Positions 1 to 64,000 of a stretch of DNA of 64,000 nucleotides are shown here, piece after piece (the first letter of the stretch is position 1; each line of letters opens with the position of its first letter). Made by a program: the position numbers and the translations under genes. The stretch lies in contig JAEURN010000006.1 of NCBI GenBank assembly GCA_016789105.1, positions 124,001-188,000 on the forward strand, in the 5' to 3' direction. A model generated the notes under the pieces. The model saw only the letters and a list, made by a program, of their open reading frames with translations, was not told the origin of the DNA and did no database searches. Source of the stretch: Armatimonadota bacterium. GTDB taxonomy: Bacteria; Armatimonadota; Fimbriimonadia; Fimbriimonadales; Fimbriimonadaceae.

Positions 1-810
1 TTCCGGGACCTGGGGGCCGAAGTGGTCTCTGCCGGCGACCAGCCAGACGGCATGAACATTAATTCCGGTTGCGGGGCGACCCACCCGGCCTTCATCCAGG
101 AGTTGGCAAAATCTCACCGGTGCGACCTAGGGATCGCCTTTGACGGAGATGCCGATCGGGCCGTTTTCGCCGATTCGCAGGGCCGGTTGATCAACGGGGA
201 CCGGACGATGGCGATCTGGTGTGCCCACCAAATGAAGCACGGGGAGCTTTCGCCTGCCTTGGTGGTCGGCACCGTGATGTCGAATGGCGGCTTTGAATCC
301 TACATGCGTTCACAAGGGATCCAGCTGATCCGGGTGGATGTCGGAGACAAGTACGTTGCGGCAAAACTACGCGAGACCGGTGGGAAGGTCGGAGGCGAAC
401 AGAGCGGCCACATCATCTTCTCGGACCATGTCCCGACTGGGGACGGCTTGGTCACAGCCTTGATGCTGGCCAAAGTCCTCCGGAATCAAGGCAAGTCAGC
501 CGCCGAACTTTACGATAGTTTCGAAAACTGGCCCCAGATATTGGTCAATTTGGAGGTCGAGAGGAAGGAGGGGTGGGACTCCAACTCGGTCATCCAGGGC
601 AAGATTTCGGAAGCCGAATCTGCCTTGGCCGGGCATGGGCGTGTTAATGTCCGCGCCAGCGGCACCCAGCCGATCCTCCGCGTCATGGTCGAATCCTCGG
701 ATTGCCGCGACCGCGACCACGCCGCGGGGCTCATCACCGATGCCATCCTTGCCGAGTTGGGGGGAACCGTGTATAGCCGAGTAGACTTGACCCATGCTTT
801 GGGCGATTGA
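1..810 (+). CDS. glmM: phosphoglucosamine mutase, C-terminal part (truncated by window edge)
   Basis: Converts glucosamine-6-phosphate to glucosamine-1-phosphate for peptidoglycan and LPS precursors in the cytoplasm. The reading frame is open from base 1, so the N-terminus with the phosphoserine loop lies outside the window. Visible are the metal-binding loop FDGDADR, the sugar-recognition stretch GGEQSGHIIF and the C-terminal phosphate-binding loop RASGTQPILRVMVE. These three motifs in this order define the alpha-D-phosphohexomutase family. GlmM rather than phosphomannomutase is inferred from the GEQSGH wording. The next gene, coaX, starts 17 bases before this stop, which suggests coupled translation. 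Confidence 0.9.
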   Translation, partial: FRDLGAEVVSAGDQPDGMNINSGCGATHPAFIQELAKSHRCDLGIAFDGDADRAVFADSQGRLINGDRTMAIWCAHQMKHGELSPALVVGTVMSNGGFESYMRSQGIQLIRVDVGDKYVAAKLRETGGKVGGEQSGHIIFSDHVPTGDGLVTALMLAKVLRNQGKSAAELYDSFENWPQILVNLEVERKEGWDSNSVIQGKISEAESALAGHGRVNVRASGTQPILRVMVESSDCRDRDHAAGLITDAILAELGGTVYSRVDLTHALGD

Positions 811-1558
811 CATCGGCAACACCCAGGTCAACGTCGGGGTTCATGACGGTACGCGGTGGTTGGCCAGTTGGCGGCACGAAACCGACCATCAACGCACTGA
901 AGACGAGATTGCCGGGCTGCTGTTCCCGCTGGCGCAATTCGCCGGCATCGCCTTTTCCGATTGCTGCTCGGTCGTTGTTGGCAGCGTCGTCCCCCCTGTC
1001 GATGTAAATTGGCACCGGTTCGCCCTCAAATACCTTGGGTGCGAGGCCCGGTTCCTGCGGGGCGGGGATCAGGTCGGTTTGAAGGTGGATTACGACCCGC
1101 CCCGGGCTGTTGGGGCCGACCGGATCGCCAATGCGCTTGGGGCTTTGGCCCGCCTGCAGCCGCCATTGGTCGTGGTCGACTTTGGGACGGCGACCACCTT
1201 CGACTGCGTTGACCGGTCGGGAGCCTACACCGGCGGAGCAATCATGCCCGGTTTGATGGTGAGCCTGGATTCGTTGGTTGGCCGGACAGCCAAACTCCCG
1301 GCGGTAGCCATCGAAGCTCCGAACCGCACAGTGGGGAAGAACACTGTAGAATCGTTGCAAAGCGGCGTTGTCCTGGGTTACGCCGAGGCGATAGACGGGT
1401 TGATCCGGCGGATTCGGGCCGAGCTAGGCGACCCGTGCCCCGCAGTGGCCACCGGCGGACTTGGGCAAACTTTTGTCGGCCTTTGTCAGGAGATTTCTGA
1501 ATACGATCCGACCTTGACCCTGGAAGGGTTGAGAATCGCGGCCGGCAAGATGGCCTAA
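794..1558 (+). CDS. coaX: type III pantothenate kinase
   Basis: Phosphorylates pantothenate, the first step of coenzyme A synthesis. The 254-residue length is normal for the type III (CoaX) family of the ASKHA fold. Seen: N-terminal phosphate loop DIGNTQVNVGV, the GADRIANALGA segment that contributes the catalytic Asp, VVVDFGTATTFDCV, and the TGGLG stretch near the C-terminus. The ATG at 794 sits inside the end of glmM, and the two genes probably share a transcript. The 3' end meets the convergent gene with a four-base overlap. Type III kinases are not inhibited by CoA feedback (family knowledge). Confidence 0.93.
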   Translation: MLWAIDIGNTQVNVGVHDGTRWLASWRHETDHQRTEDEIAGLLFPLAQFAGIAFSDCCSVVVGSVVPPVDVNWHRFALKYLGCEARFLRGGDQVGLKVDYDPPRAVGADRIANALGALARLQPPLVVVDFGTATTFDCVDRSGAYTGGAIMPGLMVSLDSLVGRTAKLPAVAIEAPNRTVGKNTVESLQSGVVLGYAEAIDGLIRRIRAELGDPCPAVATGGLGQTFVGLCQEISEYDPTLTLEGLRIAAGKMA

Positions 1559-2427
1559 TCGCCGATCCGGGCGATCAAAGCCTTCATTTCGGCATCAAAC
1601 CGCGAAGGCTCGCGGACAACGCGTTGGCCAAAATAGGTGAGCCCCAGATTGAATCGGATGCCGCTGACTTTGGCCCTGCGGGCATATTTGTTGACTTTGC
1701 CGGCTACGATCCAATCGGCGAGCCGGTCGTCGTGTGGTTCCGGAACGCAATAGGTGGTTGCCAGCCTTGTCCACCGGTCGACCGGCTGGATGTGGATCCG
1801 GTCGGCGGGGTTGACCTTCGCCTCCAGTCCATAAATCAAAACCAGGTCCCGCAGGAATGTGGAGGTGCTTTTGGGGCCGACCCCGCGGATATCGACAATC
1901 CGGTTGAACTGGGGCTCAATGTTGCTCGTTTGCTCAATGCCGTCGGCGACCCATCCGCAGATCGACCCGCACCCGTCGAGGGCGAAGATTTCCTGTGCCA
2001 GTTCGGGGATGCCCTGGACGATGCCCCGGTTCTGGCTCTCATTGGGTTTTATGGCCCGCCTTTCGCACTGGACGATGAACGCATCCCACAGGGCAACGCC
2101 GTCTCCGGCGGTCAGCAGCTCATCGATCGGCGTGGATTCTAAGACTTGATCCAGGGCGCGCAATGTGGTCCGGGCGTAAAGGTCGCGGTCTTTTCCCCGC
2201 CTTGCATAGGCATAGGCCCCCAAAAACACCCGGATCGAGGCCTCTGGTTCATCCAAAACCTCAACCCAATCCTCAAGGCTTTCCGCGGTTTTGCCGGTTG
2301 ACTTTTCCAGTTGGGGGATCAGGAATGTGGCCAGGTATTTGTCGGCATATTCACCGGCGATTGTCCGGTAAATGGCGGCGATTTTCGGGTCGAGGGGTTC
2401 TTTATCGTTGTGATGAGCCGTTTGCAT
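1555..2427 (-). CDS. hypothetical protein with helix-hairpin-helix (DNA glycosylase-like) motif
   Basis: A 290-residue soluble protein that I do not recognise by name. Around residues 190-210 it has VDIRGVGPKSTSTFLRDLV, which resembles the helix-hairpin-helix of endonuclease III/DNA glycosylases, followed by a Pro/Asp region (VNPADRIHIQPVDRW). The canonical catalytic Lys and Asp positions and the 4Fe-4S cysteine cluster of endonuclease III are not evident, so enzymatic activity is not claimed. The ATG at 2427 is preferred because an upstream extension would run into the neighbouring lipoprotein gene. It lies downstream of that gene on the same strand, 58 bases away. Confidence 0.6.
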   Translation of the reverse strand: MQTAHHNDKEPLDPKIAAIYRTIAGEYADKYLATFLIPQLEKSTGKTAESLEDWVEVLDEPEASIRVFLGAYAYARRGKDRDLYARTTLRALDQVLESTPIDELLTAGDGVALWDAFIVQCERRAIKPNESQNRGIVQGIPELAQEIFALDGCGSICGWVADGIEQTSNIEPQFNRIVDIRGVGPKSTSTFLRDLVLIYGLEAKVNPADRIHIQPVDRWTRLATTYCVPEPHDDRLADWIVAGKVNKYARRAKVSGIRFNLGLTYFGQRVVREPSRFDAEMKALIARIGD

Positions 2428-2485
2428 AGTTCCAGCGCGGCCAGCCAGGCTGATCAAGACTGGCCGCGTCCAAGTTGTTGTCGGG

Positions 2486-3859
2486 TCAGAACGGGCTGGT
2501 GGGCCCGAGGTTGACGAGGATGGGCAAGGTCGGAGTTTGGGTTCCGCCGCCACGCTGGGCATTGGCGTCGGAGCCGCCCCTCATGGCATAAAACACGTGC
2601 CAGCAGAATTCGTTGATCGGCACTTGGTTCGTGTAGAACTCGGCAAGCGTTGCCACAAAGGCTGCCGTGTACAGCCCGACTTGCTTGCCGTTGGAAAAGA
2701 TGCTGTTGGCCTGGGTGCCGGAGATGTTGGCGTAAACCTCGCTGAATGTGCCGGAAGCCAGCCTTTCTTTGCCGAAGTAATCAGGACCATCCATTTCCCG
2801 GTTGCATTGGGCGAAGAAGTAGACCCGGGCCCCTTTATCGGAAAAGCGCCGGATGAGTTCCGACTTGGAAACCATCCGGGTCGAGTCTTTCGGGAGTTCG
2901 AGGTCGTTGCCCCCGAGGTAATCCTTGCCGCCAAGATACGCGGCGTACCCGGTGAAGTAAACGACCACGGTGGCATTGTCGGGAAGGGAAGACGCTAGCT
3001 CAGAAGCGGCGGCCTGAATCGAGGACGCAGAAGCGTCGATCAACACCCGCACGTGTTCTGAAGCGTAGCCCGCATAGCGGGTGAGCGCCCCGGCAACCAT
3101 TTCGGCATCGTTGCCAGCAAAGGAAAGACGGGAATCTTTGTTCGGCGAATTGGTGTTGCCAATGATGAGGGCGTACTTGGTCTCGACGGTCGGAACCGGT
3201 TCTTCACCATAGATTCCGGCGAGGTTGCCGAGGTCGGCGGGTTTGATCTTGATGATTTGGCCGCCGTTTGTACCGGTGGTGACTTTTGCGCCGCCAGAAG
3301 TTGTCGTGGTGTTCGGTTCCGGCTTGCCGCTGCCTTGGGATTTCACGGGCCCGGTCATGTCTTCTGGAGCAAGGAACGAACTGTCGACTTTCCAAGTTGC
3401 CGTCATGCCCGCAAGTTCGCCGAGTCCGTTTTTGTCGCCAAGGAGGGTGTAAACAGATTTGAGCGCCTTAAGGGTTTCCGGCGCGCTTTGTCCTTTGTCG
3501 GCCAGGCCGCGCAATTCTGCCGCGGCCAGCATTAAGTATTGCTGTTTGGTTGCATCGTCAGCCGCTGACAATCCAAGCCGGTAGGCGGAATAGGCGGCAC
3601 CAAATTCCGGTGAATAGGCAGAGCCGTTGCGCCAGAGCCGGGGTTCAGTCACCGGCCCGGGCAGGCGTGTCGCCTCGGGCGAGTCGCCGGCCCGTTGGGA
3701 TTTGGCACCCTGAAAGGCATCCCGCGCCGTCATCCAATCGCCTTCGGATGCCGCCCGCAGTGCCCGTTCATAGTCGCTCTGCCAATCGCAGGACGCAACC
3801 ACGGCCAGCAACGCAGCGGCAGTCGCCAAGAACAATTTCAGGGTTCGTTGAATCATCAT
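2486..3859 (-). CDS. lipoprotein with degenerate caspase-like (peptidase C14) domain
   Basis: A 457-residue predicted lipoprotein. The N-terminal signal ends in the lipobox VASC with Cys24. Residues about 25-150 are helical and TPR-like, residues 170-205 are a Thr/Gly-rich linker, and residues about 228-455 look like a caspase fold: KYALIIGNTNSP, then VVVYFTGYA at 298-306, then VYFFAQCN at 346-353. In active caspases the first motif carries the catalytic His (usually SGHG) and the second the catalytic Cys (DAC). Here Cys352 is kept but the His is Tyr305, so protease activity is doubtful. It is last in a minus-strand group after an Ig-like secreted protein and a barrel protein. Confidence 0.75.
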   Translation of the reverse strand: MMIQRTLKLFLATAAALLAVVASCDWQSDYERALRAASEGDWMTARDAFQGAKSQRAGDSPEATRLPGPVTEPRLWRNGSAYSPEFGAAYSAYRLGLSAADDATKQQYLMLAAAELRGLADKGQSAPETLKALKSVYTLLGDKNGLGELAGMTATWKVDSSFLAPEDMTGPVKSQGSGKPEPNTTTTSGGAKVTTGTNGGQIIKIKPADLGNLAGIYGEEPVPTVETKYALIIGNTNSPNKDSRLSFAGNDAEMVAGALTRYAGYASEHVRVLIDASASSIQAAASELASSLPDNATVVVYFTGYAAYLGGKDYLGGNDLELPKDSTRMVSKSELIRRFSDKGARVYFFAQCNREMDGPDYFGKERLASGTFSEVYANISGTQANSIFSNGKQVGLYTAAFVATLAEFYTNQVPINEFCWHVFYAMRGGSDANAQRGGGTQTPTLPILVNLGPTSPF

Positions 3860-3865
3860 CGGTGG

Positions 3866-4999
3866 TTACTTTTGGGGCTTGTAAACGAATCCTAGACCAA
3901 AATCATACCGGCCAGTTTCGGTCGATCGAGCGACGTTGAAGTCGATGGAATAAGGTTGGCCATTCGGCCGGTATCCAAAGCCGAACGTAAAGGCGTTCCG
4001 GGAACTGAAGCCGTCACCCATGCTGGGAACCCCTTGGAATCCAAACCGGAGGGGGATCCGGGCATTATATCGGGAGAAGTTGTATTCGAGCCCCAAGCCA
4101 TAGCCCAATGTGTTGTCCCGGCCAAAGCGGTCGGTGGCTTTTCCGCCAAAGTTGTAGTCCACTTGGGCGGCCCACACCAAGAACTCCTCGCCTTTCCCGA
4201 CGCCTTTCATCTGCCCAGCCGCGCCAAAGCTCAGCTTGCCGGGGATGACGTCGTAAATGGCCGACGTCTCATTGTTGTTGGTCAGGTTGATTGGAGTCCG
4301 AATCGAAAGCCCCCATTGGGCGCTCCCATCAGCTTCCAGATATCCCTGCACACCGGCGACCAATCCGACTCCAAAGCCGTTGCTGGAGGCATCAAAGCTG
4401 CTGTTGCCGACCGGGGTGTTGCCATTGAACAAGGTGTAGCTTTGCGAAAACTTTACATATTGGTTGGCCAGCACGATCCCGACGCCGGCATTGAACCCGT
4501 TGCCGATCTGGCGGCCATAGGAGACGGTGAAGAAGTCGGTTTGCGCTCGGGATTCCTCGTTCAACCCTTGAACCGTCAACGCCCCATTAGAAAGGTTGTT
4601 GCCGTTCGTGCGGTTGTCGATGTGCCCGCCGATGGTGTAGCTGACACCGAGCGTTCCGCCCTTCATGGGCATTGCATAACCCACATGGGACAGCGCCGTG
4701 CGGCCCGGCTGTTCGGTGAAGTCGAAGTTGCGGTCGTTGAAGTTCCCAAATGCGGTCGTTGTGGATTTCGGCAAATTGCGGAACGATGTCCCAACCGTCG
4801 GCTCCGTGATGTAGGCCAATCCGGCTGGGTTATCGAGCGCCGAATAGGTCGTCGAGTCTGTGACCCGTGTAGCACCGCCCACGCCCATCGCCCGCCCGCC
4901 AGAATCCAAGGCGGTCAAGAGGTCGGGAACCTGAGCGAACGCCGCCCCGCTGGCGGCCAGCAGGGCGGCGAGGACGATCGGTTTGCACGCGTTTTGCAT
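3866..4999 (-). CDS. outer-membrane beta-barrel protein (PorV/PorQ or FadL-like)
   Basis: About 377 residues with a clear signal peptide (LAALLAASGAAFAQ) followed by GGRAMGVGGATRV...ALDNPAGLAY. That is the hallmark N-terminus of PorV/PorQ and FadL-type barrels (a Met-Gly-Gly-Ala hatch and Asn-Pro-Ala-Gly). The rest alternates polar and aromatic residues in beta-hairpin fashion and ends with an aromatic strand, FGLGFVYKPQK. The ATG at 4999 has GAG six bases upstream; a GTG one codon earlier is less well spaced. It lies six bases before the caspase-like lipoprotein and 42 bases after the Ig-like gene, so the three are likely one operon. Substrate unknown. Confidence 0.78.
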   Translation of the reverse strand: MQNACKPIVLAALLAASGAAFAQVPDLLTALDSGGRAMGVGGATRVTDSTTYSALDNPAGLAYITEPTVGTSFRNLPKSTTTAFGNFNDRNFDFTEQPGRTALSHVGYAMPMKGGTLGVSYTIGGHIDNRTNGNNLSNGALTVQGLNEESRAQTDFFTVSYGRQIGNGFNAGVGIVLANQYVKFSQSYTLFNGNTPVGNSSFDASSNGFGVGLVAGVQGYLEADGSAQWGLSIRTPINLTNNNETSAIYDVIPGKLSFGAAGQMKGVGKGEEFLVWAAQVDYNFGGKATDRFGRDNTLGYGLGLEYNFSRYNARIPLRFGFQGVPSMGDGFSSRNAFTFGFGYRPNGQPYSIDFNVARSTETGRYDFGLGFVYKPQK

Positions 5000-5041
5000 C
5001 ACTTTCTCAACCCGTTATTATTACCTGTCATTTCCTTGTAC

Positions 5042-6142
5042 TTAGTGACGGCGGCGCAAACCGAAGATGATTGTGCCCTTCCGCCACATGATCCCTTTGT
5101 CGACAACTGTGTCGCTACCAGGTTCTTCGGAAGATTGGTTCCCGTTTTGGATATGGACTCCACTCCGGTTCCGTTCGATTCTCACCGTCTGTTCCACAGC
5201 GGAGTTGCCCGCTTTGTCGGTGGCTTGAACCACCACATCGAAGATGGATGGAAGTTGGGATATATCGCGGATCCGGCCGGTCCAGTTCATCGTGGCGCCG
5301 TTGTTGTTCACGCTGCGTCGGGCGACCCGGGTGACGAAGTTGCCGTTAGTGTCGCGAATGAACACTTCGACCGTCCGATCGTCCACGGCACCGGCGAATT
5401 GGTCGGCAATTTGGACGACAACCGGCACGCGAGCATTACCAAAATACCGGTCGCTCGAAGTTGGGGCGAGGACGGTTGAAATCGGCGGCAACCGATCCAA
5501 CGTGACGTTGATGGTCTGGTTAACGGAATTTTTGGCTTGGTCGTCGGCCGTGATGACAATGCTTTTCGGCCCGTCGGTCAGTTCAAGGCTCGTGTCCCAG
5601 TTCACCGAAAGCATTACCGTCGATCCGGTGTTGTTCGGGATGTCGGCACCGCCGACCTTGACGCGCCACTCCTTCATGTTCGTTTCTTCCAAAAGGGCGG
5701 AAATCAGGACGCTGTCCCGGACAAAGCCGTTGCTCAACGGGTTGAACGCCAAAAACTTGGGGGCGACGACATCCACCGTGACGTTGATGGGGGGAACCGC
5801 CGGATAAAACCCGCCGACCTCCGTCGGGGTGACGTTCAGGGTGTAGTCGCCACTCGGGAAACCGGTTGTAAAATTGAGCTGGACGCTCCCCGATGCCTCT
5901 CCCTGGGCGTTCGGCGTGACCTTGGTCTCCACTTCAACTTGGATGGCGGGGTTGGCCACCTGGGTCGCCCGAACCCGAACCGTCACCTGGGTGCTGGCAT
6001 TGACAATGTTGAACGAAACCGTGTTGTTCAACCCAAGGAAATCCCCGCTGGATGGCGACGTCACCGTCAGTGTCCCGGCTTGGGCCACTGTTGCTCCCGT
6101 CATGGCGAAGAGAAGGGCGAGGCACTTGCTAACCCGATTCAC
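5042..6142 (-). CDS. secreted protein with Ig-like/bacterial surface domains
   Basis: The start chosen is GTG at 6142, giving a good signal peptide (CLALLFAMTGATVAQA). A TTG seven codons upstream would overlap the preceding HAD gene. The mature protein is beta-rich with about three repeats: residues about 25-120 (VRVRATQVANP...), 125-225 (a segment starting DVVAPKFLAFNPLSNGFVRD) and 230-330 (a segment starting DRLPPISTVLAPTSSDRY, then VVQIADQFAGAVDDRTVEVF). These look like Ig-like or chitobiase-type folds seen in cell-surface adhesins. The basic tail (FGLRRRH) is unusual. First gene of the presumed envelope operon with the barrel and the lipoprotein. No catalytic motif seen. Confidence 0.65.
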   Translation of the reverse strand: MNRVSKCLALLFAMTGATVAQAGTLTVTSPSSGDFLGLNNTVSFNIVNASTQVTVRVRATQVANPAIQVEVETKVTPNAQGEASGSVQLNFTTGFPSGDYTLNVTPTEVGGFYPAVPPINVTVDVVAPKFLAFNPLSNGFVRDSVLISALLEETNMKEWRVKVGGADIPNNTGSTVMLSVNWDTSLELTDGPKSIVITADDQAKNSVNQTINVTLDRLPPISTVLAPTSSDRYFGNARVPVVVQIADQFAGAVDDRTVEVFIRDTNGNFVTRVARRSVNNNGATMNWTGRIRDISQLPSIFDVVVQATDKAGNSAVEQTVRIERNRSGVHIQNGNQSSEEPGSDTVVDKGIMWRKGTIIFGLRRRH

Positions 6143-6149
6143 CCTGCCA

Positions 6150-6959
6150 CTATACCCCTTCAACCGAACCTGTGAGCGTGCGGATGAATGAGGCCACCCC
6201 GCCCGAATCGTTATCCGGGAAAACTTCTGGGCAAACCGCCAGAATTTCGGGATGGGCGTTGGCCACGCACGCCGGCCGGCCGACCCACTCCAGCATCTCC
6301 AAGTCGTTCAGCCAGTCGCCGATTGCGGCGCACTCCTCTGGCTTGATCGAAAGGTGGGCGGCAAGTTTTTGCAGGCCAGCGCCTTTGGTGACGCCCCCGG
6401 GGAGGAATTCCAAATATTCTGGTTCGCTGCGGACAACCGAGACCAGGCCGGTCGGCAGGAGCGGCTCAATCAAGGATTGGTACCCATCGATCTCCTCTGG
6501 CGTGCCGACAAACAACAGCTTGGTCGCCGGGAGCGACATGGTTTCCCGCATCGAGGCGATCGGGGGTTCGCATCCCACCCGATCCCGGTAGAGCTGGGCA
6601 TGGGGGCCGTCGCCAGAAAATGTGATCTCCTCTCCGTGGTAGCGGTTGAGGTGGATTCCGTGGCGGTCGGCAAAGGCAACGATTTCTGTGATGGCATCTG
6701 GTGACAAAACCGAGTCGAAAACCACCTCCCCCTGCAAACCCACCACATGGGCGCCGTTGCTGCTGACGACTGGGCCCTTGAGCCCCAATTCCGCCAAAAA
6801 CGGCCGGATTGTGCTGATCCCCCGCCCGCTGGCCAAACAGAAAAGGATCCCTTGTTCGACGGCTTCGCGGACGGCAGAAAGGTTATCCGGATGGGCGGTG
6901 CGGTCTGACCGCAGAAAAGTCCCATCCATATCGCACGCCAAAAGCTTGGTTTTGCCCAT
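6150..6959 (-). CDS. Cof-type HAD-superfamily hydrolase
   Basis: Cytoplasmic phosphatase of the HAD superfamily, Cof/IIB subfamily, about 269 residues as usual. Motif I is CDMDGTF at residues 8-14 (nucleophile Asp and general-acid Asp). Motif II is the SSNG segment, motif III is the Lys in TKGAGLQKLA, and motif IV is IGDWLNDLEML. The IIB cap lies between motifs II and III. The ATG at 6957-6959 immediately precedes the conserved MGKTKLLACDMDG start; an upstream extension has no family support. Substrates of Cof-type enzymes are usually sugar phosphates or nucleotide-related; the one here cannot be told. Divergent from cheW. Confidence 0.87.
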   Translation of the reverse strand: MGKTKLLACDMDGTFLRSDRTAHPDNLSAVREAVEQGILFCLASGRGISTIRPFLAELGLKGPVVSSNGAHVVGLQGEVVFDSVLSPDAITEIVAFADRHGIHLNRYHGEEITFSGDGPHAQLYRDRVGCEPPIASMRETMSLPATKLLFVGTPEEIDGYQSLIEPLLPTGLVSVVRSEPEYLEFLPGGVTKGAGLQKLAAHLSIKPEECAAIGDWLNDLEMLEWVGRPACVANAHPEILAVCPEVFPDNDSGGVASFIRTLTGSVEGV

Positions 6960-7053
6960 CCATGCTGTGCATACCGGAAAAGCACACGGGCCTGCCCCGA
7001 CCTTGTAAAGAACCGGACCTTCTTGCCCGATATTTATGCCAGGACAGAGAGCA

Positions 7054-7512
7054 ATGGACCAAGACACCATCCGCCTGGAGAAGAGTCTGCAAGATGAACA
7101 GCAGACAGTTGTTTTCCGACTTGCCGACGAATCTTACGGCATCGAGATTTTCCGCGTGAACGAAATCATCCGGTTGCGCGAAATCACTCCGGTCCCCCGG
7201 ACTGAAAGGCATGTCAAAGGGCTTGTGAACCTGCGGGGCAAGACCATCCCGGTAATCGATTTGAGGACGCGCTTTGCGCTCCCCACCTGCGAAGAGACCG
7301 AATCTTCGCGGATCATCGTCGTCGAAAGCGAATCGGGGCAGATCGGCGTCGTCGTCGACGCGGTCACCGAAGTCCTCACTTTGGATGCTGATAGCATCGA
7401 GGAAACCCCGGTCCTGGTCAGCGACTCAGAAAACCAGTTCGTCCGCGCTGTCGCCAAGACGAATAGCAAGCTGATCACGCTCCTTGACCTCGACCACGCG
7501 TTGGCTGCCTAA
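7054..7512 (+). CDS. cheW: chemotaxis coupling protein CheW
   Basis: Couples chemoreceptors to CheA in the array at the membrane. The 152-residue protein is a single CheW domain: VVFRLADESYGIEIFRVNEI at the N-terminus, then the conserved VKGLVNLRGKTIPVIDLR, then the IGVVVDAVTEVL segment and the SKLITLLDLDHAL terminal strand. The ATG at 7054 is preferred over the one at 7036 because AGGACAGAGA precedes it at ribosome-binding distance. It is the first gene of a block cheW-cheA-HDOD-fliD with gaps of 15-25 bases. Confidence 0.94.
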   Translation: MDQDTIRLEKSLQDEQQTVVFRLADESYGIEIFRVNEIIRLREITPVPRTERHVKGLVNLRGKTIPVIDLRTRFALPTCEETESSRIIVVESESGQIGVVVDAVTEVLTLDADSIEETPVLVSDSENQFVRAVAKTNSKLITLLDLDHALAA

Positions 7513-7532
7513 GGCACCCGCAACCCACCGAT

Positions 7533-9620
7533 ATGAGCGCCGAACTGGATATGTCGCAATATATCGATCTGTTCCTCCAAGAAGGTGAGGAGCAGATCGA
7601 GATCCTGGAACAGGAATTGCTAAAGCTCGAATCCGACCCGACTGACGAGCGGATGCAGACCATTTTCCGTGCCGCCCACACCCTTAAAGGGAGCAGCCGG
7701 GCTATGGGGTTCAGCAACTTTGCCGAACTCACGCACGAGATGGAAAACGTTCTGGACCAGCTCCGGAACCACACGATCGAAGTCGACCGGAACATTGCCA
7801 ACAGCTTGCTTGGATGTATCGACAAGCTCAGCGACATGATGGATTCGATCCGGTCTGGCGAAGGCGACAAAGCCGAGTGTGCCGACCTGGTCGAGGCTCT
7901 AAAGGCCATCCTCTCGGGCAAAGTCAGCCCGGCCGCGTCCAGTCAGGTCGGCGGAGCCCCCGCGACCGCTGCCGGGATCCCGTTCCCAACCCAAGTCCCA
8001 CCCGACCTGCACGATGCCCTGACTGAGGCAAAGTCCCAGGGAGCCGTATACCACGTCCAATTCCGGCTGACCGAGGACTGCGTGATGAAGTTCGTCCGCG
8101 CCTTCATGGCCGTCAGCGTGGCGCAAGAGGATGGGGAGATCTTGGCTTGCCACCCCAACCAAGAGATGCTGGAAGAAGAGGAGTTCGACCGCGATTTCGA
8201 ATTGGTCTTCACCAACACGGGGGATATGGCCGAAATCCGCTCCAAGTTTGAAGCGATTGGGGAAGTCGATGCTTTTGTCTTTGGCCAGTGGGGCGAACTC
8301 ACGGCCGAACCTGGACGCCATCTCGAAATCGTTGAAGGGGGAGCGCCCGCGCCTGTTGCCAGTGGGACACCCGCTGCCGATCCCGCGCCAGCCGCGCAAA
8401 CTGGGGCAGCCGCTTCCGCAACCCCGCGAAAGGCCGACACCGGGCAGACTGTCCGCGTCGATGTGGCCCGATTGGATAACTTGATGAACCTGGTCGGCGA
8501 ACTGGTGATCGACCGGACCAGGATTGCCCAAATCGGGACCGACCTCGCACTCCGATACAACGACAATCAGATCGAAGACTTAGGCGAAACGGTTAGCCAC
8601 ATCGGACGCATCACAAGCGACCTCCAGGACCAGATCATGAAGGCCCGGATGTTGCCCATCGAGACGGTCTTCAACCGGTTCCCGAGGGTCGTCCGGGACT
8701 TGGCCCAAAAGCTTGGCAAAGAGATCCAACTCAACCTGGTCGGCGGGGAAACTGAACTGGATCGGAGCGTGATCGAAGTCATCGGCGACCCGCTGCTGCA
8801 TATTCTGCGCAACAGTATCGACCACGGCGTTGAAATGCCGGACGAACGGATTGCCGCCGGGAAACCCGCTATCGGAACCGTAACGGTCTCCGCAAAACAC
8901 CAGGAAAATCACATCGTCATCGAAATCATCGACGACGGCAAAGGGATCAACCTGGGGCGAGTCAAACAAAAGGCCGTCGATGCCGGGCTCGTCACGGCAG
9001 ATGCCGCGGCAAAGATGAGCGATAAAGAAGCCTTGCAGTTCATTTTCCACAGCGGCCTCAGTACGGCCGCCGAAGTCAGCGAAGTCTCGGGCCGGGGGGT
9101 CGGCATGGATATCGTCCGGAGCAACATTCAAAAGCTTGGGGGACTCATCGATTTGGATACGGCCCAAGGGAAGGGGACCCGCTTTAGCTTGCGACTCCCG
9201 CTGACCCTGGCGATCATCCGGGGACTGCTCGTGGATGTTGCCAAAACCGTTTTTGTTTTGCCCTTGGGGAGCGTTGTCGAAACCCTTTTGATCAAAAAGG
9301 ACGATATCCAAAGGATCAACCAGCGCGAAGTGGTGGTGATCCGGGGGGTGACCACGCCGTTGGTCCGGATGGGAGAAGTATTCGGGCGCAATGTGGAACA
9401 AACCCCGTGCGAAGACTTCTACGTCGTCATCGTCGGGCTCGCAGAAAAGCGCATGGGGCTCATCGTCGACAAGCTGATCGGCGAACAAGAAGTTGTGATC
9501 AAGTCGCTTAGCCGGTTCTGCGGAGACGTTGCCGGGGTGAGCGGGGCCACGATCCTGGGTGATGGCAACGTGGCATTGATCGCCGACATTAACGGGATCG
9601 TGATGGGCGACCGAGGATAA
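7533..9620 (+). CDS. cheA: chemotaxis histidine kinase CheA
   Basis: Autophosphorylating kinase of the chemotaxis array, 695 residues. P1/HPt domain at residues about 8-110 with phosphoacceptor His49 in FRAAHTLKGSSRAMGF. A P2-like domain follows at about 150-260, with strand patterns like VYHVQFRLTEDCVMKF and EILACHP. After an Ala/Pro linker, P3 dimerisation begins with RVDVARLDNLMNLVGELV. P4 ATPase has N-box IDHGVE and G-box GRGVGMDIV, and the P5 CheW-like regulatory domain runs to the end. No receiver domain is fused. The start has only a weak ribosome-binding site. No CheY or CheB is visible in the window. Confidence 0.95.
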   Translation: MSAELDMSQYIDLFLQEGEEQIEILEQELLKLESDPTDERMQTIFRAAHTLKGSSRAMGFSNFAELTHEMENVLDQLRNHTIEVDRNIANSLLGCIDKLSDMMDSIRSGEGDKAECADLVEALKAILSGKVSPAASSQVGGAPATAAGIPFPTQVPPDLHDALTEAKSQGAVYHVQFRLTEDCVMKFVRAFMAVSVAQEDGEILACHPNQEMLEEEEFDRDFELVFTNTGDMAEIRSKFEAIGEVDAFVFGQWGELTAEPGRHLEIVEGGAPAPVASGTPAADPAPAAQTGAAASATPRKADTGQTVRVDVARLDNLMNLVGELVIDRTRIAQIGTDLALRYNDNQIEDLGETVSHIGRITSDLQDQIMKARMLPIETVFNRFPRVVRDLAQKLGKEIQLNLVGGETELDRSVIEVIGDPLLHILRNSIDHGVEMPDERIAAGKPAIGTVTVSAKHQENHIVIEIIDDGKGINLGRVKQKAVDAGLVTADAAAKMSDKEALQFIFHSGLSTAAEVSEVSGRGVGMDIVRSNIQKLGGLIDLDTAQGKGTRFSLRLPLTLAIIRGLLVDVAKTVFVLPLGSVVETLLIKKDDIQRINQREVVVIRGVTTPLVRMGEVFGRNVEQTPCEDFYVVIVGLAEKRMGLIVDKLIGEQEVVIKSLSRFCGDVAGVSGATILGDGNVALIADINGIVMGDRG

Positions 9621-9635
9621 AGAAGGGAAACAAAA

Positions 9636-10508
9636 ATGGCACTCAGATCGGAAAACATGCTCCTGCGGAGATATGTCGAAAAGGCGATGGTGGATTTGCC
9701 GGCATTGCCGACCGTCGTTTTGCAGGTTGTGCAAGCCACCGAAAAAGACACCGCGACAACCACGGAGATTGAAAGCATGTTGACGGCCGACGCGGCCATC
9801 ACCACAAAACTCCTCAAAGTCGTCAACTCGGCGTATTTCGGTTTGCCTCGCCAAATCGTCAACGTCAACCAAACAATCGCGATTTTGGGGATGCACCAGG
9901 TTCGGAACCTTGTCATGAGCATCGGGGTGTTGAACGCCCTGAGCTCGCCGAGCCCCCGGATTCTGGAAGTGCAAAAGGCGTTTTGGCAGCACAGCTTTGC
10001 CTCGGCGACTTGTGCCGAATCCATCGCCAAAACCAAAGGTCTGCCCCGAAAGGACATCGAAACGGTGTTTATCGGCGGCCTGTTGCACGATGTCGGCCGG
10101 TTGTTCCTGTTCACGCTTTTCAACCTGCCTTACCAAGAAGTCCTCAAAGAGTCGATCAACCGAAAGGAACCGATTGAAAGCGTCGAAGCCCGGATTTTGG
10201 GAATCACCCACGCCCAGTTGGGAGGCATCCTGGCTGAAAAGTGGAACTTCCCGCAGGCCCTGATCGAGATGATCCAAGGACACGACACCATCCCCGATGT
10301 CGGCACTGTCCCGGATGGCGTTTATTGCACCCACATTGCTGACGCCATCGCAAACGAACTCGCGCCGGTCGACATCGTCGGCACACCAAGCCCGGTCAGC
10401 GGCAAGGCCTTGGCATGGCTTGGCCTTTCGGATGACGAGTTCGGCATCCTCAAACAACGCACGGCCGAACAAGTCGAGCTGGCCAAAGAGATGCTCGGCG
10501 TGATGTAG
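9636..10508 (+). CDS. HDOD domain protein
   Basis: A 290-residue cytoplasmic signalling protein. The HDOD domain spans residues about 17-210: LPALPTVVLQVVQA at the start, LLKVVNSAYFGLPRQI, TIAILGMHQVRNLVMS, then GGLLHDVGRLFLF with an HD pair retained. HDOD proteins are often linked to chemotaxis, motility or cyclic-di-GMP pathways, usually without proven phosphodiesterase activity (family knowledge). Placement 15 bases after cheA and 24 before fliD points to a role in motility control. A purine-rich AAGAAGGGA lies at ribosome-binding distance. Confidence 0.9.
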   Translation: MALRSENMLLRRYVEKAMVDLPALPTVVLQVVQATEKDTATTTEIESMLTADAAITTKLLKVVNSAYFGLPRQIVNVNQTIAILGMHQVRNLVMSIGVLNALSSPSPRILEVQKAFWQHSFASATCAESIAKTKGLPRKDIETVFIGGLLHDVGRLFLFTLFNLPYQEVLKESINRKEPIESVEARILGITHAQLGGILAEKWNFPQALIEMIQGHDTIPDVGTVPDGVYCTHIADAIANELAPVDIVGTPSPVSGKALAWLGLSDDEFGILKQRTAEQVELAKEMLGVM

Positions 10509-10532
10509 GCCAGGAACGCAGAGGATACGACC

Positions 10533-12764
10533 ATGAGCATCAGCGGCCCCCAATCTGGAATCCGGTTCTCCGGGCTCGCTTCGGGAATCGATGTCGAAAG
10601 CATCATCACCCAGCTCGTTTCGCTGGAACAGGCGCCGATCCAGAGGTTGCGGGCCCAGTCTGCCCAAATCCAAGCCCGGCAAACGATATTCGGCCAGTTC
10701 AAATCCTCCCTTCAGGCATTTAACACGGCAGCGTCATCCCTCTCCATCCCGGCGGCCTTTTCACTCAACCAGGCCTCGGTGAGCGACGACACGCTCCTCG
10801 GCGTATCGGTGACGGATTCCGCCGTCCCGGGCACCTATGCCGTCAACGTCACGCAAATGGCCAAGGCACACAAGCTCACGAGTGCCGCACAGACCAACAC
10901 AACTTCTGCGCTGGGATATGCCGGCGAATTCTTGGTCAACGGCAAAAAGGTCAGCGTGACCGCGGAAGACACCCTTGCGACAATCGCCGGAAAGGTGAAC
11001 GCTCTTGGGATCGGGGTTTCGGCCAACGTTATCGATGGCGGTGCGGGCCAGGCGTACCTGGTGTTTGGCGCTTCCAAGACTGGCAAGGCGAACGAAATCC
11101 GCTTGACCGATGTCACCGGCGGGATTGCGCATGGGCTTGGGCTCATCAACAACCTCAAATCGATCCGCGACCTCAGTGGCACGGTTGCCTCATCCGCCTC
11201 GTTCACGTCCAGCTCGGCGAGCCTGGCCAACTTGACCGGTTCTTCAGTTTCCGGGAACCTCACCCTGGGAACGGACGTCATCGCCTTCGATACTGCGACC
11301 GACTCCCTTCAATCCTTGGCGGACAAGATCAACGCGACAGGGAACCACACGGCAAGCGTCGTGACCGAAAAAGTTGACGGCTCCGATGTTTTCCGGCTCA
11401 AGATCGATTCGTCAGCTTGGCCGGCCAACTATGCCGATCCCGCGAACCTCCTCGGGATTTTGGGGGTCACTAAAGATTGCATTTCCAACGAGGTTACGGC
11501 CGCGACCGACGCGTTGCTCACGGTTGATGGCGTCGCATTAAGCTCCGCCAGCAACACGCTCTCCAACGTTGTCGGGGGCATGACTTTGACCTTGAAGAAG
11601 GAAGGCTCTTCCTCTGTCCAAGTCAGCCAAGATAATTCGGCGATCAAGAAGAAGTTCACCGATTTCCAAAAGGCGTTCAACGACATCATCGGCTTCATCC
11701 GCAGCAACACCCAGTTGGATCCCGAAACCTACCAAACCGGGGCTCTTTTTGGCGATCAAAGCGTCACCCAAGTCGAATCGACGCTCAACACGATGCTGTT
11801 CGACAACCTGGGTACCGGCGCGTTCAAAACCCTCGCCGACATCGGGTTCTCACTCGATGACCAGGGCAAGCTCAAACTGGACGAAACTAAACTGGATTCT
11901 GCTATTGCCAACAAACTCCCAGATTTGAAGTCACTCATGGTGGCCTCGGGCAGCAGCATCAACCCGAGCATCAAATTTGTCAGCGGGGGCAGCCTTTCGG
12001 TGGCATCGGGGCCCGGCGGGTATGCCATCGACATCACGCAAGCCGCAACCAAAGGGACGGTTTCGGCGAATACGGCCTTCACAACAAATTCTTCCGTTGC
12101 CGAGACGCTGACTTTTGACGGGTCTTTGTTCGGCAGCGGGCCCGTGAACCTGTTTGTGCCAACAGGTAGCAGCCTCACGTCGCTCATCGACCTCATCAAC
12201 AAAGACAGCCGCCTGAAAGACCTGGTCGTCGCCAGCAACGACGGCGGGAAGTTGAAGGTCGAAAGCAAACGGTTCGGCACAGCCGGGAATTTTTCTATCG
12301 TCAGCGACCAAGCCGAAGCCGCCGACAACTCGGGCATCGGTACGGGAGGCGGCGTCGCTGTTGCCGGCCTAGACGTCGCCGGGACCATCAACGGTGAGGC
12401 GGCAACCGGGAGCGGACAATTCCTGCTCGGCAAATCAGGGAACAAGACCACCGACGGACTCCAAATCCAATACACTGGCTCCTCCACCGGGAACGTCGGG
12501 GCTTTGGTGTACAACCGAGGTGTCGCGGCCATGGCCAATTACCGGGTGAACTCGTTCACCGATTCGGTGAACGGCCTCCTCACTTCGGTCGATAAAACCT
12601 ACACGGATCAAATCCAGGACATCGACGACCGGATTTCCAGCTTGCAAAAGCTCATCAGCCTACGGGAAGAATCGCTCCGGAGCAAGTTTTTGGCGATGGA
12701 GCAGGCCATGAGCGCGGCCCAAGCTCAAGGCGCCCAGCTTTCCGCGATGCTGCGCAGCGGCTAA
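10533..12764 (+). CDS. fliD: flagellar filament cap protein FliD (HAP2)
   Basis: Caps the growing flagellar filament and helps flagellin fold outside the cell. The FliD N-terminal domain is at residues about 8-105 (SGIRFSGLASGIDVESIITQ is diagnostic), and the C-terminal helical domain covers the last 100 residues (DSVNGLLTSVDKTYTDQ, ending with a coiled coil at SSLQKLISLREESLRSKF). The 743-residue length is above the usual 450-600 because the Ser/Thr/Gly-rich variable middle is expanded. AGAGGA precedes the ATG. It ends with a four-base overlap against the convergent ABC permease gene. No other flagellar structural gene is nearby. Confidence 0.92.
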   Translation: MSISGPQSGIRFSGLASGIDVESIITQLVSLEQAPIQRLRAQSAQIQARQTIFGQFKSSLQAFNTAASSLSIPAAFSLNQASVSDDTLLGVSVTDSAVPGTYAVNVTQMAKAHKLTSAAQTNTTSALGYAGEFLVNGKKVSVTAEDTLATIAGKVNALGIGVSANVIDGGAGQAYLVFGASKTGKANEIRLTDVTGGIAHGLGLINNLKSIRDLSGTVASSASFTSSSASLANLTGSSVSGNLTLGTDVIAFDTATDSLQSLADKINATGNHTASVVTEKVDGSDVFRLKIDSSAWPANYADPANLLGILGVTKDCISNEVTAATDALLTVDGVALSSASNTLSNVVGGMTLTLKKEGSSSVQVSQDNSAIKKKFTDFQKAFNDIIGFIRSNTQLDPETYQTGALFGDQSVTQVESTLNTMLFDNLGTGAFKTLADIGFSLDDQGKLKLDETKLDSAIANKLPDLKSLMVASGSSINPSIKFVSGGSLSVASGPGGYAIDITQAATKGTVSANTAFTTNSSVAETLTFDGSLFGSGPVNLFVPTGSSLTSLIDLINKDSRLKDLVVASNDGGKLKVESKRFGTAGNFSIVSDQAEAADNSGIGTGGGVAVAGLDVAGTINGEAATGSGQFLLGKSGNKTTDGLQIQYTGSSTGNVGALVYNRGVAAMANYRVNSFTDSVNGLLTSVDKTYTDQIQDIDDRISSLQKLISLREESLRSKFLAMEQAMSAAQAQGAQLSAMLRSG

Positions 12765-13948
12765 ACCCGCAGGACGATCTCTTCCCGCCGGAACAGTTGG
12801 ATCGAAACCCTGAGGAACACGGCCGCGAGCAACAGGTTCACCAACCAGACGGGCCAGTATTGAGCTGGGACGGCCGTGCCCAAAATCACCGCCTTGAGCA
12901 GCACCGCCGTGTTAAGTACGGGCACCCAGTTGACCCAAGCCGCGTGCTCCATCCCGGTGAAACCGATGATTTGGCTAAAAACGGCCGGCATGATGATCAT
13001 GAAACTCATCAACCCCAAATAGGTTTGCGCCTCGCGGATGTTGCGCGCCCGGGCCGCTAACGACACCATTAGGCTCGCAAAAAACGCCACCAATGTGACA
13101 AGGGTCAGCGCGGCCAACGCCACTTGGCCGATCCCGATTTGGAGCCCGCTCGGGAAAAGGCCCGCCGAGATTGGCGTTTTCACCGTCCCGGCCAGGAAAA
13201 CGCCGGCCAGGGTGGTCAGGCTTCCGATGAAACAAACCACCATGAGGGCGAGGATTTTGCCCAAAGCCACAGCCGCCCGGCGGACGGGGCTGACGAGCAG
13301 GGTTTCCATCGTGCCGCGCTCCTTTTCCCCCGCCACGAGGTCGGCCACAACGCTCATACCGCCATAAAATGCCCAAAGCACAATTAGGTAAGGCAGCAGA
13401 CTGACAATCGATGAACCGGCAAGCCCTTGGTCTTTGGCAAAGTTGACCTCTTGGATCTTAAACGGTTCGGCCAGCCCGGGGTCGAGTTTGTGCTGTTCCA
13501 ATGTTGCTCTGACCTGGGCCCGGTTCGCTTCGCCAAAGATGGCTTTCCACTTGCCCAACTCGATGGCGGAAAGGGGTTCTTGGTCGTTGTATCCCAGGCG
13601 CACCGGACGATCGGTTTTGCCTTCCTCCGCCGGCGGGATGTCCACAACCAGATCGACTTCCTTATCTTTGAGCTGCCTGATCCCGGACTCCCACGTGGCA
13701 ACCGGCGTGATGACGAACAGGGGGCTGTCCTGCAGCTTGTCCAAGAATTTGTCGGCCGGGTCGCCAACGATGGCCACATGGGACGCCTTGGATCCGGTGA
13801 CGCTGTTTTGGACCACGCCCATGATCATCACAAACAGGGCGACCATGAAGATTGGCATCACGATGCTGGCTTGCACCACCCGGCGGTCGCGCGCCATTTC
13901 GCGGAGTTCCTTTAAAAAGACGTGCTTGGTTCCCGTGCCCGTTGTCAT
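12761..13948 (-). CDS. ABC-2 type transporter permease (NatB-like)
   Basis: Membrane subunit of an ABC exporter, 395 residues. One TM helix near the N-terminus (ASIVMPIFMVALFVMIMGVV) is followed by a large extracytoplasmic domain (about 50-190). Five or six TM helices then follow, including LPYLIVLWAFYGGMSVVADL and the EKERGTMETLLVSP motif typical of NatB/ABC-2 permeases. The four-base overlap with the upstream ATPase gene makes a two-gene exporter. NatAB of Bacillus exports Na+, but the substrate here cannot be read from sequence. Confidence 0.87.
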   Translation of the reverse strand: MTTGTGTKHVFLKELREMARDRRVVQASIVMPIFMVALFVMIMGVVQNSVTGSKASHVAIVGDPADKFLDKLQDSPLFVITPVATWESGIRQLKDKEVDLVVDIPPAEEGKTDRPVRLGYNDQEPLSAIELGKWKAIFGEANRAQVRATLEQHKLDPGLAEPFKIQEVNFAKDQGLAGSSIVSLLPYLIVLWAFYGGMSVVADLVAGEKERGTMETLLVSPVRRAAVALGKILALMVVCFIGSLTTLAGVFLAGTVKTPISAGLFPSGLQIGIGQVALAALTLVTLVAFFASLMVSLAARARNIREAQTYLGLMSFMIIMPAVFSQIIGFTGMEHAAWVNWVPVLNTAVLLKAVILGTAVPAQYWPVWLVNLLLAAVFLRVSIQLFRREEIVLRV

Positions 13949-14688
13949 GCCGCGCTCCCTGGATCGGAAATCAGTTGGAGGAACGCCAATTCGGCAGATT
14001 CTTGGCCGGTCGCCGCTTTGATTTCGGCTAATGTTCCGCTGCCGCGGACACGGCCCTGGTGGATCGCCGTCACACGGTCGGCCAACCGTTCGACTTCGTT
14101 CATGTTGTGAGTACTGAACACGATCGTCTTGCCATTTGAGCGGGCGGATTCCAGGAACTCGAGCACTGTTTGGGCAGCCAGGATGTCCAATCCGGCCGTT
14201 GGTTCATCGAATAACAGGACAGGCGGTCCATGGACGATGGCCCGGGCAATGGAGATCCGCTGTTTTTGACCCGTCGACATCCGGTCGCAAAGTTGGTCGG
14301 CAAACCCATGCGATTGCGTCTGCTCCAATGCGGATTGCACTCTGTCCCGGGATTCACTCCCAGCAAAACCGTACAGGCCGGCGAAATAGGCGAGCATCTC
14401 CCGGCCGGTCAAACGGCCGTAAAGGGCCGTCGAAGTGCTCAAAAATCCAATGGAGCTCCGAACCTGCGCCGCCTCCTGCAGAATGTCAAACCCGTTGAGG
14501 GCTGCAGTGCCGGAAGTCGGACGGATCACCGTCGAAAACATCCGGAGCAAGGTGGTCTTTCCCGCGCCGTTCACCCCGAGCAGCGCATGGATCTCGCCGG
14601 GATGCGCGGCAAAGTCCACGGCGTCCACCGCCAAGATCTCTTTGGCCCCATCCCGGAAACGCTTAGTGATCTGCTGGGTCTGAACCAT
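13945..14688 (-). CDS. ABC transporter ATP-binding protein (NatA-like)
   Basis: ATPase partner of the adjacent permease, 247 residues. Walker A LLGVNGAGKTTLL, Q-loop region SSIGFLSTSTALY, signature MSTGQKQRISIARAI (a variant of LSGGQ, as in NatA-type proteins), Walker B VLLFDEPTAGLD and the switch His in FSTHNMNEVE are all present. The ATG at 14688 is used because the domain begins directly after it; a longer frame would overlap most of the terC tail. The start overlaps the terC stop by 26 bases. Confidence 0.9.
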   Translation of the reverse strand: MVQTQQITKRFRDGAKEILAVDAVDFAAHPGEIHALLGVNGAGKTTLLRMFSTVIRPTSGTAALNGFDILQEAAQVRSSIGFLSTSTALYGRLTGREMLAYFAGLYGFAGSESRDRVQSALEQTQSHGFADQLCDRMSTGQKQRISIARAIVHGPPVLLFDEPTAGLDILAAQTVLEFLESARSNGKTIVFSTHNMNEVERLADRVTAIHQGRVRGSGTLAEIKAATGQESAELAFLQLISDPGSAA

Positions 14689-15433
14689 CGGGCTCTCCCA
14701 CGATACTCGGATCGCCGTGGAGTTTGACCGGCTTCCCGCGAGAAACCCGGATATTGAGGAGTTCGACAACCGTCGCGAAGGCCATGGCAAAGTAGGTGTA
14801 ACCCTTGGGGATCTCCACGTGAAAACTCTCGGCAACCAAATTTATCCCGATCAAAATCAAAAACGCCAGGGCGAGCATTTTGATAGAAGGATGCCGCTCG
14901 ACAAACGTGCCGATCGAATTGGCAAACGCCATCATGACCCCCACCGCAATGATGACGGCAGCCACCATCACCTCGATTTGTTTGGCCATGCCGACCGCGG
15001 TGATGACGCTATCCAGGCTGAAAACGATGTCCAAGACCATGATCTGCCCGATCACCGCAGCAAATCCCGCAGCCTTGATCGGCTTGGAACCGTCCTCATG
15101 GCCTTCCAGCTTGTGGTGGATTTCATGAACCGATTTCCACATGAGGAACAACCCCCCGCCTAGGAGAATCAGGTTTTTGCCTGTGCCCTCAAATGGTCCG
15201 ACGTGGAACCACGGCACCGTCAGTTTCATCACCCAGCCAAGGCTGAGGAGCAAAACGACGCGGGTGATCAGCGCAGCCGCCAAACCCCACTGGCGAGCCT
15301 TTGCCCGTTGACCTTCTGGCAGTTTTCCGCTGAGGATCGAGATAAAAATGATGTTGTCGATGCCAAGGACAATTTCGAGGACAGCCAAGGTCAGCAACGA
15401 GATCCAAGTTTCGGGTTGGGCCAGCCATTCCAT
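14663..15433 (-). CDS. TerC family integral membrane protein
   Basis: A 256-residue polytopic membrane protein with about seven hydrophobic segments. Family marks: LEIVLGIDNIIFISIL in the first helix and VLDIVFSLDSVITAVGM in the middle, each with the conserved acidic pair proposed to bind metal, then VERHPSIKMLALAFLILIG and a short cytoplasmic tail. TerC relatives are linked to tellurite resistance and to Mn2+ export/metallation of exported proteins (YkoY, MeeF, Alx); which applies here is unknown. The 3' end overlaps the start of the ABC ATPase gene. Confidence 0.9.
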   Translation of the reverse strand: MEWLAQPETWISLLTLAVLEIVLGIDNIIFISILSGKLPEGQRAKARQWGLAAALITRVVLLLSLGWVMKLTVPWFHVGPFEGTGKNLILLGGGLFLMWKSVHEIHHKLEGHEDGSKPIKAAGFAAVIGQIMVLDIVFSLDSVITAVGMAKQIEVMVAAVIIAVGVMMAFANSIGTFVERHPSIKMLALAFLILIGINLVAESFHVEIPKGYTYFAMAFATVVELLNIRVSRGKPVKLHGDPSIVGEPDGSDPADH

Positions 15434-15543
15434 TGTCTACTCCCTGTTCTATTCGTTGCAGGAATGCCAGTCGATTCGCGCCTAGGCGGAAGTCCTGCCG
15501 AGTTTTAGTGCAGTGGGTGCGGGGAATGGGGGAGAATAGGGAT

Positions 15544-16950
15544 ATGCGACGACGAGATTTCTTGGCTGGCGCGGCAGCGGCCGGTTTTGGTGCCCTGACC
15601 GCGAACGCCCTCGGTCAATCCACTGCATCGGCCAAACAGTTGGCCCGGATCCCCGAACGGAAGGGCAAATCGGTTGCCGGGCTCCGGCACAAGCCGATGG
15701 AAAAAGTCCGGGTCGCGGTGATCGGTGTCGGTGCGCGGGGCAGCGGGCACGTCGTCCAACTCGCGGCCATCGAAGGGGTTGAGGTCAAGGCCATCTGCGA
15801 CTTGTACAAGGACTGGGCGGACAACGCCGCCGCCAACGTCGTCAAAGCCGGACAGCCCGCGCCAACTTTGTACGTCGGCGACCCCTACGCCTACAAGGAG
15901 ATGATGAAGCGCGACGACATCGATGCCGTTTTCATCGCTACCCCATGGCAGTGGCACACCCCAATGGCCTTGTGCGCCATGCAAAACGGCAAGCACGCCT
16001 TCACAGAAGTCCCGGCGGCCCTCACCCTCGATGAATGTTGGGCCTTGGTCGACACCGCCGAAGAAACCCAACTCCACTGCATGATGATGGAGAACGTCAA
16101 CTACGGACGGGAAGAACTGATGGTGCTTAACATGGTCCGGATGGGGGCACTCGGCGAACTGTTGCACGGAGAGGCAGCCTACATCCATGACCTCCGAGGC
16201 CAGATGCACGAAGAACAGCGGGGAACCGGAAGCTGGCGAACTTTGGAATACATGAGCCGGAATGGGAATCTCTATCCCACCCACGGCCTGGGGCCGGTTT
16301 CGCAATATATGGACATCTGCCGTGGCGACCGGTTCGACTTCCTGAGTTCGGTGAGCTGCAACAGCCGGATGCGCGAGATCTACGCCCGCGAAAACTTCCC
16401 AGAAGGGCACAAATGGCGTCGCGGCAAGTTCGTCTGCGGCGATCTGAATACCTCCATCATCCGTACGGTCAAAGGCCGGACAGTCATGGTGCAATGGGAC
16501 GAACAACTCCCACGTCCTTACACCCGCCACAACCTGATCCAGGGCACCAAGGGGTGCTGGGGCGGGTTCCCCGATCGGTTGACCATTGAAGGCAAATACA
16601 AAACGGCCGAGGGCAAGGTGGTCGGCACCGAGGATTGGATGGAAAATGGCGACCTGGATAAGGTGTATGCCGAATTCGACCATCCCCTCTACAAAAAGCA
16701 AGGGGAGCTGGCCAAAAAGATGGGCGGCCACGGGGGCATGGATTTCCTCATGCTCTGGCGGATCATCTATTGCCTCCGCAACGGCGAGCCGCTCGATCAG
16801 AATGTGTACGAATCGGTTTCTTGGAGCGCCGTCACCCCGCTCAGCGAATACAGTGTGGCTAACCGGGGGGCTTCGGTCGATTTCCCCGACTTCACACGCG
16901 GGAGCTGGAAAACCGACAAGCCTTTGGGGATCGTCGATCCGAAAGTTTAG
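15544..16950 (+). CDS. Tat-exported Gfo/Idh/MocA family oxidoreductase
   Basis: NAD(P)-dependent sugar-type oxidoreductase, 468 residues, predicted to be exported folded. The twin-arginine signal is at the N-terminus (RRRDFLAGAAAAGFGALTA). The Rossmann fold starts with VRVAVIGVGARGSGHV at about residue 56, and AVFIATPWQWHTPMALCAMQ matches the family's second motif with the Glu-Val-Pro (EVP) following. The C-terminal half is the GFO_IDH_MocA_C substrate domain. The ATG at 15544 with GGGGGAGAA upstream places the RR pair at residue 2. Stand-alone gene. Such proteins are abundant in planctomycetes and armatimonads and often process glycans; substrate unknown. Confidence 0.88.
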   Translation: MRRRDFLAGAAAAGFGALTANALGQSTASAKQLARIPERKGKSVAGLRHKPMEKVRVAVIGVGARGSGHVVQLAAIEGVEVKAICDLYKDWADNAAANVVKAGQPAPTLYVGDPYAYKEMMKRDDIDAVFIATPWQWHTPMALCAMQNGKHAFTEVPAALTLDECWALVDTAEETQLHCMMMENVNYGREELMVLNMVRMGALGELLHGEAAYIHDLRGQMHEEQRGTGSWRTLEYMSRNGNLYPTHGLGPVSQYMDICRGDRFDFLSSVSCNSRMREIYARENFPEGHKWRRGKFVCGDLNTSIIRTVKGRTVMVQWDEQLPRPYTRHNLIQGTKGCWGGFPDRLTIEGKYKTAEGKVVGTEDWMENGDLDKVYAEFDHPLYKKQGELAKKMGGHGGMDFLMLWRIIYCLRNGEPLDQNVYESVSWSAVTPLSEYSVANRGASVDFPDFTRGSWKTDKPLGIVDPKV

Positions 16951-16998
16951 GCTCCACCATTACTGCCGCAGCATCCACGGTAATTCCGGCTGAGTAGA

Positions 16999-17025
16999 GG
17001 CCCTGGTCTACCATTGACCAGGGCC
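16999..17025. terminator. strong hairpin between convergent genes
   Basis: A perfect 10-base inverted repeat (GGCCCTGGTC / GACCAGGGCC) with a seven-base loop, between the stop of the oxidoreductase gene and the stop of the convergent PEP-CTERM gene. The position suits a bidirectional terminator, but neither side has a clear T tract, so intrinsic termination is uncertain. Confidence 0.55.
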
Positions 17026-17052
17026 GGCCAGTTCAGCGTTCTAAGGGCCGAT

Positions 17053-17664
17053 TCACCGCCGACGGCGGCGGGCGAGGCACGCCAGAGGGGCGAGAAGAAG
17101 CAGGCTGACCGGCTCCGGGACGACGGTGCCCTCAATTTGGATCGTGTTGAGCAGCGCGGAATTCGACCATGTCGCGCCGCCATCGTTGGAGAAGACGTTT
17201 CCGGTTGCCGTTGCCCAACCCGAATACGCTTGGCTCGGCGAACTTGAAAGCCAATTCCAGCTGACATTAGACAAGGAGCGGGCTTCGATGAAGTACCGGG
17301 TGGAAGGCTGCATGACAAATACTGCGTCTGCCGTAAAGGTGTAGTCCGCCCGCCCATCGACAAACGCCGAAGTCGGTGTGAACGAGACGATCCAGTTTGT
17401 CGGGTGTCCGCCGAAATCCTCCCTCAATTCAAACACAACGTCGGATGCATTCGGCATCGAATTGGCGAAAAATTGCAGGTGCACTTGCAAGGAATCGATC
17501 CGCATCAGCTCCGACCCGGTGCTGAAGCCCACGGCCTTGTTTTGAGTCGTGGTGATCCCATTCCCGGAAATCTGGGATGTCTGGGGGTAGTTCGTCAAGA
17601 TGATGTCGGCGTGGGACGATGCCCCAACGATCCCCAAGGCAACAACTGTCAGGATTCGGTTCAT
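17053..17664 (-). CDS. PEP-CTERM sorting domain secreted protein
   Basis: A 203-residue exported protein. Signal peptide ILTVVALGIVGASSHA, a beta-rich body (LQVHLQFFANSMPNASDVVF...) and a C-terminal PEP-CTERM tail: VVPEPVSLLLLAPLACLA followed by a run of five or more Arg. This tail is recognised by exosortase, which cleaves and anchors or releases the protein into the matrix (family knowledge); no exosortase is in the window. The ATG at 17664 has GGAG at ideal spacing. The body is of unknown function. Confidence 0.85.
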   Translation of the reverse strand: MNRILTVVALGIVGASSHADIILTNYPQTSQISGNGITTTQNKAVGFSTGSELMRIDSLQVHLQFFANSMPNASDVVFELREDFGGHPTNWIVSFTPTSAFVDGRADYTFTADAVFVMQPSTRYFIEARSLSNVSWNWLSSSPSQAYSGWATATGNVFSNDGGATWSNSALLNTIQIEGTVVPEPVSLLLLAPLACLARRRRR

Positions 17665-17678
17665 GATGCTCTCCAAAT

Positions 17679-17690
17679 TGCCAATTGGCA
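17679..17690. promoter_or_regulatory. 12-base palindrome upstream of PEP-CTERM gene
   Basis: Perfect palindrome TGCCAATTGGCA 15 bases upstream of the start codon of the PEP-CTERM gene, and next to its ribosome-binding site. Position and symmetry suit a small operator or a short stem in the leader. No matching regulator is identified. Confidence 0.35.
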
Positions 17691-17734
17691 CTTAAACAGT
17701 ATCACAATTGCCGGCCCAGCGGGGGAGAAATCTT

Positions 17735-19315
17735 TCACTCCGCCAACTGACGCGTAAACTTAACCTCGCACACCGTCCAACCAAGGCGGTTTTCGATTTT
17801 GAAAGTTCCGCCCAATGCGCCAGAAAGCGATCGGATGATCTGGAGTCCCAATTGCCCCCCTTGTACGGGGTCGAACTCTGCGGGGAGCGGGTCGCCATCG
17901 TTGCTGACCCAAATTCCGATTTCGCCATCTAGCTCTTCGATCGTGATGTGGATTTCGCCGCGGGCCGCTCGTTCGAACCCGTGTTCCACCGCGTTTTGGA
18001 TCATCTCGTTGAGGATTAGGGCAACTTGCGTTGCTTGATTGGTGTTGAGGTGGACATCGTCGCCGCGCACGCTGAACCGGATCGATTTACCCGGCATGAT
18101 GAACGACTGTTGCTGGTGGTGTCCCAAGGTTTCGGCAATATGCTTCAGGCTGACGTGGTCCAAGTCGTCCCGGCTCAGCAGCTCGTGAACGGCGGCAATG
18201 GCTTGGATGCGCGAGAGGGAATCCTGCAGGGCCTCTTCCATAGATTTGTAATGTGATTGCCGGAGTTGCAGGCGCAGGAGGGAAGCGACTTGTTGCAGGT
18301 TGTTTTTGACCCGGTGGTGCATCTCCTGCATCAGCGTGTTGCGAACCTGGAGCCGGGTGTGTTCGATGCTTACGGCCGCTTGCTTGGCCAATGTTTCCAA
18401 AATGGAAATCTCATCTTCTCCGAATTGGCGGATTTCGCCGGTGTAGCAACTCATCACGCCGACTGGGCGGTTTTGCACGATCAGTGGGATGCAGACCATG
18501 CTCCGGAGTCCCTGTTCTTCGGCCAGGTCGTGTCCGATGTAGTCCGCCTCATGCCGGACATCGTCGATAAAAACGGGTTTGCGCAACTGGATCGCCTTGC
18601 CGGCAATGCTCTCGCCCAGCTTGATGGCCCGCTTCCGCTGGTACGCCTTGTTTGTGGCCTGGGTGGCGCGCAAAATGAGTTCGCCTCGCTCTGCATCCAA
18701 CAGGCGCACGGTCACCACCCGGTAGTTGAAGCGCTTTGCCGTCAGGTTCACCAACAACTGCAAAACCTCTTCCAGATAAGGCGATTCGGTAAGAGAGCGG
18801 GCTACCTCGCTGAGGGCATCCAGTTTGTTGAGGTGGGAACCGCTTGCAAACCCCGCTTGGAACCCGGCAAGGGCCGACATGGCCCTGTGGACTGCCAACT
18901 CCAATTCCGGATCCTCAAGGTCGTCTGCCGGCCAAAGACCCCGTTTGCGCAAAAAAACGACCCCGGAGTTGTCTTCGGAGGAACGGTAGGGGATGATCCG
19001 GGCAGAAACGAATTCCGGGAGGTCGAACTCCTCGACATGCCGGCTTTCATGGTGGGAAGGCAAGTCGCTTTCGATGTCGATCTTTCGGCCGCTCGTGTAG
19101 GCCCGGCCGGCCAACCCGACTCCTTTGGCAAGCCGGATACGCTCGATGAGCTCAGGGTCGAATGTGCTGGCGGCCAACACCAGCCCCCCACCTGGGGAAG
19201 CCGTCAAGATGTCGCAGGCATCGGCTTTGGCAAGCCCTTTCAAAAACTGGGCCGCATGCGCCAAACGTTCGCGCTCATTTGCGCACTCCGCCCAAGCCTC
19301 GAACAGCCGCTTCAT
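17735..19315 (-). CDS. GAF-GAF sensor histidine kinase (HisKA_2 type)
   Basis: A 526-residue soluble sensor kinase without membrane segments. Two GAF domains: residues about 15-150 (divergent) and 170-320 (GESIAGKAIQLRKPVFIDDV, VCIPLIVQNRPVGVMSCY). The dimerisation/phosphoacceptor helix is MHHRVKNNLQQVASLLRLQ, the HisKA_2 H-box, with AVHELL downstream. It ends in an HATPase domain with ALILNEMIQNAVEHGFE and GGQLGLQIIRSLSGALGG. Kinases of this type often phosphorylate a separate receiver protein; none is adjacent. The M16 peptidase gene lies 9 bases upstream on the same strand, so co-transcription is likely. Confidence 0.9.
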   Translation of the reverse strand: MKRLFEAWAECANERERLAHAAQFLKGLAKADACDILTASPGGGLVLAASTFDPELIERIRLAKGVGLAGRAYTSGRKIDIESDLPSHHESRHVEEFDLPEFVSARIIPYRSSEDNSGVVFLRKRGLWPADDLEDPELELAVHRAMSALAGFQAGFASGSHLNKLDALSEVARSLTESPYLEEVLQLLVNLTAKRFNYRVVTVRLLDAERGELILRATQATNKAYQRKRAIKLGESIAGKAIQLRKPVFIDDVRHEADYIGHDLAEEQGLRSMVCIPLIVQNRPVGVMSCYTGEIRQFGEDEISILETLAKQAAVSIEHTRLQVRNTLMQEMHHRVKNNLQQVASLLRLQLRQSHYKSMEEALQDSLSRIQAIAAVHELLSRDDLDHVSLKHIAETLGHHQQQSFIMPGKSIRFSVRGDDVHLNTNQATQVALILNEMIQNAVEHGFERAARGEIHITIEELDGEIGIWVSNDGDPLPAEFDPVQGGQLGLQIIRSLSGALGGTFKIENRLGWTVCEVKFTRQLAE

Positions 19316-19324
19316 GGCGGTAGT

Positions 19325-20551
19325 TTAGGCCGGGCCGATGGCGGTTGTGCGCATTTGGGCCGGATCGAACAGGCGTTGGGCCAGACCTTGAACCTGATCC
19401 CGGGTGACCGCGTTGATTTTTGCGACTGTCTCTTCGACCGGGATTTGACGGCCATAGACCAATTCGTTCTTAGCCATCCGTTGCATCCTGGCCGATGTGC
19501 TTTCCAGGCCTAACACCATGTTGCCAGCGATCTGGCGCTGGACCTTGGCCACCTCATCGGCAGAGGGCCCTTCGGACATCATCTTGTCCAGCTCGGTGCG
19601 GACGACATCTTGAACCTGTCCCCAGGTTTTCGGCCCCGTTCCGCCATAAATCGTGAAGGCTCCACCCGCCGTGTAACTCAGCATATAGCTGCCGATGGCG
19701 TAAACCAACCCCCGTTTCTCGCGGACTTCTTGGAACAGGCGGCTGCTCATCCCCCCGCCGAGGACTCCATCGAGCACCACGAGCGTGTAAAAGTCGTCGT
19801 CATAGTAGTTCATGCCGCTTGTGCCGATGCAGAAATGAACCTGCTCGACCTCTTTGGCGACATAGTTCGTTCCAGCATGGGGCTCGGGCCGGGCTTTAGG
19901 GGTTTCTTCCGAGGCCGGCTTTAAATGTCCCAGATTGACTCCTGCCCAGTTTGCAAACTCCTGGTGGTCGACTTTGCCGGCGGCCGCCACCATGACGGTG
20001 CCCGCGTGGTATCGCCGATCCATGTAGGTGGCAAGGTCGTCTCGGGTGAAAGCGCCGACCGACTCTTTGGTGCCAATGATGGAAAGGCCATATTCGCTTT
20101 GCGGCCACAAACCTTGGATGTGGAGATCGTGGACGTGGTCGCCGGGTTCGTCTTCGCCCCGCTTGATCTCCTCGATCACTACCCCCTTTTCGCGCTCCAG
20201 CTCTTCTGGGTCGAGCAGGGCATTGGCGACCATGTCGCTGAGGACGTCGAACCCGACCCCGCAATCGTCAGCCAGGACGCGGCAGTAGTAGCACGTTCGC
20301 TCTTTGTCCGTGAAGGCATTGAGCATCCCGCCGCGCCCCTCGATCGCCTCGGCGATTTGTTGGCTGGAGCGTTTGGGAGTGCCCTTGAAAAGCATGTGCT
20401 CGATAAAGTGGGTGATCCCCGCTTCGCCCTCTTGTTCATGGGTTGAACCGGTGGCGCACCAGATGCCGATGCTGGCGCTGCCGACATGCGGGAGGTTTTC
20501 GGTCAGGACGCGAACCCCGTTGGGAAGCACGGATTTTTGGATAGGTTCCAT
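19325..20551 (-). CDS. M16 family zinc metallopeptidase (processing-protease type)
   Basis: A 408-residue member of the insulinase/mitochondrial-processing-peptidase family. The inverted zinc motif HFIEH is at residues 48-52 with the distal Glu expected in the helix some 76 residues on (ELEREKGVVIEEI). The C-terminal half carries GGGMSSRLFQEVREKRGLVYAI, the family's glycine-rich signature. Both M16 halves are in one chain, as in YmxG-type proteins. No signal peptide, so probably cytoplasmic or loosely membrane-associated. It starts 8 bases after the FAH-like gene on the same strand. Confidence 0.92.
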   Translation of the reverse strand: MEPIQKSVLPNGVRVLTENLPHVGSASIGIWCATGSTHEQEGEAGITHFIEHMLFKGTPKRSSQQIAEAIEGRGGMLNAFTDKERTCYYCRVLADDCGVGFDVLSDMVANALLDPEELEREKGVVIEEIKRGEDEPGDHVHDLHIQGLWPQSEYGLSIIGTKESVGAFTRDDLATYMDRRYHAGTVMVAAAGKVDHQEFANWAGVNLGHLKPASEETPKARPEPHAGTNYVAKEVEQVHFCIGTSGMNYYDDDFYTLVVLDGVLGGGMSSRLFQEVREKRGLVYAIGSYMLSYTAGGAFTIYGGTGPKTWGQVQDVVRTELDKMMSEGPSADEVAKVQRQIAGNMVLGLESTSARMQRMAKNELVYGRQIPVEETVAKINAVTRDQVQGLAQRLFDPAQMRTTAIGPA

Positions 20552-20559
20552 AAGAGTGA

Positions 20560-21348
20560 TCAGCCGACGGTGCTGGTGACCGCCCCAAGGTTTTCAACAA
20601 CCACCCGGATCTTGTCGCCGGGCTCCAACTGGCGGCCCAAGGGTGTGGACTCCAGGTCTGGCAAGGGAAGCGGGGGCCAAGCGACCACCTCGCCCGTGCC
20701 CATCGGGGACCGCAGGCTGGCCCGTTGCAACAGGTCGTAGAATTCCACGTCGAAAGCGTAGGCCACTTCTTCGACAATCGGGACGTTGTTCACATACAAG
20801 CTGTAAACAAATTGAAAAGCCGATTTGGTCTCGCGGACCAAATAGCCGCTCAGTTCCTCCGGCGTGACCAAGAAGGGGGAGAGCAATGCGCCGATATCGT
20901 GGCTTTCTGTCCATACCCCGGGGCTTAAACCGGCTTCTTGTTGAAGCGACCGGTCGGTGAAGCAGAGCAGGAAGGTGTAGCCCAACAGATACCGCTCGGC
21001 CTCGTTCCGATCGATCATCTGGTCGCCGTCTTGCAACACTCCGGCGATCCGGAGTTCAATCCCCAACTGCTCCACTTGGGGCGGCATGGAAAGCGATTCG
21101 TTCGTCCCCTTGAGCTGGGCGGGGTTCATAAAGAAGTAGCTCAAAATAAACTCGCCCGGGGAAACCTCGGTTTCTTCAAAGAGCCGGACGGCTGGCGGTT
21201 GGCCGATCGGCGAGAGGAAAACCACATTGGCCGGGTCGTGGATGCCGGCGGCCGAAGTGCCGTCGGTTTCGTAAATTTTGCCTTCGTGGTAGACGCCGGT
21301 GCGCGGATCGTCGGCCCGGTTGGCAACAAGGAAGCGGCAAAGTTTCAC
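20560..21348 (-). CDS. fumarylacetoacetate hydrolase-like protein (divergent)
   Basis: A 262-residue protein that follows the FAH layout: a short N-terminal domain, then a segment around residues 93-140 matching the family's IEL...EAERYLLGYTFLLCFTDRSLQ, then SHDIGALLSPFLV and a C-terminal GDKIRVVVENLG. In active FAH enzymes metal is held by an E-x-E pair; here the first Glu appears to be Gly96 while Glu98 remains, so catalysis is uncertain. Start is GTG at 21348, with AGGTGG upstream, only 12 bases after infB on the same strand. Function not assigned. Confidence 0.65.
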   Translation of the reverse strand: MKLCRFLVANRADDPRTGVYHEGKIYETDGTSAAGIHDPANVVFLSPIGQPPAVRLFEETEVSPGEFILSYFFMNPAQLKGTNESLSMPPQVEQLGIELRIAGVLQDGDQMIDRNEAERYLLGYTFLLCFTDRSLQQEAGLSPGVWTESHDIGALLSPFLVTPEELSGYLVRETKSAFQFVYSLYVNNVPIVEEVAYAFDVEFYDLLQRASLRSPMGTGEVVAWPPLPLPDLESTPLGRQLEPGDKIRVVVENLGAVTSTVG

Positions 21349-21360
21349 TTGACGGCCACC

Positions 21361-23283
21361 TTAATCGATCTGCACCATATCGTAGGCTTCGACGACGTCG
21401 CCTTCTTTGAACTCGTCCCAGTTCACAAACCGGAGTCCGCAATCTTGGCCGGCGAACATCTCGCGCACATCTTGTTTGACGTTGCGCAGAGATTCGACCG
21501 TCCCTTCGTAAACCAGTTCGCCGCCCCGGGTGACCCGCACCTTGTCGTTGCGCAAGATTTTGCCATCGGTGACGTGCGAACCTGCGACCTTGCCCGCCTT
21601 GGTGAGCTTGAACACGGCCCGGATTTCGACGGTGCCGTGGTAATCCTCTTCGAACTTGGGTTCGAGCATCCCCTTGACGGCAGCTTCGATATCCTCGATC
21701 AGTTCATAGATGATTGTGTAGGTTCGGATTTCGACCTTTTGGCGGTCGGCTTCGGTTTTGGCTTTGGGTTCCGGTTTGACGTTGAATCCCACGCAGATCG
21801 CATTTGCGGTGCTGGCGAGCAAGATGTCGGATTCGGTGACGCTCCCCACCCCGGCATGCAGGATTTTGACGTTCACTTCCTCGTTCTCGATTTTTTCGAT
21901 AAGGCCCCGGACGGCTTCGACCGAGCCTTGGACGTCGGCCTTGATGATGAGATTGAGATCCTTAACGTCGCTCCCGGCCAAGTGTTTGCGCAAGTCGCGC
22001 AGGCTCAGCTTCTTTTTAGCGCCAGTGTTGAGGCGTGCCTTGGCTTGGTCGGCCCTTTCATTGGCGACTTCGCGGGCTTCCCGCTCATCATGGGCGTATT
22101 CAACCGGATCGCCAGCCCCCGGGACTTCATTCAGCCCCAGGATCTCGACCGGCTGGCTTGGGCCTGCTGATTTGACCCGCTCGCCGGCGTAGTCGGTCAT
22201 GGCTTTGATCTTGCCCCAGGTCTGGCCGACGACGACCACGTCTCCGACCTTCAATGTGCCGTTTTCGACTAAGACGGTAGCCACCGGGCCGCGACCCTTT
22301 TCCAACTGGGCTTCGATGACGACACCGTGAAACTCCGCCTTGGGGTTGGCCTTGAGTTCCAGGACTTCGGCCTGGAGGAGAATCATTTCCAACAGATGGG
22401 GGACACCTTCGCCAGTGTGGGCGCTGACGGGGCAGACGATGACGTCGCCGCCATAGGCCTCGGGCACCAATTCATGCTGGGGCAGGGCCATCAAAACCTT
22501 GTCCACGTTGGCGGAAGGCTTGTCGATTTTGTTGACGGCGACGATGATTGGAACCTTCGCGTTTTTGGCGTGGGAAATCGCTTCTTGGGTTTGGGGCATG
22601 ATGCCGTCGTCGGCGGCGACCACCAAAATCGCGATGTCCGTGACCTGGGCTCCCCGCGCCCGCATGGCCGTGAACGCGGCGTGGCCCGGAGTGTCCAAAA
22701 ACGTGATCGTCCCTTCTGGCAAGTTCACCTGGTAGGCCCCAATATGCTGGGTGATCCCGCCGTGCTCTTTACTGACGACATTCGCCTTGCGGATGTAGTC
22801 GAGCAGGCTAGTTTTGCCGTGGTCGACATGGCCAAGAATGGTGACGACAGGGGGACGGATGATCTCCCCGTTAGAGTCGGCAGCCGGCTTGGCCGCCGAA
22901 GCGGACTTGGCTTTGGGGGCCGCATCTTCCCATCGGACGGACTTGCCGAATTCGGAAACGACCTGGGCGGTCAGGTCGTCGGCCAACACCGTGGTCAGGG
23001 TGGCCATCGTCTTGAACTTCTTGATGAGGGTCAAGACGACTTCTTTGTCGGGGACACCCAATGCGGCGGCGATATCGCGTGGCGTCCTGCCTCGGGGCAT
23101 GGCGATGCCGTCGGCCGAATCAGCCGCGTGTTCGGAAACCGACTCTTTGATGAACTCGAGGGTTTCCCCGTCGGCTTCAAACGTGTTGTCTTCAACGGCG
23201 ACCTCAAGATCCGCAAGAACCTCAAGCACGGCCGATGGGGACGCACCGAGTTCCTTGGCAAGCTCGTTGACGTTGATGGGCAT
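21361..23283 (-). CDS. infB: translation initiation factor IF-2
   Basis: GTPase that brings initiator tRNA to the 30S subunit. At 640 residues it is a short form: an IF2_N-like helical domain (residues 1-55), a second IF2_N-type repeat (60-120) and a brief linker replace the long variable N-terminus of E. coli IF-2. The G domain starts with [11 protein letters not shown] at 151, then the switch residues HIGAYQV, DTPGH, and NKID. EF-Tu-like domain 2, domain 3 and the C-terminal fMet-tRNA-binding domain follow, ending MVQID. The ATG at 23283 is the one that opens with [12 protein letters not shown]. Part of the nusA-ylxR-infB operon. Confidence 0.95.
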
Positions 23284-23294
23284 TCGGATTGACT

Positions 23295-23630
23295 TTACCT
23301 CTGTTGGCATAACGTGGATTGAACTGCGGCTTCGAGCACTTCGCCCGAGACTGGTTGCCGGAGCGCCCGGCTGGCACTGCGTGCGTGCACCGCCCGGCGG
23401 CAATTCTCGCCCGGGCAAATGTAAAAACTCCTTCCTTGCGGCGATTTGGCGTTGAGCGCCAACCCCCCGTCAGGGCCGATGGAAAGCCGGAGCAGGTCCC
23501 TTTGGGGTCGCCGGCTCCGGCAAGCGATGCATGTCCTTATGGGCTCGGAGATGGGTCCCCGCTCCCCTGGGTTCGCGCCGCCGCTTTTTCTTGGTTGGCC
23601 TGCTCCTCGCTGCGGATGTCGATCTTCCAT
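23295..23630 (-). CDS. ylxR: YlxR (DUF448) family RNA-binding protein, start uncertain
   Basis: Small nucleic-acid-binding protein normally encoded between nusA and infB, as here. The conserved core is RTCIACRSRRPQRDLL, then LALNAKSPQGRSFYICP and NCRRAVHARSASRAL. The only in-frame ATG (23630) would overlap the nusA tail by 94 bases and add a non-family extension. The core begins just after the nusA stop, at about 23545, where no ATG, GTG or TTG exists; ATA and ATC codons sit there behind a GGGGAG. So the true start is either the long overlap or a non-canonical codon. Ends 11 bases before infB. Confidence 0.75.
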   Translation of the reverse strand: MEDRHPQRGAGQPRKSGGANPGERGPISEPIRTCIACRSRRPQRDLLRLSIGPDGGLALNAKSPQGRSFYICPGENCRRAVHARSASRALRQPVSGEVLEAAVQSTLCQQR

Positions 23631-24616
23631 TCCGTTAGACGGGCAGCAAGCCGCACGTTTTGGCCGCCGCGACCGATGGCCAGGCTGAGTTGGTTGTCTG
23701 GCACCACGACGTAGGCGCTCTTTTCCTCTTCGTTCATGCGGATGGAGTTGACTTTTGCCGGGCTGAGGGCGTTGACGATGAAGGTCTTGGGCTCGCTGCT
23801 CCACGGCACGACGTCGATTTTTTCGGGCCGGAGTTCGTCCATCAGGACTTGGATCCGCGACCCGCGTTGGCCGACGCATGCGCCGACGGCGTCGATCCGC
23901 TCATCGTGGCTGATGACCGCGATTTTGCTCCGTTGGCCTGGCTCCCGGGCGATCGACATGATCTCGACGACGCCTTCGGCGATTTCGGGCACTTCCTGCT
24001 CAAGCAGCTTCCGCAAAAGGTTCGGGTGGCTCCGGCTGGCGATGACCTGGAAACCCCGGCGGTCTTCTTCAATTTTGAGGACGAGGACGCGCATGCGCTC
24101 TTGGGGGCGGTAATCGTCTGTCCCCACCTGTTCGCGCTTGGGCAATACGACCTCTTTGCGGTCGACCTGGAGCAAGACGTTGCCTTCTTCGCGGCGCATT
24201 ACGATCCCGCTCATCACCTCGCCGACCCGGTCGCTGAACTGGTCGTGCAGCTTGCGCAACTCGGCTTCCCGGATCTTTTGCTGCAACACCTGTTTAAAGG
24301 TCTGCGCCGCGATCCGGCCAAAGGTGTTGGGGTCGACTTCCAGCGGCAGGAAGTCCCCGATTTGCGCATCGGCTTTGTATTTCTGCGCCACCTGGATGCT
24401 GACTTGAAGGCTGGGTTCCAGAACCTCGCCGACAACCTCTTTCTCGATCACCGCACCGCTCGGCACCGAATTGTCCAGCCGCAGGACCACCTCGCCTTGG
24501 ACTGCCTTATACTTTTTGTATGCCACGGCCAGGGCTGTCTCAAGCTCGGTTCTGAGCTCTTCTGTTGAGAGGTCCCGTTCGTTTGCGATTTGTTGGAGCT
24601 GTTGAAGGATATCCAT
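23537..24616 (-). CDS. nusA: transcription termination/antitermination factor NusA
   Basis: RNA-polymerase-associated factor acting in pausing, termination and antitermination. 359 residues. The NusA N-terminal domain is at residues 1-125 (LSTEELRTELETALAVAYKK), the S1 domain at about 130-200 (RVGEVMSGIVMRREEGNVLL), and the KH1 and KH2 domains after that (VPEIAEGVVEIMSIAREPGQ, ACVGQRGSRIQVLMDELRPEKI, LSLAIGRGGQNVRLAARLT). The tail is short and lacks the acidic repeats of E. coli NusA, as in most bacteria. First gene of nusA-ylxR-infB; rimP, its usual upstream neighbour, is absent. Confidence 0.95.
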   Translation of the reverse strand: MDILQQLQQIANERDLSTEELRTELETALAVAYKKYKAVQGEVVLRLDNSVPSGAVIEKEVVGEVLEPSLQVSIQVAQKYKADAQIGDFLPLEVDPNTFGRIAAQTFKQVLQQKIREAELRKLHDQFSDRVGEVMSGIVMRREEGNVLLQVDRKEVVLPKREQVGTDDYRPQERMRVLVLKIEEDRRGFQVIASRSHPNLLRKLLEQEVPEIAEGVVEIMSIAREPGQRSKIAVISHDERIDAVGACVGQRGSRIQVLMDELRPEKIDVVPWSSEPKTFIVNALSPAKVNSIRMNEEEKSAYVVVPDNQLSLAIGRGGQNVRLAARLTEWKIDIRSEEQANQEKAAARTQGSGDPSPSP

Positions 24617-24651
24617 GGTGCGCCGTCCTTTTTTGACTCCCGGCCCGTGCC

Positions 24652-24680
24652 CCGCATAACAAAAAAGGCGACCTATGCGG
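24652..24680 (-). promoter_or_regulatory. hairpin in the nusA leader
   Basis: Seven-base inverted repeat (CCGCATA / TATGCGG) around a 15-base loop containing an A6 tract, 36 bases upstream of the nusA start on the transcribed strand. It could be a leader structure for regulating the operon. A possible -10 (TACAAT on the minus strand) lies near 24720, but no convincing -35 accompanies it. Confidence 0.3.
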
Positions 24681-24789
24681 CCACCCGTTTGATGCGGACT
24701 CCTGCCTGGTTGTAACCGTATTGTAGCATTTTCTTCTGGATTCCCCTGGTTCCCTTAATTAGGACCGGATTCCTTTGTACAATCTGCAT

Positions 24790-24871
24790 ATGAGGCTTCC
24801 TGCTCTTACCCCCCCTCATCGCCGTTCTCACTCCACCAGCGCTCGCTCTGAATTCGAATGGTGAATTTCCT
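24790..24871 (+). other. out-of-frame signal-peptide start of the cysteine-rich gene, broken at a C7 tract
   Basis: An ATG at 24790 opens a frame coding MRLPALTPP and then hits a run of seven C (24809-24815). Read on in that frame it stops after 24 codons. Skipping one base in the tract gives a classic signal peptide (LIAVLTPPALALNSNG) joined in frame to the cysteine-rich protein at 24872. So either the tract has gained a C, in nature or in the assembly, or expression depends on slippage. TACAAT lies seven bases before the ATG, compatible with a leaderless start. Confidence 0.6.
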
Positions 24872-25300
24872 TTGTTGCCAATGTCTCACTCTGGTTTGAC
24901 TTCCGATGCCTCATGCAGTAGCCAGAAAGTAACTGCCGTCGGCCCGAGCGACATTTCGCCTGAACTCATGTTCAAGATGATCTCGCTGGATTACGATGCT
25001 GCAACTGAATCCACGCCCGCATGCCCAACGGATTGCACAGAGCAGACGTGGACTTGGAACGCCTGTATCAGAGTTCAAGATAATCCGTTACTCTGTGTTA
25101 AGTGGACGCATGGTGTTCATGTTTACTATTGTTCAGGTGCCACCTACTACAATTGCGACGGGTTTTCTTGGGTGAATACCGGTATTTACTGCGAGAACAC
25201 TTCTCGACCTGGAGTCTTGGGGTGCAACCCGACCAATCCTAGCGAATTGCCTCAAGGTTGCGTTCCGCCTGTCCTCAGCGGGTGGGAATATTGTGATTAG
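24872..25300 (+). CDS. cysteine-rich, probably secreted protein of unknown function
   Basis: The in-frame open stretch codes 142 residues from the first ATG and contains 11 cysteines, many spaced 7-12 apart, with abundant Thr, Tyr and Trp (TEQTWTWNACIRVQ, VHVYYCSGATYYNCDGFSW). Such composition suggests a disulfide-stabilised extracellular protein. The real start is probably at 24790, one base out of frame (see the preceding entry), because only that supplies a signal peptide. It overlaps the next gene by eight bases, forming a three-gene cassette with a membrane protein and a prepilin. No family recognised. Confidence 0.6.
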   Translation: MLPMSHSGLTSDASCSSQKVTAVGPSDISPELMFKMISLDYDAATESTPACPTDCTEQTWTWNACIRVQDNPLLCVKWTHGVHVYYCSGATYYNCDGFSWVNTGIYCENTSRPGVLGCNPTNPSELPQGCVPPVLSGWEYCD

Positions 25301-25826
25301 CCTGAGAACCCTCAGTTCCAGCAATCCAAGAAGCAACTGGGTGACAAGGGTTTCCCTGGCGGTTTCCTGCTCGGCCTTGTCGATCTCACTCTTCGCCTAT
25401 CTCGCCAAGGCGGTTCTCGATGTCCCCTTCCAAGTCATGGCTCGCAACGCGGCGGGGCTGAGACCCTTGCCGTTTCGGGAATCTTTCCAGTTTGCAACGG
25501 CATGGCAAGGGGCAACATGGAATGTGATGGCCTGGTGGCTGGCTTTGTGCATCGCCGGAAGCTCTATAACATTACTGATCGATCCGAGTCCATCCATAAA
25601 GAATGTCGCCAAGAGGATGGGATGGGCTTTCCTCATTTCGGCTAGTTGTTATTGGATTTATCCCTACGCGGTAAACCCGAAGCCTTGGCGAGTTGTTGGC
25701 GACTTGGGAACTGCTTATCACATCGTATACCACATGCCGCTCGTGCTGGCGACGGTTCTCGGCGCCCTTTTGGCCGGAACGTACTACTTAGGTTTTGAAA
25801 GGTTGATATGGAAAGAAGAGCTCTAA
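25293..25826 (+). CDS. four-helix membrane protein of unknown function
   Basis: A 177-residue protein with four predicted TM segments: about residues 17-40 (SLAVSCSALSISLFAYLAKA), 72-95 (VMAWWLALCIAGSSITLLI), 109-127 (MGWAFLISASCYWIYPYA) and 142-165 (MPLVLATVLGALLAGTYYLG). Start is GTG at 25293 inside the end of the cysteine-rich gene, and the stop lies 19 bases inside the prepilin gene, so the three are translationally coupled. Not recognised; a role in export or anchoring of its neighbours is only inferred from linkage. Confidence 0.6.
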   Translation: MISLRTLSSSNPRSNWVTRVSLAVSCSALSISLFAYLAKAVLDVPFQVMARNAAGLRPLPFRESFQFATAWQGATWNVMAWWLALCIAGSSITLLIDPSPSIKNVAKRMGWAFLISASCYWIYPYAVNPKPWRVVGDLGTAYHIVYHMPLVLATVLGALLAGTYYLGFERLIWKEEL

Positions 25827-26422
25827 CCCTCCCCGAACTCCTGGTCGTTGTGACAATCGTTGCCGTCCTTGCCAGGCTCCTGATGCCCGTATTCGCATCG
25901 GCCCGCAAACGGGCTCTGATCGGCGTTTCAACTTCGAACCTCAGGCAACTCGCGCAGGCTCAGAACTTGTATCTGGCTGATTCGGATGGCCGGGAACCAG
26001 TGGATTTGCAGGCCGTCGACCCTTATGTCAAGGAAGACCGCATTTATCTTTCACCCCTCGACCCTGAAATGGGTTTCAACATGAAGTTGACAAAGAAGTT
26101 TGGCAAACCGGTCTCCTATTTCTGGTCGAACAGCTACTTGGGGCACTTCGGCGGTGATTTATCCGATGTTGCCGTTTTTGTGGACGTTTTGATCGGGGAA
26201 CAAGTGAGGACTCAAGCGCCAGGGCAGCTGGGCTCTTACAAAGGCAACGTCCTCCGGGCCATGCGCGATACGTCCGTCAAATCCAAACCGGTGCCCCACA
26301 AATGTGCCGATGCGGGCGGCGGCCAGCTTGTCGGACGGCCGTTTTGGGTTGTGTTCACCGACCGACCGTGCCCGCCGGGGATTTGCCCCGCAGGAAGCAC
26401 CGATTGCGAACCTAGTCCTTAG
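25808..26422 (+). CDS. prepilin-like protein with N-terminal methylation motif
   Basis: A 204-residue type IV pilin-like protein. The class III signal is short, MERRA, cleaved before LTLPELLVVVTIVAVLARLL, with Glu at +5 and a hydrophobic helix. It continues with SNLRQLAQAQNLYLADSDGR, a pattern shared with the many prepilin-like proteins of planctomycetes and armatimonads (DUF1559-like). The C-terminal tail has five Cys (HKCADAGGG...RPCPPGICPAGSTDCE). It would be matured by a prepilin peptidase (not in the window) and assembled in or held at the inner membrane. Last gene of the cassette; convergent overlap of 11 bases with the DUF192 gene. Confidence 0.8.
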   Translation: MERRALTLPELLVVVTIVAVLARLLMPVFASARKRALIGVSTSNLRQLAQAQNLYLADSDGREPVDLQAVDPYVKEDRIYLSPLDPEMGFNMKLTKKFGKPVSYFWSNSYLGHFGGDLSDVAVFVDVLIGEQVRTQAPGQLGSYKGNVLRAMRDTSVKSKPVPHKCADAGGGQLVGRPFWVVFTDRPCPPGICPAGSTDCEPSP

Positions 26423-26915
26423 ATTTGACCGTGCTGGGGATTTGGACCATATCCCCGATTTGGATGAGGTTCTTCCTCAAAAATCCGGCTTTGAGCTCGA
26501 TCGCATACTTCGCCATGCCATGCGAACTGTAATCGGTCGTCTCGTCCAAGGCTTTCATCGTGTAGGTGCTTAAAATCTTGCCCGATTCGCTGACATAGGC
26601 GATGTCGAGCGGCACCAAGGTGTTGCGCATCCAAAATCGCAGTTCCTGGCCCCGGCTGAACACAAAAATCATGCCTTGCTTCTCAGTCCAGTCTTCGTCC
26701 TTAAGGAACATCATCCCCTCGGCCCGCTTCATGTCCTCATCCATGACCCAACAGGTCACCGGGGTCTTTTCTCGGAACGTGATCTTGGTGGTGGCCAAAT
26801 CCTTCAGCTGGAAATAGCGCTGCGAAACAAATCGCGGTTCTTGTCCCGTTTGACCGGCGGGCTGTCCTTGGGGGTTTTGGGCGAGGAAGAGGAGGAGGCT
26901 GGCGAACATGGGCAT
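26412..26915 (-). CDS. DUF192 family protein
   Basis: A 167-residue protein with a short hydrophobic N-terminus (FASLLLFLA) that may be a weak signal or anchor. The DUF192 domain covers about residues 45-160: AEGMMFLKDEDW, FWMRNTLVPLDIAYVSESGK and a C-terminal YAIELKAGFLRKN segment, all family hallmarks. The function of DUF192 is not established; structures show a small beta-barrel. It lies 47 bases downstream of leuD on the same strand and may be read from that transcript. Confidence 0.85.
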   Translation of the reverse strand: MPMFASLLLFLAQNPQGQPAGQTGQEPRFVSQRYFQLKDLATTKITFREKTPVTCWVMDEDMKRAEGMMFLKDEDWTEKQGMIFVFSRGQELRFWMRNTLVPLDIAYVSESGKILSTYTMKALDETTDYSSHGMAKYAIELKAGFLRKNLIQIGDMVQIPSTVKSKD

Positions 26916-26962
26916 GGTCTATCCTTTACAGACGTGCGGCAGACCGCACTGGTTTTGTGGGT

Positions 26963-27562
26963 TCAACTGCGACTGGGGGCAAAGCTATCCCATTTTGACT
27001 CAAAAGTTGCAATTTCGTCGCAATAGTCCAAAGTCGTCCCCACCAAGTCCAGGCCGCGGAGGAGCTGGTCCTTGGTCGCCGCGTTGATTTCGAACGGCAG
27101 CTTTTCGCCGCCAGCAACCACCACCTGATTGGGCAAGTCGATCGTGACCTCTGTGCCTTGCGGCAGAGAAGCGACGGTTTGGTGCGCTGCCGCCGGCAGC
27201 TCGATCAGCAACAGGCCACAGTTGGCGGCATTTTGACGGAAGATGTCGCTGTATCCAGGCGAATCGGCATCCATCCGCGCGATTACGGCGATGAAACCCG
27301 CTTGCTGGATGGCCCACACCGCGTGCTCGCGGCTGGAACCGCATCCAAAATTCGTGCCGGTCACCAAAATGCCCGCCCCTTGCGCCGACGGTTGATCCAA
27401 AAAGAAATGGGGCTCTTGCTTGCGCACATCGGCAAACAGCAAATCGCCATAACCTGTTTTGGTGACCATGGTCAAAAACCGGGCCGGGATGATCCGGTCG
27501 GTGTCCACGTGGTCTTGCGGGTAAAGAGCGATTTTGCCGCTTGCAACGGTGAATCCGGACAT
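26963..27562 (-). CDS. leuD: 3-isopropylmalate dehydratase small subunit
   Basis: Swivel-domain subunit of isopropylmalate isomerase in leucine biosynthesis, working with LeuC, which holds the iron-sulfur cluster. At 199 residues it has normal length. Seen: DHVDTDRIIPARFL near the N-terminus, GTNFGCGSSREHAVWAIQQAGF (substrate loop) and DIFRQNAANCGLLLIELP. The paralogue acnA/homoaconitase swivel is less likely at this length. leuC and other leu genes are not adjacent, so the pathway is dispersed. Start ATG at 27562. Confidence 0.93.
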   Translation of the reverse strand: MSGFTVASGKIALYPQDHVDTDRIIPARFLTMVTKTGYGDLLFADVRKQEPHFFLDQPSAQGAGILVTGTNFGCGSSREHAVWAIQQAGFIAVIARMDADSPGYSDIFRQNAANCGLLLIELPAAAHQTVASLPQGTEVTIDLPNQVVVAGGEKLPFEINAATKDQLLRGLDLVGTTLDYCDEIATFESKWDSFAPSRS

Positions 27563-27634
27563 AGCTTGGAAGGATTATGGATGATTGGCACCCCGCGTCA
27601 ATCCCCCTCGCCGGCCCCTATGGGCCGGGAGACA

Positions 27635-27666
27635 CAAAAAACCCCTTCCGGTGCCAACCGGAAGGG
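27635..27666 (-). terminator. rho-independent terminator downstream of sepF
   Basis: On the minus strand a perfect 10-base stem (ACCCTTCCGGT-type arms, loop of four) is followed by a run of six T. It stands 50 bases beyond the sepF stop, ending the yggS-sepF transcript before leuD, which therefore needs its own promoter between here and 27562. Confidence 0.88.
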
Positions 27667-27717
27667 TAATTCAGGAGTTTCCAGCTCTTCGCTTGCGTTG
27701 CCTTGTTGAGAGAAAAA

Positions 27718-28137
27718 TCAGTTGCGGCCTGCAACCATGCGCTGGCTGGCGGGGGCCACTTCCACGTAGGCATTGGCCGGAGCGAGCAAAAAGACGTTGT
27801 CGGCCACTTCTTCCCAGGTGCCTTCGGCGTTGTAGTTCACCCCGCACATGAAGTCCTTGATTTTTTCGCGGAGGTCTTCGGGGCACTTGCTGAGGTTAAG
27901 GAGTTGTTGTTCGCCCCGTTTGAGTCCATCGGCGGCCGCAACGGCATCTTGGAACGAGACAATTTGGCTGCGGACGGTCACGTGGTAGCGGTGGGCCGCA
28001 TGGAGGCTCAGGCGGTTGTCGCGCTGGGCAGTCGAGCGGGTAGGCACGTGGTCGGTGTCGGACTCTTCGACTTCCTCACGTGTGAAAAAATCGCGGATGC
28101 GATCGATGACAGTGACGCGTTCCATAGCTTCTTCCAT
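27718..28137 (-). CDS. sepF: cell division protein SepF
   Basis: Membrane-binding partner of FtsZ that aligns Z-ring filaments in bacteria lacking some actin-like anchors. 139 residues: an N-terminal amphipathic helix (VTVIDRIRDFFTRE), an acidic linker, then the SepF domain (VRSQIVSFQDAVAAADGLKR, LLNLSKCPEDLREKIKDFMCGV, VFLLAPANAYVEV). The start may be the ATG at 28137 or at 28125; the latter has GGAAG at good spacing and puts the helix at the very N-terminus. It lies directly after yggS, the order seen in many Gram-positive and related genomes. Confidence 0.9.
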   Translation of the reverse strand: MEEAMERVTVIDRIRDFFTREEVEESDTDHVPTRSTAQRDNRLSLHAAHRYHVTVRSQIVSFQDAVAAADGLKRGEQQLLNLSKCPEDLREKIKDFMCGVNYNAEGTWEEVADNVFLLAPANAYVEVAPASQRMVAGRN

Positions 28138-28163
28138 GATGCTTTCTTATCCCTTCCGTGGCG

Positions 28164-28838
28164 TTAACGGCTTCCAAAGAGCGCGGTTCCGACCCGGATG
28201 TGCGTCGCCCCTTCCTGGAGCGCGACCTCAAAGTCGTGGCTCATTCCCATGCTGAGCCACTCTCCGCCGATTCGCCGGTTTAATCCGGCCAATTTGCGGA
28301 AGGATTCCCTCGCCGCTTCGGGGTCTGGAGTCTGCCGGCCTATTGCCATTAAACCCCGGAACCGAACGTTATACGACTTTAGAACATGGGAAAGGACCGT
28401 GTCAAGGTCTTGAATAAAAATCCCTGATTTTTGTTGCTCTTCGTCAATATTGACCTGAATGAAAGCGTCAAGGGTCCGGTCCACCTTAGCGAATTCTGCG
28501 AGTTGGCGTTGGTTTTCCACGGTGTGGAGAACATCGGCGACAAAGGCGATCCGTTTGGCTTTGTTAGACTGGATTTTGCCGACAAAGTGCCAAACCGAGT
28601 CGTTTGGGACGCTGTGGACCTTTGATTCCAATTCCGCCAAGCGACTCTCGCCAAAATGGCGGACGCCCAGGGAGTAGGCGGCTTGGATTGCCTCCACTGG
28701 CAATGTTTTTGTCACCGCAACAAGCACCACCCCGGCCGGGTCCCGACCCACCGCGTCGCATGCCCGTCCAACCCGTCCCCACACATCTGCCAACCGGGGG
28801 GAGACCACTGATTCCCACCGTTCGGGCGAGTCTGCCAT
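28164..28838 (-). CDS. yggS: YggS/PROSC family PLP homeostasis protein
   Basis: Binds pyridoxal 5'-phosphate and helps keep free PLP balanced; no catalytic turnover is known. The 224-residue single alanine-racemase-like barrel has the PLP Lys in VLVAVTKTLP, RHFGESRLAELESK, WHFVGKIQSNKAK, and the C-terminal phosphate-binding LSMGMSHDFEVALQEGATHIRVGTALFG. Located 26 bases upstream of sepF and divergent from trpE. Confidence 0.93.
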   Translation of the reverse strand: MADSPERWESVVSPRLADVWGRVGRACDAVGRDPAGVVLVAVTKTLPVEAIQAAYSLGVRHFGESRLAELESKVHSVPNDSVWHFVGKIQSNKAKRIAFVADVLHTVENQRQLAEFAKVDRTLDAFIQVNIDEEQQKSGIFIQDLDTVLSHVLKSYNVRFRGLMAIGRQTPDPEAARESFRKLAGLNRRIGGEWLSMGMSHDFEVALQEGATHIRVGTALFGSR

Positions 28839-28862
28839 GCTTGCCAGGATAGACTAAGGGCG

Positions 28863-30296
28863 ATGCACCCGATTGGGAGAGACGAATTCCTGAAACGCGC
28901 AAAGCCCGGTTTTGCCTGGCCATTGGTTCGCGAGCTCTTTGCTGACCTGGAAACCCCGCTGAGCGCGTATTGGAAGCTCGCCCACGATGAAACCGAGAGT
29001 TTCTTGTTGGAAAGTGTTAGCGGTGGGGAACAGGTGGCCCGGTATTCCATGGTCGGGGTAAGGCCCCGGGCCGTCGTGCGGGATTCCGCGATGCCGGGGC
29101 ACGACCCGTTGGATGGGCTCGGCGGGCTCATGCCTCAGATCGATCCGGGTGCCGCCGGGGTTCTGGAAGGGTTGCCGGGTTTTGTCGGTGGCGCCGTCGG
29201 CATGGTCGGATACGACTACGTTCGGACGATTGAAGCGATCCCAGAAACAAATCCCGATGAACTCGGATTGCCCGATGTTGCGCTCATGGTTTGCGACACG
29301 GTCGCCGTGTTCGATCATGCCCGGGCCAAACTCCTCCTCATCGCGTTGGCCCAAGGAACGCCGGAAGGATACGACGCCGCCATCGCCGAATTGGAGCGGC
29401 TGGAGCACCGGCTGAAAGGCCCGCTGCCTGCCATGCCCCAAGGCACTTTCAGTCAGAGCGAGCCGGAATCGAATGTCGCCTCAGGCGATTTCATGGGGGC
29501 TGTCCGCCAGGTCAAAGAGTACATTGCCGCCGGCGATTGCATCCAAGTCGTCCTCTCCCAAAGGTATTCGCAACCGGTGGAGGCCCATCCGGTGACCATT
29601 TACCGCGCGTTAAGGGGCCTCAATCCATCGCCGTTCATGTACCTTTTGCGGTTCCGGGGGTTCGATATTGTCGGGGCATCGCCAGAACTGCTCGTCAGCT
29701 TGCACGGGCAGACGGCCAGGGTCCGGCCCATCGCCGGAACGCGACCCAGAGGGGCCGACCAGGAAGAAGACGCGCGATTGGCGGCGGAACTGCTTGCCGA
29801 TGAAAAAGAACGCGCGGAACATGTGATGCTCGTCGACCTCGGCCGCAACGACCTGGGAAGGGTCTGCCGCCCGGGAACAGTGCAAGTGGAGCGGTTGATG
29901 CAGGTTGAGATGTATTCGCATGTCATGCACATCGTCAGTGACGTTGCCGGGGAACTGGCCCAGGGGCTTGGACCCATTGATTTGCTCCGGGCGGCGTTCC
30001 CAGCCGGAACCCTCAGCGGCGCCCAGAAAGTCAGGGCGATGGAAATCATCGAAGAGCTTGAAACTTCGCGGCGGGGGCTTTATGGCGGGGCCGTCGGCAC
30101 GTTTTCCGCGAACGGCGACTTGAGCTTGGCTATCGCGATCCGGACGGTTCTCCTCAAGGATGGCTTGGCCCACGTCCAAGCGGGGGCGGGCATCGTTTAC
30201 GACTCCAATCCAGAGACCGAATTTGCCGAATGCGCCCACAAAGCCAGAGCGGCCCTCAAGGCGATCGAGATGGCGCAATCCGGGCTCGATAGCTAA
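28863..30296 (+). CDS. trpE: anthranilate synthase component I
   Basis: Chorismate-using large subunit for tryptophan synthesis, 477 residues. The N-terminal regulatory domain has LLESVSGGEQVARYSMVG (the LLES-x-x-x tryptophan-binding element). The catalytic domain carries IQVVLSQRYSQP, PSPFMYLLRFRGFDIVGASPE, PIAGTRPRG, ERAEHVMLVDLGRNDLGRV and FPAGTLSGAQKVRAMEII, the chorismate-binding signature. The LLES element argues for TrpE over PabB. The glutamine amidotransferase subunit TrpG and the other trp genes are not next to it; trpA is 20 kb away. Confidence 0.93.
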   Translation: MHPIGRDEFLKRAKPGFAWPLVRELFADLETPLSAYWKLAHDETESFLLESVSGGEQVARYSMVGVRPRAVVRDSAMPGHDPLDGLGGLMPQIDPGAAGVLEGLPGFVGGAVGMVGYDYVRTIEAIPETNPDELGLPDVALMVCDTVAVFDHARAKLLLIALAQGTPEGYDAAIAELERLEHRLKGPLPAMPQGTFSQSEPESNVASGDFMGAVRQVKEYIAAGDCIQVVLSQRYSQPVEAHPVTIYRALRGLNPSPFMYLLRFRGFDIVGASPELLVSLHGQTARVRPIAGTRPRGADQEEDARLAAELLADEKERAEHVMLVDLGRNDLGRVCRPGTVQVERLMQVEMYSHVMHIVSDVAGELAQGLGPIDLLRAAFPAGTLSGAQKVRAMEIIEELETSRRGLYGGAVGTFSANGDLSLAIAIRTVLLKDGLAHVQAGAGIVYDSNPETEFAECAHKARAALKAIEMAQSGLDS

Positions 30297-30880
30297 TCGG
30301 CGAGCTCTCGGCCATAACCGTCGTGGCGGAGACCCCCCGCCAAAATATAGATGCCGTCGGCCCAAGACCACAGCAAGCCAAACCCGCACATTGAAGTGAT
30401 TAACTGCAAAACGCCGATTGCCACATGCCCTAAGTACATCCGCCCCACGCCAGGAACGACATTCAGCAAAGCGGCCATCACCCGGTTCTTGTCCGACTTG
30501 GGCACCGAGTAAAGGGCGGGGTTCCAGGTTTGAGTCCCGTAGGGCGTCAGGGGGGCTGTGTAGCCAGATTCGATCCGCATCGGAGATTGGGGCACCGGCG
30601 TGCTTGGAGCGAGAGGAGATGGCCCCGCGGACGCGATAGGCGCGCCCATCCGGGAACCAGGAACCGGCGGTGGCGGCGGTTGGGTGTCGAGTTTGAAGAG
30701 GGGGATCAGCTGGGGGACTGATCCAGCCGGGGCCCAATCCGGCATCCCCGGACGCCAAACAAAGGTGTCGCGCTCAACCACGCAGTCCGCGATCAGTTCC
30801 GATAGGTTATCCAACGTCAGCGGTCCCAATTGACCGTAGTTGCCGACGTAATGCCATTCTGATTGACCCGTTTCGTCCAT
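30293..30880 (-). CDS. GYF_2 and TM2 domain membrane protein
   Basis: A 195-residue protein with a GYF_2-like domain at residues about 5-55 (WHYVGNYGQLGPLTLDNL...), a Pro-rich linker (QPPPPPVPG, PSPLAPSTPVPQSP) and a C-terminal TM2 domain: KSDKNRVMAALLNVVPGVGR, then MYLGHVAIGVLQLITSMCGFG and a DGIYILAGG helix. GYF_2 domains bind proline-rich peptides and TM2 domains are two-helix membrane modules; the combined role is unknown. The ATG at 30880 opens directly on the domain. Its stop overlaps the trpE stop by four bases. Confidence 0.82.
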   Translation of the reverse strand: MDETGQSEWHYVGNYGQLGPLTLDNLSELIADCVVERDTFVWRPGMPDWAPAGSVPQLIPLFKLDTQPPPPPVPGSRMGAPIASAGPSPLAPSTPVPQSPMRIESGYTAPLTPYGTQTWNPALYSVPKSDKNRVMAALLNVVPGVGRMYLGHVAIGVLQLITSMCGFGLLWSWADGIYILAGGLRHDGYGRELAD

Positions 30881-30998
30881 CCGCCCCTGCGCCTTGGTAC
30901 ATAGACAGTATGTCCCCGGGATCGGTTGCAAGGCACTCCAAAAGTCGGGGCCGGACTGGGAGTGCCGCCCATGCCGGGGTAGCCTGCCAACCTTGGCT

Positions 30999-32531
30999 AT
31001 GCCGGTTCGCGTCCGATTCGCCCCCTCCCCCACCGGGCTCCTCCATATCGGGGCCTTGCGCACGGTTGTCTTCAACGATTTTTTTGCCAAGGGGAACCAA
31101 GGAACCCTGATTCTGCGGATCGAGGACACCGACCGGTCCCGCTATAACCCGGAAAGCGAGCAGGAATTCATCGACACGTTGGCCTGGGCCGGCATTGAAT
31201 TCGACGAGGGGCCCCATGCCGGCGGGCCCCATGCCCCCTATCGACAAAGTGAGCGTAAGGAAGCTGGAATCTACGCCGAACACATCCAAACCCTCCTTGA
31301 AAATGGGGCTGCTTACAAGGCCTTCGACACCCCGGAAGACCTTGAGCAAATGCGGGAATTCCAGAGAATCAACAAAATGCCGACCGGCTATTTTGGCGGG
31401 GAGTGGCGCGATGCGACCCCGCAAAAGGTGGAGGAAGCCGAAAGTTCCGGCAAACCGTTTGTCATCCGCCTCAAAGTCCCCCACGGGACAAAGATCAAGG
31501 GGGTCGATGCTATCCGGGGGAATCTGGAATGGGATGGCGGCACCGTGGATGACCCCGTCCTCATCAAAGCAGACGGGATGCCGACCTACCACTTTGCCGC
31601 GATGGTCGATGACCACCTCATGGGGATCACGCACGTTTTCCGTGGTGAAGAATGGATCAGCAGTTACCCCAAACACATTGCCCTCTATGACGCATTTGGT
31701 TGGGAGATGCCGGTTTTTGTCCACTGCCCGGTTATCGTTGGCGCAGATGGCAAAAAGCTCAGCAAACGCCACGGGGCAACCCGAGTCTTGGATTACGCGG
31801 CCCAAGGGTTTTTGCCGCAACCTTTGCGAAACTTCATCGCCTTGATCGGGTGGAGCCCCGGTGACGACCGGGAGGCCATGACGGACGCCGAACTGGCCGA
31901 GGCTTTCGACATTAAGGGCATCCAGCCGTCTCCTGGCCGTTTCGACATGGAAAAGCTGCGGTGGATGAACGGACTCGCCATTCGGGCCATGGATCCGGAG
32001 GCTCTCTTTAGAGCCGTCTCCGATTATGTAGGCGACAGCATGGTCTGGAATTACTGGAACAACCTGGAGCCTGAAGAGGGACAGCCCCAACCAAGCGATT
32101 TCATCCCGGGATTGGAATCCCTCAAGACCATGATCCAAACCAATCCTGCTTACGTCAAGCAAGTTCTTCCCCTAGAGCAGGAACGGGTGGGAACACTTGC
32201 CGATTTTGGGCCCGCCTGCCACTTTTTCTTCATCGACGAGGTGGAGTTCGATGCCAAGGCAGTAGAGAAGGCATTCCGGTCCGACCATGTCGAACCCCTC
32301 TTCCGCCATTTGCACGAACGGGCGGGAGAAGACGACCTGCCTGCCCAATGGGAACAAAGCATCAAGGCTTGGGCAGAAGCCCAGGGGATCGAGAGAATGG
32401 GGCCTATCATCATGCCCATTCGGGTCGCCATGACCGGCAAACTCGCGGGGCCGGGCCTGTTTGACCTTTTGGCCGCATTGGGCCGTGACCGTGTCCGTGC
32501 CCGACTTGAGCGCGCGTTGGCCCAGCTATGA
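30999..32531 (+). CDS. gltX: glutamyl-tRNA synthetase
   Basis: Class I aminoacyl-tRNA synthetase, 510 residues. The start at 30999 gives MPVRVRFAPSPTGLLHIGAL, which contains the HIGH-type signature (HIGA) at the usual position. KMSKS-type loop: KLSKRHGATRVLDY. The C-terminal anticodon-binding region is complete (LFDLLAALGRDRVRARLERA). Whether it also charges tRNA-Gln cannot be told from sequence. hisD starts inside the gltX stop (ATGA overlap), so the two are coupled. Confidence 0.95.
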   Translation: MPVRVRFAPSPTGLLHIGALRTVVFNDFFAKGNQGTLILRIEDTDRSRYNPESEQEFIDTLAWAGIEFDEGPHAGGPHAPYRQSERKEAGIYAEHIQTLLENGAAYKAFDTPEDLEQMREFQRINKMPTGYFGGEWRDATPQKVEEAESSGKPFVIRLKVPHGTKIKGVDAIRGNLEWDGGTVDDPVLIKADGMPTYHFAAMVDDHLMGITHVFRGEEWISSYPKHIALYDAFGWEMPVFVHCPVIVGADGKKLSKRHGATRVLDYAAQGFLPQPLRNFIALIGWSPGDDREAMTDAELAEAFDIKGIQPSPGRFDMEKLRWMNGLAIRAMDPEALFRAVSDYVGDSMVWNYWNNLEPEEGQPQPSDFIPGLESLKTMIQTNPAYVKQVLPLEQERVGTLADFGPACHFFFIDEVEFDAKAVEKAFRSDHVEPLFRHLHERAGEDDLPAQWEQSIKAWAEAQGIERMGPIIMPIRVAMTGKLAGPGLFDLLAALGRDRVRARLERALAQL

Positions 32532-33850
32532 GCCTGTTGCGCCGATTCACATTCGGAGATCCAGAAAGCAGGTTCCTTTTTGAAAGGAGACCAGTTTTCG
32601 ACCGAGCTCTGGCCGACACCGTTGCGCGCATCATTGATGATGTGGCCACAGAAGGGGAAGCGGCCGTCCTCCGGCATACGCGCCAATTTGACTCCCCCCT
32701 CATCGAGAAGCTTTGGCACGACGTCCCCGATGGAGTGCCAGAGGGGCTAGCCCCCGAAGACCAATCTGCATTGGAGTTGGCCGCCCGGAGGATCCAAGAC
32801 TTCCACGAAGTCCAGCTATCCACCCATACCGACGGCTGGGAAGAACTGCCCAAAGGATGGGGGTGGCGCATGGACGCGATCGAAGACGGGGAAGACACCG
32901 GATTTGAGGGCCAACGGATGCTTCCGCTTGCCAGTGCCGGGGTCTATGTCCCTGGCGGGAAGGCCAGTTACCCCAGTTCGGTGCTCATGAACGCGATTCC
33001 GGCGTTGGTGGCCGGGGTCGGGAGGGTTGCCGTGTGCACACCGCCCAGGCCCGATGGTTCCCTGAATCCAGCCCTACTGTATGCATGCTATTTGGCGGGG
33101 GTCGATCGGGTTGCTCTGGCCGGCGGGGCTTCGGCAATCGCTTTGATGGCCTTGGGTTGCGAGGGGTTCGACCGTGTGGACAAGGTTGTCGGGCCGGGGA
33201 ACACCTATGTCAACGAAGCCAAACGCCAGCTTTGGGGTTCGGTCGGGGTGGACTCTTATGCCGGGCCGAGCGAGGTCGCCGTGTTTGCCGATGGCTCTTG
33301 CGCCGCCCAAGCTTCGGCCCTTGACCTGCTGACCCAAGTGGAACACGCGGAAGACAACATCGGACTCCTGGTTTGCCAAGGGGAACGGGTGGCGGCGGCC
33401 ATTGAAGAAGCCTGCGAAGCTCTTTTGCGGGGTTCGGAGCGGGAATCCGTGATGCGGGCGGCGCTGGCCACGCATGGCGCGTGCATCGTTGTGGATTCCC
33501 CCGACCAGGCCATCACCGTTTTAAACCAATTTGCGCCCGAGCATTGCTCGTTGCATTGCGTTAATGCCGGGTGGGTGGCGCAGCAGGTCGTGAACTGCGG
33601 GTGCGTGCTCATCGGCCCAGATTCGCCCCAATCGGTCGGCGACTATGTTTCCGGCCCGTCGCACACGTTGCCCACTTCGGGGGCGGCACGGTTTGCGTCC
33701 CCGGTCAGCGTGCTGGACTTTTTGAAGGTGCAGTCGGTGTCATCGCTGACCCGTTCGGATCTGGTTGCGCTGTCTCCGGCCGTCGAGCGGTTCGGATCCA
33801 TGGAAGGGTTGCCGATGCACGGCCTGGGCGGCTCCGCACGCCTAGACTGA
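32528..33850 (+). CDS. hisD: histidinol dehydrogenase
   Basis: Zinc enzyme catalysing the last two steps of histidine synthesis with NAD. 440 residues. Marks: AGVYVPGGKASYPSSVLMNA, DKVVGPGNTYVNEAKRQLWG, the zinc-ligand stretch LLTQVEHAEDN, the catalytic Glu-His region FAPEHCSLHC, then SVGDYVSGPSHTLPTSGAAR with another ligand region, and the C-terminal MHGLGGSARLD. Coupled to gltX by a four-base overlap. No other his genes adjoin it; a hisC-like gene is at 51.5 kb. Confidence 0.94.
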   Translation: MSLLRRFTFGDPESRFLFERRPVFDRALADTVARIIDDVATEGEAAVLRHTRQFDSPLIEKLWHDVPDGVPEGLAPEDQSALELAARRIQDFHEVQLSTHTDGWEELPKGWGWRMDAIEDGEDTGFEGQRMLPLASAGVYVPGGKASYPSSVLMNAIPALVAGVGRVAVCTPPRPDGSLNPALLYACYLAGVDRVALAGGASAIALMALGCEGFDRVDKVVGPGNTYVNEAKRQLWGSVGVDSYAGPSEVAVFADGSCAAQASALDLLTQVEHAEDNIGLLVCQGERVAAAIEEACEALLRGSERESVMRAALATHGACIVVDSPDQAITVLNQFAPEHCSLHCVNAGWVAQQVVNCGCVLIGPDSPQSVGDYVSGPSHTLPTSGAARFASPVSVLDFLKVQSVSSLTRSDLVALSPAVERFGSMEGLPMHGLGGSARLD

Positions 33851-33894
33851 AACTTCTTTCGAAGTTTGGGGAGGTCTCAGGAGGGGTTGACCTC
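33850..33894 (+). terminator. paired hairpins after hisD
   Basis: A seven-base inverted repeat AAACTTC/GAAGTTT (loop TTTC) begins on the last base of hisD. A second six-base repeat GAGGTC/GACCTC follows at 33871-33894. Neither has a T tract, so termination here is possible but weakly supported. The region marks the boundary to the AT-richer island. Confidence 0.35.
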
Positions 33895-33946
33895 AAGAGA
33901 GTGCTTTGCAAGATGATAGCGGCAGGACACTGAGCAATTTGGTGCC

Positions 33947-34573
33947 TCACCTGGGTCGAGTAAGAGCTTCTTGGACAGCTTCAAATGTTTGGCATTGATA
34001 CATGTTGCCCGTCGCATTGTCGTAAACATAGACCGTCGGGGTGCTGGATACTCCGAGGGAATTTGCAACGGAGCGCACTTTGGAGAGTGCAGTCCTTGGC
34101 TTTTCTCGCCAATTTGAAACTGAAGAGTCCAGTTTCAAAGTCCACTGCATCGCTAATGTAGCACATGAACCTTCGTTGCAGCTAAGTTCCTTGGCGTGGA
34201 AAGCATCGAGTTCGCGATCTTGCAAAGCCAAACTAATCAATGCAAGGTTGCTAGCATTGGAGTGCATTGAAAGCGGAAAATGACAACGATAGACTGCGAT
34301 ATCAAACCTTGTCTCAAGCTCCTCTAACTGTGGAACAAGTTTGCGGCATGGAGGACACTCGTAGTCGAAGAATTCGTACAATTCATATCTGGTGACTGAG
34401 CCACCTTGAGGCTGTGAATGGCACGACCTCAATGCGGTCAAGAAAGGGGCCACTTTTCCAGAAGCGACAATTAATGCAGAATTGGAAACAACCCTTCGAG
34501 AGGCAAAAATGGCTGCACTTAACAAGCAACTAATGAAAAAAATATATATGACAAACTTTTCGTGCTTATGCAT
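33947..34573 (-). CDS. membrane-anchored DsbA-like thioredoxin
   Basis: A 208-residue oxidoreductase with an N-terminal membrane anchor (FVIYIFFISCLLSAAIFA) and an extracytoplasmic thioredoxin domain. Active site CPPC at residues 73-76 (FFDYECPPCRKLVPQLEEL), and the cis-proline loop is SSTPTVYVYD. The inserted helical part contains NASNLALISLALQDRELDAF, as in the DsbA/DSBA-like thioredoxin_4 group (BdbD, Com1). It has several extra Cys (LSCNEGSC). The ATG at 34573 clears the prepilin gene by seven bases. Likely to make or isomerise disulfides in exported proteins; the cysteine-rich neighbour is an obvious candidate client (inference). Codon use is AT-richer than flanking genes. Confidence 0.82.
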   Translation of the reverse strand: MHKHEKFVIYIFFISCLLSAAIFASRRVVSNSALIVASGKVAPFLTALRSCHSQPQGGSVTRYELYEFFDYECPPCRKLVPQLEELETRFDIAVYRCHFPLSMHSNASNLALISLALQDRELDAFHAKELSCNEGSCATLAMQWTLKLDSSVSNWREKPRTALSKVRSVANSLGVSSTPTVYVYDNATGNMYQCQTFEAVQEALTRPR

Positions 34574-34580
34574 GATAATT

Positions 34581-35180
34581 TTAAAAATTGACCGGAGGGT
34601 ATAAAGTGCGGCATGCATCGGCAAAGTCAAACAGCTCAGCGTATCCCGCAAACTTTGTCTGACCACCGATGAACGTTGTCATCCATCTCTGCTTCATCGT
34701 TCTTGGTAACTGGCCATTGTCGTGCAAAAAGGAGTTTCTTTCGTAAAATACGGGACAATTTGCATCATATTCGGATAATGGCCCAGCGGCAAGATGATCA
34801 AGCGCAAAAGACAGGGAAGTTTCATATTGCCTATAGTCTTCTAACCCTTTGCCAACGGGGACAATGACCAGATCTTCCTTGTATCCATAGGGTTTCAACG
34901 CAACCTTTATGGAAGGAACAGTGCTCGATATAGCACAGCTTTGCGAGGTGCAAAAATCTGTGGCATAAGCTGTTCGGTCATCGTAATCAGTTGCATATAA
35001 GACGAAGGCACGATTCAGTTGCGACAAATTTGAGGCAACAACGGTTCTGAATCCGCCCCTTTTGGCACTGTTGTAGACTGGAAACACAATTGCGGTAAGG
35101 ATCACAATGATTGCAATGATGGAAAGCAGTTCAACAGCTGTAAATGCTAGTGATTTGTCTTGGTAAGTCCTTTTGGCCAT
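34581..35180 (-). CDS. prepilin-like protein with N-terminal methylation motif
   Basis: A 199-residue type IV pilin-like protein. Leader MAKRTYQDKSLA, cleavage before FTAVELLSIIAIIVILTAIV with Glu at +5. The next segment, SNLSQLNRAFVLYATDYDDR, matches the same stretch of the prepilin at 25808 (SNLRQLAQAQNLYLADSDGR), so the two are paralogues. Four Cys, including CTSQSC. Seven bases upstream of the DsbA-like gene. Maturation would need a prepilin peptidase, which is not in the window. Confidence 0.8.
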   Translation of the reverse strand: MAKRTYQDKSLAFTAVELLSIIAIIVILTAIVFPVYNSAKRGGFRTVVASNLSQLNRAFVLYATDYDDRTAYATDFCTSQSCAISSTVPSIKVALKPYGYKEDLVIVPVGKGLEDYRQYETSLSFALDHLAAGPLSEYDANCPVFYERNSFLHDNGQLPRTMKQRWMTTFIGGQTKFAGYAELFDFADACRTLYPPVNF

Positions 35181-35655
35181 GATTTCATTTCTTCTGCCAG
35201 CTTTGGAAATGGTCCAACTTTAACCATTTGAATGTACGATTCGTGTTTGGCAGGACTCAGCATCCAGAGAGTCATCGCGGTTCCTTGCTGGTATTCCGCT
35301 ATTGTGGCTTTGTTTAGGTTGGGTTCAATGTAAGAGGCCCACTGGCGTAGTACTCTTTTGGAAGTCCTCGCTAGATTGCCATGTAGACGGGACCCTGCGC
35401 TTGCTCCTTGCCGGTGTCAAGGACTCTTTTCAACACGGACAGATCCTTTGCATTCAACTGGGGGCTTTCCATGGTTGAAGCGCGGTTGATTATCGGAAGG
35501 GCTTCTGCCCACAAGTCTTCGGCGACTCCGCTTCTTTAACTGAAATCTCTAATACTCTTCTTGTGTTGCGCTACTTGTTTGGTCAACACATCTGCCACAA
35601 ACATCGCAAGCCCAATCACCGCGATGATAACAGCCGAGATGATTGCTAATCGCAT
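35147..35655 (-). pseudogene. broken gene for a membrane-anchored protein
   Basis: Three coding-like pieces follow one another. From the ATG at 35655: MRLAIISAVIIAVIGLAMFV and on to an in-frame TAA at about 35536. In the same frame past that stop: SGVAEDLWAEALPIINRAST up to GPVYMAI and a TAG near 35372. Then in another frame LRQWASYIEPNLNKATIAEY to VKVGPFPKLAEEMKSW, ending at 35147. Joined, they would give a roughly 165-residue protein with an N-terminal TM helix. One nonsense codon and one frameshift are needed, so it is either decayed or affected by assembly errors. Family unknown. Confidence 0.5.
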
Positions 35656-35668
35656 AGTGCCTGTTCCA

Positions 35669-35905
35669 TTATGAGCAATCAGGCCAGTTGGGGTCAAATT
35701 TTCGATCACAGCACGAACGACATGCTTCTTGTCCACCAGATGTTAGGCAACTATCCGAACAACAGTCGACACAGGATTCGTAATCTGGTTTTTGCTTACA
35801 AGGCATTGCACAAGATGGCCAAATGACGGCGGCTATTGCATAGGTTACGATGAACGCGGAAAAACCTAGAACGAGTGAGAATCGGGTGAACTGGGACTTG
35901 TTCAT
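35669..35905 (-). CDS. small cysteine-rich membrane-anchored protein
   Basis: 78 residues: a TM or signal-anchor helix (FSLVLGFSAFIVTYAIAAVIW) followed by an extracytoplasmic domain with ten Cys in about 45 residues, including pairs CVDCCSDSC and CRSCCDRKF. Start ATG at 35905; an open extension upstream runs through a G8/C8 tract but adds nothing recognisable. It stops 13 bases before the broken gene and is the first gene of the island's minus-strand group ending in the DsbA-like protein. Family not recognised; disulfide-rich fold or metal binding are both possible. Confidence 0.6.
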   Translation of the reverse strand: MNKSQFTRFSLVLGFSAFIVTYAIAAVIWPSCAMPCKQKPDYESCVDCCSDSCLTSGGQEACRSCCDRKFDPNWPDCS

Positions 35906-35937
35906 CTCATGAGTATATTGTAAAAATGACTGACAGT

Positions 35938-35945
35938 GGGGGGGG
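35938..35945. repeat. G8 homopolymer tract upstream of the cysteine-rich gene
   Basis: Eight consecutive G on the plus strand (C8 on the coding strand), 33-40 bases upstream of the ATG at 35905. On the minus strand TACAAT and TATACT lie between the tract and the ATG, so a change in tract length would alter promoter spacing or the upstream frame. Confidence 0.6.
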
Positions 35946-36057
35946 CAAAAAGGAAAGAATATTATGCATAGTGTAGCTGAATTGTAACGTACTGAGGATA
36001 TTATTACCAATATTGTTGGAAATCTAGGTAATCGCGCGATCCGGATTTGACGGTTCG

Positions 36058-36198
36058 TTAGAAGTTCCTCGATGCTCCAGCCGTGAATAACTTGATCCGG
36101 TGATGCTCAATGGCAGCGTTTTGCAGGGATCGCTCCCGCATGTATGTATTGAAAGTGGTGAGCCGCCTAACTCCATCCAATGTTTGATTGGGTGCCAT
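36058..36198 (-). CDS. possible 46-residue gene or gene remnant
   Basis: A short minus-strand frame with coding-like composition (MAPNQTLDGVRRLTTFNTYM, then ERSLQNAAIEHHRIKLFTAG) and a GGAT sequence just before the ATG. It could be a remnant of a larger gene, as it ends cleanly but has a stop shortly upstream. No family recognised. The rest of 36011-36350 holds nothing else I can support. Confidence 0.22.
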   Translation of the reverse strand: MAPNQTLDGVRRLTTFNTYMRERSLQNAAIEHHRIKLFTAGASRNF

Positions 36199-36352
36199 CC
36201 GATCCGCTGGCTTAAATGATATCTTTCAATGAGTGGAATCATGCCATTATCGAGGCTGCATTTGGGCAATCCATCAGGCACAGGGAGCCTGAATCACCGA
36301 ATCCTTCCCCGCATTTGTACTGGTTTTGCACCACCTGGCTGCTGACTTCGAT

Positions 36353-36385
36353 TACACTAGAGAAACGTTTCGCGAAACGTTTCGC
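36353..36385 (+). promoter_or_regulatory. promoter -10 with tandem operator-like repeats
   Basis: The 12-base unit GAAACGTTTCGC occurs twice back to back (36362-36373, 36374-36385). Each unit contains the palindrome GAAACGTTTC, and the pair forms a perfect 20-base palindrome at 36363-36382. A -10-like TACACT (36353-36358) is directly upstream, so the repeats cover the expected transcription start of the PEP-CTERM gene, the usual place for a repressor. The central CG and AAnCGnTT look resemble LacI/GalR-family operators (inference). No -35 is clear and no regulator gene is nearby. Confidence 0.55.
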
Positions 36386-36392
36386 AAAGCGG

Positions 36393-36409
36393 GTTCAAGT
36401 CACTTGAAC
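36393..36409 (+). promoter_or_regulatory. 17-base palindrome in the leader of the PEP-CTERM gene
   Basis: GTTCAAGT-C-ACTTGAAC, eight-base arms about one central base, between the tandem operator repeats and the ribosome-binding site AAGAGGAAAAC. It could be a second protein-binding site or part of the same regulatory region. Confidence 0.4.
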
Positions 36410-36428
36410 ACCTTTCGAAGAGGAAAAC

Positions 36429-37049
36429 ATGACCATGAAATCCCACTCCCGCGCCGGGCTCCTTTGCCTTGCCCTCGTCGCCACGTCGTCTGCCTTTGGA
36501 CAGCTCCTCAACCCGTCATTCGAATCGGGAACAGGGTCGTCCGCATCTAACTGGATCGCCTTTGGCAATGCGTTCCGCGAAAACGCTGGCGCCCACACCG
36601 GCGACTTTTCCATGAAGATGTTCGGCAATTTCTCCGGTTCGTTCAACGTTACCGGGGCCTTCCAAGATTTCGCCATCGGCGTCGGGCAATCCGCGTCGGC
36701 CAGCGTTTTTGCCCAAACCCTTTCGGGCGATAAGATGTCCGGTGGCAACCGGGCGTTGCTCAAGCTTATTTACCGCGACGCCGCCAACAACGACCTTCTG
36801 GCATCGGAATCGGCCTTCATCGATGCCAACACGGCTCCCGACACCTGGTTCGAACTGACGGCCAGCCTGGGCGCCGCCCCGGCCGGTACCGATCACGGTT
36901 CGGTCTTCCTGTTGTTCCTGCAAGAAGCCGACAATGCCGGCGGGAGCACGTTCTTCGACGATGCCTCTGTTTCGGTTGTGCCGGAGCCGGCGACCCTGGC
37001 GATCCTGGGCCTGGCCGGAGTTGCGGCCCTGCGGCGCAAGCGCAAGTAA
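36429..37049 (+). CDS. PEP-CTERM sorting domain secreted protein
   Basis: A 206-residue exported protein. Signal peptide GLLCLALVATSSAFGQ, then LLNPSFESGTGSSASNWIAF, the start of a carbohydrate-binding-like jelly-roll (a LNPSFE opening is common in such domains). The C-terminal tail is VPEPATLAILGLAGVAALRRKRK, the exosortase signal. The ATG at 36429 has a strong AGAGGAAAAC upstream; an ATG two codons later is an alternative. Preceded by tandem operator-like repeats and followed by a strong terminator, so it is a single-gene transcript under its own control. Confidence 0.88.
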   Translation: MTMKSHSRAGLLCLALVATSSAFGQLLNPSFESGTGSSASNWIAFGNAFRENAGAHTGDFSMKMFGNFSGSFNVTGAFQDFAIGVGQSASASVFAQTLSGDKMSGGNRALLKLIYRDAANNDLLASESAFIDANTAPDTWFELTASLGAAPAGTDHGSVFLLFLQEADNAGGSTFFDDASVSVVPEPATLAILGLAGVAALRRKRK

Positions 37050-37070
37050 AAAAGCCTTGCGCAAAGAGAA

Positions 37071-37104
37071 ATCCCCCGGGTCGAGACCCGGGGGATTTTT
37101 GTTT
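37071..37104 (+). terminator. strong rho-independent terminator, probably bidirectional
   Basis: An 11-base perfect stem (ATCCCCCGGGT / ACCCGGGGGAT, loop CGAG) followed by a T5GT3 tract. It ends the PEP-CTERM gene and stands 18 bases beyond the stop of the convergent sigma-factor gene, which it could also terminate. Confidence 0.92.
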
Positions 37105-37122
37105 ACCTGCGGCTGCCGAATG

Positions 37123-38232
37123 TTAGTTCGGGCTCGGCGTGATGGTGAACCCTTGTTGAGCCAGCTCTTGACCGATGTGCCGGAGCTTTTTCATGGCCCG
37201 GAGTTCAATTTGACGAACGCGCTCTCGGGTGACGTTGAGGGCCGAACCGACTTCCTCGAGCGTGCGGGCCCGGCCATCATCCAAACCGAACCGCAGCCGA
37301 ACCACGTCGCGCTCGCGGCTGGTCAGGCGCCCCAAAATCCCGTCGATCTCTTCGCGGCGGATCAGGTTGGTCGTGACGTCGCCGGGGTTGGGCATGCCGT
37401 GGCTGGGGATGAAGTCGCCGATCGAGGAATTGTCCTTTTCGCCGACCGGAGTTTCCAGGCTCAGGGGCTCCACGGCCACGCGCATCATCTCTTGCACGCG
37501 GTCGGCGGCCATGCCGACTTTTTCGGCCACTTCTTCTGGCGTCGGTTCCCGGTGAAGCTCCTGTTGGAGTTGGTTGGCGGTCTTCATCACTTTGTTGATG
37601 AGTTCGGCCACATAAACCGGGATCCGGACGGTCCGGCCCTGGTTAATGATTGCCCGGGCGATGGCGCGGCGGATCCACCACGTGGCGTAAGTCGAGAACC
37701 GGAAGCCTTTGCGCCAGTCAAACTTTTCGACGGCCCGGATGAGGCCCAAATTGCCTTCTTGGATCAAGTCGGCCAACGGGATTCCCCGGGCGTTGTACTT
37801 TTTGGCAATCGAGACAACAAGCCGGAGGTTGCTCTCAATCAGTTGCTGCTTGGCCAACGTGCCGATCTTCATCACGTCTTTGCGTTCAAAATCGTCAAAA
37901 ACGTGGTCGCGGGGGAGGTTGAACAGTTCGGCAACGCGATCCCATTTGTCCTGTTCGGCTAAATCCTTGGCTTGGACCTTTTTGGCCAAATCTTCTTCTT
38001 GCCCGGGGGTGAGCAGGTGGGCGCGGCGGGTTTGCCGCATCCACATTTCAAGTTCTTCGCCTTCATCCCTCTGGGCAGGGGCCTCTTCTTCCTCTTCTTC
38101 CTCCTCCATCTCCAGCAAATCGTCGTCGATGGGTTCGGCATCGTCGAGCATGTGTTTGCTGGCATCGATGTAGGCGTGGCGGCTATGGGTGCGGACCGTG
38201 ATCGCTTTGCCGCGCTTGACCTGGGAGGGCAT
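37123..38232 (-). CDS. rpoD: RNA polymerase principal sigma factor (sigma-70 family)
   Basis: A 369-residue sigma factor. No region 1.1; instead a basic start and an acidic run (eight consecutive Glu) precede region 1.2 ([20 protein letters not shown]). Region 2: [20 protein letters not shown], then [20 protein letters not shown] and [16 protein letters not shown] (2.3/2.4, -10 recognition). Region 3 is [15 protein letters not shown], and region 4 ends with [20 protein letters not shown], the -35-binding helix. Sequence suits the housekeeping SigA/RpoD. The ATG at 38232 has GGAAG at good spacing; a TTG 20 codons earlier is less likely. Confidence 0.93.
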
Positions 38233-38369
38233 TTTTTCTTCCACTAAATTCTCACTCAATTCGGATTGTTTCCTTGTGTTAATGACGCCCAAGCCGAGGG
38301 CTGGTGATTCAGCTCCCGAAAGAACGGAGTTTTTGGATGCGGGGTGATTCGCCGCGGGGACGCTGTTCC

Positions 38370-38398
38370 AATCTATCAGAGGGCGAGCGTTCCGTCAA
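38370..38398 (-). promoter_or_regulatory. sigma-70 promoter of the rpoD gene
   Basis: On the minus strand TTGACG (38393-38398) and TAGATT (38370-38375) are separated by exactly 17 bases. That predicts transcription from about 38363 and a leader of about 130 bases before the ATG at 38232. It is the best -35/-10 pair noticed in the window. Confidence 0.65.
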
Positions 38399-38497
38399 GG
38401 GCGTCCGGACGAATTTCCTGCGCACCGTTGTGATAAGGGTCTCACAACTCGTGCCAAGGTGTCTGACGCAAGCCCTCTCCGGTAAGTTGCACGGGTC

Positions 38498-39556
38498 CTA
38501 AGGGGCAAGTTCGGGCCGGAGGCTGAAAACGGTCTCGCAGATCGCCGAGGAAAGGGCCGATGCCGACGAATCCGTGTTTCCGTGCCCAAAACTGATCCGG
38601 ATCGTTGAGAGAGCTTCGGATTCCGTAAGTCCGAGCGAGGTCAGGACCGGGCTGGGATCCGTCGACCCGCTGGAGCAAGCCGGACCGCTGGAAATCGCAA
38701 ACCCTTTCCGCGAAATCTCCTCAACCAAGGGCTGAGCGACGACACCGGGGATCGTGGCACTCAGGATGAAGGGTGATTGCATTGGGGAGTCGTTGAAGCA
38801 GATGCCAGAAATTGCCGACATTCCAGAAACGACCGTTCGACGGAGAGCTGCTGCCTCGTCGGCAAACGGGTGTTGCAATGCGAATTCCAAGGCAGCCGCC
38901 ATGCCGACGATTCCCGGCACATTCAGAGTCCCCGCCCGGTGGCCGCCCTCCTGCCCGCCGCCTACCAATAGCGGCTGGACGGAAAACAACTCTAAAGGGT
39001 CGCGCAAGAACAGCGCGCCAACCCCCATCGGCCCGCCGAACTTATGGGCAGAAAAGGCTGCGCCGGAATAGTCGGTAAGGGAAACAGGCAACTTGCCGAT
39101 GGCCTGGGTGGCATCGCAATACCAGTCGCCTGAATGATTGAAAATGGCCCCGGTTTCGTTGCAGCAGGCGGTAACGATGGCGGTTCGTTCTGGGTCGGCA
39201 TGCAGCCGGAATCCTTGGTTGGGGATTAAGGGGATCCCGGCCCGGGACGCTGGCTCCCGGACTGCGGCATGTTCGAACGGCGAGACCTGCGACCGGCGGC
39301 CAGAGGCGAGCCTGACCATCGTGTTGCACGCTTCTGTTGCCCCCGACGTGAAAATGATCTGGCTCGGGTCTTCGGCGCCCAAAAGGGAAGCAATTAACTC
39401 CCGGGCTGATTCGACGGAATCCCGTGCCCGGGTTCCCCAGGAATGCAAGGAGTGGGCGTTGCCAAACAACGGTCCATACCAAGGCAGCATTGCTTCCTGG
39501 GCTGCTTCGCAGACGCGGGTGGTTGCGGCATGGTCGAAATAGTTGGCGGGATCCAC
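38498..39556 (-). CDS. cysteine desulfurase (NifS/IscS family)
   Basis: PLP enzyme that takes sulfur from cysteine for iron-sulfur clusters or tRNA thiolation. About 352 residues, slightly short for the family. NYFDHAATTRVCEAA opens it, then GNAHSLHSWG, IIFTSGATEACN, the PLP Lys in SAHKFGGPMGVGALF, RAGTLNVPGIVG and the catalytic Cys loop ISSGPACSSGS near the C-terminus. The usable start is GTG at 39556; no ATG is available there. It follows sucD by 31 bases on the same strand. No iscU or thiI adjoins. Confidence 0.9.
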   Translation of the reverse strand: MDPANYFDHAATTRVCEAAQEAMLPWYGPLFGNAHSLHSWGTRARDSVESARELIASLLGAEDPSQIIFTSGATEACNTMVRLASGRRSQVSPFEHAAVREPASRAGIPLIPNQGFRLHADPERTAIVTACCNETGAIFNHSGDWYCDATQAIGKLPVSLTDYSGAAFSAHKFGGPMGVGALFLRDPLELFSVQPLLVGGGQEGGHRAGTLNVPGIVGMAAALEFALQHPFADEAAALRRTVVSGMSAISGICFNDSPMQSPFILSATIPGVVAQPLVEEISRKGFAISSGPACSSGSTDPSPVLTSLGLTESEALSTIRISFGHGNTDSSASALSSAICETVFSLRPELAP

Positions 39557-39587
39557 CAGTTGGATTATGGCCGAGGCTGTTTGCCGG

Positions 39588-40472
39588 TCAGACGCCGACG
39601 GCAGCCAGCGATTCTTTGACCATTTGGGCAACCTGGCTGGTGGTGTCGGCGACTTTTGCCCCGGCATCCAAAAGCGCATCGACTTTGGATTGGGGAGTCC
39701 CCATTTTGCCGCTGATGATGGCGCCGGCATGTCCCATCCGCTTGCCCGGGGGGGCTGTGCGTCCAGAGATAAAGCTGACGACCGGTTTCGTCATATGCTC
39801 TTTGATGAAAGCGGCGCCGACTTCTTCGTCTGTCCCGCCGATTTCGCCGATCATCACAACCGCTTTGGTTGCCGGATCCGCCTCGAACAGCATCAGGGCA
39901 TCGATAAACCGCGTGCCGATCACCGGGTCGCCGCCGATTCCGACGCATGTGGTTTGCCCGAGGTCGGCCCTTGTGAGTTCCCAGGCAACCTCATAGGTCA
40001 GGGTTCCAGAGCGGCTCACCATCCCCACCGGGCCCGATTTGAATATGTGCCCCGGCATGATTCCCATCTTGCATTCGCCCGGTGTGATGATCCCCGCGCA
40101 GTTGCCACCCAGCAGCCGAGACCGGCCGTTTGCTTTGATTTTGTTCACGGCTCGGATCATATCGTTGACCGGAACGCCCTCCGTGATGAGGGTGATGAAC
40201 GGAATCCCTGCGTCTTCGGCCTCAAGAACCGAATCGGCCGCAAATGGGGCGGGGACAAAAATCAGCGCGGCATCGGCACCGGTTTGGGCCACGGCTTCAT
40301 GCATCGTGTCGAAAACCGGGCGATCCAGATGGGAGGTGCCGCCCTTTCCCGGAGTCACGCCGGCCACCACCTGGGTGCCGTACTTGATCATCTGCTCGGC
40401 GTGGAAGCTCCCTTCCTTGCCGGTCATTCCGGCGACGACGACCTTTGTGTTCTTATCAACCAAAACCGACAT
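39588..40472 (-). CDS. sucD: succinate-CoA ligase alpha subunit
   Basis: CoA-binding subunit of the TCA-cycle succinyl-CoA synthetase, 294 residues. CoA-binding N-domain with [20 protein letters not shown] and GVTPGKGG, then [46 protein letters not shown] and the phosphorylated His in GHAGAI. The beta subunit gene sucC is not adjacent, unlike the usual sucCD arrangement. ATG at 40472. Confidence 0.94.
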
Positions 40473-40521
40473 GGGCCAATTGCTCGGAGAAGAGCATACC
40501 GGACCGGCTGGGCGGCTTGGG

Positions 40522-41058
40522 TCAGTTGATTTTGGCGGAGAGGATCAGGTCTCCCCGTTCACATTTTTCAACGACATCCCAGCCGGAGGTCACCTTGGCA
40601 AAGCATACGTACTTACCGTTCAACCGCTTGTTGTCCACCAGGTTGATGAAGAAATGGCTGCTGCCGCTGTTGTCGCCTGGGGATTCCAGGGCGATGCCCA
40701 ATGTGCCTTTGAGATGGGGTAGGGGAGATTTCTCGAATTCGATGGTTGGCCCTTCCGTTTTTTCACCGAGTCCCTGGGTGCCGCCGTTCTCCCCTGGTTT
40801 TGCCCGCGCCTCTTCGGGAAGCATAGTTTTGGATTCCGGGTCTCCGGTTTGGAGCACGAACCCATTAACTTTCCGGTGCCACAGCATGCCGTCGTACATG
40901 CCGGCTTCGACATTCTTGGCAAAGTGGGCGCAGGTCTTGGGGGCGGATTTGTAATCCAGCGTGACGACAAAGGTTCCGCGCTGGTAAACCGAGAACGTGA
41001 CGGTGTCGCGTTCAGGCACCAGCATGGCGGCAAGACTGAGGGCAAATGGCGTTAACAT
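40522..41058 (-). CDS. cyclophilin-type peptidyl-prolyl cis-trans isomerase
   Basis: A 178-residue prolyl isomerase. The short hydrophobic N-terminus ([14 protein letters not shown]) may be a weak signal peptide, pointing to the periplasm. Cyclophilin core: [20 protein letters not shown], then [19 protein letters not shown] with the catalytic Arg, [20 protein letters not shown] and [21 protein letters not shown] Pro/Glu-rich insertion ([20 protein letters not shown]) replaces the usual GGGP loop. Followed on the same strand by sucD. Confidence 0.92.
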
Positions 41059-41093
41059 CGCTCGATTGTACTGTCAATGTCAGAGCGGCACGT

Positions 41094-41243
41094 TCAGGCC
41101 AGCTGGCCTTCAAGGACTTCCAACCGTTCGTGGATGTCGTCGGCCAACGCGTTGGCATCCTGGTCGGCGATCGCCTGTTCGACGACCTTGGCAAGCACAA
41201 AGCCGATCGCCACGCCGACCGCCAAGAAAACAAGGTTCTTCAC
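41094..41243 (-). CDS. 49-residue single-helix membrane protein
   Basis: A short minus-strand gene starting at GTG 41243 and ending TGA at 41094. N-terminal TM helix NLVFLAVGVAIGFVLAKVV, then an acidic amphipathic tail (DDIHERLEVLEGQLA) that could form a coiled coil. Codon bias and the clean membrane-helix-plus-helix design make it look real. It sits between the membrane protein at 41284 and the cyclophilin at 41058, all on the same strand with 35-40 base gaps. YtxH-like in style; function unknown. Confidence 0.5.
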   Translation of the reverse strand: MKNLVFLAVGVAIGFVLAKVVEQAIADQDANALADDIHERLEVLEGQLA

Positions 41244-41283
41244 GCCCTGATTTTACAGCGTTGCGCCATTGGCGGTTCCGGAC

Positions 41284-41928
41284 TCAGAAAGGTTTGAGCG
41301 GCCCATCAGAAAGGAAATAGGAGTTGTCAAAGAACGGGAGCCCCAAAATCCTGGCGTAGCCGGCCCCGGTTTGGGCCATCCTTCCGGCCCCGGCGTTGAC
41401 GGCTTGGCCAGGGCCCAGGGAAACATGCTCCGTTCCGATCACCAACAGAGGCTCTTTGCCCTGCTTCCAATACAGCACCAGGCGGTAAGTCACCGGTTCG
41501 CCAACCAAAGTTGACCGCATGAGATTGCGGTCGGCCAGCAAAACCGCGGCGTCCAAATCGGCCAATGACCCCCGAGTGATCTGCTTGAACAAGCCTTGCC
41601 CCTCGCGGCGGGTGTAAACCCGGGACTCGAGGTCGCACGTCATCCGTTCACTGGAAAGTTGGCCCCACAGCCCGGCAAAGAAGACGAGGGGCCCGGTCCA
41701 AATCAAAATCTCTGGCGACAGGAGCAAAAGGGGCCAACCAGCAATGGCCATTGCAAAAAGGGCCGCCCCGGTCGCAAGGCAACTATAGGTCAAGATGTCG
41801 TACCAGAGGGGAGGGGCAAAGATCAGGCGTGTCTCGCGCCACAAACGGCCAACAAGAGGAGTTTCTAATCCCCCTTTGCTCCGTGAGCGGGTGAGTTGCG
41901 GTCGTTCAGGGGTTGGCCTTTCGTGCAT
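41284..41928 (-). CDS. membrane protein of unknown function
   Basis: A 214-residue protein with a cytoplasmic N-terminus and two adjacent TM helices at about residues 46-90 (LTYSCLATGAALFAMAIAG, LLSPEILIWTGPLVFFAGL). A soluble C-terminal domain with mixed alpha/beta pattern follows (LADLDAAVLLADRNLMRSTL, YRLVLYWKQGKEPLLVIG). The start at ATG 41928 (MHERPTPERPQ) is preferred to upstream possibilities. The architecture resembles bacterial membrane proteins with a photosystem-assembly- or PH-like cytosolic domain, but no family is claimed. Confidence 0.55.
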   Translation of the reverse strand: MHERPTPERPQLTRSRSKGGLETPLVGRLWRETRLIFAPPLWYDILTYSCLATGAALFAMAIAGWPLLLLSPEILIWTGPLVFFAGLWGQLSSERMTCDLESRVYTRREGQGLFKQITRGSLADLDAAVLLADRNLMRSTLVGEPVTYRLVLYWKQGKEPLLVIGTEHVSLGPGQAVNAGAGRMAQTGAGYARILGLPFFDNSYFLSDGPLKPF

Positions 41929-42088
41929 TGGCAGGGTGTTGTCAGTAAATACGGCCAGATTCTGCCAAAAGCGGTGCCTAAAGCCGCAATGGGGCATATC
42001 AAATGTGGGACGGCTATGCCAAACGCATTGGAACGCCTGGCCGCATCAAGGGTCAGAACAGACGGAGGGTTATCTCGGGATGGATGAA

Positions 42089-43213
42089 TCAGCCCCCAAA
42101 CGCGAACTTCAGTGCCTCGTCAAAGATGCTCCGCAAATGCTCGGTGCTATGGAAACCGGGGCCAGGATGCCACTGGTAGTCGTAATCTTTGAACCGGAGG
42201 GCGGCCGCCATTTCCTGGTTGGCCAGGAACCAATTGCCGAATTGGTTGTCCAAATCGTGGCTGCCATCTTGCAAGAAGATGCGGATCGGCTTTTTGTCCG
42301 ACATCCGAATGAGAGGGGGATAATTGTGCCCCCCGGCGAGTCCAGATTCTCCCCGGGCCAGGTTTGTGAAACTCCCGACGGCGCTGATTGCGACCCCGAA
42401 CTTGTCGGGTCTTTGCCAACAGGCGGTGAAGGCGCAGATCCCGCCGCTGCTCATGCCGATGCACGCCCGTTTGGAAGGGTCTTGGGATAGTTTAGCGAGT
42501 TTGGCGACTTCGGGCTCGATTTCTTCGAGCAAGAATCGTGTGTAGGCATCCGAGAGCGTGTCGTATTCCCGGCTCCGGTTCGAATAGTTCCCGGGCTTGT
42601 CTTGGCCCGGCTCGATGAAGACCCCGACGGTCGGCGGGATCAGCCCCCCACGGGCGGCATTCTCCAGGCCGTTGGCGATCCATTGCCTGTCCCACTGGGC
42701 ATCGGTGGCAAACAACACGGGGTAATCCCGGTCAGCTTCAATGTTGGGCGGCAGGTAGACGTACCATTTGCGGACCGTGCCGGGAAAAACCGCGGATTTG
42801 AGCTCACCCATGTCGCGGAAGCTGCCTCTCATCCCTCCCGGCGGCAGTTGCACCAGCGGGTTGGCGGGGAAGAACTCGAAGTTGACCGGCCGGTCTGTTG
42901 CCTGGCCGCCGACATAATAGCGCACCACCGCCCCGGTCGGCGCCTCAAACTTCTGCCAGAAGTAAGAAACGCCACCTGCCTCAAGCATCGGCTGCCGATC
43001 CCCATGGTCAAAAGTGAGTTGGGCTCCAGACCCTTCTACTGCAAAGAGCACGGCATCGCCTTCCCGCCATGGGTTGGCGCCCAATTTGAGGTCTTCCGGT
43101 TTGTAATGGGCTCGGAGGATGGCCGCCTTTTCAGTGTCCGGTGCGGCGAGGAAACCTTGGAGAGTGGCGCTTCTTTGATCCATGGCGAAAAGGGCGATGC
43201 TGAGTCCGACCAT
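42089..43213 (-). CDS. exported esterase of the alpha/beta-hydrolase (Fes/esterase D-like) type
   Basis: A 374-residue hydrolase. The N-terminal residues (MVGLSIALFAM) are a weak signal. A beta-sandwich domain (about 40-120) precedes the catalytic domain, as in enterochelin esterase-like proteins: VRKWYVYLPPNIEADRDYPV, the nucleophile elbow GMSSGG with Ser, and the His in PGFHSTEHLRS. IRIFLQDGSHDLDNQFGNW supplies the acid. Family members hydrolyse siderophore or feruloyl/acetyl-xylan esters; the substrate here is not determinable. Confidence 0.83.
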   Translation of the reverse strand: MVGLSIALFAMDQRSATLQGFLAAPDTEKAAILRAHYKPEDLKLGANPWREGDAVLFAVEGSGAQLTFDHGDRQPMLEAGGVSYFWQKFEAPTGAVVRYYVGGQATDRPVNFEFFPANPLVQLPPGGMRGSFRDMGELKSAVFPGTVRKWYVYLPPNIEADRDYPVLFATDAQWDRQWIANGLENAARGGLIPPTVGVFIEPGQDKPGNYSNRSREYDTLSDAYTRFLLEEIEPEVAKLAKLSQDPSKRACIGMSSGGICAFTACWQRPDKFGVAISAVGSFTNLARGESGLAGGHNYPPLIRMSDKKPIRIFLQDGSHDLDNQFGNWFLANQEMAAALRFKDYDYQWHPGPGFHSTEHLRSIFDEALKFAFGG

Positions 43214-43442
43214 GGCAAAAGGCTACCTTGGGGCTAGACCGAGTGCAGCGCGTCGAAGGCGGAACGTGATCGTCTAATTTTCCTACCTTGGAACCCCGAA
43301 ACGGTTGCACCCGGCCCAACTGGTGACCCCGAAGTCACAAAACCGTGGAAAAGACCTCGGGAACAGAGCATCGCCCAGGGATACTGGTTTCGTCCTAATT
43401 GATTGCCGCCCCCCGCCGGGACGGCCCTTCTGTCGGTCTGCC

Positions 43443-46400
43443 ATGCCTTCTCGCCCCTTTGTGCACCTCCATAACCACACCGAATACTCGCTGTTGGATG
43501 GGGCCAACCGGATCAAAGACATGGTGAAAAGGGCCAAGGAGCACAACATGCCGGCCCTGGCGATTACCGACCATGGCGTCATGTTTGGTTGCATGGAGTT
43601 CTACTTCGAATGCAAAAAGCAGGGCGTCAAACCCCTCATCGGCATGGAAGCCTACGTGGCTCCGGGCGGGCGGAAGGAAAAGCGACGGGGGGAAGAGAAG
43701 GACAGCTACCACCTGCTGCTACTGGCCAAGAACCAAGAGGGGTACCGGAACCTTTGCAAGCTGCATTCGGTCGCCGCCTTGGAAGGCTTTTATTACCGTC
43801 CCCGAATCGACCACGAGCTGTTGCAAAGCCACGCCAAGGGCCTGATTTCTTCCACAACATGCCTGGGCAGCGAAGTCAACCAAGCCCTGCTCAACAACGA
43901 TTATGAATCGGCCCTCCGGATCGCCGGCTTCTACCGGGATCTGTTTGACCCGGACAGCTATTTTGTGGAGTTGCAAGACCACGGGTTGCCCGAGCAGCAC
44001 CACTGCAACGAGGGGTTGCTCAAAATCGCCCGCGACCTAAAATTGCCGCTGGTTTGCACCAACGATGCCCACTACCTTTGCCGTGAGGATGCCGACCCCC
44101 ACGACGTTCTGCTCTGCATTGGAACCGGCAGCCTCCGGGATGACAACAAGAGGTTCAAATTCACCGGCGAGGAGTTTTACGTCAAAACGCCGGAGGAGAT
44201 GGCCAAGCTGTTCCCGAACCATCCCGAGGCCATGGAGAACAGCCTCAGGTTCGCGGAACTCTGCGACCTTGAGCTCGGTTCCAGCCGGGCCCTGATGCCG
44301 CAACCGGATCTGGAACCGGGTTTTGATCCGATGTCCTATCTAAGGCACTTGGCTGCCAAGGGGTTAGAAAACCGGGTTCGCGGGGCTGAAGACCGGTACT
44401 TTGAACGCCTCAACTACGAACTGGGCGTGATTGAGCAAACGGGCTATGCCGAATACTTTTTGCTGGTCAAAGAGTTTGCCCAATTCACCCGGGATCAAGA
44501 CATCATGTTCGGGGTGCGAGGCTCGGCGGCCGGTTCGTTGGTCAGCTATACCGTCGGCATCACCGATGTCGATCCCGTCGAATACGATCTGACTTTTGAA
44601 CGGTTCCTCAATCCGGAGCGCGTCAGCATGCCGGATGTCGACATGGACTTTGAGGACGCCCGCCGGGATGAGGTCATCCGGTGGGTGACCGAGAAATATG
44701 GCCAAGAACGCGTCGCGCAAATCATCACCTTCGGGACGCTAGGCCCTAAAGCGGCCATTCGTGATGCCGCGCGGGTGATGGGTTTTATGCCGGTCGAAGC
44801 CGATCGCATCGCCAAGACCATTCCTACGGGGCCGGGATGGAGCATCGACAAGGCTCTGGAAGAAGTTGCCGAGTTCCGGGCTGTTTATGATAACGAGCCC
44901 AAAATCCGGGGGCTTGTCGACACCGCCAAGCGGATCGAAGGGCTTGCCCGCCACGCGGGTGTCCATGCGGCGGGGGTTGTCATCTCTCAAGAGCCGCTCA
45001 GCGATTACGTGCCGCTTTACCGGGGTTCCGACGGCCAAGCCGTTACCGCCTACGAAATGGGAATCCTGGAAAAAATCGGGCTTCTCAAAATGGACTTTTT
45101 GGGCCTGAGCAACCTGACCGTCCTCGCCCGGACCATCGACCACATCCGGAAGACGCATGCCGGCCTCAATCCGGAGGAAATCGCCAAAAACCACCCTGTT
45201 TTGAGTCCAGATGGGCATCGGGCCATCCCGTTCGACGACCAAAAGACGTACGACATGCTCAGCCGGGGGGATACCGTCGGGGTCTTCCAGCTGGAATCCG
45301 GCGGCATGCGCCGCAACATTGTTGAACTCAAGCCCCAAAACGTTCGGGAGTTGGCCGCGATGGTCGCCCTCTACCGGCCTGGGCCCATGGATCACATCCC
45401 GCGGTTTGTCTCCAATAAATTCGGGCGCACTCCCATCGAATTGGCCACACCCGAGATGGAGCCGATCCTGCGGGAAACCTATGGGATCATCGTCTATCAG
45501 GATCAGGTGCTCAAGCTGGTGCAAGCCTTGGCCGGCTTCACGCTCGGCCGCGCCGACATCTTGCGGCGGGCGATGGGAAAGAAAGATGCCGAAATCATGG
45601 ACGCCATGCAAGGCGAATTCATGGAAGGGGCAAAAGGCAACGGGATTTCTGAAAATGCTGCCGGGCAGGTTTGGGAACTCCTCAAACCGTTTGCCGGTTA
45701 CGCGTTCAACAAAGCCCATGCGGTGTGCTATGCGATCCTTGCCTACCAAACCGCTTACCTAAAAGCGAATTATCCCGTCGAATATTTGGCCGGGTTGCTT
45801 GCGGTTTTCCGGGAAAAGGAAGACCGAGTCGCCGCGTTCATCGAAGAGTGCCGCCGGAGCAAGATCCCCGTTTTGCCGCCCGACGTCAATCGCTCCCAAT
45901 TGGACTTCACAATCGAAGACCAAACGGTTGGGAAGGGAAAATCCGAGCGGTCTGTCCGTGCGATCCGGTTTGGACTGGGGGCCATCAAAGGTGTGGGAGA
46001 GGGGCTTGCCCGGAAAATCGTCGAGGAGCGCAGCGGCTCGCCGTTCGAGCACTTGTTCGACTTCTGCGACCGGCTCCGTCAAGCCGGGCTCAACAAAGGA
46101 TCACTGGAAGCGTTGATTCGCGCCGGTGCCTTGGACAGCATCGACCGGAACCGGTGCAAGCTGCTCAACGCGGCGGAAGGCGCCCTTGTATTTGCCGACA
46201 ACGCCAACCGGCAAAGGATCGTCGGGCAAGACTCCCTTTTTGGGGATACCGTCGAACTGGCCCTGGAACTCCCCGTCCTCCCCGAAGTTCCGGAGCCGAA
46301 CCGGAGCGAGATCCTTTCGATGGAAAAGGAGACGATGGGAATCTACATTTCCGATCACCCGCTGCGGGGATATGAGTTCACGCTCCGGCAAGCGGGAACC

Positions 46401-47021
46401 CACACTTGCTCGGAGTTTTTGGAACTGGAACAGCCCCAACGGGTTTCCATTGCCGGAGTCCTCAGCCAGGTCAGCATCCGGCCGAGCCAAAGGACGGGCA
46501 GCCTTGTGGCCCGGGTGACCATTGAAGACTTCACCGGCCAAGTGGGGGGATTCGCCTTTGGCGAAACCGTCACCAAACTCAGCGGGGTTTTGGAGAAGGA
46601 CAAGGTCGTGGCCGTCCACGGCCGGCTCAAATTTGATGAGCGCAGCCAAGCCACGGATCGGACACCGGAAATCCAGATTTTCGAGGTCGAAGAGTTGCCG
46701 CCGCCGGCCATCCAAGATTTCGACGACTCGGTTGCCGGGCGGGTGATGGTCATGATCAAATCGGCAAAGCTCAGCGAGCTGGAAAAGTTTCGGAACCTCG
46801 TGGAGGCAAATCCGGGCGATTTCGAAGTCATGCTCACGTTCTCTGGTGCCCCGGCCTCCCAGCCCATCATCCTCCTCAACCGTGTCGATCCAACCGAACA
46901 TTTCCTCAGAACTGTCCGCCGCATGATCAGCCATGTTGAAGTCGAAGTGGTATCTTCAAACGGCGTGAACCCCGGGGCAGAATCCGCACCGGGCGAACTT
47001 GCAACCGCCAATCTGCGTTGA
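43443..47021 (+). CDS. dnaE: DNA polymerase III alpha subunit
   Basis: Catalytic subunit of the replicative polymerase, 1192 residues, full length. PHP domain at the N-terminus (HLHNHTEYSLLDGANRIKDM, LAITDHGVMFG). The palm contains GVRGSAAGSLVSYTVGITDV and the catalytic acidic PDVDMDFEDARRDEVIRWV. Fingers, with the loop RPGPMDHIPRF, and the tandem HhH region follow (FGLGAIKGVGEGLARKIVEE). An OB fold (VSIAGVLSQVSIRP) and a terminal domain close it. The ATG at 43443 opens on MPSRPFVHLHNH; earlier codons have no family match. Ends next to a secreted protein gene. Confidence 0.96.
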   Translation: MPSRPFVHLHNHTEYSLLDGANRIKDMVKRAKEHNMPALAITDHGVMFGCMEFYFECKKQGVKPLIGMEAYVAPGGRKEKRRGEEKDSYHLLLLAKNQEGYRNLCKLHSVAALEGFYYRPRIDHELLQSHAKGLISSTTCLGSEVNQALLNNDYESALRIAGFYRDLFDPDSYFVELQDHGLPEQHHCNEGLLKIARDLKLPLVCTNDAHYLCREDADPHDVLLCIGTGSLRDDNKRFKFTGEEFYVKTPEEMAKLFPNHPEAMENSLRFAELCDLELGSSRALMPQPDLEPGFDPMSYLRHLAAKGLENRVRGAEDRYFERLNYELGVIEQTGYAEYFLLVKEFAQFTRDQDIMFGVRGSAAGSLVSYTVGITDVDPVEYDLTFERFLNPERVSMPDVDMDFEDARRDEVIRWVTEKYGQERVAQIITFGTLGPKAAIRDAARVMGFMPVEADRIAKTIPTGPGWSIDKALEEVAEFRAVYDNEPKIRGLVDTAKRIEGLARHAGVHAAGVVISQEPLSDYVPLYRGSDGQAVTAYEMGILEKIGLLKMDFLGLSNLTVLARTIDHIRKTHAGLNPEEIAKNHPVLSPDGHRAIPFDDQKTYDMLSRGDTVGVFQLESGGMRRNIVELKPQNVRELAAMVALYRPGPMDHIPRFVSNKFGRTPIELATPEMEPILRETYGIIVYQDQVLKLVQALAGFTLGRADILRRAMGKKDAEIMDAMQGEFMEGAKGNGISENAAGQVWELLKPFAGYAFNKAHAVCYAILAYQTAYLKANYPVEYLAGLLAVFREKEDRVAAFIEECRRSKIPVLPPDVNRSQLDFTIEDQTVGKGKSERSVRAIRFGLGAIKGVGEGLARKIVEERSGSPFEHLFDFCDRLRQAGLNKGSLEALIRAGALDSIDRNRCKLLNAAEGALVFADNANRQRIVGQDSLFGDTVELALELPVLPEVPEPNRSEILSMEKETMGIYISDHPLRGYEFTLRQAGTHTCSEFLELEQPQRVSIAGVLSQVSIRPSQRTGSLVARVTIEDFTGQVGGFAFGETVTKLSGVLEKDKVVAVHGRLKFDERSQATDRTPEIQIFEVEELPPPAIQDFDDSVAGRVMVMIKSAKLSELEKFRNLVEANPGDFEVMLTFSGAPASQPIILLNRVDPTEHFLRTVRRMISHVEVEVVSSNGVNPGAESAPGELATANLR

Positions 47022-47047
47022 AAACAGCAACACCCAATCGATCCGCA

Positions 47048-47758
47048 ATGAAAAACCGCGCTATCACCGCCGCTCTGCTCATCTTGGGCCCGACCATGTT
47101 GCTTGCCCAGAGTTTTGAGGAGAAGACAGCGAATGTTGATCTCCTCCGGGAGAAACCTGTCCAAACTGAACTTGGCATCACGGATGCGCTCCGCGACAAG
47201 ATGAACAAAGTCGCTGACGAGTTCAACAAGAATTCAAACGAGTTGCTCGAAGCCTTCAAAAAGGATAACCCCAACGCCCAAGGGCCAGACGAGGCGCTTG
47301 TCAAGAAAATCAACACGTTCAAGTTGGATCTCAACCGCAAGATCTTGAAGCTTCTTTCGCCGGCGCAAGTCAAACGGCTCAGCGAGATCACCTTGCAAAT
47401 CCTGGGCTACCAAGCCCTTCTCAGCGACGACGTCGCGAAGAAAATCGGGCTGGATGCCGCCCAATCCAAAAAGCTCCGCGACGGCTTTACCAGCCTGAAC
47501 CGCCAAGTCCAAGAAGTTCAGCAAAAGGCGCTCAAGCCGATTTACGACAAGTACGGCAAGCAACAGCCAAAGAACGAGGAAGAAGCTAAAGCACTCCAAG
47601 AAAAGGCGAACAAAGAAGCCCAGGAAGTGGCCAAAAGTGCCGAGCCTGAGCTGACCAAGCTCCGGAACGAATGGCTGACTTTGGTCAAAAAAACCGTCAA
47701 GGCCATCCAACTCAACCGGTTCGAGGCCCTGCAGGGGCAACCTTTCAAGGCGTCGTAG
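47048..47758 (+). CDS. secreted helical protein of unknown function (Spy-like style)
   Basis: A 236-residue exported protein: signal peptide AITAALLILGPTMLLAQ, then almost wholly charged helices rich in Lys, Glu and Gln (ELGITDALRDKMNKVADEF, AKIGLDAAQ-like repeats, LQEKANKEAQEVAKSAEPEL). The pattern 'LSPAQVKRLSEI' and 'GLDAAQSKKLRDG' recalls periplasmic Spy/CpxP-type proteins, but the LTxxQ motif is not exact. Start at ATG 47048; a TTG at 47018 would overlap dnaE. It overlaps the convergent SdpI-like gene by 14 bases. Confidence 0.65.
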   Translation: MKNRAITAALLILGPTMLLAQSFEEKTANVDLLREKPVQTELGITDALRDKMNKVADEFNKNSNELLEAFKKDNPNAQGPDEALVKKINTFKLDLNRKILKLLSPAQVKRLSEITLQILGYQALLSDDVAKKIGLDAAQSKKLRDGFTSLNRQVQEVQQKALKPIYDKYGKQQPKNEEEAKALQEKANKEAQEVAKSAEPELTKLRNEWLTLVKKTVKAIQLNRFEALQGQPFKAS

Positions 47759-48401
47759 GGCCCATCTTGTTGCCCTTGGCATAGAGCCAATAGGAATAGC
47801 CGACCGGCATCACCAACCCGGAGGTGGCGATGACGATCGCGATCACCACGCTCCCCCCTAGCAGAACGATTGCCGCCCCGATGGCCGCTGTTACGACCGC
47901 GGACCTGGCGGCAAAACGATGGGTTCGCTCCCAGTTCTCAGGAGACTCTAGGGTCCAGGGGGTGCGGATCCCGACGTAGTAGTTGGGAGTCACCTTTCCC
48001 AGCAGGTTCCCGAGGAACCCAAACAGCCCGCACATCAGCAAGCCGAAGGCAACACTGGAGAGCTTGGCATTGCCGGCGGCCGAAAGAGTCAAGACATTCA
48101 TAATCGCCATGAATACCATCGTCCCGACCGCGATGAGATCGTATGTTTTGCGGAAGGGTTCGATCGCCTTCGTCTTGGGGCTGAGCAGCGGCAGGGCGGC
48201 AAACATGGCGGCCAATCCCGCCATGATTGCCACGGTGATCCAAGCCCCCGATCCCTTGGGTTGCCACCGGTCGGCCATGCCCGACGCATTGAAATGGACC
48301 GGAATCTGATCCGGCAACCCAGGATAGACCGAAGCCGTGTACAGGGCGGTTGCAACCGTCAATGCGGCGCAAATCAGCAGAAGCCGAAGGGAAGGGTTCA
48401 T
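47745..48401 (-). CDS. SdpI family membrane protein with DUF1648 domain
   Basis: A 218-residue polytopic protein with six hydrophobic segments. DUF1648 at the N-terminus (LPDQIPVHFNASGMADRW) and a SdpI-type domain at the C-terminus (GKVTPNYYVGIRTPWTLESP is a close family motif). In Bacillus SdpI gives immunity to the SdpC toxin and controls the repressor SdpR. Here the preceding gene is an SdpR-like regulator overlapping by four bases, so the regulator/membrane pair is kept, but no SdpC-like toxin is visible. Confidence 0.88.
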   Translation of the reverse strand: MNPSLRLLLICAALTVATALYTASVYPGLPDQIPVHFNASGMADRWQPKGSGAWITVAIMAGLAAMFAALPLLSPKTKAIEPFRKTYDLIAVGTMVFMAIMNVLTLSAAGNAKLSSVAFGLLMCGLFGFLGNLLGKVTPNYYVGIRTPWTLESPENWERTHRFAARSAVVTAAIGAAIVLLGGSVVIAIVIATSGLVMPVGYSYWLYAKGNKMGPTTP

Positions 48402-48685
48402 GATTGTTCTGCCTCACGTTGGAGGTCTGCCGAGGGCAAAAAGTCGAGGATTGCCGAGGCTACGTCTTGCATCACCGTGGTGTTGAGGCAATAGATGAGC
48501 TGCGTGCCGTTGCGGCGGACGCGGATCAGTTCGGCCTTTTTGAGTGCCGCAAGGTGATGGCTCAATGTCGGGGCCGTGAACTCGAAGTGGGCCCCGATTT
48601 CCCCGGCAGTGAGCTCGCCTTGGCCCAGAATCCGGAGGATTTTCCTCCGCCCAGGGTCGGAGAGGGCCTTGAACACCTCGGTCAT
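48398..48685 (-). CDS. ArsR-family transcriptional regulator (SdpR-like)
   Basis: A 95-residue winged-helix repressor: VFKALSDPGRRKILRILG, the recognition helix APTLSHHLAALKKAELI, and wing RRNGTQLIYCLN. The metal-binding ELCVCDL motif of ArsR/SmtB is absent, as in SdpR, which responds through its membrane partner. First gene of a pair with the SdpI-like protein; it probably represses its own operon (family knowledge). Confidence 0.9.
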   Translation of the reverse strand: MTEVFKALSDPGRRKILRILGQGELTAGEIGAHFEFTAPTLSHHLAALKKAELIRVRRNGTQLIYCLNTTVMQDVASAILDFLPSADLQREAEQS

Positions 48686-48708
48686 CGCCTATTTAGACGA
48701 TCTTCTAA

Positions 48709-49923
48709 TTACTCTGGTTTCACCATGGGGCCTTCGGGTTTGCGGGCTGAATTCAGGACAGTCTTGGCCCAAGGCATGGCGATAATCGTGCTGGCAACCG
48801 CCATCAAGACCAATGCGGTGAAGGTATCCGAAGAGATGATTTGTTTATCAAGGAGGATGTTGGCAAAGATGATCATGATCAAGGCTTTGGTTTGCAACAG
48901 CAGTCCGATCAATAGGGATTCTCCTTTGGGCCACCTCAAGATCCGGCCAACAACCGCGACGCCGGCGAGCTTGCCGGCAACCGCGGCCAAGAACAGGATC
49001 CCTGCGGCGGCAAAAACCGCGGCCCCGCCCACGCTCCAGGTTGTCCGCAACCCGGTGGAAAGAAAGAAGACAGGCATGAAGGCCAAAAGCACTGCATTCC
49101 GGAAGCGGTCCAAGTGTTCTTGGCCATACCACTCAGAATCGGAAACCGCACCGGCAAGGAAAGCCCCGACCATAAAGTGCAAGCCACCCCAATCGGCACC
49201 AAACGAGACCAAGGCCAACCAAATCAGGGCCACCGGCCACCTATCTGACGGTGAAAGCTTGGGAACGACCTTGCGGTAAACCACTGCGGCCAAAGCGAAG
49301 AGGATCAAGAACACGGCCTGCTGGCCGAGCCGCGAATAATCCATGACGATCGCCGCCATAACCGCCCAAACCGCAATGTCGTCCAGGCTGGCATAACGCA
49401 AGATCCTTTGCCCCAGGCTAGTTCTCAGAATATCTAGCTTTTCCAAGAAGAGAACCAGGATGGGGAGCGCGGTGACGGCGCAGGCCATGCCGATCCCAAT
49501 AGAGAATTGCCAGGGCATGGCCGCCGGGCCGATCCAGCCGGTGCCCATCAGGAACAAGGATGCGAAAAATCCTAACGCCAACGGCATACCTAAAGCGAGC
49601 CCGGCGGTCAGGAACGTTTCGCGGCGGTGCTTCCAAACCTGTCCCAAATCCAATTCCAACCCCGCGCCCCAAACAAACAAAATAAGCGCCCACAAGGCGA
49701 CCCCATTGAGCATCGTCACCACATCTGGCTTGAAGATGAAGGAGTAGTAGCCTGGTGCGGCCCGTCCCAAAACCCCCGGGCCCAACAGGATCCCGGTCAC
49801 GATCTGCACAACCACAAGGGGGGCCCAGCCGTCGGTGCGCCCCAACCGCCAGATGAGATAGGGGACGGTGAAAACCAGGGCCAATGCCAGCAGGTAGAGC
49901 TCGGGGATTTTCAACGTATCCAT
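48709..49923 (-). CDS. cation:proton antiporter (CPA2/Kef-like)
   Basis: A 404-residue membrane transporter with about 12 TM helices: IPELYLLALALVFTVPYLIW, then VQIVTGILLGPGVLG, WALILFVWGAGLELDLGQ, SIGIGMACAVTALPILVLFL, YASLDDIAVWAVMAAIVMDY (the paired acidic residues of the transport site) and GLHFMVGAFLAGAVSDSEW. There is no RCK/TrkA-N nucleotide-binding domain at the C-terminus, unlike full KefB/C. Start ATG at 49923. Ion specificity (K+ or Na+) cannot be read from sequence. Confidence 0.88.
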   Translation of the reverse strand: MDTLKIPELYLLALALVFTVPYLIWRLGRTDGWAPLVVVQIVTGILLGPGVLGRAAPGYYSFIFKPDVVTMLNGVALWALILFVWGAGLELDLGQVWKHRRETFLTAGLALGMPLALGFFASLFLMGTGWIGPAAMPWQFSIGIGMACAVTALPILVLFLEKLDILRTSLGQRILRYASLDDIAVWAVMAAIVMDYSRLGQQAVFLILFALAAVVYRKVVPKLSPSDRWPVALIWLALVSFGADWGGLHFMVGAFLAGAVSDSEWYGQEHLDRFRNAVLLAFMPVFFLSTGLRTTWSVGGAAVFAAAGILFLAAVAGKLAGVAVVGRILRWPKGESLLIGLLLQTKALIMIIFANILLDKQIISSDTFTALVLMAVASTIIAMPWAKTVLNSARKPEGPMVKPE

Positions 49924-50021
49924 GCGATTGTGCGCCCTGATCCCTATGTTTTGGTGCCGATGGCCAAAAAAATCTGTCGACCCGGGATACCGCCAGCAAA
50001 GCATGAACGTCCGTTGGGGAA

Positions 50022-50879
50022 ATGCCCCTTGCTTTTCTTGCCTTCGCGGCGCTGGCGTTACCCGCTGCGGATCAAAAGTTCGACCCCTCAGAAAACTACG
50101 GCAAGTCGGCGGATCAAGTCGTCGCGATGGGATTCCAGAATTGGTACGACTTCTTCATCGACAAAGCCGAGGGGGAAACTACGCTTTCCATGAGTGCCGC
50201 GAACTATTCGTTTGGGTGTGCGCTTTCTGACGTCAACGACAAGCGCCTGAAATCCTTGCCGGCCAAGCGAGCCCAACTGATCGATTCGATGAGGCCGCAC
50301 ATGGTCAAGTTCCGCGACCAAGGGGTCATGGTGGGGATGGGGCTCAGCGGAGGTGGATCTCTGTGGACGGTGGTCGGCGCCGCGACCTTGATGAGTGTCG
50401 AGGAAACGGTTGAGTACCTCATCAAACACGACGAAAAAAAGCCGAAGTCTCGGACTCAGGCCGAAGTGTGGGCGGTGCTCGTCAAAGTCGAAAAGAAGAT
50501 CGAAGCATCCAAAACTGAGATCGACGAGGCGGGTGAATACACCGGGCTCAATTATGCCAAAACCTTGGGGAGCTACAAGGACATGCGGTTTGAATTTGCC
50601 GAAGCGCTCAAGATCATTTCCCAATTTCAGTCGGCCCAAGAAAGGGGCCGGATTTTGGCGGAATTCTACGATGCGGCCGAAACGGCTGAAGCCGCGGAGT
50701 ACTTAGGCGCACCGCATGAGGCGGTAACGTGTGGCAATGACCCTGTCGGAGCGGTTTACATCCCTGCGCCAACGGAACGAAGCCGCCCTGATCCTGTTCG
50801 TGACGGCTGGGGATCCGACCCTGGAGGACCTTCCGGAAATCACGTCGGCCCTGCAAGGGGCTGGAGCAGACGTCATTGA
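50022..50879 (+). CDS. secreted protein of unknown function, 3' end running into trpA
   Basis: The open frame codes 285 residues. Signal peptide PLAFLAFAALALPAA, then a helical body with Lys/Glu-rich segments (LVKVEKKIEASKTEIDEAGE) and a Gly-rich hydrophobic patch (GVMVGMGLSGGGSLWTVVGA). The last 50 or so residues look like a shadow of trpA (Pro/Arg/Gly-rich), and both other frames have stops at about 50705-50720. The native end is therefore probably near 50720 and the frame has shifted there. Family not recognised. Confidence 0.55.
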   Translation: MPLAFLAFAALALPAADQKFDPSENYGKSADQVVAMGFQNWYDFFIDKAEGETTLSMSAANYSFGCALSDVNDKRLKSLPAKRAQLIDSMRPHMVKFRDQGVMVGMGLSGGGSLWTVVGAATLMSVEETVEYLIKHDEKKPKSRTQAEVWAVLVKVEKKIEASKTEIDEAGEYTGLNYAKTLGSYKDMRFEFAEALKIISQFQSAQERGRILAEFYDAAETAEAAEYLGAPHEAVTCGNDPVGAVYIPAPTERSRPDPVRDGWGSDPGGPSGNHVGPARGWSRRH

Positions 50880-51525
50880 AATTGGGATCCCGTTCACCGA
50901 CCCGATCGCCGATGGGCCGGTGATCCAGGCCAGCAGCCAAAGGGCATTGGACCGAGGCGTCACACCGGGGATGGTTCTGGAGTCATTGGGTCGATGCACT
51001 CTGGATATCCCGGTGGTGCTGATGGGCTATTACAACCCGGCCTTGAGCTGGGGGCTCGGCCGGTTTGCCAATTCTGCCAAAGCAGCAGGGGCATCGGCCA
51101 CCATCATGTGCGACCTCATCCCCGAAGAGGCCGGCGACTGGGTGGCGGCATCCTCTGAAGCCGGATTGGATACCGTCTTTTTGGCTGCCCCCACGTCCAC
51201 TCCCCAAAGGAGGCAAGTGGTTTGCGAGGCTGCAACCGGGTTTATCTATGCTGTTTCGAGGATGGGGGTCACGGGGTCAGGGGTGGAAATGGGGGAGTCG
51301 ACCGCCGGATTGGTCGCCGATCTCAAGTCGCGGACTTCGACGCCCGTTTGCGTGGGGTTCGGCATCTCGACACCGGATCATGTCCGCCAGGTTTCGGGGT
51401 ATGCAGACGGGGCGATCATCGGATCCTGGCTCGTTGAGCGGCTCACCCGGGATTGGGCCGACCCCGTTTCCCGGAACGGCCTGCTTGAGGACGTCCGGAA
51501 GTTGAAAGAGGCGACGCGCCGGTGA
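50737..51525 (+). CDS. trpA: tryptophan synthase alpha subunit
   Basis: Cleaves indole-3-glycerol phosphate, passing indole to TrpB. 262 residues, TIM barrel. Catalytic Glu and Asp are in ADVIEIGIPFTDPIADGPVIQ-like segments (seen as EIGIPFTDPIADGP), with phosphate-binding GFIYAVSRMGVTGSG and VCVGFGISTPDHVRQVS. The ATG at 50737 gives the conserved short N-terminus; a GTG two codons upstream is possible. trpB is not adjacent. The hisC-like gene starts on its stop codon (GTGA overlap). Confidence 0.94.
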   Translation: MTLSERFTSLRQRNEAALILFVTAGDPTLEDLPEITSALQGAGADVIEIGIPFTDPIADGPVIQASSQRALDRGVTPGMVLESLGRCTLDIPVVLMGYYNPALSWGLGRFANSAKAAGASATIMCDLIPEEAGDWVAASSEAGLDTVFLAAPTSTPQRRQVVCEAATGFIYAVSRMGVTGSGVEMGESTAGLVADLKSRTSTPVCVGFGISTPDHVRQVSGYADGAIIGSWLVERLTRDWADPVSRNGLLEDVRKLKEATRR

Positions 51526-52625
51526 CCGGCAATTCCAAACGTGCCTTCCACGGAGGGGCCTCTTTTGGCGCAATCGGGGAGTCGTTGCAAACACTGGATC
51601 GTGCTAGCCACGTGATTTCCGCAGATGTGTTGGATGCCTGGTACGACCCGTCGCCCCAAGTTATCGAATCGATCCAGCGCTATCTCCCATTTCTTGTTAA
51701 AACAAGCCCGCCCACTCACGGCGAGGGTTTGAGGGAGGCCATTGCCCGCGAACGGTTCCTGCACGCCGAGAACATCTTGATCGGCCCGGGCACTTCCAGC
51801 CTGATGTTTTTGGCACTCCCACGATTGGTTGCACCGACCGACGAGGTGCTTGTCCTCGATCCAAGTTATGGTGAATACCAGCACATCGTCGAAAACGTCA
51901 TCGGGGCCAGGCTTGTGCGGTTCGAACTGCCGCTGGATTCGTTCCAGCCCGACATCGGAGAACTGATCGCCGCCTGTCGCAAGGTGAAGTTGGCGATCTT
52001 GGTCAACCCCAACAGCCCGACCGGGGTCGGGATCGGGCCCAGCCAGGTGCGCGAGATCCTGGAAGCTTGCCCTTCCACCAATTTCTGGATCGATGAGACC
52101 TACATCGACTATTTTTCCCTGGAAGCCGGGGCTCCGATGACGGCCGAGGGTTTGGTTTCCCAAAACGACAATGTCATCGTGTGCAAGTCGATGAGCAAGT
52201 TCTATGGGTTGAGCGGGTTGCGGGTCGGCTACTTGGCCGCCCCGCAGCATCTTGTCGACGGGTGGGAACGCTTTTCGCCTCCTTGGTCGGTTGGGTTGAT
52301 CGGGCAATTGGCCGCTGTTTTGGCCCTGCAAGATCACGACTATTACGCAGCGGTGGCGGCCGAAACCCGGATCTTGCGGCACGAACTCGCCACTGGCTTG
52401 TCGTCTTTGGGCTGGATTGTCACCCCTTCGGTGACAAACTTCCTGCTCGCCCGAGTCGAGGGCAGGAAGGCCGCCGAGATTGTGGCCAAACTGGCGGAAC
52501 AGGAGATTTTCATCCGGGATGCCAATAACCTTTCACCGCGGTTCGGGGGCCAGTGGCTCCGAACCGCGGTGAAGAAGAGGGAAGAGCAGGATCGGCTGCT
52601 CAATGCTTTGGCGACTATTCGCTGA
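51522..52625 (+). CDS. hisC: class I/II PLP aminotransferase, histidinol-phosphate aminotransferase-like
   Basis: A 367-residue PLP enzyme. HGGASFGAIGE near the N-terminus, ILVNPNSPTGVGI, the cofactor aspartate in WIDETYIDYF, the PLP Lys in CKSMSKFYGLSGLRVGYLA and the Arg-rich end (RFGGQWLRTAV). Closest in style to HisC and to the related threonine-phosphate decarboxylase CobD; HisC is favoured because histidine genes are dispersed here and no cobalamin genes are near. Starts GTG at 51522, overlapping trpA. Ends in an 11-base convergent overlap with the TlpA-like gene. Confidence 0.78.
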   Translation: MTGNSKRAFHGGASFGAIGESLQTLDRASHVISADVLDAWYDPSPQVIESIQRYLPFLVKTSPPTHGEGLREAIARERFLHAENILIGPGTSSLMFLALPRLVAPTDEVLVLDPSYGEYQHIVENVIGARLVRFELPLDSFQPDIGELIAACRKVKLAILVNPNSPTGVGIGPSQVREILEACPSTNFWIDETYIDYFSLEAGAPMTAEGLVSQNDNVIVCKSMSKFYGLSGLRVGYLAAPQHLVDGWERFSPPWSVGLIGQLAAVLALQDHDYYAAVAAETRILRHELATGLSSLGWIVTPSVTNFLLARVEGRKAAEIVAKLAEQEIFIRDANNLSPRFGGQWLRTAVKKREEQDRLLNALATIR

Positions 52626-53808
52626 TCGCTTTCTCGACTTCTTTCCGGAAGGCGGCGTAGCTTTCTTTGCTGTAACCCACGTGGACGCTCCGGACAAGGC
52701 CTTTGCGGTCGATCAGGACGCTGGTCGGGATGCCGCTGACGCCATAGGCCGTGAATGCTTCGCCGTTACCGGCATCGTAGATCACCGGCCAGTTGATCTT
52801 GAAGTCGTCGTTGAACCCTTTCATCCGGGCGAACTCGTCATCTTTGCTGAGTCCCTTTTCTTGGTTGTAGTAGCCGTAGTATTTGGTGACGCCGATGATC
52901 TCGAGTCCTTTCGGCTTGAGGGCGTCGTACATCTCCCGCATATCCGGGAAGGCGGCCTTGCACGGCGGGCACCAGTGGGCAAAAAAGTCGATGACCACGA
53001 CTTTGCCTTTCAGCGCCTCCAAACTGGTGTAGCTACCATAGCCGCGTTCGCTGGCGATTGCCGGCGGGGCGTTGCCAACCAAGCCCATCCGCGTTTTGGT
53101 GAACGTGAGCGCGCGTTTATTGGCATCGGGGATCCGTGTATCGGCAAGGCCTGCGTCCAATGCGGCCATGCCTTCGTCTTTCCGACCGGCATCAATCAAG
53201 ATCTCGGATTTCGTGCCGTAATAGCTTGCCAAGATGCTGGCCACGATTTTGGAATCGTTGTCGTTGGTGGCGGCAGGCATTTTTGCCAAAACGCCGTCCA
53301 GCAGCTTCACCGCTTCGTCGGCACCCTGCTTCTCCGCGATTGCCGGGGCAAACACGTTGGCCGCGTAGCTCATCATCATGTTGGCTTGGCTGACGTTGGT
53401 CGGCTTCATCATGCTGACCGTCATGGCACCATCCTCCATTTTGCCCAGCCGGTAATAGCTTTGCATGCAGTAGGATTCCGCATTGAACATCCCGTTTTCA
53501 TCGGGATTCGATGTCATGTAGCGGTCGCAGAGGGCCTTGATGTCCTCATATTTTTCGGCCATGAAGAACAGCTGCATCCAAGCCATTCCTTCTTCGGGTT
53601 TGATTTCGCCCGGTTTGACCCCGTCGGTTGCGGCGGTTGCCTTATCTTTGACACCCTTGTTGAGGGCTGCGGCATCCAGGGTCTTGCCCGATGACCGGGC
53701 TTGGTTGATTTGATCGGTGCGCCACTGGTTGATTTCCTGCAAGGCGGCGTTCGGGTCGCCGGCACCCGGGAACATCAACAAGGCGGCTAGGCAGAGTTGG
53801 CTGACCAT
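52615..53808 (-). CDS. TlpA-like exported thioredoxin with helical N-terminal domain
   Basis: About 397 residues. Signal peptide MVSQLCLAALLMFPGAG, then a helical TPR-like region (residues about 20-230), then a TlpA/ResA-type thioredoxin domain: VVVIDFFAHWCPPCKAAFPD, with the cis-Pro loop SGIPTSVLIDRKG. The active site CPPC is shared with reductive periplasmic thioredoxins such as ResA. The ATG at 53808 gives the cleaner signal peptide; another in-frame ATG lies five codons upstream, beside the rpsD-side hairpin. Redox partner unknown. Confidence 0.85.
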   Translation of the reverse strand: MVSQLCLAALLMFPGAGDPNAALQEINQWRTDQINQARSSGKTLDAAALNKGVKDKATAATDGVKPGEIKPEEGMAWMQLFFMAEKYEDIKALCDRYMTSNPDENGMFNAESYCMQSYYRLGKMEDGAMTVSMMKPTNVSQANMMMSYAANVFAPAIAEKQGADEAVKLLDGVLAKMPAATNDNDSKIVASILASYYGTKSEILIDAGRKDEGMAALDAGLADTRIPDANKRALTFTKTRMGLVGNAPPAIASERGYGSYTSLEALKGKVVVIDFFAHWCPPCKAAFPDMREMYDALKPKGLEIIGVTKYYGYYNQEKGLSKDDEFARMKGFNDDFKINWPVIYDAGNGEAFTAYGVSGIPTSVLIDRKGLVRSVHVGYSKESYAAFRKEVEKAISE

Positions 53809-53823
53809 ATATGAATAATACAT

Positions 53824-53853
53824 GGTTGCCGGCCACAAAGTGCACCGGCAACC
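53824..53853 (-). terminator. hairpin between rpsD and the TlpA-like gene
   Basis: Nine-base inverted repeat GGTTGCCGG / CCGGCAACC with a 12-base loop, 25 bases beyond the rpsD stop. On the transcribed strand it is followed by an A/T-rich stretch (ATGTATTATT), so it may terminate rpsD transcription. The same stretch contains a -10-like TATTAT for the next gene. Confidence 0.5.
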
Positions 53854-53878
53854 ATTCAAGTGGATTTCCAAGCCGATC

Positions 53879-54487
53879 TTAGCGGGCGTAGAATTCGACG
53901 ACTTGCTGTTCTTTGAAGAACTCGGGGAAGTCTTCCCGCTCGGGCAAGGCAATGATCTTGCCGCTCATGCCTTGGATGTCCGGCTCGATATAGACCGGGA
54001 CAGGAGCCCCTTCATAATGGTTTTTTCGGGCGATATTCTTGCTGGCTTCGCGGTCGCGGACAGCGATGACATCGCCGACGCGGCACGTGTAGCTGGGGAT
54101 GTCAACCAGTTTGCCGTTGACTGTCACATGCTGGTGGGTGACAAACTGGCGCGCTTGGAAGATCGTCCGGGCATAACCCATGCGGTAAACCTGGGTTTGC
54201 AGGCGCATTTCCAACAACCGCAAGAAGTTCAAACCGTTGTTGCCATGCATCTTGCGGGCTTTTTCAAACGTTTTGCGGAATTGCTTTTCCAGCATCCCGT
54301 AATAGCGGCGAATGACCTGTTTGGCTAAGAGTTGCTCGCCATATTCGGACATGCGGCCGTCGCGCATGTTGGGCCCGTGCTGGCCGGGGGGGTAGGGTCG
54401 TTTGGTGCTCGGGCATTTGGCCTGGCCCCAGATGTTGAAGCCGACTTTGCGGCAGATGTCTTTCTTTCGTCCTCGATAGGTCGCCAT
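53879..54487 (-). CDS. rpsD: 30S ribosomal protein S4
   Basis: Primary 16S rRNA-binding protein of the small subunit, 202 residues. [20 protein letters not shown] opens it. [29 protein letters not shown] is the S4 N-terminal domain, and the S4 RNA-binding domain follows ([21 protein letters not shown]). Only Cys12 and Cys25 remain of the four Cys of zinc-binding S4 forms, so zinc is probably not bound. It stands alone, not in the alpha operon with rpsK/rpoA. Autoregulation through its leader is possible; 54488-54704 contains no other gene. Confidence 0.95.
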
Positions 54488-54704
54488 GCTTGTTTCCTAA
54501 GCCTTTTCCAGTTGGTTTCATCCTCAGCCGGGCGGCTGGGACGGGCGTGAACGCCTATGATGGCCGATAAGCGCTCAACCGCGTTGGGACCAAACCCTCC
54601 GGACCAATACACCAACAAATTAGCGATCTTGTGCGGAATTGCGCAAGTCTCATCAATCGATATTGAATAGGTCGCCCAATGATTGTAGTAGCAAGGAATC
54701 TGAA

Positions 54705-55295
54705 ATGTTGAGGGCGATGCTGAACGAATCGTTGGTGGTTGTGAGGGCGACCGACAACGCGGAGTACAGGGGGACTGTCCGGGAGGCAGAATTCCCGCTG
54801 ATGGTTTTGGTGCTGGATGCCCCATCCGATCTGAAGGCGGGTGAAGAAGTTGCTTGCGAAGTATTGATGAAGGGCAACTTGGTCGAAGTTGAGGCCACAG
54901 TCGTCTTTGCTGAAGGACTTTATTGCGGTTTGTGTTTGAAAGCCGAACATTTCGCCTCGGGGGAAGAGAGGGCCCCCCGGGCGGTCGCACCCGGGACAAC
55001 GATCACCGTCGAATCTCAAGGCGAGTCGGCAGTGGGTTCTGTCTGTGACGTCTCCGAATCGGGATTGAGGATCCGGATCCTCGGTTCCTATGGCCAGGGC
55101 CAGGTCTTGCACCTGCACATCAACTCTGACATTGGGCCGATCACCTTCACTGGCATCGTTGCCCGGGTCATCCGCGAATTGGAAAACGATGCGTCTGACA
55201 TCGGCATCAAGATCGATGACATGGGAAAGCTCGAAAGGGCCCGTTACCAACACTTTGTCGAAAGCCTCATCCACCGGACAAAAAAAGCTTCCTGA
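54705..55295 (+). CDS. PilZ-domain-like protein
   Basis: A 196-residue soluble protein with an N-terminal beta domain (residues about 5-85, YcgR-N-like: EYRGTVREAEFPLMVLVLDA) and a C-terminal PilZ-like barrel (about 95-190: VGSVCDVSESGLRIRILGSY, then FTGIVARVIRELENDASDIG and GIKIDDMG). The RxxxR motif that binds cyclic-di-GMP is not convincing (EERAPRAV precedes the barrel). AAGGA lies eight bases before the ATG at 54705. Such proteins regulate motility or exopolysaccharide when they bind cyclic-di-GMP (family knowledge). Confidence 0.68.
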   Translation: MLRAMLNESLVVVRATDNAEYRGTVREAEFPLMVLVLDAPSDLKAGEEVACEVLMKGNLVEVEATVVFAEGLYCGLCLKAEHFASGEERAPRAVAPGTTITVESQGESAVGSVCDVSESGLRIRILGSYGQGQVLHLHINSDIGPITFTGIVARVIRELENDASDIGIKIDDMGKLERARYQHFVESLIHRTKKAS

Positions 55296-55309
55296 CCCTC
55301 CGACTGCCC

Positions 55310-55340
55310 GGGCCGGTCAATACCGGCCCAATTACTTTTG
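55310..55340 (+). terminator. rho-independent terminator after the PilZ gene
   Basis: Eight-base GC stem (GGGCCGGT / ACCGGCCC, loop CAAT) followed by AATTACTTTTGTT. It lies just after the PilZ gene stop and before the convergent membrane-protein gene. Confidence 0.7.
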
Positions 55341-55352
55341 TTGCGTCATCTT

Positions 55353-55610
55353 TCAGCCACGCATGATCGATGTGACTGCAATCACGATGACTGCGACAAA
55401 CCCCAACCGGACAAGCCGGAGTTGGTTGAAAACCTGATTCCGTTCTTTGCCCCGGCTGGAAAAAAAAGCCAAAAACGCGCCCGGAAAGTAAATCGCCGAG
55501 CCGACAAACACCGGCCAAGGGAACACTCCGACTGGCACAACCGCCGGAACAAGGCTGAGCACTGAGACCGCAAGTCCGGCAATGCAAATCCCCATGCCGG
55601 TTTTGACCAT
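55353..55610 (-). CDS. small membrane protein of unknown function
   Basis: 85 residues with three hydrophobic segments (MGICIAGLAVSVLSLVPAVV, then FVGSAIYFPGAFLAFF, then LGFVAVIVIAVTSIM) separated by a basic loop (SSRGKERNQVFNQLRLVR). The ATG at 55610 has GGCAAGG at good distance; an ATG ten codons earlier is possible. Divergent from rsmG, convergent with the PilZ gene. No family recognised. Confidence 0.6.
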   Translation of the reverse strand: MVKTGMGICIAGLAVSVLSLVPAVVPVGVFPWPVFVGSAIYFPGAFLAFFSSRGKERNQVFNQLRLVRLGFVAVIVIAVTSIMRG

Positions 55611-55681
55611 GCTAACCTTGCCCCTTTCTGACGATGGCATGGGGATATTCTGAGGGAGGGGTAGCCTGACCAGCGGGCATT

Positions 55682-56365
55682 ATGAACCTTGAACCAGTTT
55701 GGGAAGAGTGTCGGCGGCAGGGGATTGAACGCGATGGATCCCAAAAAAGTGCCCTTTCCGCTTTCCTTGATGCGCTCTACCGAGAAAACGCCCACACCAA
55801 CCTGACGCGCGTATCTCCAGAAGAAGCCCCGGTGCGCCACATCGTCGATTCGCTGCTGGTTTTGCCGTACCTCCCCCAACGGGGCCGGGTGCTGGACGTT
55901 GGCAGCGGGCCCGGGCTCCCCGGTTGGGTGATCGCTTGGGCTAACCCCGGACTGATCGTTGAGGCTCTCGATGCCACGGTCAAAATGCAGCGGTTCATCG
56001 CCACCCAACCCCTCCCCAACTTGAGGCAACGCATCCAAAGGGCCGAGGAAGATGTCGAATACGAGATGTTCGATGCGGCAACTGGGCGCGCATTTGCCCC
56101 ATTTGGGATTCAGGCCGAGGTCACGGCACCCTGGCTCAGGGTAGGCGGACGCTTCATCCCCTTCCGCACCCAGGCCGAGCGCCAAGAAATCGAAACGGCC
56201 AACGCCGGGATGCTGGGATTGAAGCTCATGGATATCCACGAAGTCCCTTTGCCAATGGATATGGGCATAAGGTTGTTCCCAGTCTTCGAGAAAACGCGGT
56301 CGACCCCGCCAGAATTCCCTCGGACATGGGCGAGGATCAAGGCGAAGCCGCTTTTTTCCCGGTGA
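55682..56365 (+). CDS. rsmG: 16S rRNA (guanine-N7) methyltransferase RsmG
   Basis: SAM-dependent methyltransferase acting on 16S rRNA G527. 227 residues. N-terminal helices ALSAFLDALYRENAHTNLTR, then HIVDSLLVLPYLPQRGRVLD, the SAM loop VGSGPGLPGW (usually GSGAGFPG), and the ARIKAKP... end. The AxAPL/ERS-type motifs are weak, giving a slightly divergent family member. Usually near gidA/parAB; here it stands alone, overlapping the convergent lipoprotein gene by 29 bases. Confidence 0.88.
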   Translation: MNLEPVWEECRRQGIERDGSQKSALSAFLDALYRENAHTNLTRVSPEEAPVRHIVDSLLVLPYLPQRGRVLDVGSGPGLPGWVIAWANPGLIVEALDATVKMQRFIATQPLPNLRQRIQRAEEDVEYEMFDAATGRAFAPFGIQAEVTAPWLRVGGRFIPFRTQAERQEIETANAGMLGLKLMDIHEVPLPMDMGIRLFPVFEKTRSTPPEFPRTWARIKAKPLFSR

Positions 56366-56984
56366 CTTCCTGATAGAACGTGCGGGCGGGTTCATATTCC
56401 GCATCGGCCAAAAGGGCTTTGAGTGCCTCTTCCTTTGCCCCCGCCGCATCTCCCCGCGATTGGAGGATCCGCCCCAGCATGACGTGCGCTTGGGAAGACG
56501 TGTCTTCAATCAATATGGCTGTCCTCAATGCTCGTTCAGCAGCGGCCGAATCGTTGTTGCGCAGGTGCAGATCTGCCATTTCGACGTACAGGTCGCTGCG
56601 GATGGTCCGTTCGATCGGGGTGTCGTTGGGTTTGGTTTTGGCGATGCCATCCAAATAGGAGTCCATCGCCTGCTGGGGCTCATCCAACGCCAAATGGATC
56701 TTTCCAGCCATGGCGTAGGAGTTGATCGTGATTGGGTCGTAGGCCGTGATCTTTTTAAGGACCGGCAACGCCTTGCGGAGGTTTTCCTTGTCTTGCTCAG
56801 AAAGGGCTTCCTTCGCCAAAAACTTACGCAGGGGCTCTTTGGTCAGAGTTTCCAACTCGCGGTTGGCTTCTTCCGCTTGCTGGGGCGTGTAGATGACATT
56901 CGGATCCATCCCCGTGCATCCCCCGGCCAGCAGCACGGCGAATAAGCTAATTCGCCACGATGTTGACCAATTTGCCTGGGACAA
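56337..56984 (-). CDS. TPR-like lipoprotein
   Basis: A 215-residue predicted lipoprotein. Signal WRISLFAVLLAGGC with lipobox LAGGC, then helical TPR-type repeats: LPVLKKITAYDPITINSYAM, then AGKIHLALDEPQQAMDSYLD, VEMADLHLRNNDSAAAERAL and HVMLGRILQSRGDAAGAKEE. The only usable start in this frame is TTG at 56984, inside the end of leuS (38-base overlap), so translation is probably coupled to leuS. Role unknown; TPR lipoproteins often scaffold envelope complexes. Confidence 0.75.
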   Translation of the reverse strand: MSQANWSTSWRISLFAVLLAGGCTGMDPNVIYTPQQAEEANRELETLTKEPLRKFLAKEALSEQDKENLRKALPVLKKITAYDPITINSYAMAGKIHLALDEPQQAMDSYLDGIAKTKPNDTPIERTIRSDLYVEMADLHLRNNDSAAAERALRTAILIEDTSSQAHVMLGRILQSRGDAAGAKEEALKALLADAEYEPARTFYQEVTGKKAASP

Positions 56985-59643
56985 CGATCACCTTCCTGAT
57001 GGTTTTTCCGTCGATGAACGCGGCGACTTTGCCGCTTGCCCGGGCCGCCGATTCGAGGTCGGCATTGCTGGCCCCGGCCGGTAGGGTCAAGGTGTCCCGC
57101 AACTTGCCGTTGACCTGGATGGCCACCGTGACCTCGTCTTCCGCTGCCAATTCCGGGTCGGCCTCGGGCCAATCCAGCCCATAGGTGAAGCCGGATTGGC
57201 CCAGCCCGTTCCAAAGCTCGTCGGCCGAGTGCGGGGCGGCCGGGGCCAGAACGGTAATGAAGAACTCCACCGCTTCGCTCATGGCAAGCCGTTCCGATTC
57301 CGTAGGCGATTCGATACCCTTCACCAGGTCGGTGAGCGTGTTGAGGGTCGTCATCATGGCCGCAACATAGGTGTTGAAAGCAAAGCGGTCGATGTCCCCG
57401 GTGGCCTTGGCGACCAGTTGGTGCGTGGCACGGCGGATCTCTCGCGACCGGCCGTCGGCTTGCGTGACTCCGATGACCGTCCGCCAATCGGGGTGCCAAT
57501 AGGGCTGGAGGTCGCTGACCAGCCGGAAAACTCGGCTGAGGAAACGGGACGCCCCCTGCATCCCCTCGTTGCTCCAGTTGACACTCTGTTCAAAGGGCGC
57601 AACAAAAAGTTCATAGATCCGCAAGGCATCGGCGCCATATTGGTCGACCGCTTCTTCCGGTGTGACGACGTTCCCCTTGGATTTGGACATCCTCACCCAC
57701 CGCCACATCAGCTCCTCTTCAGGGAGTGATGCCGCTTCTTCGAAACTGACCAGGATCCCTTCTTCGCCGACTCCCAGGATTTCGCCTTCCCGCGGGTGGC
57801 GGTAGGGCGTGTAACCCAAAACCTGGCCTTGGTTCATCAGCCGCTGGAACGGCTCCTTCACTGAAACAAGGCCAGCGTCATAGAGCACCTTCGTCCAAAA
57901 CCGCGCGTAGAGCAAGTGCATGACGGCATGTTCGGCACCGCCGACATAGCAGTCAACAGGCATCCAGTAATCGACCTGCTCCCTATCCCACGGTTTCTCA
58001 TCATTCCAGGGGTCGCAAAACCGGAGGAAGTACCAGCTGGAACAGGCAAACCCGCCGAGCGTGTCGGTTTCGCGCCGCCCAAGGGAACCATCGCGGGTTG
58101 TTGTGTTCACAAAGTCGGGGATCCGGCTCAAGGGGCTCGACCCGTCGTCGCTGGGCTCGTAGTTGTCAACTTCAGGCAGTTCGACCGGCAAGAGGTCGTC
58201 GATGACCGTTTCGATGTTGCCGTCGCGGTCGTAGACGACCGGGATCGGGCAACCCCAATATCGTTGGCGGGAGATCAGCCAATCCCGCAGTTTGTAGTTG
58301 ACTTTCCGTTCGCCGATCCCAAGGGCCTCGATCCATTCGCCCATTGCGGCCGCACCCTCGGAATACGACATCCCGGAATATTCGCCGCTGTTGACCAAGA
58401 TGCCATCTTTGGTGCTGAAAACTGTTTTGAATCGCTTGGGGTCGGCAAGGTATTCGGCTTCTGTTGCTTCGTATTGGGCAAGGTAAGCGGCATCCGGCTT
58501 GAAAACCGGGACGACATCCAACCCGAACCGCACGGCAAAATCAAAATCGCGCTGGTCGTGCGCGGGCACGGCCATGATCGCACCTGTCCCATAACCCATC
58601 ATCACGTAATCGGCAATAAAAATCGGAACTGGTTTGCCGGTGGCGGGGTTGATGGCGAACGCCCCGGTCTCCACCCCGGTTTTTTCGCGGCTGTCGGCCT
58701 GTCGGTCGATGTCGCTGAGGGCTTTGGCCGATGCTTGGTAAGCCTCAATCGCCAGAACTCGGTCTTCCGACACCCGCTTCTTGATGGTCTCAACCAGGGG
58801 GTGTTCTGGCGCCAAAACGCAGAATGTCATCCCGAAAATCGTGTCGATCCGGGTGGTGAAGACCCGGAACGTGGCGGGCTTGGTTTTGACGACCAAGTCA
58901 TCGGGGTGCGCTTCCGGCTCTGTGCCGCCGAACTGCACCTTCATTTCGAACTCGACCCCTTCCGACCGACCGATCCAGTTCCGTTGCTGATTCTTGATCC
59001 CTTCCGGCCAATCGAGCCCGTCCAGGTCGTCGATCAGCCTTTGGGCATAATCGGTGATCTTAAAGAACCATTGAGGGATGGCCCGGCGTTCGACCGGTGT
59101 CCCGCACCGCTCGCAAAGGCCGCCGACAACCTCTTCGTTGGCAAGGGCGGTCTTATCCTTGGGGCACCAGTTGACTTCGGCGTTGGATCGGTAGGCCAAT
59201 CCCCGGTCGAACAAGAGTTTGAAAATCCATTGTGTCCATCTGTAATATCCGGGGTCGCTGGATTTGAACCCCCTCGACCAGTCATAGCCGATGCCGATCA
59301 GTTCCATCTGCTGCCGGTAGCGGGCCGCGTATTGGTCGATCATCGGAGCGGGGTGGATCTGCCGTTTGATCGCCTCGTTTTCTGCGGGGAGGCCGAACGC
59401 GTCGAAACCCATGGGGTGCAAGACATTGAAGCCTTGCATGTACTTCATCCGGCAAATCACATCGGTGGGGATGTAATTCCGGCAGTGGCCGACACTGAGC
59501 CCCGCCCCGCTCGGATAAGGGAAAAAGTCCAGGCCGTAGAACTTTTCGCGCCCTTCTTCTTGCCGCGTCCGGAACAAGCCAGTCTCAAGCCACCTCTGCC
59601 GCCAGGCGGCTTCGAATTCTTGGGGCTCGTATCGGTCGCGCAT
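56947..59643 (-). CDS. leuS: leucyl-tRNA synthetase
   Basis: Class I synthetase, 898 residues, full length. HIGH-type signature in FFPYPSGAGLSVGHCRNYIP, the zinc-finger-like CERCGTP, the CP1 editing domain (VFTTRIDTIFGMTFCVLAPE, then TGAIMAVPAHDQRDFDFA with the discriminating residues), KMSKS loop VRMSKSKGNVVTPEE and anticodon-binding helices. The C-terminal domain ends KVIVVPGKLVNIVAN, as usual for bacterial LeuRS. A lipoprotein gene starts within its 3' end. Confidence 0.96.
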   Translation of the reverse strand: MRDRYEPQEFEAAWRQRWLETGLFRTRQEEGREKFYGLDFFPYPSGAGLSVGHCRNYIPTDVICRMKYMQGFNVLHPMGFDAFGLPAENEAIKRQIHPAPMIDQYAARYRQQMELIGIGYDWSRGFKSSDPGYYRWTQWIFKLLFDRGLAYRSNAEVNWCPKDKTALANEEVVGGLCERCGTPVERRAIPQWFFKITDYAQRLIDDLDGLDWPEGIKNQQRNWIGRSEGVEFEMKVQFGGTEPEAHPDDLVVKTKPATFRVFTTRIDTIFGMTFCVLAPEHPLVETIKKRVSEDRVLAIEAYQASAKALSDIDRQADSREKTGVETGAFAINPATGKPVPIFIADYVMMGYGTGAIMAVPAHDQRDFDFAVRFGLDVVPVFKPDAAYLAQYEATEAEYLADPKRFKTVFSTKDGILVNSGEYSGMSYSEGAAAMGEWIEALGIGERKVNYKLRDWLISRQRYWGCPIPVVYDRDGNIETVIDDLLPVELPEVDNYEPSDDGSSPLSRIPDFVNTTTRDGSLGRRETDTLGGFACSSWYFLRFCDPWNDEKPWDREQVDYWMPVDCYVGGAEHAVMHLLYARFWTKVLYDAGLVSVKEPFQRLMNQGQVLGYTPYRHPREGEILGVGEEGILVSFEEAASLPEEELMWRWVRMSKSKGNVVTPEEAVDQYGADALRIYELFVAPFEQSVNWSNEGMQGASRFLSRVFRLVSDLQPYWHPDWRTVIGVTQADGRSREIRRATHQLVAKATGDIDRFAFNTYVAAMMTTLNTLTDLVKGIESPTESERLAMSEAVEFFITVLAPAAPHSADELWNGLGQSGFTYGLDWPEADPELAAEDEVTVAIQVNGKLRDTLTLPAGASNADLESAARASGKVAAFIDGKTIRKVIVVPGKLVNIVAN

Positions 59644-59679
59644 CGGCCTATTTTAGCCAAACCGGTGCGCGGGGCCGGG

Positions 59680-61746
59680 TCAGGGGATTGCCAGCGGAGG
59701 GGTTCCCCCGCCGCCGCGCCCGCCGCGCCCACCGGGGCCACCCCGGCCCCCGGGGGCGCCTTGGGCTCGACCCTGGGCGCTGTTGGCCCGGGTAGCGATT
59801 TCCTGAGCTTGCTTTTCAATCCGGGTCGTCACATCGGATGGCAACCGGTCATACGTGGCAAACGAGCTGGCCTCCAACGTGCCGCTGACGGTGCGGCTGA
59901 ACGATGTCCCGTCGGCAAACCGGATCGTAAACGTGTAGGTTTGGGTTCGCGTCGTGCCAAACAGGTTGTTCGTCAAACTCAAGCCGCCGTCGCGGTATTG
60001 CACATTGCTGGACAGCTGGCTTGCCCGGAAGTAGGCGAGTTCGCCCTCGGACATCGTCGATTGGGCCGAACCATCTTGGGACCGGACGATGAACACCGGG
60101 CGGTTGTTGGCTGTGACCTCGATTTGCCCAGCTGCGGGTAAACCCATCGCATACATCTCCGTTCGCTCGCGAGGCTGGGTGAACCCCCTGAATTGTTGCG
60201 CACCCTGGAACTGAACGCCCGCAACGGGGATCTCCGTCAACATCGCAACGCCGTTCCCCCCGTTGGGTTGAGGCACGGAGCGCGAGCCCCCTTGGGCGGC
60301 CTGTTGCGGCGCCGGATTTGGGTCGACCGGGGAATTGAAGACCGTGAAACTCACGAAGTTCCGTTGGAGTGAGTCGATCGGCAAGACCTCGCTCTGGCCG
60401 GAGAGCCTTTCCCGCAACCCGTTGTAAATCGCGAGGCCCTCAATCTGCGAACCGCTGATTCGTCCGAGTTCGCGAACCGCCGAATTCCCGAGTGTGCGGC
60501 GGGCAAACCCGTATTCCCAAGAATTTGTCGTGAACCAAGTCGACACGGATTTGGCGTAGTCGGCCTGGTCGTCCAATGAAAGGATCCCGGTTCGGGCAAG
60601 CTTGTTCGCCAAAATGCCAAGGGCTTTACGGTCGCGCCGCGTGTCCCAATTGTACGATTTGAGTTCGGGGGTGATTACCACCCACCCGTCGCCATCCTTG
60701 AATGCCGAAACGCCGGTTCCACCCAAACCGGATGGGCCTTGGAATTGGAGGGCCGTCGAAATGCGGTCGAACGACTCATCCGGGATGCAAGCCACAAAGT
60801 TCTGTCCGGCTGGGGCCGAATCAAACAAGGCCGGACCGATGGCCAGGGCGATGGGTTCATGAGCCACCGGATCCAGGAGGCACTCACGCAATGGCGAAAA
60901 GCTGTTGCGGTCGGCCGCCGGGCCCGATGTTCCTGTGGTCAGCTTCAAGAGCTCGCGCGAAGGGGCGTTTTCCGGTAGCTTCCATCCGGCCAAAGCGTCG
61001 GCAGAGCCGGATACCGGATCAATGGCATAACCGCTGGTGTAGGAGAACCGGGCAGCGCCGTTAGCGTCCAAAGCCTGCAGGCTTGCGGAATAAGTGGTGA
61101 GGCTATTCCGGCGGAAGATAAGGATGATCTTGGCTGGAGCAGCCTTTTGAGAATCAATGATGGCCCGAAACTGCTCGCTCGGCCGGTTTTTGTACATTGC
61201 TTCCATGGCGTCGATGCGCCGCTGTTGGTCGGCGGCAACCAGGTTCCGCGCTTTTGACTGGGCCTCGGTTGGGAGCAGGATCTGGTTCCGGTTGTTCCGG
61301 TCGGCAAAAACGACCCGGTTCCCGATCCCGATCCCTGCCAGAGATTCGGTGGGGAGGGAAGCGACAATGGCATCGACCTCGCTGTTTCGGGCCGGGTCGG
61401 GCTGCCAGTTCTGCCATCCGGCCAGCGTGGCTTGGTAAAGGGTTTGGCCCGCATTCTGGTCATCTTGGAACGATCGCGATAGCCGGTATCCCCCGCTGTC
61501 TTGGGTCCAGGTTAGCCCGGTTGCATCCCCGATTTTCTTCAGGAGGGTCGTGGCATCCACGTTATTGGCCCGTAGGACGACGACCTCATTTGCGACATCG
61601 GCGTTGACATAAAGAGTCAGGCCCGTTTCTTTCGCCAGCTTGGGGAAGAGGCTCCCCAACGTCTCGCCCCGGGTTTCAAAATCCAAGGCAAGGGCAGGGA
61701 AGGCGGCGGCCAGCCCGGCGACGAGCAGGATCGCGCGGCTATTCAT
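59680..61746 (-). CDS. large secreted protein with STN-like N-terminus and Gly/Arg-rich tail
   Basis: A 688-residue exported protein. Signal peptide ILLVAGLAAAFPALA, then a secretin/TonB short-N-terminal (STN)-like domain at about 22-95 (GSLFPKLAKETGLTLYVNAD, LLKKIGDATGLTW). It has a long mixed body with no recognised motif and a C-terminal Gly/Pro/Arg-rich low-complexity tail (GGRGGPGGRGGRGGGGTPP). STN domains occur in secretins and outer-membrane receptors, but no secretin pore or barrel is seen here. 36 bases upstream of leuS. Function unknown. Confidence 0.7.
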   Translation of the reverse strand: MNSRAILLVAGLAAAFPALALDFETRGETLGSLFPKLAKETGLTLYVNADVANEVVVLRANNVDATTLLKKIGDATGLTWTQDSGGYRLSRSFQDDQNAGQTLYQATLAGWQNWQPDPARNSEVDAIVASLPTESLAGIGIGNRVVFADRNNRNQILLPTEAQSKARNLVAADQQRRIDAMEAMYKNRPSEQFRAIIDSQKAAPAKIILIFRRNSLTTYSASLQALDANGAARFSYTSGYAIDPVSGSADALAGWKLPENAPSRELLKLTTGTSGPAADRNSFSPLRECLLDPVAHEPIALAIGPALFDSAPAGQNFVACIPDESFDRISTALQFQGPSGLGGTGVSAFKDGDGWVVITPELKSYNWDTRRDRKALGILANKLARTGILSLDDQADYAKSVSTWFTTNSWEYGFARRTLGNSAVRELGRISGSQIEGLAIYNGLRERLSGQSEVLPIDSLQRNFVSFTVFNSPVDPNPAPQQAAQGGSRSVPQPNGGNGVAMLTEIPVAGVQFQGAQQFRGFTQPRERTEMYAMGLPAAGQIEVTANNRPVFIVRSQDGSAQSTMSEGELAYFRASQLSSNVQYRDGGLSLTNNLFGTTRTQTYTFTIRFADGTSFSRTVSGTLEASSFATYDRLPSDVTTRIEKQAQEIATRANSAQGRAQGAPGGRGGPGGRGGRGGGGTPPLAIP

Positions 61747-61801
61747 AGGGGTTCAAGACGGAAAACCGGGACAAATGTTCACATTCCGGTAACATGGAGG
61801 G

Positions 61802-62710
61802 GTGGAATGGATTGCGGCCGAGAAGGAGCGGCTGGACAGGTTCCTGTGCCGCCAATTCCCCCAAGCGAGCCGGGCCAAGGTTGCGGCCCACGTCCAGGCC
61901 GGATTCGTCACCGTGGATGGGGTCGTTGCCACCAAAGCCGGGACGCAGCTGAAACCAGGGATGTCCATCACGGCCGACCCGATTGCCGACACGGCCCCGC
62001 ACCCGCTCATCCCGGTTCCCATGGATCTCGAAATCCGGTTTGAAGATGAGCACCTGCTGGTTGTCGACAAGCCGCGGGGGCTGGCCGTCCACCCGGCGAA
62101 CTCGTTGACCGGGACCACATTGGTTCATGGCTTGTTGGCGCGGTCGCATTCCCTCAGCACATTTGCCGGGGAATGGCGTCCGGGAATTGTGCATCGCCTG
62201 GACAAAGAAACAACCGGACTGCTCATCGTCGCCAAAAGCGACCAAGCCCATGCCAAGCTGGCCGCGTTGGTCCAAAAGCGGGAAATCCATCGCCGCTACG
62301 TCGCCGTGGTCAATGGCGACCTTCCCAATCCCCGGTTCACCATCGATGCCCCTTTGGCCCGGCACCCCCGGAACCCCTTGCTGAGAGCGGTCGTGCCCGG
62401 CGGAAAAGCGGCGCGAACTCACATCCAACAACTCAAGCGGATCAATAGCGGCTTGCTGGTTGCTTGCCGCTTGGAAAGCGGCCGCACCCACCAGATCCGC
62501 GTGCATTTGGCCCATTTTGGTTGGCCGGTGATCGGCGACGACCTTTATGCGCCGCCCAAGCTCCAGCCTGGCCCGATGCAACTCCATGCGGCAAGCCTGC
62601 AGTTTGTCCATCCGTTCACCGGGGAACCAGTCAGGATTTTTGCCGCGCCCCCGACGGACTTCCTTGGCCGGGATGACGTCACCCAAGAGGGGGTGGACGG
62701 TTGGGAATAG
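61802..62710 (+). CDS. rluD: RluA-family 23S rRNA pseudouridine synthase
   Basis: Isomerises uridine in large-subunit rRNA or tRNA. 302 residues. The S4 domain is at the N-terminus (ERLDRFLCRQFPQASRAKVA, HVQAGFVTVDG). The catalytic Asp is in GIVHRLDKETTGLLIVAK, followed by RRYVAVVNGD and GRTHQIRVHLAHFGWPVIGD. The S4 domain and overall plan fit RluD more than RluA/C. Start GTG at 61802. radC begins within the last ten bases. Confidence 0.92.
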   Translation: MEWIAAEKERLDRFLCRQFPQASRAKVAAHVQAGFVTVDGVVATKAGTQLKPGMSITADPIADTAPHPLIPVPMDLEIRFEDEHLLVVDKPRGLAVHPANSLTGTTLVHGLLARSHSLSTFAGEWRPGIVHRLDKETTGLLIVAKSDQAHAKLAALVQKREIHRRYVAVVNGDLPNPRFTIDAPLARHPRNPLLRAVVPGGKAARTHIQQLKRINSGLLVACRLESGRTHQIRVHLAHFGWPVIGDDLYAPPKLQPGPMQLHAASLQFVHPFTGEPVRIFAAPPTDFLGRDDVTQEGVDGWE

Positions 62711-63360
62711 AAGGATCTGGGGTCACAGCCCGAATCCAACAAATGGGCATCGGCTCGGTTCATTTGCATGACCTCCTGGCGGTCGTGCTCAGCCGAACTG
62801 AGGAAGACGTCGCGTTCCGGGAAGATCCGGCGGCCGAGCTCGTGCGGCGCTATCCTGGCCGGCGCATTGTGGACCTCAGCCAGAGTGAACTGCATGCGAT
62901 CGCTGGATTTGAACCGTTCGAGTCCCTCCGGGTTGTTGCCGCCATCGAAATCGGCAGAAGGGCTGGCCAAAGCCGCCTCCAGACGATTGAAAGCATCGAG
63001 GGCGTTGAAGACGCCTTCAAGCTATTCGCGTGGTTGGCCCACGAATCACAAGAAAATTTCTGCGCTGCTTTCCTTAACTCGAAAGGCGGCATCCTCAGCA
63101 CAAAGGTCATCCACATCGGCACATTGAACATGTCGGTGGTGGGGGCACGGGAAGTTTTCCGCGAGGCCGTCCGGGAAAATGCGGCGTCGGTGATCGTAGC
63201 CCACAACCATCCAAGCGGCGACCCAGAGCCATCCGAGGAAGATATCGCGATCACTGAAAAACTCAGGGAAGCCGGAGACCTCCTCGATATCCGGCTCCTC
63301 GACCATGTCGTCATCGGTTCGAACCGATGTGTCAGCTTGATGCGGGAAGGGCTGGTTTAG
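62701..63360 (+). CDS. radC: RadC family JAB/MPN domain protein
   Basis: A 219-residue RadC-like protein. The N-terminal UPF0758 helix-hairpin-helix part (ARIQQMGIGSVHLHDLLAVV, then SQSELHAIAGF), then the JAB metalloprotease-like domain: ESQENFCAAFLNSKGGILST, and the zinc motif AHNHPSGDPEPSEED. RadC's role in repair is disputed. The TTG at 62701 is chosen because it has AGGGGGTGG at ribosome-binding distance and keeps the family's N-terminal segment; the ATG at 62743 would lose it. Confidence 0.92.
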   Translation: MGIEGSGVTARIQQMGIGSVHLHDLLAVVLSRTEEDVAFREDPAAELVRRYPGRRIVDLSQSELHAIAGFEPFESLRVVAAIEIGRRAGQSRLQTIESIEGVEDAFKLFAWLAHESQENFCAAFLNSKGGILSTKVIHIGTLNMSVVGAREVFREAVRENAASVIVAHNHPSGDPEPSEEDIAITEKLREAGDLLDIRLLDHVVIGSNRCVSLMREGLV

Positions 63361-63740
63361 CCTTCCATCGGAGCGGGCTGGTGGACGGCGAAGTGTGCGC
63401 CGCCATTGTCGTGGACAATCGCGATGCGGCCGACCCCGGGGATATCCATCGGACCATGCACCGTCTTCCCACCTGCCGCATCGATTTTTGAAAGAGTTGC
63501 GTCGATGTCGGCTGTATGGAAGTAGATCAACCAATGTGGCGGCACGCCCTCCATGTCGGGGCTCTTGAGGCTCATCATGCCAGCGTGGAAAGGCTTGTCG
63601 CCCGATTTGAGCATCGGGTACATGAAGTCTCCCATGTCTATGTCTTCGCTGGACCAGCCGAACACGTCGGCATAGAATTTTTTGCCCGATTCAGTATCCG
63701 GGCTGTAGACTTCGAACCAAGTGTGGACGTTGTTTTCCAT
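63357..63740 (-). CDS. VOC (glyoxalase/bleomycin-resistance) superfamily protein
   Basis: A 127-residue vicinal-oxygen-chelate fold protein: WFEVYSPDTESGKKFYADVF, then FGWSSEDIDMGDFMYPML, and in the second half HWLIYFHTADIDATLSKIDA and HFAVHQPAP. Paired beta-alpha-beta-beta-beta modules. It resembles the glyoxalase-like proteins that carry 'FYxxVFGW'. No specific substrate. Its stop overlaps the radC stop by four bases. Confidence 0.87.
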   Translation of the reverse strand: MENNVHTWFEVYSPDTESGKKFYADVFGWSSEDIDMGDFMYPMLKSGDKPFHAGMMSLKSPDMEGVPPHWLIYFHTADIDATLSKIDAAGGKTVHGPMDIPGVGRIAIVHDNGGAHFAVHQPAPMEG

Positions 63741-63822
63741 GAGTTTTCTCCTAACGCGAGGCGAACCGCCCCAGGGCTACCCGCAATCAAGCTGGGTAGA
63801 CACCAGTATATATGGTTGGCCT

Positions 63823-64000
63823 TCAGATTTGTTCCTCCATTTTCTGGTTTTTCGCTTGGATGAAGGCCGCTGTTTGCTGGGAATCAGGGATCGAAGGCAC
63901 CGCCCCCGCGCGGGTTACGCTGAGGCTGGCGGCGTCCACGGCGTAGGCGACGGCGGATTCAATGTCGTCACCCAGACTCAACCGGGCAATCATCGCCCCA
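63823..64000 (-). CDS. PfkB-family sugar kinase (ribokinase-like), C-terminal end
   Basis: The minus-strand frame is open from the window edge to a TGA at 63823, coding 58 residues. The stretch IESAVAYAVDAASLSVTRAG, then AVPSIPDSQQTAAFI, matches the C-terminal helix region of ribokinase-type PfkB enzymes (family form: AAALSVTRxGAxxSIPTxxEV). The catalytic GAGD motif lies outside. It is the end of a gene starting beyond 64000. Confidence 0.75.
   Translation of the reverse strand, partial: GAMIARLSLGDDIESAVAYAVDAASLSVTRAGAVPSIPDSQQTAAFIQAKNQKMEEQI

What the first reader, a model, noticed from the sequence alone, without database searches (positions are those of the whole stretch)
24790..26422. 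First cysteine-rich/prepilin cassette: secreted Cys-rich protein, four-helix membrane protein, Cys-tailed prepilin
Three coupled genes (overlaps of 8 and 19 bases) encode a protein with 11 Cys, a four-TM protein and a prepilin with five C-terminal Cys. The prepilin is a paralogue of the one at 34581, which also neighbours a Cys-rich protein. Two independent co-occurrences in one window suggest a module: disulfide-rich exported proteins handled by pseudopilins. No known system is recognised; this is the best candidate for something new.
Basis: partly seen in the sequence, partly recalled or inferred. Interest (0 to 1): 0.62.

Follow-up and report, generated by a model that had tools for sequence, protein, structure and literature searches.

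The report
Phase-switching cysteine-rich protein and pilin operon
Three coupled genes, a secreted cysteine-rich protein, a small membrane protein and a pilin-like protein, form an undescribed operon that recurs patchily in Armatimonadota bacteria, and its cysteine-rich gene often carries a run of G or C bases of the kind that switches genes on and off at random, so it probably builds a variable surface or secreted factor.

Summary
The cassette is real and conserved. Homologues of the Cys-rich protein occur only with a prepilin of one C-terminal family 0.5-1.1 kb downstream on the same strand (28 distinct loci; in an order-wide search by Cys-rich profile alone, 12 of 12 hits at E<=4e-4). A 3-5-helix membrane protein usually lies between or beside them. 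It is patchy within Fimbriimonadales and multicopy in one other Armatimonadota family. Two paralogues share an identical signal-peptide coding sequence but carry G15 (in frame) and G10 (out of frame); other copies show G7 on, G9 off, G10 on. The window copy has C7 and is out of frame as assembled. Mature Cys-rich and membrane proteins are hypervariable. The 34-36 kb pair is a second, different conserved operon type with a DsbA-like enzyme. Best reading: a phase-variable, disulfide-rich exported protein handled by its own pilin-like partner, working like (not a member of) TcpF/TcpB. Rival: toxin with membrane immunity protein. Biochemical function is untested.

The parts
24790..25300 (+). Cys-rich secreted protein gene, out of frame as assembled: start and signal peptide from ATG 24790 in one frame, mature part 24848-25297 (150 aa, 11 Cys) in the next
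   Evidence: homologues A6
24809..24815 (+). C7 homopolymer tract inside the signal-peptide coding region, where the two frames meet
   Evidence: one of only four G/C runs of 7 or more in the 64 kb window
25293..25826 (+). 177-aa membrane protein with four hydrophobic stretches, GTG start, overlaps both neighbours
   Evidence: counterparts in relatives; no family match
25808..26422 (+). prepilin-like protein, 204 aa, C-terminal domain of the cassette-specific family, four Cys in the tail
   Evidence: AlphaFold2 model pLDDT 91 with long N-terminal helix and globular head
35672..35905 (-). second operon type: small Cys-rich secreted protein, 77 aa, whose ten aligned Cys are invariant in four genomes
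35938..35945 (-). C8 tract (minus strand) about 33 bp upstream of the start of the second Cys-rich gene
35150..35529 (-). broken remnant of the about 175-aa second gene of the second operon type (two frames, a stop, a gap)
34581..35180 (-). prepilin of the second operon type
33947..34573 (-). DsbA-like thioredoxin-fold protein (CPPC) of the second operon type
   Evidence: PF13462 E 9.8e-6 above cut-off; same gene in G068 (PF13462 E 4.1e-9) and at the same place in G076

Best explanation
The cassette is a phase-variable export unit. The Cys-rich protein is made with a signal peptide, crosses the inner membrane and folds with five to six disulfides (inferred). Its dedicated pilin-like partner, processed by the cell's prepilin peptidase (present), enters a type IV pilus or pseudopilus and carries or presents the Cys-rich protein at the cell surface (inferred), with the small membrane protein as an accessory for export, anchoring or assembly (inferred). 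Slippage at a G/C tract at the 5' end of the Cys-rich gene switches its frame, or its promoter or leader, so cells in a population differ in whether they make it (shown: tract position and tract-length differences between copies that put the gene in or out of frame; not shown: switching inside one population). The mature Cys-rich and membrane proteins diversify fast behind a conserved signal peptide, as expected of a surface or secreted factor under phage, predator or competitor pressure.
For: Conserved order and co-occurrence: Cys-rich profile alone, 113 genomes of the order, 12/12 hits at E<=4e-4 have the cassette prepilin about 1 kb downstream; six of these were not in the seed alignment. 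28 distinct loci in all, prepilin domain 493-1066 bp downstream. Overlapping genes in several copies. Conserved 12-Cys framework. Tracts of >=8 G/C in the 400 bp before the Cys core in 11/29 rows against 0/149 control windows (Fisher 3e-10); against genome-wide tract density, 10 observed for 0.10 expected in 15 cassettes. On/off series: G058 G15 on vs G10 off with identical signal-peptide coding sequence; G183 G10 on and G7 on, G184 G9 off. Reading frames of the membrane protein and prepilin stay open where the Cys-rich gene is off, and prepilin dN/dS is low between G183 and G184 (0.134/0.789), so these are not simply dead operons. Variability: signal peptide 67-100% identical, mature Cys-rich 27-65%, membrane protein 21-35%. 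Prepilin peptidase in all six genomes tested. Known precedent for a soluble protein carried by its cognate minor pilin: TcpF/TcpB, CofJ/CofB (PMC9565799).
Against: No binding or localisation data. No homology to TcpF, CofJ or any solved structure. The Cys-rich model is poor (pLDDT 59). About half of the cassettes have no long tract (families f5, g19, second G032 copy). Tract lengths come from assemblies, where homopolymer errors are possible; population variation was not seen. The window tract is only C7, and the window prepilin has lost conserved residues (the His of LHG, the Gly of the DG motif, two Cys), so this copy may be decaying.
Confidence: 0.5

Rival explanations
1. Polymorphic toxin and immunity: the Cys-rich protein is a small secreted toxin against close relatives, the membrane protein is its immunity protein and the prepilin is the delivery or docking part; phase variation lets cells stop paying for the toxin.
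For: The hypervariable pair is exactly Cys-rich plus membrane protein, behind a conserved signal peptide. Loci with membrane protein and prepilin but without an intact Cys-rich gene exist: G178 (deletion after the signal peptide), G013, G069, G041, G047, G056, and two tandem units in G183, as orphan immunity genes would. Cys-rich without prepilin was not found among reliable hits. Patchy distribution: at best one weak hit among seven congeners.
Against: No match to toxin or defence families. In one clade (g35) the prepilin is as variable as the rest. Switching a toxin off at the first gene of a translationally coupled operon could also lower immunity. Orphan membrane genes without prepilin were not looked for.
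Confidence: 0.22
2. Programmed frameshifting or assembly error, not phase variation: the tract frame shifts are constitutive recoding or homopolymer sequencing errors, and the operon is an ordinary constitutive pilin-associated secretion unit.
For: Only assemblies were read; homopolymers are error-prone in some platforms. The window tract is short (C7).
Against: Tracts also lie upstream of the start codon (G032 G9, G014 G10, G062 G12), where recoding has no meaning. Tract lengths 7, 9, 10 in related copies and 10, 15 in paralogues follow the frame rule. Errors would not explain why the tracts are there: 10 observed for 0.10 expected.
Confidence: 0.1
3. Chance neighbours: lineage-specific Cys-rich genes near prepilins because prepilins are abundant (about 56 in this genome).
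For: Prepilins are very common here.
Against: Same gene family, order, strand and spacing across three families of the order and another family of the phylum. In 38 retrieved other prepilin loci of this genome (some overlapping) a crude scan found no secreted Cys-rich neighbour.
Confidence: 0.03

Closest known systems
Type IVb pilus cargo and tip pilin pairs TcpF/TcpB and CofJ/CofB (PMC9565799)
   Same: A signal-peptide-bearing soluble protein encoded with its own dedicated minor pilin; pairs are specific and diverge together
   Different: No sequence similarity found; here the soluble protein is Cys-rich, a 3-5-helix membrane protein is part of the unit, no pilus assembly genes were seen at the cassette, and a phase-variation tract is common
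Phase-variable (contingency) genes with poly-G/C tracts, e.g. the set in Helicobacter canadensis (PMC2823697) and Neisseria (PMC5953494)
   Same: [quoted passage not shown] lengths differ between copies and set the frame
   Different: Known sets are largely in host-associated bacteria; one search for Armatimonadota plus phase variation returned no paper, and the genes are unrelated
Exchangeable minor-pilin tips of Tad pili in Myxococcus (PMC12075869)
   Same: Several alternative pilin-associated modules exposing variable domains
   Different: Tad machinery and predation; no Cys-rich cargo family in common was recognised
Prepilin-type proteins with GFxxxE start (TIGR02532) of Armatimonadota
   Same: N-terminal motif, long helix, N-terminal 60 residues shared with some 56 genome paralogues
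   Different: C-terminal domain (DPNHG..VC.LHG...G..LRLR.DGSV...W.LFTD) marks the cassette subfamily

Membership tests
Type IV pilin / prepilin | N-terminal cleavage/methylation motif with Glu5 and hydrophobic helix | tested here: met
   TIGR02532 20.7 bits over cut-off 16.3; PF07963 17.2 below cut-off 21.2; model with helix 8-58 and globular head, pLDDT 91
Type IV pilin / prepilin | prepilin peptidase in the genome | tested here: met
   PF01478 over cut-off in all six genomes
Phase-variable contingency locus | simple-sequence tract at 5' end of the gene or in its promoter, beyond chance | tested here: met
   for the family; in the window only C7 and C8
Phase-variable contingency locus | tract length differs between copies and sets the frame | tested here: met
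   G058 G15/G10; G183 G10 and G7, G184 G9
Phase-variable contingency locus | mixed tract lengths within one population | not testable with these tools
   no reads held
TcpF/CofJ-type pilus cargo | secreted protein gene next to its dedicated pilin | tested here: met
TcpF/CofJ-type pilus cargo | sequence similarity to TcpF or CofJ, whose structures are solved | tested here: not met
   no PDB sequence hit at E<=10 with profile A6; works-like claim only
TcpF/CofJ-type pilus cargo | cargo binds the minor pilin and depends on the pilus for secretion | not testable with these tools
   needs experiment
Polymorphic toxin-immunity system | hypervariable secreted protein next to a co-varying small protein, conserved delivery part | tested here: inconclusive
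   pattern present, but the prepilin also varies in one clade
Polymorphic toxin-immunity system | toxic activity and specific protection | not testable with these tools
   needs experiment
Second operon's DsbA-like protein: DsbA / Thioredoxin_4 | family profile over cut-off, CxxC site | tested here: met
   PF13462 26.3 bits over 23.2, ECPPCR motif; the PF01323 DSBA profile itself stays below its cut-off

The most novel reading that the evidence does not exclude
A new class of phase-variable, pilin-associated antagonism systems: fast-diversifying disulfide-rich toxins, each with a cognate membrane immunity protein and a dedicated pilin that exports or docks it, shuffled behind a conserved leader and switched on and off by poly-G/C tracts.
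Probability: 0.2. Interest if true: 0.85.

Novelty: new variant of a known kind. Interest (0 to 1): 0.62.

Why it matters
It gives a function-shaped handle on part of the large, unexplained prepilin expansion in Armatimonadota: some prepilins come with a private exported partner. It also indicates phase variation in a phylum where one literature search found no report of it, and offers two disulfide-rich protein families with no recognised fold. If the pilin carries the Cys-rich protein, the cargo-plus-tip-pilin logic known from TcpF and CofJ would extend far beyond type IVb pili of enteric bacteria.

Tried and rejected
Known families for the Cys-rich and membrane proteins: no hit in Pfam or NCBIfam up to E=1 for the window proteins; only sub-threshold chance matches in relatives (Shisa_N 0.72, Rhomboid 0.17). 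Methylamine dehydrogenase light chain, considered from memory because it is small and Cys-rich beside a membrane protein: no Pfam hit, dropped. Defence families: one chance match (Csx1, E 0.013). Solved structures by sequence: none. Fold searches of the Cys-rich and prepilin models: nothing significant. Viral contigs: no relative of the prepilin domain, so no sign that phages carry it. Stop-codon recoding: the in-frame TAG in the G017 and G035 Cys-rich genes is isolated and not seen in the other copies; treated as decay. Sigma-70 promoter scan: no site by consensus before the first Cys-rich gene, two weak sites upstream of the second, none at G032 with spacer 16-18 (TTGACA-15-TACTTT spans the tract but fails the spacer rule). 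Literature: no paper for Armatimonadota plus phase variation, no relevant paper for Fimbriimonas plus homopolymer.

Full report
What is in the window. Three overlapping genes run on the + strand between nusA and a DUF192-like gene (my naming of the neighbours, from their sequence). The second and third are clean: a 177-aa membrane protein (25293-25826) and a 204-aa prepilin (25808-26422), with overlaps of 8 and 19 bases as reported. The prepilin passes the NCBIfam prepilin model and folds in silico as a pilin-like long helix plus globular head, pLDDT 91. Its tail has four Cys, not five. The first gene is not clean. ATG 24790 opens a signal-peptide-like stretch in one frame; the mature 150-aa part with 11 Cys is in the next frame; the frames meet at seven C, 24809-24815. 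As assembled the gene is off.

Is the trio conserved? Yes. BLAST-level searches in 60 relatives gave Cys-rich and prepilin homologues side by side in two other genera, with a similarly sized membrane protein between them that is too diverged to find by sequence. Profiles from the first finds were searched in 113 genomes of the order. All 12 Cys-rich hits with E<=4e-4, six of them not in the seed, lie about 1 kb upstream of a hit of the prepilin C-terminal profile on the same strand. With further stretches fetched there are 28 distinct Cys-rich loci with the prepilin domain 493-1066 bp downstream (29 rows, one locus counted twice because its Cys-rich gene is split). Many of these loci were fetched through the prepilin, so one search is the independent test. 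A phylum search found the prepilin family in 37 of 291 genomes, outside the order mainly in one family with up to six copies per genome, with the Cys-rich and membrane genes beside it. Named records place the group in Fimbriimonadales/Fimbriimonadia of Armatimonadota. Within the window's own genus it is nearly absent: at E<=1e-6 one of seven congeners has a borderline prepilin hit with a weak Cys-rich match upstream.

The Cys-rich family. Fifteen members share a framework of about twelve Cys; five are invariant and five more are present in 13 or 14 of 15; one of the window's expected Cys is Tyr. The prepilins share a C-terminal domain (DPNHG..VC.LHG...G..LRLR.DGSV...W.LFTD). The window copy has lost several of these residues and two otherwise conserved Cys. 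Gene order varies: Cys-rich, membrane, prepilin in most; prepilin before the membrane gene in some.

The tract. Homopolymer G or C runs sit at the 5' end of the Cys-rich gene. In G035 (C11), G059 (G12), G058 copy a (G15) and G183 (G10, G7) the run joins signal peptide and mature protein in frame. In G058 copy b (G10), G111 (G9), G051 (G10), G184 (G9), G179 (G10), G056 (G9) and the window (C7) it is out of frame. In G032 (G9), G014 (G10) and G062 (G12) it lies some 28 to 51 bases before the start codon. Runs of eight or more occur in 11 of 29 cassette rows and in none of 149 control windows of the same size downstream in the same loci. Counting nine-base G words genome-wide gives 0.10 expected and 10 observed in 15 cassettes, P about 1e-20 (the count of words overestimates the number of runs, so this is conservative). 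The two G058 copies have identical signal-peptide coding sequence and near-identical flanks but 15 and 10 G. These are the marks of slipped-strand phase variation, translational or transcriptional, as described for Helicobacter canadensis (PMC2823697). What is missing is tract variation inside one population.

Variation and loss. Between related copies the signal peptide is 67-100% identical, the mature Cys-rich protein 27-65% and the membrane protein 21-35%; the prepilin is 63-100% in one family and 28-47% in one genus. In G178 the Cys-rich gene is deleted just after the signal peptide, with membrane protein and prepilin kept; a G183 array has one full unit followed by two without the Cys-rich gene. 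In f2 and f19 a sigma-factor-like gene sits upstream of several copies; its region-4 and region-2 matches are below Pfam cut-offs.

The second pair in the window. The prepilin at 34581 belongs to a different, also conserved operon. In G068, G076 and G008 the order is small Cys-rich protein, about 175-aa protein with an N-terminal hydrophobic segment, prepilin, and in the first two a DsbA-like protein. All ten aligned Cys of the small protein are invariant in the four genomes. In the window the second gene is broken, and a C8 run lies about 33 bases before the Cys-rich start. Two of the four G/C runs of seven or more in 64 kb are at these two Cys-rich genes (chance about 1e-4, a post hoc figure). 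So there are two operon types pairing a disulfide-rich exported protein with a private prepilin, one of them with its own likely disulfide-forming enzyme. In 38 retrieved other prepilin loci of this genome (not all distinct) a crude scan found no secreted Cys-rich neighbour, so the pairing is a property of particular prepilins.

How it most likely works. Shown by sequence: signal peptide, Cys framework, conserved operon, pilin fold, peptidase in the genome, switch-type tract, hypervariability, and dependence of the Cys-rich gene on the prepilin neighbour but not the reverse. Inferred: disulfide folding outside the cytoplasm, physical association with the prepilin, surface display or secretion, and selection for switching. 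The nearest mechanism on record is TcpF/TcpB and CofJ/CofB, where a soluble exported protein binds its own minor pilin and leaves with the pilus (PMC9565799). There is no homology, so this is 'works like', not membership. A toxin with a membrane immunity protein explains the co-variation and the loci that keep the membrane gene without the Cys-rich gene, and cannot be excluded.

Verdict. A real, conserved, previously unrecognised operon family with a phase-variation signature; the biochemical role is open. The window copy is a weak example: short tract, off frame, prepilin with lost conserved residues.

Noticed in passing
window 33947-35945: Second conserved operon type: small Cys-rich protein, broken about 175-aa gene, prepilin, DsbA-like protein; counterparts in G068, G076, G008.
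   Followed up: yes
G000 loci L174, L176, L177, L187, L191, L192: The window's genome has 23 runs of nine or more G; several lie about 10-60 bases upstream of starts of small secreted proteins (L191 with nine Cys in 130 aa), suggesting a wider set of phase-variable secreted proteins.
   Followed up: partly
G000 loci L180, L181, L188: Contigs of this genome end in very long homopolymers (G71, C67, G44), probably assembly breaks.
   Followed up: no
L100 592-1107, L126 584-1273, L213 1-696, L221: Sigma-factor-like gene directly upstream of the cassette in two families (region 4 and 2 matches below Pfam cut-off).
   Followed up: partly
L225 (G183 contig 3, 255500-264000): Tandem array: one full cassette followed by two membrane-plus-prepilin units without a Cys-rich gene.
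   Followed up: partly
L040 and L041: Cys-rich homologues in G017 and G035 carry an in-frame TAG; G017 also has C18 and C13 runs in a repeat-rich 5' region.
   Followed up: partly
L139, L126, L079, L105, L207: The signal peptide of the Cys-rich protein has an unusually conserved motif (AN.....PHTLAAL) across two families.
   Followed up: no
window 36429-37049: PEP-CTERM protein (PF07589 over cut-off) next to the second operon.
   Followed up: no
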